Assembly: GCA_004563715.1 (NCBI GenBank)
Contig: SIRX01000115.1
Span: 1-39,121 of the forward strand
Reading direction: 5' to 3'
Length of the DNA: 39,121 nt
Origin: Actinomycetota bacterium
Lineage (GTDB): Bacteria > Actinomycetota > Rubrobacteria > Rubrobacterales > Rubrobacteraceae
Below, piece after piece: positions 1 through 39,121 of the stretch. The notes under the pieces were generated by a model. The model had not been told where the DNA came from. It searched no databases and saw only the letters and a list, made by a program, of their open reading frames with translations. How positions within the stretch are numbered: position 1 is the stretch's first letter; each line of letters starts with the position of its first letter. The position numbers and the translations under genes were made by a program.

Positions 1-24
1 ATTTTGTTGTGAGCAACCACTTGA

Positions 25-87
25 AATTTCAGAATTTATTGTAATTTCAGATTTAACTGTGTACACTGGGCTCATAATGACGTGTAC
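25..87 (+). promoter_or_regulatory. AT-rich promoter/operator region of the regulator-ABC operon
   Basis: The first 60 bases are very AT-rich compared with the rest of the window. AATTTCAGA occurs twice, at 25-33 and 43-51, 18 bases apart. A possible -10 element CATAAT lies at 73-78; no good -35 is visible at the usual distance. It is flanked by GTACAC at 61-66 and GTGTAC at 82-87, an inverted repeat with 15 bases between; 59-66 is itself an 8-base palindrome. A regulator bound to these repeats would cover the -10, so autoregulation by the downstream GbsR/MarR-like protein is a reasonable inference. No operator of this protein is known to me. Confidence 0.35.
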
Positions 88-98
88 CGGAGGTTAGC

Positions 99-563
99 TT
101 GGAAGAAGCGAGGGAGAGGTACGTAGAGGACTTCGGGGTCCTCTTTGATCAGTTGGGGGGCGGGCCGATGATGGGCCGGGTTCTGGGGGTGCTGCTGATC
201 GCGGACCCGCCGGAGCTGGCGGCCGAGGAGCTTGCGGACCGGTTGCGGGCGAGCCGGAGCAGCGTGAGCCAGGCGACGCACGCGCTGGTACAGATGGGCC
301 TTATAGAGCGCCGCAGGAGGCCGGGGGAGCGGCGCAGCTACTTCCGGATGAAACCGGGCGCCTGGCAGGTGATGCTCCGGCGCCGGATAGAGGGACTGCG
401 CGTGCTGCGCGAGATGGCCGAGAGCGGGCTCGCGGTCCTCGATTCGGAGGAGCCGGAGGCGCGGCGCAACCTGGAGGAGATGCGCGACTTCTTCGTGGCC
501 TGGGAGCGGGTGGTACCGGAGATCTTCGAAAGGATAGAAAGAGAGATGAAGGAGGAGCCATGA
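99..563 (+). CDS. GbsR/MarR-family transcriptional regulator
   Basis: This 154-residue protein has a winged helix-turn-helix at about residues 25-85, with the recognition-helix region [22 protein letters not shown] followed by an Arg-rich wing. A helical C-terminal half at about 90-150 is suited to dimerisation. This is the layout of GbsR-type MarR relatives, which often repress transporter genes beside them. The start is TTG at 99, with GGAGG at 89-93 placed six bases upstream. Its stop overlaps the ATG of the ABC ATPase gene (ATGA), so the three genes are almost certainly one operon. The ligand is unknown; drugs or lipophilic compounds are plausible given the exporter. Confidence 0.8.
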
Positions 564-1480
564 GGGAAGCGATCTCGGTCTCAGGCCTCCGCAAGTCGTT
601 CGGCCGGACCCAAGCGCTAGATGGTTTGGCCTTCTCTGTGCGAGCCGGTGAGGTGCACGGCTTCCTGGGTCCCAACGGGGCCGGCAAGACCACGACCATC
701 CGCATCCTGCTGGGCCTGTTGCGCCGGGACGCGGGCGAGGCGCGGCTGCTCGGCGGGGATCCCTGGCGGGACGCCGTGGAGCTACACCGCAGGCTGGCCT
801 ACGTGCCCGGCGACGTGGCGCTGTGGCCGAACCTCTCCGGCGGGGAGGTCATAGACCTCCTGGGCCGGCTGCGCGGCGGCCTCGACCCTCGCCGGCGCGC
901 GGAGCTGCTGGAGCGCTTCGAGCTGGACCCGAAGAAGAAGTGCCGCGCCTACTCTACCGGCAACCGGCAGAAGGTCGCGCTCGTATCGGCGCTGGCCTCC
1001 GGCGCGGACCTGCTCCTGCTCGACGAGCCCACCTCGGGCCTCGACCCGCTAATGAAGGCCGTCTTCCGCGAGTGCGTAACCGAGGAGCAGCAGAGGAGCC
1101 GCACCGTGCTCCTCAGCAGCCACATCCTGGCGGAGGTGGAGGCCGTCTGCGACCGGGTCACCACCATCCGCGACGGACGCACCGTCGAGAGCGGAACGCT
1201 CGCGGAGCTGAGACACCTCACCCGCACCTCCGTCTCCGCGGAGCTGGAGGCCCCACCCGTCGGGTTCTCCGAGCTGGAGGGGGTGCACGACCTTCAGGTC
1301 GAGGGCACCACGGTGCGCTGTCAAGTAGATCCCGAAGGGCTGGATGGGGTGCTGCGGCGGCTCACCACGGCCGGGGTCAGGAGCCTCACCAGCCAGCCGC
1401 CCACTCTGGAGGAGCTGTTCATGCGCCACTACCGGACCGGCGAGGCAGCAGCCAGGTCGCGGGCGGAGACTCCGCGGTGA
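560..1480 (+). CDS. ABC-2 type exporter, ATP-binding protein
   Basis: A 306-residue ATPase subunit of an exporter of the DrrA/CcmA type. It shows Walker [11 protein letters not shown] near residue 40, a non-canonical signature STGNRQKV near 133 in place of LSGGQ, Walker [14 protein letters not shown] near 152, and an H-loop SSHIL near 185. About 90 residues follow the nucleotide-binding domain, as usual in drug and lipid exporters of this class. It would energise the membrane protein encoded next, whose GTG start overlaps this stop (GTGA). The divergent signature motif is common in this subfamily and does not imply loss of activity. Confidence 0.9.
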
Positions 1481-3087
1481 ACGCGGTCAAGGGGCTGGCC
1501 GGCATCAGAGCGCTGGTGCGCCTGATCCTGCGCCGGGACCGCATCCCGCTGCCTATCTGGGTCCTGTTGCTCGCCGCCGTCCCGGCCGCCTTCGCGGCGA
1601 CCTTCGCCGAACTCTATCCCACCGCCGCCGAGCGCCAGGCGTTCGCCGAGGTGGCCGGCAACAACCCGGGGCTGCTCGCGCTGTTCGGGCCGGTATTCGA
1701 CCCGAGCGTCGGCGGTCTCACGGCGTGGCGGGTGAGCATCCTGCTGGCTGTCGTCGCCCTGATCAGCGTGCTCACCGTCGTCCGGCACACCCGCACCGAA
1801 GAAGAGGCCGGGCGGCGCGAGCTCGTGGGCTCGACGGTGGTCGGCCGGCACGCCTCCCTGGCCGCGGCCCTGCTCGTGACCGGGGCCGCAAACCTGGCCC
1901 TCGCAGGACTGATGGCGCTCGGCCTGATCGTCGTCCAGGATCTGCCCGTTGGCGGGTCGCTCGCGCTCGGCCTGGCGTTCGCCGCCGCCGGATGTACCTC
2001 CGCCGCGGTAGCCGCGGTCGCAGCACAGCTCACTCAGGGAGCCGGTGCCGCCAGAGGCCTCGCTATAAGCGTTCTGGGCCTGGCCTTCCTCTTACGCCTC
2101 GCTGGCGACGTGGGCGGTGAGGAGGGAGGAACGTCCTGGCTCTCCTGGCTCTCCCCCTTCGGCTGGGCGCAGCAGGTTCGCCCCTTTGCCGACGAGCGCT
2201 GGTGGGTCCTCGGCCTCGCCGCCGGGGCCTTCGTCGCCCTCGCCGCAGTAGCTTACGCGCTCTCTTCGCGTCGGGACGTCGGGGCCGGCCTACTCCCGCC
2301 CAGGGACGGACCGGCTGTGGCGCCGGCTTACCTGCGCAGCCCGCTAGCCCTCGCCTGGCGGCTGCACCGGGGTCTGCTGCTCGGCTGGACCGCCGGCTTC
2401 GCCGCGGTCGGGGTCATGATCGGTAGCGTCACCGGGACCGTGACGGAGATGTTCACCGACAACCCGCAACTCCAGGCCATTTTTGAACAGTTGGGCGGGC
2501 AGGCCGGCCTCGCCGACTTATACCTCTCCGCGGTCCTGAGCCTCCTGGGGCTCGCGGCCGCCGGGTACGCCGTCCAGGCCGTTCTCTGGCTGCGCTCCGA
2601 GGAGACAGCGGCGCGTGCCGAGCCCGTGTTGTCCGCCCAGGTCGACCGGTTACGGTGGGCCGCCGGCCATCTCTTTTTCGCGCTCGTAGGACCTGCGGTC
2701 GCCCTGACGGCGCTCGGCGTGGCCGCCGGAGTGGTCCACGGGGCGAACACCGGCGACGTGCGGGGAGAGCTGCCACGCGTGCTGGCCGGCGCGCTGGCGC
2801 AACTGCCCGCGGTGTGGGTGCTGGCCGGGCTGGCGACAGCACTCTTCGGCCTGCTGCCCCGGCTCGCCCCCTTGAGCTGGGCGGTGCTGGCCGTGTTCGC
2901 GCTGCTCACGCTGTTCGGCGAGGTCCTGCAACTCGACCGCTGGCTGCTGGACGTCTCGCCGTTCGCCCACGTCCCGGAGCTTCCGGGCGGCGAGGTCTCC
3001 ACAACGCCCCTGGTCTGGCTGGTGGTCCTGGCTGCAGCGCTCGCCGCCGCGGGGATGGTCGGGCTCAGACGCCGCGACGTGGGTTGA
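1477..3087 (+). CDS. ABC-2 type exporter permease, large (polyketide-exporter-like)
   Basis: A 536-residue very hydrophobic protein with about twelve predicted membrane segments in two similar halves, the second beginning near residue 280 after a short polar stretch. Size and arrangement fit the actinobacterial family annotated as putative exporters of polyketide antibiotics (TnrB-like), in which one long permease replaces two short ones. Start: GTG at 1477 overlapping the ATPase stop. The frame is open far upstream, but that part lies inside the ATPase gene and is not expected to be translated. The substrate cannot be read from the sequence; no biosynthetic gene adjoins this operon. Confidence 0.8.
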
Positions 3088-3245
3088 GCGGTCCGTAACC
3101 CCATCCTGCAAAGCAGTTGGAGACCAGAGTGCGCCGGGCGGTCTCAGCCGCGTAAAGCAGTCGCCATCACCCAGGACGCGCTGGACAACGAACCACCAGC
3201 GCGGCAGCCGCTGCGCGCGTCTACGCGGTGCGGGAATTTGTGCCG

Positions 3246-3265
3246 GGGTTTAGGAACTAGAACCC
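3246..3265. terminator. Possible hairpin between convergent genes
   Basis: GGGTTT at 3246-3251 can pair with GAACCC at 3260-3265 (six pairs, one of them G-U) around an eight-base loop. It sits just before the end of the DUF1028 gene and 160 bases after the permease gene, where a shared terminator would be expected. No T-run follows on either strand, so the call is weak. The rest of 3088-3272 shows nothing recognisable. Confidence 0.25.
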
Positions 3266-3272
3266 GCGCGCC

Positions 3273-3959
3273 CTAGACAGCGCCCGCGCCGGCCTCGCGG
3301 GCCGCCGGACCGAGCGGGTCTTGGCGCGTCGGGAGACCCAAGACGACGGGCAGCAGGTGCTCAGAGAATTCCTCGTAAAGCCTTCTCAGCTCGGCTACCG
3401 CGTCCCCGGCGTGGTCTACCCGCAGGTCCCACAGAGGGTACTCCTCGGTGTCCAGTATCGTTATATTCGAGGAGATGGCGCCCTCCTTATCTGCGCCGGT
3501 CGCCTCCCCAGCCTCCAGGGCTCGCAGCAGGCGCTCGACCAGATCCTCACCCTCTGTACTGTAGAAGGTGTCGACTACCGCCTCCAGAGTTTCAGGGCCG
3601 ACAAGCCTGTTGCCCTGCGCCGAATAGCCCTCGCCGTTGAGATGGCCGGACCAATCTGGCGTACGGGAGCCGGTCCAGGCCTCCGAGTTCCCGGCGAGGT
3701 CTACCATGCCACACTGCCGGAGGTCCCGGCCCGGGTCCCTGGACACGAGCAAGCTCAAGGTCTCCTGGGCGCTCTCGCCGTCAGACATCATGCGTAACCC
3801 ATCGTAACCGTAGTAGGGGTTCATCGTGGCCTGGGTCGCCACGGCCCCCACTCCGGCCTGCGCGTGACACACGAGCTTACCAACCCCCCGCATCGCGGTT
3901 ACCGCGCCTACTCCTACCTGCCCCGTACGGGCACAACGAGCTACCAACGAGAACGTCAT
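3273..3959 (-). CDS. DUF1028 family protein (Ntn-hydrolase-like)
   Basis: A 228-residue protein beginning MTFSLVARCARTGQVGVGAV, with AQAGVGAVATQATMNPYYG, DPGRDLRQCGMVD and GYSAQGNRLVG following in order. This is the characteristic series of the DUF1028 family, which has the N-terminal nucleophile hydrolase fold and no firmly known substrate. I start at the ATG at 3959 because the family begins there and GGAGG lies four bases upstream; the frame continues 32 codons further without family similarity. Cys residues at several positions are not typical of the family. It lies alone, with 241 bases before the pilC end upstream. The last 30 residues are an Ala/Gly-rich tail. Confidence 0.85.
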   Translation of the reverse strand: MTFSLVARCARTGQVGVGAVTAMRGVGKLVCHAQAGVGAVATQATMNPYYGYDGLRMMSDGESAQETLSLLVSRDPGRDLRQCGMVDLAGNSEAWTGSRTPDWSGHLNGEGYSAQGNRLVGPETLEAVVDTFYSTEGEDLVERLLRALEAGEATGADKEGAISSNITILDTEEYPLWDLRVDHAGDAVAELRRLYEEFSEHLLPVVLGLPTRQDPLGPAAREAGAGAV

Positions 3960-4200
3960 CGGACCTCCAAAAACTTTATAGACTGATTTGCTGAATACAA
4001 TACTCGCTACGGTCTTGTTTGGCTCTGAGGCCGCTATCTGCGTGTTCCCTCGCATCTCGGCGGAAGGCTCCTGAAGATCGTCCCCCAGGTGCTATAGCAA
4101 GCGTGCTCTTTATCGTACGACAGTTCATCCGAAGAACCTGGAACCATTACCGATGATATGTACGTCCCCACCGCCGGACACGCCTTGTCGTCACGGCCTC

Positions 4201-5412
4201 TTACTCGATCAACTCGAAAATCCGGAACATCGGCAGGTACATGGAGATGATGATCGCGCCGACGATGCCGCCGACGACCACGATCATCAGCGGCTCGATA
4301 ATGGAGGTGAGCGCCTTTATGGTGGCGTCGACCTCGGACTCGTAGAAGTCCCCTATCTTCTCCAGCATGCCGTCGAGGTCGCCTGTCTCCTCGCCGACCG
4401 CGATCATACGTGTCACCATCGGCGGGAAGACCGGCTCCTCTTCGAGCGGCTTGAAGATCGGGATGCCCTGCCGGATGGAGTCCCGGCTCTTGAGGAGCGC
4501 CTGCTCGACGACGTAGTTGCCGGAGGAGGCGGCGGTGATCTCCAGGGCCTGCAGTATCGGCACGCCGGCGGCGCTTAACGAGCCGAGGGTCCGGGCGAAG
4601 CGGGCGAGCGCGACCTTCTGCACCACGTCCCCGATCCTGGCCGGTATCTTGAGCACCACCCGGCCCCACACCTTCCGGCCCTGCTCCGAGTCTTTCCACC
4701 GCAGAAAGAACACCACCCCGCCGACGAGCAGGGCCGCCACCAGGAGCCCGCCGAAGCCGGTGAGCAGGTTGGAGATGCCGATGGCGATGCGGGTCGGGAG
4801 CGGCAGCGTGCCGCCGAGGTCCTCGAACATCCGGGCGAAGATCGGCACGATAAAGATGAGCATTATCGCCGCCGCCAGGATAGCCATTACGAGCACCACC
4901 GTCGGGTAGGTCATCGCGCTCTTCACCTTGCGCCGCAGGTCTTGGTCGGCCTCAAGCTGGTCGGCAATGCGCAGGAGAACCCCGTCGAGGACGCCCCCGA
5001 TCTCCCCGGCCCGCACCATCTCCACGTAGAGCCGGTTAAAGACCTTCGGGTGCTTCTCCAGCGCCTCTGAGAGCGCGAGCCCCGCCTCGACGTCCTGGCG
5101 GACCTCCACGATCACGTCCTGCAGCTTCTTGTTGGAGGTCTGCTCGCCGAGGATGTACAGCGCCCGGACTATCGGGAGGCCGGCGTTGATCATGGTGGCG
5201 AACTGCCGGCTGAAAATGACCACGTCGTCGAGCTTGACTTTTTTGAAGGGCTCCAGGATGTCCTTCTGGCCGACGCCCTGCTCTTTTATGTCTATGACCA
5301 GGAGCCCCTGCTGGCGGAGCGACGCGGCCACCGACATCGTGTCGTCGCCCTCCATCTTGTCTTGAAGGATCTCGCCGCGTCGGGTGCGGGCCTTGTACTC
5401 GAAGACCGCCAC
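4201..5412 (-). CDS. pilC: Type IV pilus / type II secretion inner-membrane platform protein PilC
   Basis: A 403-residue GspF/PilC protein: an N-terminal FEYKARTRRGEILQDKMEG segment, then two T2SSF domains (about 70-195 and 275-395), each followed by hydrophobic segments. The second repeat carries the conserved ARFARTLGSLSAAGVPILQALEI region. It forms the inner-membrane platform on which the PilB and PilT motors act. GTG start at 5412, nine bases after the pilT stop, with only a weak ribosome-binding site. No pilin, PilM/N/O or prepilin peptidase gene follows within the window; the next gene downstream is the unrelated DUF1028 gene. Confidence 0.92.
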   Translation of the reverse strand: MAVFEYKARTRRGEILQDKMEGDDTMSVAASLRQQGLLVIDIKEQGVGQKDILEPFKKVKLDDVVIFSRQFATMINAGLPIVRALYILGEQTSNKKLQDVIVEVRQDVEAGLALSEALEKHPKVFNRLYVEMVRAGEIGGVLDGVLLRIADQLEADQDLRRKVKSAMTYPTVVLVMAILAAAIMLIFIVPIFARMFEDLGGTLPLPTRIAIGISNLLTGFGGLLVAALLVGGVVFFLRWKDSEQGRKVWGRVVLKIPARIGDVVQKVALARFARTLGSLSAAGVPILQALEITAASSGNYVVEQALLKSRDSIRQGIPIFKPLEEEPVFPPMVTRMIAVGEETGDLDGMLEKIGDFYESEVDATIKALTSIIEPLMIVVVGGIVGAIIISMYLPMFRIFELIE

Positions 5413-5421
5413 GAGAGCTTC

Positions 5422-6555
5422 TTACCGCCGGATCGCCGAGTACGCTCCGGTGCCGGGCCGCGCGGCCTGACCACCGGGGGCACCCCCGAAGCCTCCGCCC
5501 GCGAGCCGTCGCAGTTCCTCGGGGTTGCTGGAGCGCTTCTCGGCCTCCTCGCGGGAGATGGCCCCCTTGCGCACCAGCTCGACGAGGGCGGCGTCCATCG
5601 TCTGCATGCCGAACTTGCCGCCGGTCTGCATGGCGGAGTAGATCTGGTGGTTCTTGCCCTCCCGGATGAGGTTACGCACGCCGGGCGTGGGGACGAGCAC
5701 CTCGCACGCCACCACCCGGCCCTTGTCGTCGCGGCGGGGTATGAGGGTCTGCGTGATGACCCCCTGCAGGGCGTTGGCGAGCTGGGTGCGGATCTGGGCC
5801 TGCTGGTGGGCCGGGAAGACGTCGATAATGCGGTCCACCGTCTGCGGCGCGTCCTGGGTGTGGAGCGTACCGAAGACGAGGTGGCCGGTCTCGGCGGCGG
5901 TCACCGCGAGCGAGATGGTCTCCAGGTCCCGCATCTCCCCGACGAGTATGACGTCCGGGTCCTGGCGCAGGACGTGCTTCAGGGCCTCGGCGAAGCTCTT
6001 GGTGTCCTGGTTGACCTCGCGCTGGTTGACGATGCACTGCTTGTGGGAGTGGAGGAACTCTATCGGGTCTTCGACGCTCATGATGTGCTCGTGGCGCGAG
6101 GCGTTTATGCGGTCTATCATCGCGGCCAGCGTCGTGGACTTGCCGCTGCCGGTCGGCCCCGTGACCAACACCAGGCCGCGCGGCTTCTCCGTCATGTCCT
6201 CCACAGACTTCGGCAACCCGAGCTTCTGAAAGTCCAGGACCTCGTGCGGGATGGTGCGGAACGCCGCCCCGATAGACCCCCGCTGGAAATAGACGTTCAC
6301 CCGGAACCGGGCGGTGCGCGGCAGGCTGTAGCTGAAGTCCAGCTCCCAGGTGTTCTCCAGCCGCTGGCGCTGGTCACCGGTGAGGATGTCGTAGATGACC
6401 TCGCGGGTCACGTTGGGCGTAAACGGCGGGTAGTCCAGCGGCTGTATCTTGCCGCTGACCCGGATCATCGGCGGCAACCCCACCGTGATGTGCAGGTCGC
6501 TCGCCCCAGCGTTGACCGCGTCCAGCAGGTAATCGTTCAGCCCGGTCTGTATCAT
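5422..6555 (-). CDS. pilT: Type IV pilus retraction ATPase PilT
   Basis: A 377-residue hexameric ATPase. Walker A GPTGSGKSTTLAA lies near residue 135, with an Asp box SVEDPIEFLHSHK, Walker B ILVGEMRDLETI and a His box LVFGTLHTQDAPQT. The near-C-terminal GVRNLIREGKNHQI matches the AIRNLIRE motif that marks PilT and is needed for retraction, which separates it from PilB. The tail after residue 345 is Gly-rich (GGGFGGAPGGQ) and presumably flexible. ATG at 6555 with AAGGGG upstream. A 97-base gap separates it from pilB; the gap contains a tandem CGGAGCCGA/CGGAGCCGG repeat and no clear promoter. Confidence 0.95.
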   Translation of the reverse strand: MIQTGLNDYLLDAVNAGASDLHITVGLPPMIRVSGKIQPLDYPPFTPNVTREVIYDILTGDQRQRLENTWELDFSYSLPRTARFRVNVYFQRGSIGAAFRTIPHEVLDFQKLGLPKSVEDMTEKPRGLVLVTGPTGSGKSTTLAAMIDRINASRHEHIMSVEDPIEFLHSHKQCIVNQREVNQDTKSFAEALKHVLRQDPDVILVGEMRDLETISLAVTAAETGHLVFGTLHTQDAPQTVDRIIDVFPAHQQAQIRTQLANALQGVITQTLIPRRDDKGRVVACEVLVPTPGVRNLIREGKNHQIYSAMQTGGKFGMQTMDAALVELVRKGAISREEAEKRSSNPEELRRLAGGGFGGAPGGQAARPGTGAYSAIRR

Positions 6556-6652
6556 CTCGGCCCCTTTGCCAGATCTACCAGGTGCTCACTACGACCATCC
6601 GGTATTCGGCACGGGGCGCGAGAGACTTTACCCGGCTCCGTCGGCTCCGCCT

Positions 6653-9520
6653 CTACACCACGTTTCGCAGCACTTCTTCCGCGGACGTCATGCCCTGGGC
6701 CGCCTTGAGGAGACCATCGTCCTTGAGCCTCACCATACCGGCCTTTTCCGCGGCGGCGGAGATCTCGCTCGTCGAGACCCGCCGGAGGATCAGCTCCCGC
6801 AGCTCCTCCGTGACCCGCATCAGCTCGTAGATACCGAGCCGGCCCCGGTAACCGCTCCCGCCGCACCGCTCACACCCAACCGCTTTGTAGAAGTCGAGGT
6901 CTTTCTCGGGTACGAGATCGAAGGGGAAACCCATCTCCTCCAGCACCTCGGGTTCGAGGTTCGTTGGCTCCTTGCACCGCCCGCAGAGCCGGCGCGCCAG
7001 CCGCTGCGCTATAACGCAGTCCACCGCCGAGGAGGTGAGGAAAGGCTCCACGCCCATCTCGGTAAGCCGCGTCAGGGCGCCGGGGGCGTTGTTGGTGTGC
7101 AGGGTGGCGAGCACCAGGTGACCCGTCAGGGCGGACTCGACGCTGATCTTGGCGGTCTCCAGGTCCCGGATCTCTCCGATCATGATCACGTCCGGGTCGC
7201 TGCGCAGGATGCTCCGGAGCCCAGAGGCGAAGGTGAGCCCGGCCCGCGGGTTTACCTGGATCTGGTTCAGCCCCGGTACCCGGTACTCGATGGGGTCCTC
7301 GATTGTGATGATGTTTCGTTCGGGCGAGTTCAGCTCGTTCAGCGTGGCGTAGAGGGTGGTGGACTTGCCGCTACCCGTGGGGCCTGTCACCAGGATGGCC
7401 CCGTAGGGCCGGCGGAAGACCTCCTCGTAGCGCCGGAAGGCTCCGGGAGAGAAACCCAGCTTGGTGAGGTCCGCCTCCACGCTGGAGGTGTCGAGCAGGC
7501 GCAGCACTATCTTCTCTCCATAGGCTGTGGGCAGGGTTGCGACCCGGATATCCACCTTGCCGCCGCCCAGCCTCACGCTGAAGCGGCCGTCCTGGGGCAC
7601 CCGGCGTTCGGCGATGTTGAGGCTGGCGATGACCTTGAGCCGGGCGAGCATGCCGCTCTGGAGCTTCTGGGGCACGGACATGACCTCCCGGAGCACCCCG
7701 TCGACCCGGAAGCGAACCGTAACCTCCTGAGCCTGCGGCTCGATGTGGATGTCCGAGGCTCCGTCTCCAACGGCCTGCTGCAATATGGAGCTGACGAGGC
7801 GGATGATCGGCGCTTCGTCCGCCCCGGCGTCCACGCCGAGCTGAATGTCTTCGTCTTCCTCGAAATCCGGATCGGCGGCGGCGTCCTGGAGGAACTCCGA
7901 GACGCCCTCCTCCAGCGCGAACAGCTTGTTCTGGGTCCGCTGGACGTCCTGCGGCGTGGCCACCACGGGGGTCACCGGGTACCCGGAGATCATGCGCAGG
8001 TCTTCCAGCGCGTGGATGTCGGTTGGGTCGCTCATGGCGACCTTGATGCGCCCATCGTTTACCCGAAGCGGGACCGCCCCGTGACGCCGCAAGACTTTCT
8101 GATCCACCAGCGAGAGAGCACCCCGGTCGACGTCATTGTCGGTCAACTCGATAAAGTCGAGCCGCAGCTTCCGGGCCAACGCCCGTGCCAGGTCCACCGG
8201 GGTTACGAGCCCCTGGGAAAGCAGGATCTCGCCTACCTGCCGTGGGTCCCGCTCCCGGACCTCCAGAGCATGCCGGAGTTGCTCCTCGGAGACCTTGCCC
8301 TCCGAGACCAGGATCTCCCCTATCCTGCCGCTCGTTAGCGTTCGGCCTCCGCGTCGAGTCCTGAACGGGGCATGGCCGGCTCCTCCGGCGTCAGCCCCGG
8401 ACGCGGTGGCTTCCGTCCCCTCAGGCCCCGGCTCTTCCGGCGTATCTCCTGCTTTCTCGTCCTCTTCCGTTCCCTCAAGGGCTGGCGAGGCGTCAGGTGA
8501 TGGCTCGGGCTCCTGTCCCCGGGCCTCTATCTCCCCGTTCGCGACCTCAGCGGTAGCGGGGCCTTCGTCCTTTTCGGCCCCCGGGTAGAGATGGTCCAGA
8601 GCCCTGAAGAGGTCGTCTTTCGTCACCACCACGGGTATCAGGGAACGTCCGGTTATCATGCGGAGGTCTTCCAGGGCGAAGAGGTCGTTCGGGTCGCTCA
8701 TCGCCATTACCAGCCGCTCGTCTTCGAAGCGCAGCGGCAGAACTTTGTACTTGCGGCAGGTCTCCTCGTCGAGCAGGCCCACGGCCTCAGGGTCCACATC
8801 GTCTTCGCCGAGTTCGGAGAGCGCCACGTAATCACGCCGAAGCCTGCGGGCCAGCGCCTGCGCCAGGTCCGCCGGAGACACGAGGTCCAGGAAGAGCAGT
8901 ATCTCTCCCAGGTTGCGCGAGTCGTCCTTTTGAAGGTCCAGCGCCCGCTGGAGCTGCTCCTCGGAGATCTTGCCCTCGGCAACCAGTATCTCCCCGATCT
9001 TCAGCCCGGCGGAGGCCGGTGAGGCATCTCTTTTACCGGCGCTCCCACCGCCAGAGGCCACCCCGTTGTCGAGAAGCCTCTTGCGGGCGGCGCGTATGGC
9101 GTCTTCGGCGGCTGCCACGGGTATGATCGGCCGCCCGACGCTCTTGGTGATGCAACTCCGGGCCCTGGGGTCTTTGGGGTTTTTCATGGCGACCACCAGC
9201 TTCCCGTTTTCGACGCGCAGCGGGATCGCCTCGCACTGCTCCAGCACGTCGGGCCCGACCATGCCCACGAGGTCCGGATCCACGTTTTCGTGAGAGAGCA
9301 CAACGTACTCCACGTTGAGACGCCGGGATATGGTACGTGCCAGCTTCCCGGGTGTTATGTAGCCGAACGAGATGAGTATTTCGCCCAGGCTCCGCTCGTC
9401 CTGCCCGTGCGCCCGCAAAGCTTCCTGGACCTGCTCCTCGGAGACCTCGCCCTCGGAGACGAGGATCTCCGCTATGGTGCGCGGCGAAATCCGGCGCAGA
9501 TCATTACCCGAGAAGCGCAT
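6653..9520 (-). CDS. pilB: Type IV pilus assembly ATPase PilB with three MshEN domains
   Basis: A 955-residue extension ATPase, much longer than the usual 560-580. Three MshEN-type N-terminal domains occur at about 14-150, 173-313 and 399-535. Each opens with two 24-residue half-motifs of the form IGEILVxEGxxSEEQL, five residues apart, the arrangement known to bind cyclic di-GMP. An 85-residue acidic, Pro-rich linker separates copies two and three. The motor domain follows from about 560: Walker A GPTGSGKSTT, Walker B MIGEIRDLETA, and a four-Cys zinc site CGRCK...CERCG. The first MshEN copy has lost the Arg and Gly of the leading motif (TIAEIL). Its start overlaps the aroE end by 17 bases. 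Confidence 0.93.
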   Translation of the reverse strand: MRFSGNDLRRISPRTIAEILVSEGEVSEEQVQEALRAHGQDERSLGEILISFGYITPGKLARTISRRLNVEYVVLSHENVDPDLVGMVGPDVLEQCEAIPLRVENGKLVVAMKNPKDPRARSCITKSVGRPIIPVAAAEDAIRAARKRLLDNGVASGGGSAGKRDASPASAGLKIGEILVAEGKISEEQLQRALDLQKDDSRNLGEILLFLDLVSPADLAQALARRLRRDYVALSELGEDDVDPEAVGLLDEETCRKYKVLPLRFEDERLVMAMSDPNDLFALEDLRMITGRSLIPVVVTKDDLFRALDHLYPGAEKDEGPATAEVANGEIEARGQEPEPSPDASPALEGTEEDEKAGDTPEEPGPEGTEATASGADAGGAGHAPFRTRRGGRTLTSGRIGEILVSEGKVSEEQLRHALEVRERDPRQVGEILLSQGLVTPVDLARALARKLRLDFIELTDNDVDRGALSLVDQKVLRRHGAVPLRVNDGRIKVAMSDPTDIHALEDLRMISGYPVTPVVATPQDVQRTQNKLFALEEGVSEFLQDAAADPDFEEDEDIQLGVDAGADEAPIIRLVSSILQQAVGDGASDIHIEPQAQEVTVRFRVDGVLREVMSVPQKLQSGMLARLKVIASLNIAERRVPQDGRFSVRLGGGKVDIRVATLPTAYGEKIVLRLLDTSSVEADLTKLGFSPGAFRRYEEVFRRPYGAILVTGPTGSGKSTTLYATLNELNSPERNIITIEDPIEYRVPGLNQIQVNPRAGLTFASGLRSILRSDPDVIMIGEIRDLETAKISVESALTGHLVLATLHTNNAPGALTRLTEMGVEPFLTSSAVDCVIAQRLARRLCGRCKEPTNLEPEVLEEMGFPFDLVPEKDLDFYKAVGCERCGGSGYRGRLGIYELMRVTEELRELILRRVSTSEISAAAEKAGMVRLKDDGLLKAAQGMTSAEEVLRNVV

Positions 9521-10346
9521 AGCTCATGGCCTTTACGTTCGGCTCCCGGCCGGTCCACGCCCTCTGCGCCTGAACTCCCTGATAGAGCAGCATACGCTCG
9601 CCGGAGACCGTCCGGGCTCCGCCTTCCCGCGCCCGGCCTATGAGCCGCGTCTCCGCACCTCTCAGGTAGACGGCGTCGCAGACGGCCTTCCCGGGACCCA
9701 GAACCTTCGCCGAAAGTGGCACGTCCTCCTGGCCTTCCATCCCCAGGTAGGTCGTGTTAATGATCACCTCCGCTTTCTCGGCCTCTTTTTCCAGATCGTC
9801 CAGGGTTCGAACCCGGAGGCCGGCTTTCGCGCCGAGCCCGGAGAGCTTGTTCCGCAGTTCCTCGGCCCGGTCCCGCGTCCGGTTGGCGATGACGAGCTCC
9901 CCCACGCCCTCCTCGACAACCGAGGCGGCTACGGCTGCGGCTGCCCCTCCGGCCCCCAGCATTAGAACCCGCTTTCCGGCAAACACGACCCCGGACTCGG
10001 CGCAGGCTTCCACGAAGCCGCTGCCGTCGGTGTTAGTGCCGTGCAGGGCGCCTTCGCGTGCCACCACCGTGTTGACGGCGCCGGCTATCCGGGCGGAGTC
10101 CTCGACCGTGTCCAGCAGCGGTATCACCTTTTCTTTGTGCGGCATGGTTACGTTGAAGCCCGCGAAACCGAGGGCGGACAGGCCCCGCACGGCTTCGGGC
10201 AGGTCTTCGGGACGAACGTCCATCGCCACGTAGGCCCAATCCACGCCGTCGGCCGTAAAGGCGGCGTTGTGCATCCGCGGGCTCAAGCTGTGGCCTACAG
10301 GGTGGCCGATCACACCCGCCAAACGTGTTTTCGCGCTGATCTCCAA
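9504..10346 (-). CDS. aroE: Shikimate dehydrogenase AroE
   Basis: NADP-dependent reduction of 3-dehydroshikimate to shikimate in aromatic amino acid synthesis. The protein shows GHPVGHSLSPRMHNAAF for shikimate binding, NVTMPHKEK with the catalytic Lys, NTDGSGF, a Rossmann glycine motif LGAGGAAAAV, and NRTRDRAEEL for the NADP phosphate. I choose the TTG at 10346 (280 residues) because CCGGAGGA at 10353-10360 stands seven bases before it; an ATG 30 bases further upstream has no ribosome-binding site and would add ten residues containing the binding site itself. It follows mltG by 55 bases and overlaps pilB downstream, so it belongs to the alaS-to-pilC transcription unit. Confidence 0.93.
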   Translation of the reverse strand: MEISAKTRLAGVIGHPVGHSLSPRMHNAAFTADGVDWAYVAMDVRPEDLPEAVRGLSALGFAGFNVTMPHKEKVIPLLDTVEDSARIAGAVNTVVAREGALHGTNTDGSGFVEACAESGVVFAGKRVLMLGAGGAAAAVAASVVEEGVGELVIANRTRDRAEELRNKLSGLGAKAGLRVRTLDDLEKEAEKAEVIINTTYLGMEGQEDVPLSAKVLGPGKAVCDAVYLRGAETRLIGRAREGGARTVSGERMLLYQGVQAQRAWTGREPNVKAMSYALLG

Positions 10347-10401
10347 ACAACTTCCTCCGGAATGCGTACCGGGCATTTATCGTCCCGGGTGGCCGGTACC
10401 T

Positions 10402-11532
10402 TTAGTGCCCGGCCTCTTCTTTGGCCGCGAGGAACTCGTCGTAGTCGTCGGTGAAGTAGTGCTTTTCACCGTCCCGCTTGAGCACGTAGTACAGGTATTC
10501 GGTCTCCGCCGGCTGCAAGGCAGCCCGCAAAGACTCCAGGCTCGGGCTGCAAATCGGCCCCGGTGGAAGCCCCGGGTGTTTGTAGGTGTTGTACGGCGAA
10601 TCTACCTCCAGGTCCTGCAGCGAGAGCCTCTCTTTCGGCTCGCCCCGGGCGTACTGGACGGTGGCGTCTATCTGCAGGGGCATACCCTCCGCCAGCCGGT
10701 TGTAGATAACGGACGCCACCTTGGGCCGTTCCTCGACGGCGGAGGCCTCCCACTCTATGAGCGAAGCCACGGTGACTAGCTCGTACTCGCTCAAGCCCAG
10801 CTCACGCCGGGCTTCGGCGTAGTCCAGGCTCTGGGTCTCGATAAAGTACTGCTCCAGCATCCGGCTCACCACCTGGGAAGCCTCTACCCCCTCCTCGAAC
10901 TCATACTTTTTGGGGAAGAGAAAGCCCTCGGTGGTCCGTATCTCGGGGTCTTCGAGAAAGGCGTAACCGTAGTCGGTCTCTCGGGCGGCGGCCGCGATCT
11001 CGCCGGCCGGAATGTCGCTCCGGGAGGCCACCCTCTGGGCTGTTTGCTGCAGCGTGAACCCTTCCGGGATCGTCACGGTGAAGGTGGGCACCGGCTCGCC
11101 GGAGGTCAGCTTCCGGAGTATCTCGCCGTTGCTCGCATCGGGCTGGAAGGTGTACTCTCCGGCCTTGATCTCTGTCCCGGCCCCCTCGAACCGGGCCTGG
11201 AGCCGGAACCCGGTCGCGCTCTGGATCGCTCCGGCCTCCCGCAGCTTGTCCGCCACGTCCGACAGGGTTTCCCCCTCGACCACCGTAACCCTCACCGGCT
11301 CGCCGGCCTCCTCCCCGCGCGTCGCGGTGGCGTAGATCAGGTACACGGCCCCCAGAACCGCCGCCAGCAACAACAGGCCCACCAGCGTCGGGACCAAGCC
11401 GGATCTTTTCCGCCGCACCCGGCGTGACGGCCCGTCCGCGTACGGCTCGCGGAGCGCGTCCAGCCTAGACTCCAGATCCTCTGCGCCTTGCTTGCGGCGC
11501 CTACCCAAAGGCTTTGCCCCTTTCCCGCGCAT
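10402..11532 (-). CDS. mltG: Endolytic peptidoglycan transglycosylase MltG
   Basis: A 376-residue membrane-anchored lytic transglycosylase thought to cut nascent glycan strands and end their elongation. A 45-residue basic cytoplasmic region precedes a single membrane segment at about 48-68. A LysM-like region with VVEGETLSDVADKLREAG follows, then the YceG domain with VASLIEWEASAVEERPKVAS, where the Glu of LIEWEA is the likely catalytic residue, and RLAEGMPLQIDATVQYA. The ATG at 11532 lies inside the ruvX gene, a 32-base overlap. The ruvX-mltG-aroE order is common in Gram-positive bacteria. Confidence 0.93.
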   Translation of the reverse strand: MRGKGAKPLGRRRKQGAEDLESRLDALREPYADGPSRRVRRKRSGLVPTLVGLLLLAAVLGAVYLIYATATRGEEAGEPVRVTVVEGETLSDVADKLREAGAIQSATGFRLQARFEGAGTEIKAGEYTFQPDASNGEILRKLTSGEPVPTFTVTIPEGFTLQQTAQRVASRSDIPAGEIAAAARETDYGYAFLEDPEIRTTEGFLFPKKYEFEEGVEASQVVSRMLEQYFIETQSLDYAEARRELGLSEYELVTVASLIEWEASAVEERPKVASVIYNRLAEGMPLQIDATVQYARGEPKERLSLQDLEVDSPYNTYKHPGLPPGPICSPSLESLRAALQPAETEYLYYVLKRDGEKHYFTDDYDEFLAAKEEAGH

Positions 11533-11944
11533 CGAGGTGCTCCTGCAAAATCCGGGCCGCGGCGAGGTGGTCTACCCACTCACGCCCTTTTCTCCGGCCC
11601 CGCTTCTTACGGGTGCCTGCCACGGCCAGCCGCGTCGTAAGCCGCTCGTCACGCTCCACGAAGTTGACGCCCGGAAACGCGACACGCAAACTCTCGACCT
11701 CCGCCAGCACCTTGCCGGCCTGGAAGCCGATCTCACCGCCCAGGGTCTTGGGTACGCCGACGACCACCTCCGAGACGCCTTCACGCTGGATAAGCCCCCG
11801 CAGGTACTCGCGGAGTTGCTGGCTGGGAACCACCTCCAGCGGGCGGGCCAGCGTGGAGCCGGTGTCCGAGATGGCGACCCCGGTACGCGCTTCTCCCAGG
11901 TCCAGCGCCACTACACGCCCGGAGGGTTGTTCCGGCGCTCCCAA
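11501..11944 (-). CDS. ruvX: RuvX/YqgF family Holliday junction resolvase-like nuclease
   Basis: A 147-residue RNase H-fold protein. It has VVALDLGEARTGVAISD with the first catalytic Asp, VVVGVPKTLGG, FVERDERLTT with the acidic strand, and VDHLAAARILQEHLD with the last catalytic Asp. In related bacteria it is essential and linked to Holliday junction resolution or 16S pre-rRNA 5' processing. It starts three bases after the alaS stop, so translation is probably coupled. A short basic insert (RKKRGRRKGR) precedes the last motif. Confidence 0.92.
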   Translation of the reverse strand: MGAPEQPSGRVVALDLGEARTGVAISDTGSTLARPLEVVPSQQLREYLRGLIQREGVSEVVVGVPKTLGGEIGFQAGKVLAEVESLRVAFPGVNFVERDERLTTRLAVAGTRKKRGRRKGREWVDHLAAARILQEHLDARERGKAFG

Positions 11945-11947
11945 AAG

Positions 11948-14587
<2,640 letters not shown>

Positions 14588-14596
14588 AGCTAGGGT

Positions 14597-14624
14597 ATTG
14601 TACTTTTCGGGCGGGCATTTTCTA
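14597..14624 (-). promoter_or_regulatory. Candidate alaS promoter (leaderless)
   Basis: Reading the minus strand, TAGAAA (14619-14624) and TACAAT (14597-14602) are separated by 16 bases and resemble housekeeping -35 and -10 elements. Only nine bases lie between the -10 and the alaS ATG, so transcription would start at or next to the start codon. AGCACTAG occurs twice just upstream, one copy spanning the sigma-factor stop codon. Confidence 0.4.
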
Positions 14625-14632
14625 GTGCTGTC

Positions 14633-15415
14633 CTAGTGCTGGCGCTCGCGCTCGCGCTCCAGGCCGCCCAGCTCGCGGCGCAGGTCTTCCAGCGCGCGCC
14701 GGAGCAGCCGGGAGACGTGCATCTGGCTCACCCCGATCTGGCCGGCGATCTCGGTCTGCGTCTTGCCCTCGTTGAAGCGGAGCTTGAGTATCGTCTGCTG
14801 CTGACCCTTGAGGCTCTCCATCGCCCGCTGCAACAGGATCCGGTCTTCCAACCCCTCTATAGGCGAGTTCTCGTCGGCCTGGAGGTCGACGATGGTATCG
14901 CTCTCGGAGTCGTCCTGGTTTATGGGGGCGTCGAGGCTCGCGGTGTTGTACGCCCGGCCCAGCGTGAGCGCCTCGGCCACGCTCTCCTCGTCGGCGTCCA
15001 GCTTTTCGGCCAGCTCGCCGACCGTCGGAGAGCGGCCGGTCTTGACGGTCTCCTCCCGGATGGCGTCGCGGGCGGACTGGCGCAGCTCCTGCAGGCCCCG
15101 CGGGACCCGCATCGCCCAGCCCTTGTCCCGGAAGTAGCGCTTTATCTCGCCCAGGATGTTCGGGGTGGCGTAGGTGGAGAACTCGATGTTCCGGTCTACG
15201 TCGAAACGGTCCACGGCCTTTATGAGGCCCATCGAGCCGACCTGCACGAGGTCGTCCAGCGGCTCACCCCGGCCGGCGAACTTGCGGGCCAGAAACTCCA
15301 CCAGGGGGAGCTGCTCCTGGATCACGCGCTCCCGTGCGCCCCGGTCGTTCTCCTTGTGGTAGCGCACCAACAACTGGCGGGTACGCGCCTTGTCCGGTCG
15401 CCGGTAGCGGCTCAT
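14633..15415 (-). CDS. SigB/SigF-family RNA polymerase sigma factor
   Basis: A 260-residue group 3 sigma-70 protein. Region 2 has PLVEFLARKFAGRGEPLDDLVQVGSMGLIKAVDRFD and FSTYATPNILGEIKRYFRD; region 3 has VPRGLQELR and SPTVGELAEKLD; region 4 has a helix-turn-helix TQTEIAGQIGVSQMHVSRLL. This is the architecture of the general-stress and sporulation sigma factors SigB, SigF and SigG. I start at the ATG at 15415, where similarity begins and which overlaps the upstream stop (ATGA); the frame stays open for 72 further codons but that stretch is the upstream gene in another frame. The preceding genes suggest a stress role and partner-switch control. Whether to call it SigB or SigF cannot be settled here. 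Confidence 0.9.
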   Translation of the reverse strand: MSRYRRPDKARTRQLLVRYHKENDRGARERVIQEQLPLVEFLARKFAGRGEPLDDLVQVGSMGLIKAVDRFDVDRNIEFSTYATPNILGEIKRYFRDKGWAMRVPRGLQELRQSARDAIREETVKTGRSPTVGELAEKLDADEESVAEALTLGRAYNTASLDAPINQDDSESDTIVDLQADENSPIEGLEDRILLQRAMESLKGQQQTILKLRFNEGKTQTEIAGQIGVSQMHVSRLLRRALEDLRRELGGLERERERQH

Positions 15416-15705
15416 GCAACCAGTTCTACAACGGTGCGCCAGGTATCTTCCGGCTCTCCAGCATCCGGGTCTTCGACCTCGGCGATCACACCGTCGTCCC
15501 CGAGGGTGAAGCGGTAACGGGTCGTCTCCTCCCCGGAGTGCAGGCTCTCCAGAACGTCCACCGCCTCCTCCAGGCCGCCGACCCCGATCTTGGCGCGGGT
15601 CACCATGCCGGCTAGCACGAGCCCGACGCACGGGCGCATGCCGGCCACCGGCGGCACGTCGAGGTACACGTACTCCGTGGTTGCTCTTTCGGACAAAAAG
15701 CTCAC
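15412..15705 (-). CDS. Small RsbW-like (degenerate GHKL) protein, probable sigma partner
   Basis: A 97-residue protein with no certain family. The pattern LDVPPVAGMRPCVGLVLAG, then a helix GVGGLEEAVDVLESL, then RYRFTLGDDGVIAEVEDPD, follows the first half of RsbW/SpoIIAB anti-sigma kinases, where the helix normally carries the Glu and Asn of the N-box. Here Asn is absent and the G1 and G2 boxes are missing, so ATP binding is not expected. The gene is coupled to the sigma factor (ATGA) and overlaps the YtxH-like gene (GTGA). Start: GTG at 15705; a TTG at 15696 is better placed for the AGAGGAG upstream and would give 94 residues. An anti-sigma or scaffold role is inference. Confidence 0.55.
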   Translation of the reverse strand: MSFLSERATTEYVYLDVPPVAGMRPCVGLVLAGMVTRAKIGVGGLEEAVDVLESLHSGEETTRYRFTLGDDGVIAEVEDPDAGEPEDTWRTVVELVA

Positions 15706-16037
15706 TCCTCTTTCGCCAGGTCTATTGGCCGGGTCTCTTCGTCGTAGAGCGGCCCGGTGGCCCGGTGGGCCTGGCCGTCCTCGTAGGGGTCGGCCTCGAC
15801 GCCGCGGGCGGCGTGGTCCCCGCCCCCGTGCTCTTCGAGGTCGCGCAGGATCTCTTGCCGGCGCCGCGAGGAGGCTTCCCGGGCCGCCGAGACCGCGCTC
15901 CGGTAGCGGTTGCGAACCGTCTCCGGCAGGTCCCGGGCGGCCTTCGGCAGGTGCTTGCGCACCTCCTCGTTCGTGGCGTAGACCGTTCCTGCGACCCCCA
16001 GGATCGCTCCGGCGACGAGCTTGCCCCAACCCGCCAT
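15702..16037 (-). CDS. YtxH-like small membrane protein
   Basis: A 111-residue protein with a glycine-rich N-terminal membrane segment at about 5-22 (GKLVAGAILGVAGTVYAT), then an amphipathic, charged helical region to about residue 75 and an acidic tail. This is the form of YtxH-type general stress proteins, though the family is poorly conserved. GGAGGAG lies six bases before the ATG at 16037. It starts three bases after the DUF948 stop and its own stop overlaps the next gene. In Bacillus subtilis ytxG (DUF948) and ytxH are adjacent in one SigB-dependent operon, and the same pair adjoins a sigma factor here. Confidence 0.6.
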   Translation of the reverse strand: MAGWGKLVAGAILGVAGTVYATNEEVRKHLPKAARDLPETVRNRYRSAVSAAREASSRRRQEILRDLEEHGGGDHAARGVEADPYEDGQAHRATGPLYDEETRPIDLAKEE

Positions 16038-16040
16038 AGG

Positions 16041-16421
16041 CTACTCCTCCCCCTTCTTCTTGTTCTCGCGCCCGAAAAAGGTGCTGACACCCTTCGAGAG
16101 CCCCGCGGTGGCGGAGGAGACCTTGATCACGCCGCTGCGCACCCCCTGGGTTATGACGGTCGTGGTCTGGTCCAGCTCGCCCGTGATCCCCGCCACGTCC
16201 CCGACCGCCGTGTCGAGTTGCGAGAGCTGGCTGTTTATGTTGTCCACCGTGACGTGTGTCTTGCCTATCAGGGGCACCACCTGCTCCGAGACATCTTTTA
16301 TGGACTCCTCGGTCGTCGAGAAGATCCTCGCCAGCCGGAAGAACATGAACGCCAGCACGAAGAAAGCTACCGCCAGCCCCAGAAACAGTAAACCTCTGGC
16401 CAACTCAACGAACGTTTCCAA
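16041..16421 (-). CDS. DUF948 domain protein (YtxG-like)
   Basis: A 126-residue protein with one N-terminal membrane helix at about 10-30 and then a long heptad-like helical region with SIKDVSEQVVPLIGKTHVTVDNINSQLSQLDTAV, typical of DUF948. The C-terminus is basic (GRENKKKGEE). It is probably membrane-anchored and faces the cytoplasm, with a stress-related but undefined role. TTG start at 16421, with GGAGGT ten bases upstream. It is the first gene of the four-gene stress module ending in the sigma factor. Confidence 0.75.
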   Translation of the reverse strand: METFVELARGLLFLGLAVAFFVLAFMFFRLARIFSTTEESIKDVSEQVVPLIGKTHVTVDNINSQLSQLDTAVGDVAGITGELDQTTTVITQGVRSGVIKVSSATAGLSKGVSTFFGRENKKKGEE

Positions 16422-16459
16422 CCCTACCGCACCTCCAAAGCGTACTTCCTGAAACCTGG

Positions 16460-16485
16460 ATTATACCCGCGCCCGCCGCCGGAAC
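16460..16485 (-). promoter_or_regulatory. Candidate promoter of the stress module
   Basis: On the minus strand GTTCCG (16480-16485) is followed after 11 bases by GGGTATAAT (16460-16468). GGGTAT is the -10 consensus of SigB-type sigma factors, but the -35 is imperfect and the spacing one base or more short. The same bases also contain a perfect TATAAT, so housekeeping transcription is equally possible. It lies between the mnmA stop and the DUF948 start. Confidence 0.4.
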
Positions 16486-16488
16486 GCA

Positions 16489-17952
16489 CTACGAACCCGT
16501 CCGCGCCACGATACCCCCGCCAACGACCCGCTCCCCGTCGGCGGTGTAGAACACGGCCGACTGGCCCGGCGCCACCCGGGAGGTAGGCTGTTCGAGGCGC
16601 GCGACCCAGTAGCCATCCCCCGCATCCCGCAACGTGCATGGCACCGGAAGGCTGTTGTACCGCACCTGAACCATGCTCGCTTCACCCGGGTCCAGAAACC
16701 AGTTCATCACCCCGACCCGGACCTCCGTGACCTCCAGGTCCTCGCGCCGCCCGACGACGACCTGCCGGCTCTGCGGCCGCACCTCGGTGACGTAGAGCGG
16801 GGTGGGCGCGGCGATACCCAAACCCTTGCGCTGGCCAATGGTGTAGTCCACGACGCCCGAGTGGAGGCCCAGCGTCCGGCCCTCCCCGTCCACGATCTCG
16901 CCGGGCTCCGTCGCGACCTTTTTGCGGACGAACTTCCGGTAGTCGCCGTCCGGGATAAAGCAGATGTCCTGGCTCTCGGGCGTGTAGGCGACGGCCAGCC
17001 CGCGGGCCTCGGCGATCCGGCGCACCTCGCTCTTGCGGTAGTCCCCGAGCGGGAACACCGTGCGCGCGAGCAGCTCCTTCGGCATGGGCCAGAGCACGTA
17101 GGTCTGGTCCTTGGATGCGTCTTCGGGACGCGCCAGGCTCGGGCCGTCGGCGATCCGGGCGTAGTGGCCCGTGGCGACCTGGTGGAAGCCGAGCCGGTCG
17201 GCCAGGAACGCCGCCGCGTGGAACTTGACGTGTGCGTTGCACGCCACACACGGGTTCGGCGTCCGGCCCGCCGCGTAGGAGCCGACGAAGTCCCGCATGA
17301 CGCGCCGGTTGAAGAGCTCCTTGAGGTTGAGCGTGAAGTGCGGCAGGCCCATCCGGTGCGCCGTGTCGCGGGCGAAGAGCACCGTGTCCGGCGAGCAGCA
17401 CGACCGGCTCCCCTTCTCCCCGTCGTGCAGCCGGAAGGTGACCGCGGCCACCTCGTAGCCGGCCTCCCTGAGCAGCAGGGCCGTCACCGCCGAGTCCACC
17501 CCGCCGCTCATCGCCGCCACGACGGTTTTACCCCGCGCCGCACCGTTGCCGGCGTACCCGCCGTCCGCCAGCAGCGCCTCGACGTTCCGGTTCCAGTAGT
17601 CCTCGATGGCTTTGTGCAGGGCGTCGAGGGTCAGCGTGAGCGCGTGCTCCTTGCCGGGCGGGAGCGGACCGCCCAGAGCGCCTTCCAGGTCGGCGAGAGA
17701 GACGCGGGCCGCCTCCAGAAGCGGCCGGCCGTCCACCAGCTCCGCCAGCGCCGAGCCCGCCGCGATGCAAGCCGCGCAGCCGTAGACCTTGTAGCGGACC
17801 GTTCGGAGTACGTTGTCCTCTATCCTCGCCGTAAAACGGGCCACGTCCCCGCAGGCCTCGTGGCCCGACTCCCCGACGCCGTCGGGTTCCGGCACCTCTC
17901 CCACGCACCGGGGACGCACGAGATGGTCTATTACCTCTGATCTGTAAGACAA
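16489..17952 (-). CDS. mnmA: IscU-like scaffold fused to tRNA 2-thiouridylase MnmA
   Basis: A 487-residue fusion. Residues 1-125 are an IscU/NifU N-domain: HEACGDV with Cys34 and Asp36, YGCAACIA with Cys59, but the third ligand Cys is replaced by Ala104 (EHALTL). Residues 142-487 are MnmA, which makes the 2-thiouridine at position 34 of several tRNAs: P-loop MSGGVDSAV (148-156), NPCVACNAHVKF with Cys235, and SQDICFIPDGDY with Cys331, the thiol pair that carries the persulfide. TTG start at 17952, 14 bases after the cysteine desulfurase stop. The neighbour probably feeds sulfur directly into this protein; the Cys loss suggests relay rather than cluster assembly. Confidence 0.92.
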   Translation of the reverse strand: MSYRSEVIDHLVRPRCVGEVPEPDGVGESGHEACGDVARFTARIEDNVLRTVRYKVYGCAACIAAGSALAELVDGRPLLEAARVSLADLEGALGGPLPPGKEHALTLTLDALHKAIEDYWNRNVEALLADGGYAGNGAARGKTVVAAMSGGVDSAVTALLLREAGYEVAAVTFRLHDGEKGSRSCCSPDTVLFARDTAHRMGLPHFTLNLKELFNRRVMRDFVGSYAAGRTPNPCVACNAHVKFHAAAFLADRLGFHQVATGHYARIADGPSLARPEDASKDQTYVLWPMPKELLARTVFPLGDYRKSEVRRIAEARGLAVAYTPESQDICFIPDGDYRKFVRKKVATEPGEIVDGEGRTLGLHSGVVDYTIGQRKGLGIAAPTPLYVTEVRPQSRQVVVGRREDLEVTEVRVGVMNWFLDPGEASMVQVRYNSLPVPCTLRDAGDGYWVARLEQPTSRVAPGQSAVFYTADGERVVGGGIVARTGS

Positions 17953-17966
17953 AGCTCCGACCTTTT

Positions 17967-19145
17967 CTAACTGCTGGCGTACAGGGGCGAGACACGCCGG
18001 AGTTGCTCGACGGCCGCGGAGAAAGCCTCCAAAAAGCCCTCGACCTCATCGGCGGTGTTTTCTTTGCCGACCGTGATCCTGACCGCCGAAAACGCCTCGC
18101 GCTCGTCCCGGCTCATCGCCAGCAAGACCGGCGACGCCTTGTGACCGGTCGCCGCCGAAGCGCACGCCGATCCGCTGCCTATAGCGTACCCCCGGGCGTC
18201 GCACAGGAGCACCAGCCCCTCGGCCTCGACACCCTCGACCGAGACGTGGACGTTGTTCGAAAGCCGCTTCTCCCGGTGGCCGTTGAGGCGGACGCCGGGG
18301 ATGGAAGCCAGGCCGGAAATCAGGGTTTCCCGCAGCTCCCGCTCGTGCCGGGCCCGCTCTTCGAGCTCTTCCCGCGCCAGCCGGGCAGCGGCCCCGAAGC
18401 CCACGATCCCGGACACGTTCTGGGTTCCGCTCCGCAGGCCTCTCTCCTGGCCGCCGCCTCGCAGTACGGGCTCCACACGCACCCCGTCCCGTACGTACAG
18501 CGCGCCAACCCCCTGCGGGCCGTAGAGCTTGTGGGCCGAGAGGGCGAGCGTCGAAACCGGGGTCTCTGTCTCTGCGACGTCTATCGGGAGCCGGCCGGCG
18601 GCCTGTACCGCGTCGGCGTGGAACGGCACGGCTCGCTCCGCGCACACCTCCGCCAGCTCCCCTACCGGCTGGACCGTACCGACCTCGTTGTTGGCCCACA
18701 CCACGGCGGCCAGGGCCGTGTCCGGGCGCAGGGCTTTCTCCAGGTCCTCCGGCGAGACCATCCCCGCCTCGTCCACGCCGAGCCACGTCACCTCGCAGCC
18801 GGAGGATTCCAGGCATCGGGCTGCTTCCCGGACGGCGGCGTGCTCGACGCCGGAGACCACCACGTGACGCCGGTCTCCGCAGGCCCGGGCCAACCCGAGA
18901 ACGGCCAGGTTGTCTGCCTCCGTGCCGCTAGCGGTAAAGATTATCTCTTCCGGTGCCGCCCCGACGAGGTCCGCGACGGACCAGCGGGCCTCTTCTACGG
19001 CCTCCCGGGCGGCGACGCCCGCCGCGTGCAACGACGAGGGGTTGCCCCGGGGACCGTAGAGGTGCGGCAGCATCGCCTCCAGAACCCGGGGGTCGAGCGG
19101 CGTAGTGGCGGCGTTGTCCAGGTAAACGGCGTCGGCATCCAGCAT
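17967..19145 (-). CDS. iscS: Cysteine desulfurase (IscS/NifS type)
   Basis: A 392-residue PLP enzyme that takes sulfur from cysteine as a protein persulfide. It has YLDNAATTPLDP at the N-terminus, SGTEADNLAVLG, the PLP Lys in LSAHKLYGPQGVG, RSGTQN, and the mobile catalytic Cys in AIGSGSACASAATGHKASPVL. It directly precedes the IscU-MnmA fusion, so tRNA thiolation is its obvious client; cluster assembly is also possible. ATG at 19145 without a Shine-Dalgarno sequence, nine bases after a -10-like TAAACT. Confidence 0.94.
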   Translation of the reverse strand: MLDADAVYLDNAATTPLDPRVLEAMLPHLYGPRGNPSSLHAAGVAAREAVEEARWSVADLVGAAPEEIIFTASGTEADNLAVLGLARACGDRRHVVVSGVEHAAVREAARCLESSGCEVTWLGVDEAGMVSPEDLEKALRPDTALAAVVWANNEVGTVQPVGELAEVCAERAVPFHADAVQAAGRLPIDVAETETPVSTLALSAHKLYGPQGVGALYVRDGVRVEPVLRGGGQERGLRSGTQNVSGIVGFGAAARLAREELEERARHERELRETLISGLASIPGVRLNGHREKRLSNNVHVSVEGVEAEGLVLLCDARGYAIGSGSACASAATGHKASPVLLAMSRDEREAFSAVRITVGKENTADEVEGFLEAFSAAVEQLRRVSPLYASS

Positions 19146-19154
19146 TACTGGTCT

Positions 19155-19182
19155 AGTTTAACTTACAAACCCGGAATTTCAC
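19155..19182 (-). promoter_or_regulatory. Candidate iscS promoter
   Basis: On the minus strand GTGAAA (19177-19182), 16 bases, then TAAACT (19155-19160). The start codon follows nine bases later, which suggests a leader of two or three bases or none. It lies in the 58-base gap after the lipoprotein gene. Confidence 0.35.
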
Positions 19183-19203
19183 CGGCCTCCACCGGGCTTC
19201 CGG

Positions 19204-20193
19204 TCAAACGGTTATGGTTGAGGCCACCGCCCCGCCGGAGTCCAGCAAGGCGAGCTGGCTTCCCGGCGAGAGGCCCAGTTCCCCTCCGCCCTCGAAAGTA
19301 CCGGCCACCAGCTCGCCTTCGACGGTGCGGATATCCGGGACGCGGCCCACCGCAGCCTCCCCGCCGGGCTGGACCCGCACCGGGTCGTTGATCAGCACCC
19401 CGTTAGAATCGGGGCTGACCTCGCCGGTCTCCGGGTCGAGGGCTCGCAGGGAGAAGCCCTGGAGGTTGACGACCCGGTCGGTCCGGTTCTGTACGGTGAA
19501 GTACTCGATGCCGCCTCCGGCCCCGGTCAGCTCGACGCGGCCCAGCACCACGTCGATGTCGCTGGTGTTCCCCTGGACGTCGCTGGCCGTCAGGTCGAAG
19601 AGCGCCTGGTTGAGCACCGGCAACGGCACGTAGCCCTGGTAGAGGTTCTCGATCACGTACGTGTCGCCCCGCGGGGCGAGGGTCGCCACAAACGGCGTGT
19701 AACCGACCCCGAGCTGGGCCGCCAGCGTGCCGTACTGGCCCGGCGCAAGCTCCTCGTCGCCCTCCGTCGAGCCCGGGTTCCCGATCTCGTACGAGAAGAA
19801 CTCCACCGTGGGGTACTCGGGGCGCAGCTCGGCGAGGGCGCCGCTGACCATGTCGTCGACTTCGAGGCCCTGAGGGTAGAACGCGCCCTGGTCCTCCTTG
19901 ACGAACTCGACCGCGATCAGGGCCCGCCGCTGGTAGGCCGACCGGAAGTCGGGGGGCACCGGCTGCTCCAGGTTCAGCGTGAACGGCACGTCCTCGACGG
20001 TCTCCGCCTGTCCCGCGCCCACCGTGGCGCCTCCAGCGGGCGTGGTCGTTTCCGGGACTCCGGCCACGGTATCCTCCGCGGCGGGCGGCGGAACGGCGGC
20101 TTCCTCGTCCTCACCTCCTCCGCACCCGGCGGCGAAGAGGCCGAGCAGGACAAACGCCGCTGCGACCCACAGTCTCACGGACGGTCTTCCCAT
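19204..20193 (-). CDS. Lipoprotein with thioredoxin-like and lamin-tail-like domains
   Basis: A 329-residue exported lipoprotein: signal peptide to the lipobox LFAAGC near residue 24, a low-complexity Thr/Pro/Gly linker to about 70, then two domains. Residues about 75-205 have a thioredoxin-like pattern with a beta strand (RRALIAVEFVKED), a helix, strand TVEFFSYEI, and the cis-Pro region LGVGYTPFVATL, but no CxxC. Residues about 215-329 resemble a lamin-tail beta-sandwich: GGGIEYFTVQNRTDRVVNLQGFSL and later VRVQPGGEAAV. No function is known to me. Both domain calls rest on pattern only. ATG at 20193 with GGGAG close upstream. It lies upstream of iscS on the same strand but probably in its own unit. 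Confidence 0.6.
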   Translation of the reverse strand: MGRPSVRLWVAAAFVLLGLFAAGCGGGEDEEAAVPPPAAEDTVAGVPETTTPAGGATVGAGQAETVEDVPFTLNLEQPVPPDFRSAYQRRALIAVEFVKEDQGAFYPQGLEVDDMVSGALAELRPEYPTVEFFSYEIGNPGSTEGDEELAPGQYGTLAAQLGVGYTPFVATLAPRGDTYVIENLYQGYVPLPVLNQALFDLTASDVQGNTSDIDVVLGRVELTGAGGGIEYFTVQNRTDRVVNLQGFSLRALDPETGEVSPDSNGVLINDPVRVQPGGEAAVGRVPDIRTVEGELVAGTFEGGGELGLSPGSQLALLDSGGAVASTITV

Positions 20194-20222
20194 ACGCTCC
20201 CAGGACGAAACCCACCGACAAC

Positions 20223-20269
20223 GGGCGTATCCGCTTCCGGAACCGCCTCCGGCGCAAACCGGTACGCCC
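20223..20269 (-). other. Structured leader hairpin before the lipoprotein gene
   Basis: GGGCGTA (20223-20229) pairs perfectly with TACGCCC (20263-20269). The 33 bases between contain further self-pairing CCGG and TTCCGGAA segments. It ends 30 bases before the lipoprotein start, so it would lie in that mRNA leader. No known riboswitch family is recognised. The remainder of 20194-20411 holds the aspS promoter candidate and nothing else seen. Confidence 0.3.
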
Positions 20270-20314
20270 CGCAGTTAAACATAGCCGCCCGGACCCCGCA
20301 ATCGCAGGCTCCTC

Positions 20315-20344
20315 GTGAAAGCCGGTCTCTGGCTGGTGTAATAC
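20315..20344 (+). promoter_or_regulatory. Candidate aspS promoter
   Basis: GTGAAA (20315-20320), 18 bases, then TAATAC (20339-20344) directly preceded by TG. The -35 is the same hexamer as in the iscS candidate. It would give a leader of about 60 bases before the TTG start. No T-box features are present in it. Confidence 0.35.
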
Positions 20345-20411
20345 ACTCCGCACTTACCCTAACATGCGTACCAGCGGACAGGTTACATCTTACTCGAGAG
20401 GAGTCCCGACC

Positions 20412-22196
20412 TTGGCCGGAAAAAGCTCGCCCGAACCCAACCCCTACCGAACCCACACCAACGGCGAGTTGCGCGCCGGCAACGTCGGCGAGCTCGTGCG
20501 GCTCGCCGGGTGGGTAAACCGGCGCCGCGACCACGGTGGCCTCATCTTTATAGACCTGCGCGACCGCTGGGGGATAACCCAGGTTACCTTCGACCCGGAG
20601 CGGCGGGAGGTCTTCGCCGCGTCCGAGAAGCTCCGGCCCGAGTGGTCCGTCGCGATCGAGGGGGAGGTCGTGCGGCGGCCCGCGGGCAACGAGAACCCGG
20701 ACCTGCCGACCGGCGAGGTCGAGGTCGAGTCCACCACCCTGACCGTCCTCAACCCCTCCGAGACGCCCCCGTTCGAGATCGACCGGGAGCGGCCGGTGGA
20801 AGAGCTGTTGCGACTCAGGTACCGTTACCTGGACCTGCGGCGCGAGAGGATGAAGGAGAACATCCTGCTGCGTCACCGGGTAATCAAGTACATGCGCGAC
20901 TACCTGGACGAGCGCGGTTTCGTGGAGATAGAGACCCCCCTGCTCACCGCCTCGACCCCCGAGGGCGCCCGCGACTACCTGGTGCCGAGCCGCCTCTACC
21001 CCGGGCAGTTCTACGCCCTGCCGCAATCGCCCCAGCAGTTCAAGCAGCTCCTCATGGTCGCGGGCTTCGAGCGGTACTTCCAGATCGCCCGCGCCCTCCG
21101 AGACGAGGACCAGCGCGGTGATAGGCAGCCGGAGCACACCCAGCTCGACCTGGAGATGAGCTACACCACCCAGGACGAGGTGCTCGACCTCGTCGAGGGA
21201 CTCTACGTAGAGATCGTCGAGAAGCTCACCGACAAGAGGCTCCTCACAAAGCCCTTCCCGCGTCTGACCTACGCCGAGGCAATGGCCCGCTTCGGCACCG
21301 ACAAGCCGGACCTCCGCTTCGGCCTGGAGATCAAGGACGTTACGGAGACGGCCCGGGAGTCGGGGTTCAAGGTTTTCCGCTCGGTGGTGGAGGCCGGCGG
21401 CTCCGTCCGGGGGCTCGCTGTCGGCGATCTCGGCAACCTCTCGCGCCGGGAGACGGACGAGCTGACCGCCGTCGCGGCCGAGGGCGGCGCAAGGGGCCTT
21501 GCCTTCTTCAAGGTGGAGGAGGACGCACTGTCGGGCCCCATCGCCAAGTTCTTCTCCGAGGACGAGCAACGGGCGCTGTGGGAGGTTCTGGAGGCAAAGC
21601 CGGGAGACTACATGTTCTTCGTTGCGGACAAGGACCCGGTGGTCTTCGAGAGCCTGAACCGGTTGCGGCTGCACCTCCGGGACCGGCTGGGGCTCGCGGA
21701 GAAAGACACCCTGGCTTTCTGCTGGGTCACGGACTTCCCGCTCTTCGAGTGGAACGAGGACGAGCGGCGCATAGAGCCGATGCACCACATGTTCACCATG
21801 CCCCGCGAGGAGGACCTGCCGCTGCTGGACAGCGACCCGCTCAAGGTCGTCGGCCAGCTCTACGACCTAGTCGCCAACGGCACGGAGCTCGCGTCGGGGA
21901 GCATCAGGATCCACCGCCCGGAGCTCCAGCAGAAGGTGTTCTCGACCATCGGCATCGGGCCGGAGGAGGCCGAGCGGCGCTTCGGGGCCATACTGCACGC
22001 CTTCCGCTACGGCGCGCCGCCCCACGGCGGCATCGCGCCGGGTATTGACCGCCTGATCATGGTGCTGCGCGACGAGCCGAACATCCGGGAGGTGATGGCC
22101 TTCCCGAAGACCCAGGCCGCCCGCGACGAGATGATGGACGCCCCCGGTCCCGTAACCGAGGAGCAGCTCAGGGAGCTGCACCTCCGGCTCCGGTAG
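20412..22196 (+). CDS. aspS: Aspartyl-tRNA synthetase
   Basis: A bacterial-type class II AspRS. An N-terminal OB-fold anticodon domain has LAGWVNRRRDHGGLIFIDLRDRWG. The catalytic core has LRYRYLDLRRERM, FVEIETPLLTASTPEGARDYLVP, and FQIARALRDEDQRGDRQPEHTQLD (motif 2). A GAD insertion domain follows at about 290-400, and motif 3 is HGGIAPGIDRLIMVL. I choose TTG at 20412 (594 residues) because GAGAGGAG at 20396-20403 precedes it by eight bases; an ATG 48 bases upstream has no ribosome-binding site. Whether it is discriminating or also charges tRNA-Asn cannot be decided here. The 3' end overlaps the opposite gene by 29 bases. Confidence 0.96.
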   Translation: MAGKSSPEPNPYRTHTNGELRAGNVGELVRLAGWVNRRRDHGGLIFIDLRDRWGITQVTFDPERREVFAASEKLRPEWSVAIEGEVVRRPAGNENPDLPTGEVEVESTTLTVLNPSETPPFEIDRERPVEELLRLRYRYLDLRRERMKENILLRHRVIKYMRDYLDERGFVEIETPLLTASTPEGARDYLVPSRLYPGQFYALPQSPQQFKQLLMVAGFERYFQIARALRDEDQRGDRQPEHTQLDLEMSYTTQDEVLDLVEGLYVEIVEKLTDKRLLTKPFPRLTYAEAMARFGTDKPDLRFGLEIKDVTETARESGFKVFRSVVEAGGSVRGLAVGDLGNLSRRETDELTAVAAEGGARGLAFFKVEEDALSGPIAKFFSEDEQRALWEVLEAKPGDYMFFVADKDPVVFESLNRLRLHLRDRLGLAEKDTLAFCWVTDFPLFEWNEDERRIEPMHHMFTMPREEDLPLLDSDPLKVVGQLYDLVANGTELASGSIRIHRPELQQKVFSTIGIGPEEAERRFGAILHAFRYGAPPHGGIAPGIDRLIMVLRDEPNIREVMAFPKTQAARDEMMDAPGPVTEEQLRELHLRLR

Positions 22197-22503
22197 CGTC
22201 GTCTCTGCGCTCCAGCTCTTCCAGAGCGACCTCGTAGCGCTCGACCCCGATGACCATGTCCCCGGCGGCCGCCGCGCTCTCGCTGCGCGCCCGGTTGGCG
22301 GCCTCCTCGCTCGCCCGCAGGTCCTCCTCGGTCTCCCAGAGCGTAATGGAGAGGGAGCGTCCGCTCTCGCGGTCAAAGAGCAAGTATATACCCCTGAACC
22401 CCTCCTGCAAGCGGGCGGCGGGCAGGATCTGCTCTCGCGCAACGCGGATGCCCTCCGCCGTCTGGTCCGGCTGGCCTTGAAACGTGCTTACTCTCGCAAA
22501 CAT
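22168..22503 (-). CDS. ABM-like dimeric alpha/beta-barrel protein
   Basis: A 111-residue protein. MFARVSTFQGQPDQTAEGI opens a beta strand and helix, GFRGIYLLFDRESGRSLSITLWETEEDLRAS forms the central strands and helix, and ending strands follow. This is the ferredoxin-like fold of antibiotic-biosynthesis-monooxygenase (ABM) and related small proteins. Most such actinobacterial proteins have no established reaction. ATG at 22503 with GAGG seven bases upstream. The last 29 bases are antisense to the end of aspS. Confidence 0.7.
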   Translation of the reverse strand: MFARVSTFQGQPDQTAEGIRVAREQILPAARLQEGFRGIYLLFDRESGRSLSITLWETEEDLRASEEAANRARSESAAAAGDMVIGVERYEVALEELERRDDATGAGGAAP

Positions 22504-22542
22504 GGGGAACCTCGTCGGGGTCGTGGTCTACCTGCGGGAAAG

Positions 22543-22571
22543 AATATAGTCACCCCCGGCGAACGCCGCAA
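22543..22571 (-). promoter_or_regulatory. Promoter of the ABM-like gene
   Basis: On the minus strand TTGCGG (22566-22571), exactly 17 bases, then TATATT (22543-22548). Both spacing and hexamers fit a housekeeping promoter. The start codon lies 40 bases downstream of the -10. Confidence 0.5.
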
Positions 22572-22622
22572 CACCCTCAATGCCGGTCAGCGAAGATCAC
22601 CGTATGACAAGCTACAGCTATC

Positions 22623-22649
22623 TTGTCCGGGATAGACTAGGTGTATTAT
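22623..22649 (+). promoter_or_regulatory. Weak promoter candidate of the five-gene sugar operon
   Basis: TTGTCC (22623-22628) and TATTAT (22644-22649) lie 15 bases apart, somewhat short; taking ATTATG as the -10 gives 16. The first gene of the operon would start about 90 bases downstream. The leader in between shows no recognised regulatory element. Confidence 0.3.
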
Positions 22650-22738
22650 GTACGCGGTTTCTGGGTACTTATAGCGGGCCACGCGAGGCGCCCGTATTCG
22701 GGACCGCGTGTGCCACGGATGGAAGACGAGTTCGTAGA

Positions 22739-23401
22739 ATGGAGAGCGTGGGATCGGGTCGTCAACACGAGGCGAAGAACGGCTACCGGCGGGCGGCCGC
22801 CGCGTCCGAGGGCCACGTCTCGCTGACCTTTGACGACGGCCCCGACCCGGTGTGGACGCCGCGCGTGCTGGAGGAGCTGAGCCGGGTCCGGGCGCGGGCC
22901 ACGTTCTTCGTCGTCACACCCCGCGCGCGCCGGTACCCGGCCCTGATCCACGAGATGCTCGACTCCGGGCACGGCGTCGAGCTCCACTGCGCCGAGCACG
23001 TGCGCCACACGGAACAAACCCGCGAAGAGGTTGAGGCCGACGCCCGGTCTGGGCTGAAAGACCTGCGCGCTTTGGGCGTGCGGGCTCGATTGTGGCGGAC
23101 ACCGTGGGGCGTGACCACCCCCGCAACGCTCGGGGTTGCGGAACGGCTAGGCCTGGACCTGGTTCCCTGGACCGCCGACACCCACGACTGGCGCGGGGAC
23201 CGGGCCGTCGAGATGCTGCAGAAGGTGAAACCGTTGCTGAGCCCCGGCGCCGTGGTGCTGATGCACGACGGTCTCGGCCCTGGTGCCCGGCGTCCGGGCT
23301 GCAAGGAAACGGTCGCACTCATAAAGCCGCTAGTCGAAGCTGTTCGAGACCGGGGCTGCGAGCCGGCGCCGGTCACCGCGGCCCGGAAGGTTCCGGCTTG
23401 A
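22739..23401 (+). CDS. NodB-type polysaccharide/sugar deacetylase
   Basis: A compact 220-residue NodB-homology domain. The metal and catalytic motifs are all present: SLTFDDGPDP (residues about 27-36), HCAEH for the His pair, RTPWG, TADTHDWRGD, and VVLMHDGLG. The family removes N-acetyl groups from chitin-like or other N-acetylated sugars. There is no signal peptide or anchor, so it probably acts in the cytoplasm on a small substrate rather than on cell wall. The start is uncertain: ATG at 22739 lacks a strong ribosome-binding site, and the frame is open 159 bases further upstream. The stop overlaps the TTG of the next gene (TTGA). First gene of a five-gene coupled operon. Confidence 0.85.
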   Translation: MESVGSGRQHEAKNGYRRAAAASEGHVSLTFDDGPDPVWTPRVLEELSRVRARATFFVVTPRARRYPALIHEMLDSGHGVELHCAEHVRHTEQTREEVEADARSGLKDLRALGVRARLWRTPWGVTTPATLGVAERLGLDLVPWTADTHDWRGDRAVEMLQKVKPLLSPGAVVLMHDGLGPGARRPGCKETVALIKPLVEAVRDRGCEPAPVTAARKVPA

Positions 23402-24522
23402 CGGCCACCGGCCACGCCACAACCGGGGCACCGAGCCTCACCGCGGTCCTGGCCCGGACCTCAGCGGGCGCCGCCGACCGCGACGCGCGCCCCGGTTTTC
23501 CGCGCGAACCGTTCCGGGAGCTCGCAGCAGCCGGCATCCTGGGCCTGCCGGTGCCGGACCCGGTCGCGGAGGGCGGCCGGCGCGCGACCTTTGCCGAGGA
23601 GTGGAGTACCCTGCGATCCGTCGCCGAGGCCGACGGCTCCGTTGGCCGCGTCCTGGACGGCCACTTCAACGCCGTCGAACGGGTCTCGCTGCTCGCGCCC
23701 GAGCCGCTGCGCTCCCGGGAGCTGGAAGCGGCCGCCGCCGGTGAGCTGTGGCTCGGCGTGTGGGGCGCGGACCCCATACCGGGCGAGGGACCACCGGCCC
23801 GGCTGGTAGATACCTCCCGCGGCCCGGCGGTCGAGGGCGTCAAGACCTTCTGCTCCGGCGCGGGCGGACTCCACCGGGCGCTGGTGCTCGTCCGGGGTCC
23901 AAAGCCCGGACCGCCGCTGCTCGTCTACCTGGACCTCTCCGAGGGCGTCGAGGTGGACCGGACCTGGTATCGGGCTGCGGGGATGCGGTCCTCGGAGAGC
24001 CACCGGGTCATATTCCGCGGGACGCCGGTTCTGGCGGTGCTCGGAGAGCCGGGCGAGCTAGTACGCGAGCCTTACTTCAGCCGCGACGCGATCCGCACGG
24101 CGGTCTGCTGGGCCGGGATAGCGGACGCCGCGGTGGCCGCCGCCCTGGAGGTCCTGGCGGCCAAGAGCGGCGGCCGGGAGCCGGACGACGTCGTCTCGCT
24201 CGCGGCGGGCCGGATGCTCACCGCCCGGCAGACGATGGACCGCTGGATCGGGTACGCCGCCAGCCGGGCCGACGCCGACCCTCGCGCCTCGCTAGCCTCC
24301 TTCGCCGTACACTTGCGCGTGTCGGTAGCTGAAGCGTGCCGGGCGATCCTGGACGAGGCCGCCCGGGCCTGCGGCTCGCACCCGTTCGCCACCGCCGGGA
24401 AGCTCGACCGCGCCCGCCGCGACCTGGAGCTTTTCCTGCTCCAGCACCGGCTGGAACCGGCTCTCGTGCGGGCCGGGCAGGCGGAGATCGGCCGTTTCCA
24501 CGAGAGGGACGCGCGCCCGTGA
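23398..24522 (+). CDS. Acyl-CoA-dehydrogenase-like flavoprotein
   Basis: A 374-residue protein with the acyl-CoA dehydrogenase fold: an N-terminal helical part (FRELAAAGILGLPVPDPVAEGG), a middle beta domain (about 115-200, GELWLGVWGADP, VEGVKTFCSGAGG), and a C-terminal four-helix domain ending with RARRDLELFLLQHRLEPALVRAG. The middle part replaces the usual FAD-binding sequence by GVKTFCSGAGGLHRALV. I see no clear catalytic Glu of true dehydrogenases, so it could instead be one of the flavin-dependent monooxygenases with this fold. TTG at 23398, GGAAGG seven bases upstream, overlaps the deacetylase stop; the frame is open far upstream but that is inside the deacetylase gene. Confidence 0.75.
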   Translation: MTATGHATTGAPSLTAVLARTSAGAADRDARPGFPREPFRELAAAGILGLPVPDPVAEGGRRATFAEEWSTLRSVAEADGSVGRVLDGHFNAVERVSLLAPEPLRSRELEAAAAGELWLGVWGADPIPGEGPPARLVDTSRGPAVEGVKTFCSGAGGLHRALVLVRGPKPGPPLLVYLDLSEGVEVDRTWYRAAGMRSSESHRVIFRGTPVLAVLGEPGELVREPYFSRDAIRTAVCWAGIADAAVAAALEVLAAKSGGREPDDVVSLAAGRMLTARQTMDRWIGYAASRADADPRASLASFAVHLRVSVAEACRAILDEAARACGSHPFATAGKLDRARRDLELFLLQHRLEPALVRAGQAEIGRFHERDARP

Positions 24523-25094
24523 GGGAGCGCCTCACCCGCGAGTACTTCGAGAAGCTCTACGCGGAGTCTCCCGACCCGTGGGAGTTCGAGACGAGCGCTT
24601 ACGAGCGCCGCAAGTACGGGCGGACGCTGGACGTTCTGAGAGGCCGCCGGTTCCGGCGGGCGCTGGAGGTCGGCGCCTCCATCGGCGTCTTCTCCGAGAT
24701 GCTCGCCCCGCAGTGTGAGGAGTTGCTCGCCGTGGACACCTCCAGGCGGGCCGTGGAGATCGCCCGGGAGCGGCTCTCGCGTTACCCTCACGCCCGCGTC
24801 GAGCGGCGGACGCTCCCCGAGGAGATGCCCCACGGGTCTTTTGACCTGATCCTGGCCTCCGAAGTCTTGTACTATCTGCCACAGGAGGTGATGTTGCTCA
24901 CCCTCCGGCGTATGGAGGAGCACCTCGTACCCGGCGGCGTACTGCTCGCCGTCCACTGGCGCAAGGAGACCCGCACCTACCCCTTGCAGGGCGACGAGGT
25001 GCACGAGTTGTTGCGAGAGAACACGCGACTTACGAACACGGAGACTATTTTGGAACCAGAGTACAGGCTCGACCTTTTCGAGGATCAACCATGA
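24519..25094 (+). CDS. NodS-like SAM-dependent methyltransferase
   Basis: A 191-residue class I methyltransferase. EYFEKLYAESPDPWEFETSAYERRKY at the N-terminus and the SAM motif ALEVGASIGVFSEMLA (about residue 45-60) match the NodS family. LAVDTSRRAVEIARERL gives the acidic residue for the ribose, and LILASEVLYYLP is the post-motif region. In rhizobia NodS N-methylates the deacetylated amino group of chito-oligosaccharides; here the substrate is unknown. GTG at 24519 overlaps the upstream stop (GTGA) and its own stop overlaps the next ATG. Co-occurrence with a NodB-type deacetylase supports action on an exposed sugar amine. Confidence 0.85.
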   Translation: MRERLTREYFEKLYAESPDPWEFETSAYERRKYGRTLDVLRGRRFRRALEVGASIGVFSEMLAPQCEELLAVDTSRRAVEIARERLSRYPHARVERRTLPEEMPHGSFDLILASEVLYYLPQEVMLLTLRRMEEHLVPGGVLLAVHWRKETRTYPLQGDEVHELLRENTRLTNTETILEPEYRLDLFEDQP

Positions 25095-26266
25095 ACCGGG
25101 ACGGACACCTGCTCATCGTCGGCGGCGGACCGGCGGGCCTCTCGACGGCCCAGGCATACCGGGAGGCCGGCGGCGAGGGCCGGGTTACCATGCTGACCGC
25201 CGAAGCACACCCGCCATACCGGCGCCCGCCGCTCACCAAGGAGTACCTCCGCGGCGAGATCCCGGGCGACGAGCTACGCATGCAGGACGACTCCTGGTTT
25301 AGAGAGAACGGGGTTACGCTGCGGCTTTCTACGGCCGTGTCATCCCTGAACCCGGGAGAGATGTCCGCAGAGCTCGAGGGCGGGGAGCGGCTCTACTTCG
25401 ACGCCTGTGTTCTCGCGACGGGCTCGGAGCCGCTCCGGCTGCCCGTGCCGGGGGCCGACGACCCCGAGGTCTTGCTGATGCGGACCATCAAAGACTCGGA
25501 GCGGCTCCGGGAGCGCGTCTCCGCCGGCACCCGCGCAGTCGTCGTCGGCTCGGGGTTTATCGGGTGCGAGGCCGCGGCCTCGCTCTCCCTGCGCGGCGCG
25601 GAAGTCACCATGATCAGCCTCGAAAACACCCCGCAGGAAGAACGCCTCGGCGAAAAGGTCGGCGGACACATCCTCTCCTGGATAGAGGCCTACGGCGTGA
25701 AGACCCGCTTCGGCGCGCCCCTGTCGGAGATCGAGCCCGACAACGGCGGTTACCTCGTGAAAGTCGAAGACGACGACCCGGTAGCCGCCGACACGGTGCT
25801 GTTGGGGACCGGCGTGAAGCCGCGCACCCGGCTCGCGGAGGAGGCGGGCCTGGAGGTGGCCGAGGGCGGCATAGTCGCCGACTCCTCGATGCGGACCAGC
25901 GCGCCGGGGGTCTTCGCGGTCGGAGACATCTCCTACGCCCACAACGAGGCCGCCGGCCGGCCGCTGCACGTGGAGCACTGGGGCGAGGCCCTGAACCACG
26001 GCCGGGTTGCCGGCACGGTGCTCGCGGGCGGCGTGGCGGCGTGGGACGTGGCCCCGGGCTTCTGGTCCACGATCGGCGCCTACACGCTGAAGTACGTGGC
26101 GTGGGGGGAGGATTGGGACGACGCCCACTTTACGGACCACGGCGGCGGGGCATTCACCGTCCACTACGGCCTGGAGGGTGTCTGCGTCGGCGTGCTGACG
26201 CACGAGCGCGACGAGGACTACGAGCGAGGCCGGGAGCTGGTCGAATCAGGGGCCCCGCTGCCTTGA
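25091..26266 (+). CDS. FAD-dependent NAD(P)H oxidoreductase (ferredoxin-reductase type)
   Basis: A 391-residue pyridine nucleotide-disulfide oxidoreductase fold. The FAD motif LIVGGGPAGLSTAQAYREAG lies near the N-terminus, PYRRPPLTKEYLRGE follows, then the NAD(P) motif VVVGSGFIGCEAAASLSLRG near residue 150, VLLGTGVKPRT, and FAVGDISYAHNE for the flavin tail. The C-terminal region (FWSTIGAYTLKYVAWG) matches the reductase domain of rubredoxin/ferredoxin reductases. No redox Cys pair is present, so it should pass electrons to another carrier or flavoprotein; the acyl-CoA-dehydrogenase-like protein in the same operon is a candidate. Overlaps both neighbours by four bases. Confidence 0.88.
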   Translation: MNRDGHLLIVGGGPAGLSTAQAYREAGGEGRVTMLTAEAHPPYRRPPLTKEYLRGEIPGDELRMQDDSWFRENGVTLRLSTAVSSLNPGEMSAELEGGERLYFDACVLATGSEPLRLPVPGADDPEVLLMRTIKDSERLRERVSAGTRAVVVGSGFIGCEAAASLSLRGAEVTMISLENTPQEERLGEKVGGHILSWIEAYGVKTRFGAPLSEIEPDNGGYLVKVEDDDPVAADTVLLGTGVKPRTRLAEEAGLEVAEGGIVADSSMRTSAPGVFAVGDISYAHNEAAGRPLHVEHWGEALNHGRVAGTVLAGGVAAWDVAPGFWSTIGAYTLKYVAWGEDWDDAHFTDHGGGAFTVHYGLEGVCVGVLTHERDEDYERGRELVESGAPLP

Positions 26267-27936
26267 GGCGCCTGCCCCCGCCGAGCCCGGAGCTCCGGGT
26301 CTCCGTAGTCGTGCCGGCGAGAAACGAAGAAGCCCTGGTAGGCGCCTGCCTGGAGGCGCTCGCCGCCCAGGAAGGCGTCCCGCACGAAGAGTACGAGGTG
26401 CTGCTCGTTCTCGACGCCTGTACGGACGCCACCGAGGCCCGCGCCCGGGAAGCGGGCGCGGCTCACCCGTCGCTCCGGCTCTACTTTCTGGACGGCCCGG
26501 GAAAAGGAGCGGGCCACGCCCGGCGCGCGGGCATGGAAGCCGCTTGCGCCCGCCTCCGGAGCCTGCCGGTCCCTGGGGGGCTTATAGCCTCGACCGACGC
26601 GGACACCGTCGTGATGCCCGACTGGCTGGCCGCACAACTGCGGTGCGCCGCCGGCGGGGCGCGGGCGATCGGCGGCCGGATCGAGCTGGCCGGAGAGGAG
26701 CACCTCCCTGACGGCGTCTCTACCTGGCGTCTGGACCAGGGACGCCAGAGACATCGCGGCCTCCTCGAGAGCCCGGCGAACGGCCGCATACCGGAACACT
26801 GGCAGTTCAGCGGCGCGTCGCTCGCGCTCACGGCCGACCTCTACGAGGAGATCGGGGGCCTGGAACCCCGCGCGGCCCTGGAGGACGAGTACCTGGAAAG
26901 AGTGCTCCACCAGCGCGGCATAAACATAGAACGCCCGCTGGCCGTGCGGGTCCGGACCTCGGCCCGCCTCGAAGGCCGGGCGGAGCGAGGCCTCGCCAGG
27001 GACCTGGCCCTGGCCTCCTGGTACCGCCGCAACACCTACACAACTTTTCACGGCGATGTTTCAGGAGTTGGCAAAGACCCTCTGCCCGGTGTAAGCCTGG
27101 TGCTGCCGGTGGAAGAAGAGCCCGGTCCGGGCCTGCTGCACGAGCTAGAAGACCTCCGCGCATCGGGCGTGGTCGACGAGGCAATTGTAGTTGGTGTTTT
27201 GGAGCATCCCGGTAGTTCGCCGCCGGGGGTGACGGTGTATTCGGGGGGCGAGTTGATGCCGCGCTTCGGCCCGGTGCGGGGATACGGGGATGCTCTGTGG
27301 CGCGGCGTCTCTGCGTCTCGGGGGGAGTTGGTGGTCTCGGTCGAACCCGGTCTCCCCGGCTCCCTCGCAAACCGGGTGCGTAGTCTTCTATGCCCCCTGC
27401 TGGAGCGGGAGGAACTTTCCCTGGTAAAAGGCTTCCACTCACCCCGGGACCCGGTTTCAGACCTGGTGGCCCGGCCCTTGATCAACCTGTATCGTCCTGA
27501 ACTCGCGGGCCTGGTGGAACCGCTCTCCTTGAACCTGGCGGCCCGGCGTTCGCTTCTCGAAGAGCTCTCTTTCCCCGTTGGCCCCGGAGCACGCCTGAGC
27601 CTCGTGCTGGACACCGCTGACCGGCAAGGAGCGAAGGGGATCGCCCAAGTATACCTCGGCGAGAAGCGGTGCGGCGCGGAGGGAGAATCGGCGTCCGGCT
27701 ACACACAGGAAGTGGCCTACGCCGTGCTCTGCGCGGCGGCGACCCGGTTTCCGGGCGGCGGCGCTGAGGGAGGTGTCGTGCCGGGACCGCTCTTTGTTCC
27801 GGAGGCGGCAGAACTCGGCGTTCGACGCGTGTCGCTCGAAGAGCGCCCGCCGCTAAAAAATTCCCGGCCGCCGGCTACGGAGATCCGCAACCGGCAGTCG
27901 AGGCATGGGGACGTTCAGGCTTTCTCTTCCCGGTAG
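26263..27936 (+). CDS. Two-domain glycosyltransferase: active GT2 plus degenerate GpgS-like domain
   Basis: A 557-residue fusion. Residues 10-265 are a family 2 glycosyltransferase: VSVVVPARNEEALV, GPGKGAGHARRAG, the metal motif TDADT (111-115), and WQFSGASLALT with ALEDEYL. Residues 274-490 follow glucosyl-3-phosphoglycerate synthase: VSLVLPV, GYGDALWRGV, LVKGFHSP, LVARPLINLYRPELAGLVEPLS, LVLDTADRQGAKGIAQVYLG. In it the metal motif is replaced by VEPGL (360-364) and the usual late His is absent, so it is probably inactive. No membrane segment, so cytoplasmic. TTG at 26263 overlaps the reductase stop. The C-terminal 50 residues look disordered, and the gene end overlaps the opposite gene by 22 bases. 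Confidence 0.82.
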   Translation: MRRLPPPSPELRVSVVVPARNEEALVGACLEALAAQEGVPHEEYEVLLVLDACTDATEARAREAGAAHPSLRLYFLDGPGKGAGHARRAGMEAACARLRSLPVPGGLIASTDADTVVMPDWLAAQLRCAAGGARAIGGRIELAGEEHLPDGVSTWRLDQGRQRHRGLLESPANGRIPEHWQFSGASLALTADLYEEIGGLEPRAALEDEYLERVLHQRGINIERPLAVRVRTSARLEGRAERGLARDLALASWYRRNTYTTFHGDVSGVGKDPLPGVSLVLPVEEEPGPGLLHELEDLRASGVVDEAIVVGVLEHPGSSPPGVTVYSGGELMPRFGPVRGYGDALWRGVSASRGELVVSVEPGLPGSLANRVRSLLCPLLEREELSLVKGFHSPRDPVSDLVARPLINLYRPELAGLVEPLSLNLAARRSLLEELSFPVGPGARLSLVLDTADRQGAKGIAQVYLGEKRCGAEGESASGYTQEVAYAVLCAAATRFPGGGAEGGVVPGPLFVPEAAELGVRRVSLEERPPLKNSRPPATEIRNRQSRHGDVQAFSSR

Positions 27937-28295
27937 TCCTGGATGTCTTCGTACAGGCTGTCTGGAAACGACAGTTCGTTGTAGACGTTGCAGGCGTCGG
28001 GGTCTTCGGGGTCAGGACAGATCTGGAAGTCCTGTTGCTCTTGCCAGCCGAGGATCTTCTCTCTCCGGGGCGGGTTGTATCCCTTATCTTCCACCTGCTC
28101 TACCAGGGCGCGGGCCTTCTGCTCGTCCGTATCTCCGTCACGGGCCAGAAGCTCGACCAGGTCTTTCTCTTCTACGAAGTACCGGGCGACCATTGCAAAC
28201 GTCAGCCTCCCGTAGTGGCCTATGTCTTCGCCGTCATCCAACGCGTCCAACAGGTGGCTCATCATCGGGCTCCGGCGCAAGTCTTCGACAGACAA
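27915..28295 (-). CDS. Small acidic protein of unknown function
   Basis: A 126-residue protein that I do not recognise. It is strongly acidic, predicted mainly helical at residues 1-85 (LRRSPMMSHLLDALDDGEDIGHYGRL, ARALVEQVEDKGY), and ends with a Cys-containing acidic segment (ICPDPEDPDACNVYNEL). No signal peptide or membrane segment. TTG start at 28295, with GAGAGGAG about seven bases upstream. Its end is antisense to the glycosyltransferase end. The codon pattern and ribosome-binding site support a real gene. Confidence 0.6.
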   Translation of the reverse strand: MSVEDLRRSPMMSHLLDALDDGEDIGHYGRLTFAMVARYFVEEKDLVELLARDGDTDEQKARALVEQVEDKGYNPPRREKILGWQEQQDFQICPDPEDPDACNVYNELSFPDSLYEDIQDYREEKA

Positions 28296-28333
28296 AGCAA
28301 TCTCCTCTCATGGCTTACCCCGTAAACGTACGA

Positions 28334-28359
28334 GGTTTCTCCCACGAGAACGTGAAACC
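28334..28359 (-). other. Inverted repeat upstream of the acidic-protein gene
   Basis: GGTTT (28334-28338) pairs with AAACC (28355-28359), and nested CACG (28343-28346) pairs with CGTG (28351-28354) around AGAA. It lies about 40 bases upstream of the TTG start and could be an operator or an mRNA hairpin. Confidence 0.25.
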
Positions 28360-28399
28360 GGATACTCGCAAACCATCGCCCGCAGACCCGGCCAAGCCA

Positions 28400-28427
28400 A
28401 AGGCCGGAGCTTATCGGCTCCGGCCTT
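28400..28427 (-). terminator. Terminator hairpin of the GlsB-like gene
   Basis: A perfect 11-base-pair stem, AAGGCCGGAGC with GCTCCGGCCTT, around a six-base loop. It begins 13 bases after the stop of the GlsB-like gene. The T-run that should follow is short on the minus strand, which is common in GC-rich actinobacteria. Confidence 0.6.
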
Positions 28428-28439
28428 GTAAAGCCTGAT

Positions 28440-28700
28440 CTAACCCGCCGTCCGGCCTGCGATAACCCGGTAGATAGCGAGAAGTATTATCGCCCCCAGG
28501 GTGGCTACCAGTATGGACCAGATGTTGAACCCCGTAGCCCCGGTGCCCCCGAGGATACCTACGACGAACCCTCCTACGACGGCGCCGGCCATGCCGATCA
28601 AGATCGTGACGATGATGCCGCCGGGATCGTCGCCCGGCATGATCAGCTTGCCCAACAGGCCCGCTATCAAACCAACCAGAATCCACGAAATAATTCCCAC
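28440..28700 (-). CDS. GlsB/YeaQ/YmgE family stress membrane protein
   Basis: An 86-residue protein with three hydrophobic segments. The family pattern IISWILVGLIAGLLGKLIMPG is followed by a glycine-rich helix (AGAVVGGFVVGILGG) and a last helix (LVATLGAIILLAIYRVI). The family is transglycosylase-associated in name only and is induced by stress. I start at GTG 28700, where AAGGAG stands six bases upstream and the family begins; an ATG 48 bases earlier has no ribosome-binding site. A SigB-like promoter precedes it and a hairpin follows it, so it is a single-gene unit. Confidence 0.88.
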   Translation of the reverse strand: MGIISWILVGLIAGLLGKLIMPGDDPGGIIVTILIGMAGAVVGGFVVGILGGTGATGFNIWSILVATLGAIILLAIYRVIAGRTAG

Positions 28701-28740
28701 GCTCTGCTCCTTTTCAACGTTTGCCTGAACTTTACTTAAT

Positions 28741-28767
28741 GTTCCCAAACCGGAGCCTCAGGAAACC
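28741..28767 (-). promoter_or_regulatory. SigB-like promoter of the GlsB-like gene
   Basis: On the minus strand GGTTTCC (-35 core GTTT at 28763-28766) and GGGAAC (28741-28746) are separated by 16 bases counted from GTTT, or 14 counted from a six-base -35. The SigB-type consensus is GTTTAA, 12-15 bases, GGGTAT. Transcription would start about 30 bases before the GTG. The gene class (stress membrane protein) fits control by the sigma factor encoded at 14633-15415. Confidence 0.45.
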
Positions 28768-28868
28768 TGCCGGTGGGGTTTCGCAAAGCGTTTTACAGAG
28801 GTTTTACGAAGGTTTTGTCGCCGAAAGCCGGTCTTGAAAACGGAGACCGTCCGAGACAACGATCCTAT

Positions 28869-29621
28869 TCATATTTCGCCACGCAAGGCCTCTACCAGGG
28901 CGGGCAGCACCTCTCCCGCCCGCCCCTGCAGTACGTGGTCGGCGCGGGGTGTAAGCGGGGTGGGCCCGGCGTTGACCTCGACGAGCGTAGCGCCGCCCGC
29001 CAGCGCCTCGTGCGGCAGCGAGGCCGCCGGGTAGACGAGGCTCGAGGTGCCGATCGAGAAGAACACATCGCTGTTCCGGGCCGCCTCGGAGGCCAGCTCC
29101 ATAGCCCCGGCGGGCAGCATCTCCCCGAACCACACCACGTCCGGCCGGAGCGGCGCGCCGCAACCAGGACAGACCGGCGGCGGCTCGTCGGTGTCCTCCG
29201 GCTCGACGGCTACCCGCTCCGCGGAGCAAACCGTGCGCGTGATGTTGCCGTGCAGCTCCGTCACGTTGCGGCTACCGGCCCGCCCGTGCAGCCCGTCCAC
29301 GTTCTGCGTGACGAGGGTAAACGACGGCACCAGTCGTTCCAGCGCCGCGAGAGCCCGGTGCCCGGCGTTGGGCTCGGCCCCGCCGACCAGCCGCCGCCGC
29401 CAGGAGTACCACTCCCAGACGAGCCTCGGGTCCCGCAGAAAAGCCTCGGGCGTGGCGAGTTGCTGGGGGTCGTAGCGCTCCCAGAGCCCCGTCTGCGCCT
29501 CCCGGAAGGTCGGAACCCCACTCTCGGCGGAGACGCCCGAACCCGTGAGAGCAACGACGTGCCGGGCGGCCCTTAGCTCCTCTACGAGCCGCGGCGGAAT
29601 ATCCGGGGCCGCAGCGCTCAC
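28869..29621 (-). CDS. Class III-like sirtuin (NAD-dependent protein deacylase)
   Basis: A 250-residue Sir2 enzyme: ALTGSGVSAESGVPTFRE, TQNVDGLH, catalytic His124 in ELHGN, WFGE, and GTSSLVYPAA. Tyr72 and Arg75 in WEWYSWRR correspond to the YxxR pair by which SIRT5-type enzymes recognise succinyl and malonyl lysine, so desuccinylation is expected. The zinc site has Cys132, Cys151 and Cys154 only; the fourth is missing. GTG at 29621, four bases after the hisS stop. Confidence 0.9.
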   Translation of the reverse strand: MSAAAPDIPPRLVEELRAARHVVALTGSGVSAESGVPTFREAQTGLWERYDPQQLATPEAFLRDPRLVWEWYSWRRRLVGGAEPNAGHRALAALERLVPSFTLVTQNVDGLHGRAGSRNVTELHGNITRTVCSAERVAVEPEDTDEPPPVCPGCGAPLRPDVVWFGEMLPAGAMELASEAARNSDVFFSIGTSSLVYPAASLPHEALAGGATLVEVNAGPTPLTPRADHVLQGRAGEVLPALVEALRGEI

Positions 29622-29625
29622 GTAC

Positions 29626-30894
29626 TCACAGGAGCCGGCGGAGGAGCTCGCCCGGTCCGGCGGAGACCGTTACCCGCCGTTCCTCGCCGCTGGACATGTC
29701 CCGCAGCGTGCAGTAACCACCCCGGTACTCTTCCTCACCCATGACGACCGCGTAGGACGCCCCGGCGCGGTCGGCCTGCTTGAACTGACCCTTGGCGCTC
29801 CGTCCCGCGTAGTCGAGGTCGCAGGAGAGCCCTTCCTCGCGCAGCGCGTTCGCCAGCTCCAGGGCCGGAAGCCGGGCTTCGGGGACCAGCGTGACGAAGA
29901 ACACGTCCAGGGAACGCTCCTCCTCACGGGCGGCGGCGGCCAGCAGCATGCGCTCCACGCCGCTCCCGAAGCCGATGCCGCCCAGGTCGGGTCCTCCCAA
30001 GTCTTCGATCAGGCGGTTGTACCTCCCGCCGCTGCCGACCGAGTCCTGGGCCCCGAGCGCCCCGCTGCGGGCCTCGAAAACCGTGGAGGTGTAGTAGTCG
30101 AGGCCCCGCACGATCCGCTCGTCCACCTCATACGGCACCCGGAGCGTTTCGAGCCCCTCCTTGACGGCTTCGAAGTCGCTTCTCGCCTCGTCGCTCAAGA
30201 ACTCCCCGATGGCCGGGGCCTCCGCGAGGACGGCCCGCGTGCCCGGGTCCTTGGAGTCCAGGACGCGCAGCGGGTTCGACGCTAGGCGGGCGACGGAGTC
30301 GGGATCGAGGTCCGTGCGGTGCTTCTCCAGGTACGCCTTCAGCTCCGGCACGTACCGCTCGCGGGTGGCGAAGTCCCCCAGGGTGTTTATGTAGACGACC
30401 TCGTCCCGGACGCCGACGGCCTTGTGGAGCCTGTAGAGGAGGTCTATCACCTCTACGTCCACGAGCGGGTCGGAGGTGCCCAGGACCTCCACCCCGATCT
30501 GGGTGTGCTGCCGGTAGCGGCCTTTCTGCTGCCGCTCGTGCCGGAACATCGGGCCTGCGTACCAGAGCTTGAGCGGCTGGGCCTGCTTGTACAGGCCGTG
30601 CTCGACGTAAGCCCGGACGACGCCCGCCGTGCCCTCGGGCCGGAGCGCCAGCGAGCGGCCGCCCTGGTCCTCGAAGACGAACATCTCCTTGCGGACGATG
30701 TCCGAAGCTTCGCCCACGCCCCGCACGAAGAGCTGCGTCTCCTCGAAGACGGGGACCCGGACCTCCCGGTAGTTGTACCGGCGGAAAAAGCTGCGGGCCG
30801 TCTCCTCGACCCACTGCCAGAGGTCCGGTCGCTCGTTCGGTTCCCGACCGCCGGGATAGACGTCGTAGGTGCCGCGCGGTCTCCTGTAGCCCAC
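29626..30894 (-). CDS. hisS: Histidyl-tRNA synthetase
   Basis: A 422-residue class II HisRS: RPRGTYDVYPGG at the N-terminus, EVRVPVFEETQLF, LRPEGTAGVVRAYVEH, motif 2 YAGPMFRHERQQKGRYRQHTQIGVE, the HisA motif RGLDYYTSTVFEA, and an anticodon-binding domain from about 325. GTG at 30894 overlaps the MBL-hydrolase stop by one base (TAGTG). relA, the MBL gene, hisS and the sirtuin gene are nearly contiguous and probably cotranscribed. No T-box precedes it. Confidence 0.96.
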   Translation of the reverse strand: MGYRRPRGTYDVYPGGREPNERPDLWQWVEETARSFFRRYNYREVRVPVFEETQLFVRGVGEASDIVRKEMFVFEDQGGRSLALRPEGTAGVVRAYVEHGLYKQAQPLKLWYAGPMFRHERQQKGRYRQHTQIGVEVLGTSDPLVDVEVIDLLYRLHKAVGVRDEVVYINTLGDFATRERYVPELKAYLEKHRTDLDPDSVARLASNPLRVLDSKDPGTRAVLAEAPAIGEFLSDEARSDFEAVKEGLETLRVPYEVDERIVRGLDYYTSTVFEARSGALGAQDSVGSGGRYNRLIEDLGGPDLGGIGFGSGVERMLLAAAAREEERSLDVFFVTLVPEARLPALELANALREEGLSCDLDYAGRSAKGQFKQADRAGASYAVVMGEEEYRGGYCTLRDMSSGEERRVTVSAGPGELLRRLL

Positions 30895-31469
30895 TACCGC
30901 GCCGGGGGTAGATAGGGGTTGTTCGCCAGTTCCTCGGCCGCTGAGAGCACCAGGCCGTGGCCCGCGTAGAGCCGGGTGTTCTCCGTCCAGAGGGGCATGA
31001 CCTTGTCGAGCGAGGCCTCGATCTGCTCCCAGGACGCTCCTTCCAGGTCCGTGCGGCCCACGCTGCCGGGCAGAACGAGGTCGCCCACGACCTGGTCCTC
31101 TCCGATGACGAACGTGACCGATCCCGGCGAGTGGCCCGGCGTGTGCAGCACGTGGATGGGCTGGCCCGCTATAACGAGGTCTTCGCCGTCCTGCAGCGGC
31201 TCGTAGACCTGCACGTCCGTACGGCCGGCGTCGTCGGGGTGGATGTACACCGGCGCGGCCGTCGCCTGTAGGACGTCGTTCAGGGCGGCCACGTGGTCGG
31301 CGTGACCGTGGGTGATGAGGACCGCCGCCACCGGCTCCCGGACGCGGGCCAGGATCTTCCCCGGCTCGGCGCCCGCGTCCACGATGATGTCGCCCTCCGG
31401 GGCGTGGACCACGTAGGCGTTCACCTCGAACCCGTCCATCGAGAGCTGTACCTGTTCGATCTCAGTCAT
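30894..31469 (-). CDS. MBL-fold metallo-hydrolase (glyoxalase II-like)
   Basis: A 191-residue metallo-beta-lactamase-fold protein: THGHADHVAAL for the metal site, LHTPGHSPGSVTF, VVGDLVLPGSVGRTDL, and YAGHGLVL for the last His. This fits the short glyoxalase II-like group found in many relA-hisS neighbourhoods; the substrate could be a thioester such as S-lactoyl thiol but is unproven. ATG at 31469 with AAGGA four bases upstream; the relA stop lies seven bases before it. Confidence 0.88.
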   Translation of the reverse strand: MTEIEQVQLSMDGFEVNAYVVHAPEGDIIVDAGAEPGKILARVREPVAAVLITHGHADHVAALNDVLQATAAPVYIHPDDAGRTDVQVYEPLQDGEDLVIAGQPIHVLHTPGHSPGSVTFVIGEDQVVGDLVLPGSVGRTDLEGASWEQIEASLDKVMPLWTENTRLYAGHGLVLSAAEELANNPYLPPAR

Positions 31470-31476
31470 AAAGTCC

Positions 31477-33702
31477 TTAATTCTCTATCGGAGTGCCATC
31501 CCGGGAGACCCGGTACACGTCGTAGACGTCCGGGATGCCCTGGATCTTGCGCATTACCTCCTCGACGTGCTTGACGCTCGCCGCCCGGAACGCGAACCGG
31601 CTCAGGGCCGTCCGGTCCTCTATGGTATCCACCCGGGCGGAGAGGATGCTGACCCCGGCGTCGGAGATCACCGCCGTTATGTCCCGCAGGAGGTGCATCC
31701 GGTCGAGGGCCTCGACCATGATCTCCACCGTGAACAGCTTGCCGGGCCCGGCGGCCCACTCTACCTCCACAAAGCGCTCGGGACTGCGGGACTTGAGCGC
31801 CCGCGCGTTGGAGCAACCCGCCGCGTGGACGACCACGCCACGTCCCAGAGAGACGTACCCCAGGATCTCGTCGCCCGGCATCGGTGTGCAGCAGCGGGCG
31901 AGCCGGGTGAGGATGCCGCTGGAGCCCACGACCCTCACGCCCGTGTCGTCCGAGACGTCCGGTAGCGGCAGCGGGGCGAGCGCCGTGCTGCCCGCGGCGG
32001 GAGGCGCTTCCGCCTCCCCCTCCGGTGGCTGCAGGTGCTCGGCGATGCGGTTGGCGACGTTCTCGGCGGAGAGGTTTCCGGCGCCCACGGCCACCAGCAT
32101 GTCGTCCGGCGCGGCGTAGCTGGTGCTCTGCGCGACCTCCTGCAGGATGCCGGAGGGGACCTTGCCGATGTGCCGCTTCTTGAGAAGCGACACGACCTTC
32201 TCGCGGCCCGATGCCAGGTTGTCCTCGCGATCCGCCCTGTTGAAGAACTGCCGGATCTTATTCCGGGCGCGCCCGCTCTGCACCACCTCCAGCCAGTCCC
32301 GGCTCGGGCCGGAGGATTTGCTGGTGATGATCTCGACCCGGTCGCCGGAGACCAGCTCCGAGTCGAGGGGGACGATCCGGTCGTTCACCTTCGCCCCGAT
32401 GGTCTGGTGGCCGACCTCGGTGTGGACGTGGTAGGCGAAATCTATCGGGGTAGCGCCGGAGGGGAGGCTGATCACGTCCCCTTTAGGCGTGAAGACGTAG
32501 ACCTCGTCCGCCCCCAGCTCGCCCTTGAGCGACTCCATGAACTCGGTGGCGTCGGTGGTCTCCCTCTGCCACTCCATCATGCTCGTGAGCCAGGAGAGGC
32601 GGTCTACCTCGCTGTCCCGGTGACCCTCTTTGTACATCCAGTGGGCCGCGATGCCGTACTCGGCGGTCCGGTCCATCTCTTCGGTGCGGATCTGGATCTC
32701 CAGCAGCTTCCCCTCGTGGGACATGACCGTCGTGTGCAGCGACTGGTACATGTTGAACTTGGGCATCGCGACGTAGTCCTTGAAGCGGCCCGGTATCGGC
32801 TTCCAGATCGAGTGGATCACACCCAACGTGCCGTAGCAGTCCCTTACGCTGTCCACGATCACCCGCAGGCCGGCGAGGTCGTAGATCTCGTTGAACTCCT
32901 TGTTGCGGCGCACCATCTTGTTGTAGATGGAGTAGAAGTGCTTGACGCGCCCCCGCACCTCGGCTTCTATGCCGGCATTTCTCAGGTGGCGCTGGAGCTC
33001 CGCGGCTACCCCGCTGATAAACGCCTCCCGGTCGTCCCGCCTGGCGGCCACGAGCCGTTTTATCTCCTCGTAGCGCCGGGGGTGCAGGGTCGCGAACGAG
33101 AGGTCCTCCAGTTCCCACTTGACCGAGTGGATACCGAGCCGGTGGGCCAGGGGAGCGTAGATCTCCAGCGTCTCCTGGGCCTTTTTGAGCTGGGTCTCGC
33201 GCTTGAGGTAGGCCAGGGTGCGCATGTTGTGGAGCCGGTCGGCGAGCTTGATGATGATGACCCGCACGTCCCGGCTCATCGCCACGATCATCTTCCGCAG
33301 CGACTCGGCCTGCGCTTCCTCCAGATTCCCCGAGGGCAGCCGCTTCAGCTTGGTAACGCCGTCCACGATGTCGGCCAGCTCCTCGCCAAAGCGTTCGGCG
33401 AGTTCTTTCTTGGACATCTCGGTGTCCTCCAGCACGTCGTGCAGGAGGGCGCCGGCTATGGTCGTCGCATCCAGGTGCAGGTCGGCCAGTATGTACGCCG
33501 TGGCGAGCGGATGGTAGACAAAGGGCTCTCCGCTCTTGCGCGCCTGGCCCCGGTGGGCCGCGTGGGCCACGGCGTAGGCATTCGCAACGAGCTCCTCGAC
33601 CCCTTCAGGCCCGTAGCTGGCGACCTTCTCGATAAGCGAGGATATGGTTACGTCCGGGACCGGTACGGGCCTCGGGAAGCTCTGTGTACGCGCAGCATCC
33701 AC
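31477..33702 (-). CDS. relA: Bifunctional (p)ppGpp synthetase/hydrolase Rel
   Basis: A 741-residue Rel protein. The HD hydrolase domain is intact: HRGQARKSGEPFVYHP, LLHDVLEDT with His88-Asp89, and KLADRLHNMRT. The synthetase domain has the RVKHFYSIYNKM and FKDYVAMPKFNMYQSLHTTV regions, so both activities are expected. A TGS domain follows at about 400-460, a zinc-finger/helical part with CCTPMPGDEILGY, and a C-terminal ACT domain. The likely start is GTG at 33702, six bases after a -10-like TAGAAT, so the message may be leaderless. Confidence 0.96.
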   Translation of the reverse strand: MDAARTQSFPRPVPVPDVTISSLIEKVASYGPEGVEELVANAYAVAHAAHRGQARKSGEPFVYHPLATAYILADLHLDATTIAGALLHDVLEDTEMSKKELAERFGEELADIVDGVTKLKRLPSGNLEEAQAESLRKMIVAMSRDVRVIIIKLADRLHNMRTLAYLKRETQLKKAQETLEIYAPLAHRLGIHSVKWELEDLSFATLHPRRYEEIKRLVAARRDDREAFISGVAAELQRHLRNAGIEAEVRGRVKHFYSIYNKMVRRNKEFNEIYDLAGLRVIVDSVRDCYGTLGVIHSIWKPIPGRFKDYVAMPKFNMYQSLHTTVMSHEGKLLEIQIRTEEMDRTAEYGIAAHWMYKEGHRDSEVDRLSWLTSMMEWQRETTDATEFMESLKGELGADEVYVFTPKGDVISLPSGATPIDFAYHVHTEVGHQTIGAKVNDRIVPLDSELVSGDRVEIITSKSSGPSRDWLEVVQSGRARNKIRQFFNRADREDNLASGREKVVSLLKKRHIGKVPSGILQEVAQSTSYAAPDDMLVAVGAGNLSAENVANRIAEHLQPPEGEAEAPPAAGSTALAPLPLPDVSDDTGVRVVGSSGILTRLARCCTPMPGDEILGYVSLGRGVVVHAAGCSNARALKSRSPERFVEVEWAAGPGKLFTVEIMVEALDRMHLLRDITAVISDAGVSILSARVDTIEDRTALSRFAFRAASVKHVEEVMRKIQGIPDVYDVYRVSRDGTPIEN

Positions 33703-33708
33703 GGGAAG

Positions 33709-33714
33709 ATTCTA
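33709..33714 (-). promoter_or_regulatory. -10 element of relA (leaderless transcript)
   Basis: TAGAAT on the minus strand, six bases before the relA GTG. Transcription would begin at the start codon. No -35 is evident at 16-18 bases. There is no Shine-Dalgarno sequence. Confidence 0.35.
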
Positions 33715-33779
33715 ACATCGGGAGGCATGCCGTTACCGGGGTCGCAAACCGGGCGGGACCGCGCCTCCCGACAACCCCG

Positions 33780-35450
33780 CTAGAGGCGGCTGGAGCGGTA
33801 GATGGCCAGAAAGACTACGGAGGCCATCATGAGCGCCACGGTAAAGCCTATGAAGCTCACCAGCGACACACCCAGAACCGGCACCTGGGGTCCTTCCTGC
33901 ACGAACGCCCCGATCATGGACGAGCCGACGAGCAACGCCGCCGTAACGACCGCGAAGACGAGCCGGTTGGCGAGCACGTCCACCTCACCGCCGAGGTTTT
34001 CCAGGCCTTTGTGGCGGAGGCGGACCTCCAGCTCGCCGTCCTCCAGCTCGGTCAAGAGCTGCCGAATCTGCTCCGGATAGTCCTCCACGTAGCGGGTGTA
34101 CTCGATAGCCCGCTCCCGGGCCCCCTCCGCGAGGGCCCCGGGCTCGTAGCGCTCGCGGAGCAGTTGGCGGGCATAGGGACGGGCTATCTCGTAGACGTTC
34201 AGCGTCGGGTCGATGGAGCGGGAGATACCCTCGGCCGTCACCAGGGCCTTTGTCAGGAGCGGAAAGACCGGCGGCATGGAGAGGCGGTAGCGGCGGACCA
34301 GCGAGATCAGTTCCGAGAGCGCCTGCCCGAGCGTCACCTCCCCGACGGTAAGCCCCGAGTACTTGAAGAGGAAGTCGCGGAGATCTTGTATCAGGTCGGC
34401 CCGCACGTCCGGGTTGTAGCGCACGCCAAGTCCCTCCAGCCCCCGCAAGGCAGCCGCCGCGTCCCGCCGGATAACCGCTATAAAAAGCCGGCTCAAGGCC
34501 TCTATGTCACCCCGGCTCATGTAGCCGACCATGCCGAAGTCCAGGAGGGCCAGGTTGCCTTCGGGGGTCAGGATCAGGTTTCCGGGATGCGGGTCGCCGT
34601 GAAAAAAGCCGTCTTCAAAGGCCATTTTGAAGATGGCGTCGGCGCCCATTATCGCCACCCGCCGCCGCTCGGCGGGCACGAGCATCAGCGGTCGGATGTC
34701 GTGAAAGCGGGTTCCCTCTATGTACTCCAGCGTCAGCACCCGCGGGGTGGTGTACTCCAGATAAGCCTGCGGTATGACGACCGGGGTTCCCGAGAAGTTC
34801 ATGGCGAACCGCCGGGCGTTCTCGGCCTCGGTCGCGTAGTCCAGCTCGCGCCGGATAACGCTCTCGAACTCCGCCACCAGCTCCGGCACGTCGATAAAGA
34901 TCCGGCGCCCGAACCGCCGGTCGAGGAAGTTGGCGAACTCCCGCATAAGCTCCAGGTCCGCCTCAACCCTTCCCCGGGCTTCGGGCCTCTGCACCTTGAC
35001 CGCCACGACCTCTCCGCCGTGCAGCACCGCCCGGTGGACCTGCCCGATGCTGGCCGAGCCGAGCACGTTCGGGTCCAACCGGGCGAATACCTCGCCCACC
35101 GGCCGGCCCAACTCCTTCTCTATGATCTCGCGGGCAGACTCGAAAGGCATCGGGGCCACGGTATCCTGGAGCTTCTGAAGCTCGACGAGGACGCCCTCGG
35201 GGAGGATGTCGGAGCGGGTGGAGAGGAGCTGGCCGAACTTGACGAACGTGGGGCCGAGGTCGTCTAGCGCCCGGCGCAGCCGCGCGCCGAAGTTGGGGGC
35301 CAAAAGCTCCTGAAACCCCCGGCGCTCCAGCCGGTCGCGCCGCAAGTCGAAGACGAACCCGAACCCGTGCCGTACCAGAACCCGGCTGATCTGGGAGAAC
35401 CGGGCCAGGTTTCCCTGTCGAACAACCGGCGGCGTACTACCGGTGTTCAC
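33780..35450 (-). CDS. UbiB/ABC1/AarF family atypical kinase
   Basis: A 556-residue protein of the ABC1 family linked to quinone or isoprenoid lipid metabolism. It has the family-defining KFGQLLSTRSDILP extension, the Ala-rich nucleotide loop GSASIGQVHRAVL, VAVKVQRP with the Lys, HGDPHPGNLIL for the catalytic loop, and LLDFGMVGYMSRGD for metal binding. Two membrane segments close the protein at about 500-552. GTG at 35450, 12 bases after the phasin-like gene. The pair suggests shared function. Confidence 0.92.
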   Translation of the reverse strand: MNTGSTPPVVRQGNLARFSQISRVLVRHGFGFVFDLRRDRLERRGFQELLAPNFGARLRRALDDLGPTFVKFGQLLSTRSDILPEGVLVELQKLQDTVAPMPFESAREIIEKELGRPVGEVFARLDPNVLGSASIGQVHRAVLHGGEVVAVKVQRPEARGRVEADLELMREFANFLDRRFGRRIFIDVPELVAEFESVIRRELDYATEAENARRFAMNFSGTPVVIPQAYLEYTTPRVLTLEYIEGTRFHDIRPLMLVPAERRRVAIMGADAIFKMAFEDGFFHGDPHPGNLILTPEGNLALLDFGMVGYMSRGDIEALSRLFIAVIRRDAAAALRGLEGLGVRYNPDVRADLIQDLRDFLFKYSGLTVGEVTLGQALSELISLVRRYRLSMPPVFPLLTKALVTAEGISRSIDPTLNVYEIARPYARQLLRERYEPGALAEGARERAIEYTRYVEDYPEQIRQLLTELEDGELEVRLRHKGLENLGGEVDVLANRLVFAVVTAALLVGSSMIGAFVQEGPQVPVLGVSLVSFIGFTVALMMASVVFLAIYRSSRL

Positions 35451-35462
35451 CGGCCCGGACGC

Positions 35463-35855
35463 TTAGAGCCCGGGCGGGGTATCGGCTTCGTCCTCGGTAG
35501 AGCGGGCCTCCGCGTCGTCCGGCGGTGGCGTGGCGCTCTCGTCTTCGAGCATCCGCACCCGGTGCTCCAGCTGCTCCACCCGGAAGATCAGGTCCTCGTA
35601 ATCTTCGCGGGTGGGGACCCCGGCCCCCCGGAGCCCTTGCTGCACGGATGCGTCTACCAGCGAACGGGCCCCCTCCGAACGCTCCCGCGCCCGGCCCATG
35701 ACCTCGTTCACCAGGGTTCGGCCCTCCTCGCGCTCCACCCGGCCCTGGGCGATGAGCTCCTCCACCACCCGCTCCACCCGGTTGCGGGTCGCCGCGGCGG
35801 CCCCTATCTGCAAGAGAACCAACCGCTCCAGCGTCTCGCCAATTGCTCCGCGCAC
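35463..35855 (-). CDS. Phasin-like coiled-coil protein
   Basis: A 130-residue helical protein: LVLLQIGAAAATRNRVERVVEELIAQGRVEREEGRTLV, then a second helix and the coiled coil EDLIFRVEQLEHRVRMLEDE, with an acidic Pro-rich tail. This is the form of the phasin-like polyhydroxyalkanoate granule regulators (PhaF/PhaI relatives). In several bacteria such proteins sit beside UbiB-family kinases, as here. No PHA synthase is in the window, so the granule role is uncertain. GTG at 35855 with GGGAGG upstream. Confidence 0.65.
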   Translation of the reverse strand: MRGAIGETLERLVLLQIGAAAATRNRVERVVEELIAQGRVEREEGRTLVNEVMGRARERSEGARSLVDASVQQGLRGAGVPTREDYEDLIFRVEQLEHRVRMLEDESATPPPDDAEARSTEDEADTPPGL

Positions 35856-35921
35856 GTTCTACCTCCCGGCCGTAGGCTTCGTCTCATACATGATACACGC
35901 CCGCCAGCCCGGCTACGGACC

Positions 35922-36824
35922 TCAGGCCGTCTGGACCTCCTGGCTCTTTCTGGCCCGCCAGGCTTTGAAGAGCGAGAGAACGGGTGAGGCGATAAAGATA
36001 GAGCTATAGGTGCCCGCGATAATCCCGACCATCAAGGCGAAAGCAAAGTCGCTCAGGGTAGACTCGCCGAAAATGAGCAGCGCCGTTACCGGGACCAGGG
36101 TAGAGACGGAAGTGTAGATGGAACGCATGACGACCTGCCGGATGGAGGTGTTGATCATCTGGTCGAAGCGGCGGCGGTTGTATCCCATCTCCGGGGCGTT
36201 CTCGCGTATGCGGTCGAAGATGATGATCGTGTCGTAGAGCGAGTAACCGAGTACCGTGAGCAGCGCGACCACCGTGACCAGGTTCACCTCCCGGCCGACG
36301 AGGGCGTAGAAGCCGACGGTCATCAAGATGTCGTGGATTACCGCGGCGATCGCGGAGACGGCGAATGCAAACTCGAACCGGATGCTGATAAAGATCACGA
36401 TGACGATCAACGCCGCGGCCACGGCCTGCAACGCCTGGTTTCTCACCTGGGTACCGAAGGTTGGGCTTATGTTGACCTCGCTGACCTCGGCCCCGAGGGT
36501 CTCCTGCAGGCTCTCACGTACCTGACTGCTCTCGCCGCCCTCCAGGGGCGGCGTGCGAACCTCGTAATCGCTCTCGCCGACGCGCAGGATGACGGCTTCG
36601 TTCCGGACGAACTCCGGAAGTTCATCCCGGAGTTCACGTTCGCTGAGCTGCCGCTCGGGCGCCGCAGCGGTGAACTTGGCGCCGCCCCGGAAGTCTATGC
36701 CGAAGTTCAGGTTGCCGAGGGCCACGGCCCCGAGGCCGAGCAGGAGCAGCACGCCGGAGAAAGCGAACCACATCTTCCAGCCGCCGACGAAATCTATCTT
36801 GCTGAAGATCTGCCGCAGGCCCAC
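35922..36824 (-). CDS. secF: Protein translocase subunit SecF
   Basis: A 300-residue protein with an N-terminal membrane helix, the GIDFRGGAKF motif in the first periplasmic/extracellular domain, and five later membrane segments with VIHDILMTVGFYALVGREVNL and VLGYSLYDTIIIFDRIREN. It works with SecD using proton-motive force to complete Sec export. GTG at 36824 overlaps the secD stop by one base (TAGTG); the frame stays open upstream within secD. Confidence 0.95.
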   Translation of the reverse strand: MGLRQIFSKIDFVGGWKMWFAFSGVLLLLGLGAVALGNLNFGIDFRGGAKFTAAAPERQLSERELRDELPEFVRNEAVILRVGESDYEVRTPPLEGGESSQVRESLQETLGAEVSEVNISPTFGTQVRNQALQAVAAALIVIVIFISIRFEFAFAVSAIAAVIHDILMTVGFYALVGREVNLVTVVALLTVLGYSLYDTIIIFDRIRENAPEMGYNRRRFDQMINTSIRQVVMRSIYTSVSTLVPVTALLIFGESTLSDFAFALMVGIIAGTYSSIFIASPVLSLFKAWRARKSQEVQTA

Positions 36825-38314
36825 TACCTGACCCTCTCCGCCTGCCGGGCGGCGATGCTGCTCTTGGAGACGCCCATCATCCCCGCCGAGAGCTGGAAGC
36901 CACGGCTCGCTATAACGCCCAGTAGCGCCCGGGTAACGACGATGGCGGTGAACATCGAGAGTATCACACCGATGGTCAGCAACACCGCGAAGCCCCGCAC
37001 CGACCCGCTGGAAAGCGCGAACAGGATAAAGGCCACTATCAGGGTCGTCAGGTTGCCGTCGAGGATGGCCCGGAAGCCCTTCTGGTACCCGATCTGGACC
37101 GCCGTGCGGGGCGTCTTGCCCCGCCGCACCTCCTCCTTGATGCGCTCGAAGATGACTATGTTCGCGTCGGCCGCGACACCGAAGGTGAGCACGATGCCCG
37201 CAATACCCGGCAACGTCATCGTCACCGGAACGGCCGCGACCACGCCCCACAGCAGGAAGGCGTAGATCAGCAACGCCAGGTCGGCCACGACCCCGAGCGC
37301 CCGGTAGATAAAGAGCAGGAAAACCAACACGAGGCCGAAGCCGGCGAGCGCCGCGATCAGGCCGCTCCTGAGCGAGGCGGCACCGAGCGTCGGGCCGATG
37401 CTGGTCACGGAGAGCACCTCCATGTTGACCGGCAGAGCGCCGGTCTGGAGCACGATCTGCAGCTCTTCGGCCTCGTTCTGTGGGAGACCGCCGGCACCGG
37501 GGTTCTCTATGGATATCGTCCGCTGGCTGAGCCGCTGATCGACCGTAGGCGCGCTGATCACTTCTTCGTCCAGAACTATGGCGAGCTGGCCGGTCCCCGG
37601 ACGGCCCTCCGCCAGGGCGCTCTGCACGATCTCCTGGCTGAGGTTTCCGAAGCCCTCGGCCCCTTCCCGGCTGAGGTTCATCTCGACCGTGAGCCTCCCG
37701 GCCTGGTCCGTGCCGAGGTTCGCCCCCGTGAGCGCGTCGCCCGTCAGCGCCGGGTCTTCCGGGACCACGTACCCGGTCACGGCCACGCCGTCGTCCTCTG
37801 GAACCTCCGTTTCCTCAAAGAGGATCTTGGCTTCCTCTTCTTCGTAGGCGGAGCTTTCCTGCAGGTCCTCTCGCAGGTCTTCCCGGGTCTCCTCCACCTC
37901 ACCCGGTGGCACCACCTCCGGTGGCTCTCCGAGCCTGGGTTCGGTAGTGAGCACCCTGTAGAAGCCCAGCTGCGCCGTGCGGCCTATGACCTCCACCGCC
38001 CGGTCCGGGTCCGTTATGCCGGGGATGTTGACGACCATCTGGTCCTGGCCCTGGAGCTGTATCTCCGGCTCCGTGACGCCCAGGCTGTCCACGCGCTGGC
38101 GGATGATCTCCGAGGCCCGCTCCATGTCGTCGCGGGTTATCTCCTGCTCTCCAGAACGGAACCCCTGGAGCTGTACGCTCACGCCGCCCTCCAGGTCCAG
38201 GCCGAGCTGGGTCGCCTCGGTGACCGGTTGCCGGATAAAGATAAAGTAGGCGGCCACCCCGATTAGGACGACCACCAAACCGAGGATGATCAGGCTGTTC
38301 CTGCTGCTATTCAT
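36824..38314 (-). CDS. secD: Protein translocase subunit SecD
   Basis: A 496-residue protein: one N-terminal helix (SLIILGLVVVLIGVAAYFIF), LGLDLEGGVSVQLQ, the P1 domain, and a C-terminal five-helix bundle with GVAADANIVIFERIKEE. P1 has an acidic insert at about 140-180 (EEVEETREDLREDLQ and following Glu residues) absent from many homologues. ATG at 38314, where similarity begins; an in-frame GTG 93 bases upstream lacks a ribosome-binding site. No yajC gene precedes it. Confidence 0.93.
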   Translation of the reverse strand: MNSSRNSLIILGLVVVLIGVAAYFIFIRQPVTEATQLGLDLEGGVSVQLQGFRSGEQEITRDDMERASEIIRQRVDSLGVTEPEIQLQGQDQMVVNIPGITDPDRAVEVIGRTAQLGFYRVLTTEPRLGEPPEVVPPGEVEETREDLREDLQESSAYEEEEAKILFEETEVPEDDGVAVTGYVVPEDPALTGDALTGANLGTDQAGRLTVEMNLSREGAEGFGNLSQEIVQSALAEGRPGTGQLAIVLDEEVISAPTVDQRLSQRTISIENPGAGGLPQNEAEELQIVLQTGALPVNMEVLSVTSIGPTLGAASLRSGLIAALAGFGLVLVFLLFIYRALGVVADLALLIYAFLLWGVVAAVPVTMTLPGIAGIVLTFGVAADANIVIFERIKEEVRRGKTPRTAVQIGYQKGFRAILDGNLTTLIVAFILFALSSGSVRGFAVLLTIGVILSMFTAIVVTRALLGVIASRGFQLSAGMMGVSKSSIAARQAERVR

Positions 38315-38327
38315 GCGGTAGCTGCTG

Positions 38328-38333
38328 ATTCTA
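38328..38333 (-). promoter_or_regulatory. Possible -10 element of secD
   Basis: TAGAAT on the minus strand, 13 bases before the secD ATG; a second -10-like TATAGT lies at 38336-38341. Upstream is the palindrome GCTTGTTTCAAGC (minus strand). No convincing -35 is seen. secD has no Shine-Dalgarno sequence. Confidence 0.25.
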
Positions 38334-38407
38334 GCACTATAGCGGGCGCTTGAAACAAGCTCGCGGAGTAACCGTCGCATCAGCCTGAGCCGGAACCACC
38401 CAGCCAC

Positions 38408-38703
38408 TTTACCCGACAGTAACAGTTAGCCCATTCGGGTTAGTAAAAGATCGCCCAAATAGACGATGCCAGCCTGGGCGGGTTTGCGCATCATTAACTT
38501 GCGCTGGCAGCGAAAAGCAACGGGGATACGGTGAAGACGAAAGCGTGGATGTTATCCGGCACATGAGGACAAGGCTTGCACGACGGTTTTACCCGGACTA
38601 TCCACCGGGCTCGAGTCCACTAGCGGCGCGCCGCGGTACCGGTTCCCCGGAGGTCGCCGTGGCTGGCGAAACCCGCGTAAGGAGCCAGTAGAAAGGAGCG
38701 GTG
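38408..38703 (+). other. Long non-coding leader with competing inverted repeats
   Basis: No gene is seen between the secD region and the secreted-protein gene. On the plus strand several helices can form: TTAGCCC/GGGTTAG (38426-38442), GCCAGC (38468-38473) with GCTGGC (38503-38508), CCCGG (38592-38596) with CCGGG (38605-38609) or, alternatively, GGACT (38595-38599) with AGTCC (38614-38618), and CTGGC (38663-38667) with GCCAG (38684-38688). The last helix includes the GGAG at 38681-38684 and ends four bases before the AAAGGAG ribosome-binding site. The GCCAGC/GCTGGC elements can exchange partners. No riboswitch family that I know matches. Confidence 0.4.
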
Positions 38704-39121
38704 ATGTCGATCAACTCAGTTCACGGAAGTGAGCCTCCGACGGGACAGAGGAGCAGATCGGGGGCAATGTTCATAGCGGCCGTGGCCGGTACCGTGCTCG
38801 CCCTGACCGCTCTGGCGACCGTGTTTATCTCGTCGGCGGCGGCTGTTGAGAGGGTGGGCCCGAGAGATCCGGCCCACGGCTATCCTGTCTGGTACGAGGA
38901 CTCCAGCGGCCTCAAGCTGGAGCTTTGTCTCAGCGGTCCCCCGCTGTGCCTGGAAGGACTCCCCAAACCCAAACAGCCAGCTTTCGTTAGCAAGAGACCC
39001 TGCACTGAGCAACTTCCCCGAGGAGGCGTTCTGGTGGGCCGGTGAAGCCTCCATAGAGCGCAGAGCCGGCGGACGGGCGTTGCTGGTTCTGGCCCGCGAG
39101 GCGGCCTTCGGCGGCGCCGAC
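38704..39121 (+). pseudogene. Secreted protein gene, apparent one-base frameshift, runs off window
   Basis: Start ATG 38704, with AAAGGAG upstream (a GTG three bases earlier is also possible). The product has a signal peptide (AAVAGTVLALTALATVFISS, cleavage near SAAA) and then RDPAHGYPVWYEDSSGLKLE. In this frame it ends at 39045. From 38987 the next frame reads RDPALSNFPEEAFWWAGEAS and stays open to the window end. Removing one T at 38987-38988 joins the frames. From memory, actinobacterial secreted proteins share the pattern GYPVWYED ... NFPEEAFWWAGEA, which supports the joined reading. Sequencing error, true mutation and programmed frameshift remain possible. Function unknown. Confidence 0.6.

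Follow-up and report, generated by a model that had tools for sequence, protein, structure and literature searches.

Nod factor synthesis (NodC-NodB-NodS) combines glycosyltransfer, CE4 N-deacetylation and NodS-family N-methylation. The opening steps of mycothiol and bacillithiol synthesis (MshA-MshB and BshA-BshB) pair a GT4 glycosyltransferase with a PIG-L deacetylase, and the PIG-L enzymes MshB and BshB act on small GlcNAc conjugates. CE4 enzymes mostly act on chitin, peptidoglycan and xylan. The nitrososynthases ORF36 (PDB ID: 3mxl), KijD3 and DnmZ are sugar N-oxygenases that act on TDP-amino-deoxysugars in antibiotic clusters. The window analysed here, a stretch of 39,121 nucleotides from a member of the Rubrobacteraceae, carries a five-gene operon that can be compared with each of these systems. 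It shares the logic of Nod factor synthesis, but its GT2 is not NodC, two flavoenzymes are extra, and none of the five genes matched a NodA acyltransferase in Pfam or NCBIfam. It resembles the mycothiol and bacillithiol routes in pairing a glycosyltransferase with a deacetylase that would act on a small GlcNAc conjugate, but has GT2 in place of GT4 and CE4 in place of PIG-L, and carries neither a cysteine ligase nor an acetyltransferase. We consider the operon to be the version, found in Rubrobacteria and Thermoleophilia, of a widespread pathway that tailors an amino sugar in four steps, with the mechanism proposed below, at a probability of about 0.6.

The operon (22,739–27,936) consists of five open reading frames, all on the forward strand (Table 1). 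The sequence-only reading had described four stop/start overlaps; all five frames and all four junctions are present, and each junction (TTGA, GTGA, ATGA, TTGA) is a true 4-base overlap. Its five family assignments also hold at the level of Pfam (Polysacc_deac_1, Acyl-CoA_dh_N, NodS, Pyr_redox_2 and Glycos_transf_2). A promoter scan of the upstream intergenic region found no sigma-70-like promoter.

Table 1. Features of the operon and its upstream region, in window coordinates.
Feature	Position	Strand	Basis
Upstream intergenic region	22504..22738	.	Expected site of operon promoter
CE4 (NodB-type) polysaccharide deacetylase, 220 aa	22739..23401	+	Pfam, motifs, PDB CE4 relatives
ACAD-fold protein of predicted flavin-monooxygenase type, 374 aa, TTG start	23398..24522	+	PDB profile, AlphaFold2, Foldseek
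NodS-like SAM methyltransferase, 191 aa, GTG start	24519..25094	+	Pfam, PDB
FAD/NAD(P)H reductase, 391 aa, ATG start	25091..26266	+	Pfam, PDB
GT fusion gene (GT2 + GpgS-like), TTG start	26263..27936	+	
GT2 domain of GT fusion	26263..27040	+	PF00535; DXD (TDAD), LEDE
GpgS (GT81)-like domain of GT fusion, degenerate	27041..27936	+	PRK13915, alignments

Since 4-base overlaps are frequent in GC-rich operons, conservation is the stronger test. The gene order PDA-ACAD-MT-FR-GT does not vary in Rubrobacteraceae and is unchanged in all 23 relatives compared, and the 4-base overlap is kept at 69/84 junctions, a count somewhat inflated by a start-picking procedure that preferred overlapping starts. In the window, the operon lies beside aspS, hisS and relA. 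It is also found at sites remote from aspS, including a plasmid, and thus behaves as a unit. The cluster is dispensable, being absent or broken in many Rubrobacteraceae, which counts against the pathway proposed here.

The association extends well beyond this family. When the methyltransferase alone was used as bait over GTDB genomes and the best 80 loci were assessed, an ACAD-like gene was present at 79 and a GT2 at 75, with PIG-L at 58 and CE4 at 13. Co-occurrence in other genomes, on which the earlier proposal had been staked, was found: GT2, ACAD-like and NodS-like genes occur together in at least seven phyla, and gene distances co-vary (rho 0.62–0.80). The related clusters with PIG-L mentioned in the sequence-only reading are real, with annotated examples in Novosphingobium pHR1a (L058), Deinococcus NW-56 (L061) and Sphingomonas FARSPH (L062). 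The window shares with them adjacent orthologous genes for the flavoenzyme (30–35% identity), methyltransferase (27–47%) and glycosyltransferase (29–38%), but carries a deacetylase of the CE4/NodB type where they have PIG-L; its flavin reductase and the GpgS-like extension of its GT2 are further differences.

PIG-L is found nearly everywhere in this slot, and the NodB/CE4 variant is limited to a single clade of Rubrobacteria and Thermoleophilia with support of 100/100, which bears out the guess that a NodB-type enzyme had replaced PIG-L. The window protein matches PF01522 in Pfam (E = 1.4e-24) and contains all five CE4 catalytic motifs (TFDDGP, HCAEH, RTPWG, DTHDW and LMHDG); it is a predicted N-deacetylase. 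The Methylobacterium genomes without PIG-L at the locus all have a cluster-type PIG-L elsewhere. At a few loci outside the CE4 clade (L076, L094), no deacetylase was seen within the stretch covered, owing to contig ends or loss; this counts against the model. The only PIG-L match that a search of the window's own genome gave is on another contig and was set aside. The swap would fix one chemical step, as two unrelated families that both serve N-acetyl-sugar deacetylation occupy the same slot.

The methyltransferase belongs to PF05401 (NodS; 70.8 bits, above the cut-off of 24), and its PDB relatives are 4isc and the NodS structure 3ofj. It scores 79.4 bits against the NodS equivalog NF041650 (cut-off 300), and the deacetylase scores 123.7 bits against NCBIfam NodB (cut-off 240). 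As both fall short of the curated equivalog cut-offs, the names NodB and NodS denote no more than a family likeness here.

The second gene had been read as an ACAD-like flavoprotein. The fold label is right, but a dehydrogenase type is improbable. The AlphaFold2 model (pLDDT 90.9) was compared with known structures by Foldseek, and flavin monooxygenases fill the first 37 places, among them the nitrososynthases DnmZ, 3mxl and KijD3. Flavin monooxygenases also lead the sequence profile comparison with the PDB, with true ACADs lower. The fold is nearest to DszC, MsuC and the nitrososynthases, as in Group D-type (ACAD-fold) flavin monooxygenases. The catalytic Glu of the ACAD C-terminal domain is missing, its place being taken by H, P or S in the 21 sequences aligned, while H89 and Q349 are invariant and S153 is conserved. 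We thus predict from sequence and model that this 'acyl-CoA dehydrogenase' is of the flavin-monooxygenase type and would carry out an oxygenation using flavin that is reduced externally. It shares fold, predicted type and amino-sugar context with the nitrososynthases, but is only 21–25% identical to them, and the operon has no TDP-sugar pathway. The FAD reductase (PF07992, E = 7.4e-59) is of the rubredoxin/putidaredoxin/ferredoxin reductase type (PDB IDs: 3fg2, 3lxd and 1q1r). The usual electron acceptors of this family are iron-sulfur proteins rather than free flavin, and the gene is missing from several Thermoleophilia loci; both points count against our preferred reading. The reductase is an optional addition to the cluster.

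The fifth gene is a fusion, as had been claimed, but its GpgS half does not appear to be active. The GT2 domain (PF00535, E = 6.6e-16) has the DXD (TDAD) and LEDE motifs, is the conserved half and is orthologous to the GT2 of the PIG-L clusters. The C-terminal half resembles GpgS (GT81) in domain fold and overall sequence, but scores 148.7 bits against PRK13915, below the curated cut-off of 262. In alignments, it has lost the counterparts of all five catalytic residues of the Mycobacterium tuberculosis enzyme (Lys114, Asp134, Asp136, Glu232 and His258; PMC2581804). The Asp-Lys-Glu triad and the DXD metal site are lost in the window and in every Rubrobacteraceae copy seen, and in many relatives the half is missing altogether; the same motifs are intact in the GT2-GpgS fusions of Thermoleophilia. 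To judge by these residues, the GpgS-like half is probably non-catalytic in Rubrobacteraceae. When the entire fusion was modelled, its C-terminal half came out poorly (pLDDT about 30–40), and the model was left out of the fold search.

Three other readings of the operon were weighed. The flavoenzyme could be a true acyl-CoA or amine dehydrogenase in a pathway leading to a lipid-linked or acylated glycoconjugate, as its ACAD fold, weak Pfam Acyl-CoA_dh matches and the true ACADs lower in the PDB list would allow. We regard this as improbable, given the lead of the monooxygenases in both sequence and fold comparisons, the replaced Glu beside invariant His89 and Gln349, and an operon that has no gene for an acyltransferase, an acyl-CoA ligase or ETF. 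Equally unlikely is the tailoring of a cell-surface or intracellular polysaccharide rather than a small molecule. The usual CE4 substrates and, in some genomes, a GT2 and several further glycosyltransferases nearby speak for it, but no signal peptide or membrane segment is visible in the deacetylase or the GT2, the PIG-L enzymes that stand in for CE4 act on small conjugates, and the conserved neighbours of the cluster include no gene for export or for a polymerase.

A somewhat better case, though still a doubtful one, can be made for a glucosylglycerate derivative as the product, made via GpgS, with the Rubrobacter form using a separate genomic GpgS. The intact fusions of Thermoleophilia favour this, and a genome search found a separate canonical GpgS in the window's own genome (C52:41032-41988, 357.7 bits). 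Against it, no GpgS lies beside the PIG-L clusters of other phyla, and the Rubrobacteraceae have retained the rest of the cluster with the GpgS domain dead or lost.

In the tailoring pathway that we favour, the GT2 would attach an N-acetylamino sugar onto a small acceptor. The CE4 enzyme, having replaced PIG-L, would take off the acetyl group, and the NodS-like enzyme would N-methylate the freed amine. The ACAD-fold flavin monooxygenase, with the FAD reductase as its electron source, would oxidise the amine, most likely on nitrogen by comparison with the nitrososynthases. The chemistry put forward in the sequence-only reading, in which a sugar conjugate is built, an amine exposed, then methylated and oxidised, would agree with these enzyme families. 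The Thermoleophilia fusion is a concrete clue to the acceptor: GpgS would have been fused to the GT2 in the clade ancestor, and glucosyl-3-phosphoglycerate may therefore have served as the acceptor at one time. The GpgS half would now be a dead domain in Rubrobacteraceae, retained or dropped. The compound formed probably serves as a cytoplasmic protectant when cells are stressed.

Outside the Rubrobacteria/Thermoleophilia clade, the cluster often adjoins stress genes (catalase, Dps and LigD), which point to a stress role; the neighbours in the window are aspS, hisS and relA, which counts against the model. Only flanking families confirmed by Pfam were used. Many shared flanking families were rejected as neighbour genes, being antisense ORFs of the core genes. 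An EcfG-type motif (GGAAC-N-CGTT) lies about 50 bases upstream of the GT gene in three Ancylobacter loci and was not found in the remaining alphaproteobacterial loci. The paper on the EcfG regulon of Sphingomonas melonis lists a glycosyltransferase group (#3506-3509) and nothing that identifies the present cluster.

A bolder extension, which we put forward tentatively and think rather unlikely as a whole, is that one N-methylated, N-oxidised amino-sugar metabolite (a hydroxylamine, nitroso or nitrone sugar) would be made with a nitrososynthase-like enzyme for stress defence by exposed bacteria of many phyla that tolerate desiccation and radiation. Thermoleophilia would build it on glucosylglycerate via a bifunctional GT2-GpgS, and Rubrobacter would have kept the pathway after the GpgS half died. 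Searches of the open-access literature, directed at the cluster, at its genes in stress regulons and at its enzyme types, brought up no description of the cluster or of its product, and the bacterial-wide pathway is apparently undescribed so far. With this enzyme set common to so many phyla, its metabolite may be made widely and yet have escaped notice.

The operon lies on contig C107 of a 3.47 Mb genome that has Rubrobacter among its same-family genomes. Its five genes overlap by exactly 4 bases at each junction. By Pfam, the products are, in order, a CE4 polysaccharide deacetylase (PDA), an ACAD-fold flavoprotein (ACAD), a NodS-family methyltransferase (MT), a pyridine-nucleotide/FAD reductase (FR) and a GT2 glycosyltransferase (GT), the C-terminal half of which resembles glucosyl-3-phosphoglycerate synthase (GpgS). 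The downstream neighbour encodes a protein without a Pfam match, which is conserved at the corresponding position in many relatives with 63–76% identity. Elsewhere in the window, a NifU-like N-terminal domain and the tRNA thiolase MnmA (tRNA_Me_trans) share a single ORF directly adjoined by a cysteine desulfurase gene; this scaffold–thiolase fusion may channel sulfur to tRNA.

Features of the operon and its surroundings in the window
Feature	Coordinates	Strand	Remark
NifU-like/MnmA ORF	16489-17952	-	
Cysteine desulfurase	17967-19145		
aspS	20364-22196	+	upstream flank of operon
PDA-ACAD-MT-FR-GT operon	22739-27936	+	
Conserved 126-aa gene	27915-28295	-	downstream flank, convergent; overlaps operon end by 22 bases

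The core genes of this cluster are associated across phyla. A plasmid tblastn search with the ACAD-like protein led to annotated clusters in Novosphingobium, Deinococcus and Sphingomonas, which carry the same flavoenzyme, methyltransferase and GT2 (27–47% identity to the window proteins) but are accompanied by a PIG-L deacetylase. When the methyltransferase alone was used as bait against GTDB genomes and partners were counted within 5 kb, the best 80 loci contained an ACAD-like gene in 79 cases, GT2 in 75, PIG-L in 58 and a CE4 deacetylase in 13. These loci belong to Actinomycetota, Pseudomonadota, Bacteroidota, Cyanobacteriota, Thermomicrobiota and Verrucomicrobiota, and the Deinococcus cluster adds Deinococcota. 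The four core genes have correlated sequence distances (Spearman 0.62–0.80 vs ≤0.16 in permutations), a correlation to which shared species history contributes. ORF calling was mechanical, some contigs end early, and the placement of a few MAGs suggests mis-binning. In the pair of loci L127 and L142, a Sphingomonas-like cluster lies on a contig labelled Actinobacteria and a Rhodoferax MAG groups with actinobacterial sequences, reflecting either mis-binning or transfer. We found no published description of the cluster in an open-access library, outside which most subscription papers lie.

The deacetylase has been swapped in one lineage. A tree built from ACAD groups the loci that carry CE4 (Rubrobacteraceae, Solirubrobacter and Paraconexibacter) into a single clade with 100/100 support, and PIG-L-bearing loci fall on both sides of a midpoint root that serves for drawing only. 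Further Thermoleophilia genomes gave 16 matches in 299; the arrangement is mostly CE4-ACAD-MT-(FR)-GT2, and most have GpgS attached to the GT2. None of the five catalytic motifs is missing from the window CE4, and its protein sequence shows no evident signal peptide. To check whether a deacetylase is required, we followed up six loci of Methylobacterium in which PIG-L is not beside the flavoenzyme; a cluster-type PIG-L (64–77% identical) occurs elsewhere in all six genomes. In the four examined, a second methyltransferase accompanies this PIG-L, joined in M. ajmalii (L225) by an ACAD. PIG-L is fused to the methyltransferase in Microbacteriaceae, and a single ORF holds PIG-L and the NodS-like MT at loci L080, L106, L112, L117, L120, L125, L132, L133 and L140, which ties deacetylation to methylation.

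The GpgS half of the window GT has decayed. Of the M. tuberculosis GpgS active-site residues Lys114, Asp134, Asp136, Glu232 and His258 (PMC2581804), the first four are replaced by Y, E, G and N, respectively, and His258 has no counterpart. None of the eight Rubrobacteraceae fusions seen retains an intact triad or DXD, and about a dozen relatives have the GT2 half only. The host genome encodes a separate canonical GpgS (357.7 bits). In Thermoleophilia, the GpgS domain, fused or neighbouring, keeps the GKGD, DXD, GGRVTEL and PLAGE motifs and mostly RQNRHQ. Because these motifs are intact there, whereas those of Rubrobacteraceae are broken or the half is lost, the ancestor of the CE4 clade probably had the fusion, which then decayed in Rubrobacteraceae. 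The fusion hints at an acceptor that was once glucosyl-3-phosphoglycerate or derived from it.

The 'acyl-CoA dehydrogenase' has a monooxygenase-type fold. In PDB profile searches, DszC, MsuC and 5z8t/5gj7 rank above true ACADs. AlphaFold2 modelled the protein with confidence (pLDDT 90.9). In a Foldseek search with that model, flavin monooxygenases or their close relatives fill the top 37 places, among them the nitrososynthases DnmZ, ORF36 (3mxl) and KijD3; true ACADs come later. Across 21 sequences, His89 and Gln349 are invariant, and H, P or S occupies the position at which the catalytic Glu of ACADs would be expected. A review (PMC6165268) assigns ACAD-like enzymes of this kind to group D, a group with N-hydroxylases among its members, and refers to a sugar N-oxygenase. 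Given this fold, these residues and the group D placement, oxidation of the freed sugar amine is the most natural reading. Computation shows the gene association, the deacetylase swap, the GpgS decay and the monooxygenase-type fold; for the pathway as a whole, we infer which donor sugar and acceptor it uses, the order of its steps, its product and its physiology. Distant lineages repeatedly carry a HAD-family hydrolase close to the cluster (L057:14262-14942, L092, L121, L134, L136, L137, L143, L197, L201 and L213), which is possibly a pathway phosphatase.

Within Rubrobacteraceae, an ACAD ortholog is found in about two-thirds of 35 genomes (mostly 64–74% identity over the matched stretch); by this search the operon is absent from some complete genomes, such as G008. 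The gene order is PDA-ACAD-MT-FR-GT in every locus long enough to show it, with 4-base overlaps at 69 of 84 measurable junctions, where start choice favoured overlaps. Most copies adjoin aspS and several lie elsewhere; that of R. indicoceani is on a 170 kb plasmid. ACAD is split in genomes G020, G023 and G027, and G026 has an ACAD remnant and no FR or GT (decaying loci L053, L054, L051 and L056). Since some copies are broken, the pathway is dispensable in the family.

In other phyla and some Thermoleophilia, the cluster flanks recurrently hold stress genes, namely long catalase, Dps/ferritin and LigD 3'-phosphoesterase-domain genes, as well as DJ-1/PfpI, DUF892, topoisomerase IB and SDRs. An exact EcfG-type motif, GGAAC-N-CGTT, lies about 50 bases upstream of the GT gene in three Ancylobacter loci (L083, L118 and L136), which suggests general-stress sigma control there. 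Among 36 cluster-bearing genomes, 21 long-catalase matches exceeded the cut-off, and three of them, matched by coordinates, lie within the 18.5 kb loci (L108, L122 and L143) vs approximately 0.07 expected by our own arithmetic, which treats genomes as independent; the Novosphingobium plasmid cluster has one more. These stress-gene neighbours support, while not proving, that the cluster product is a stress protectant.
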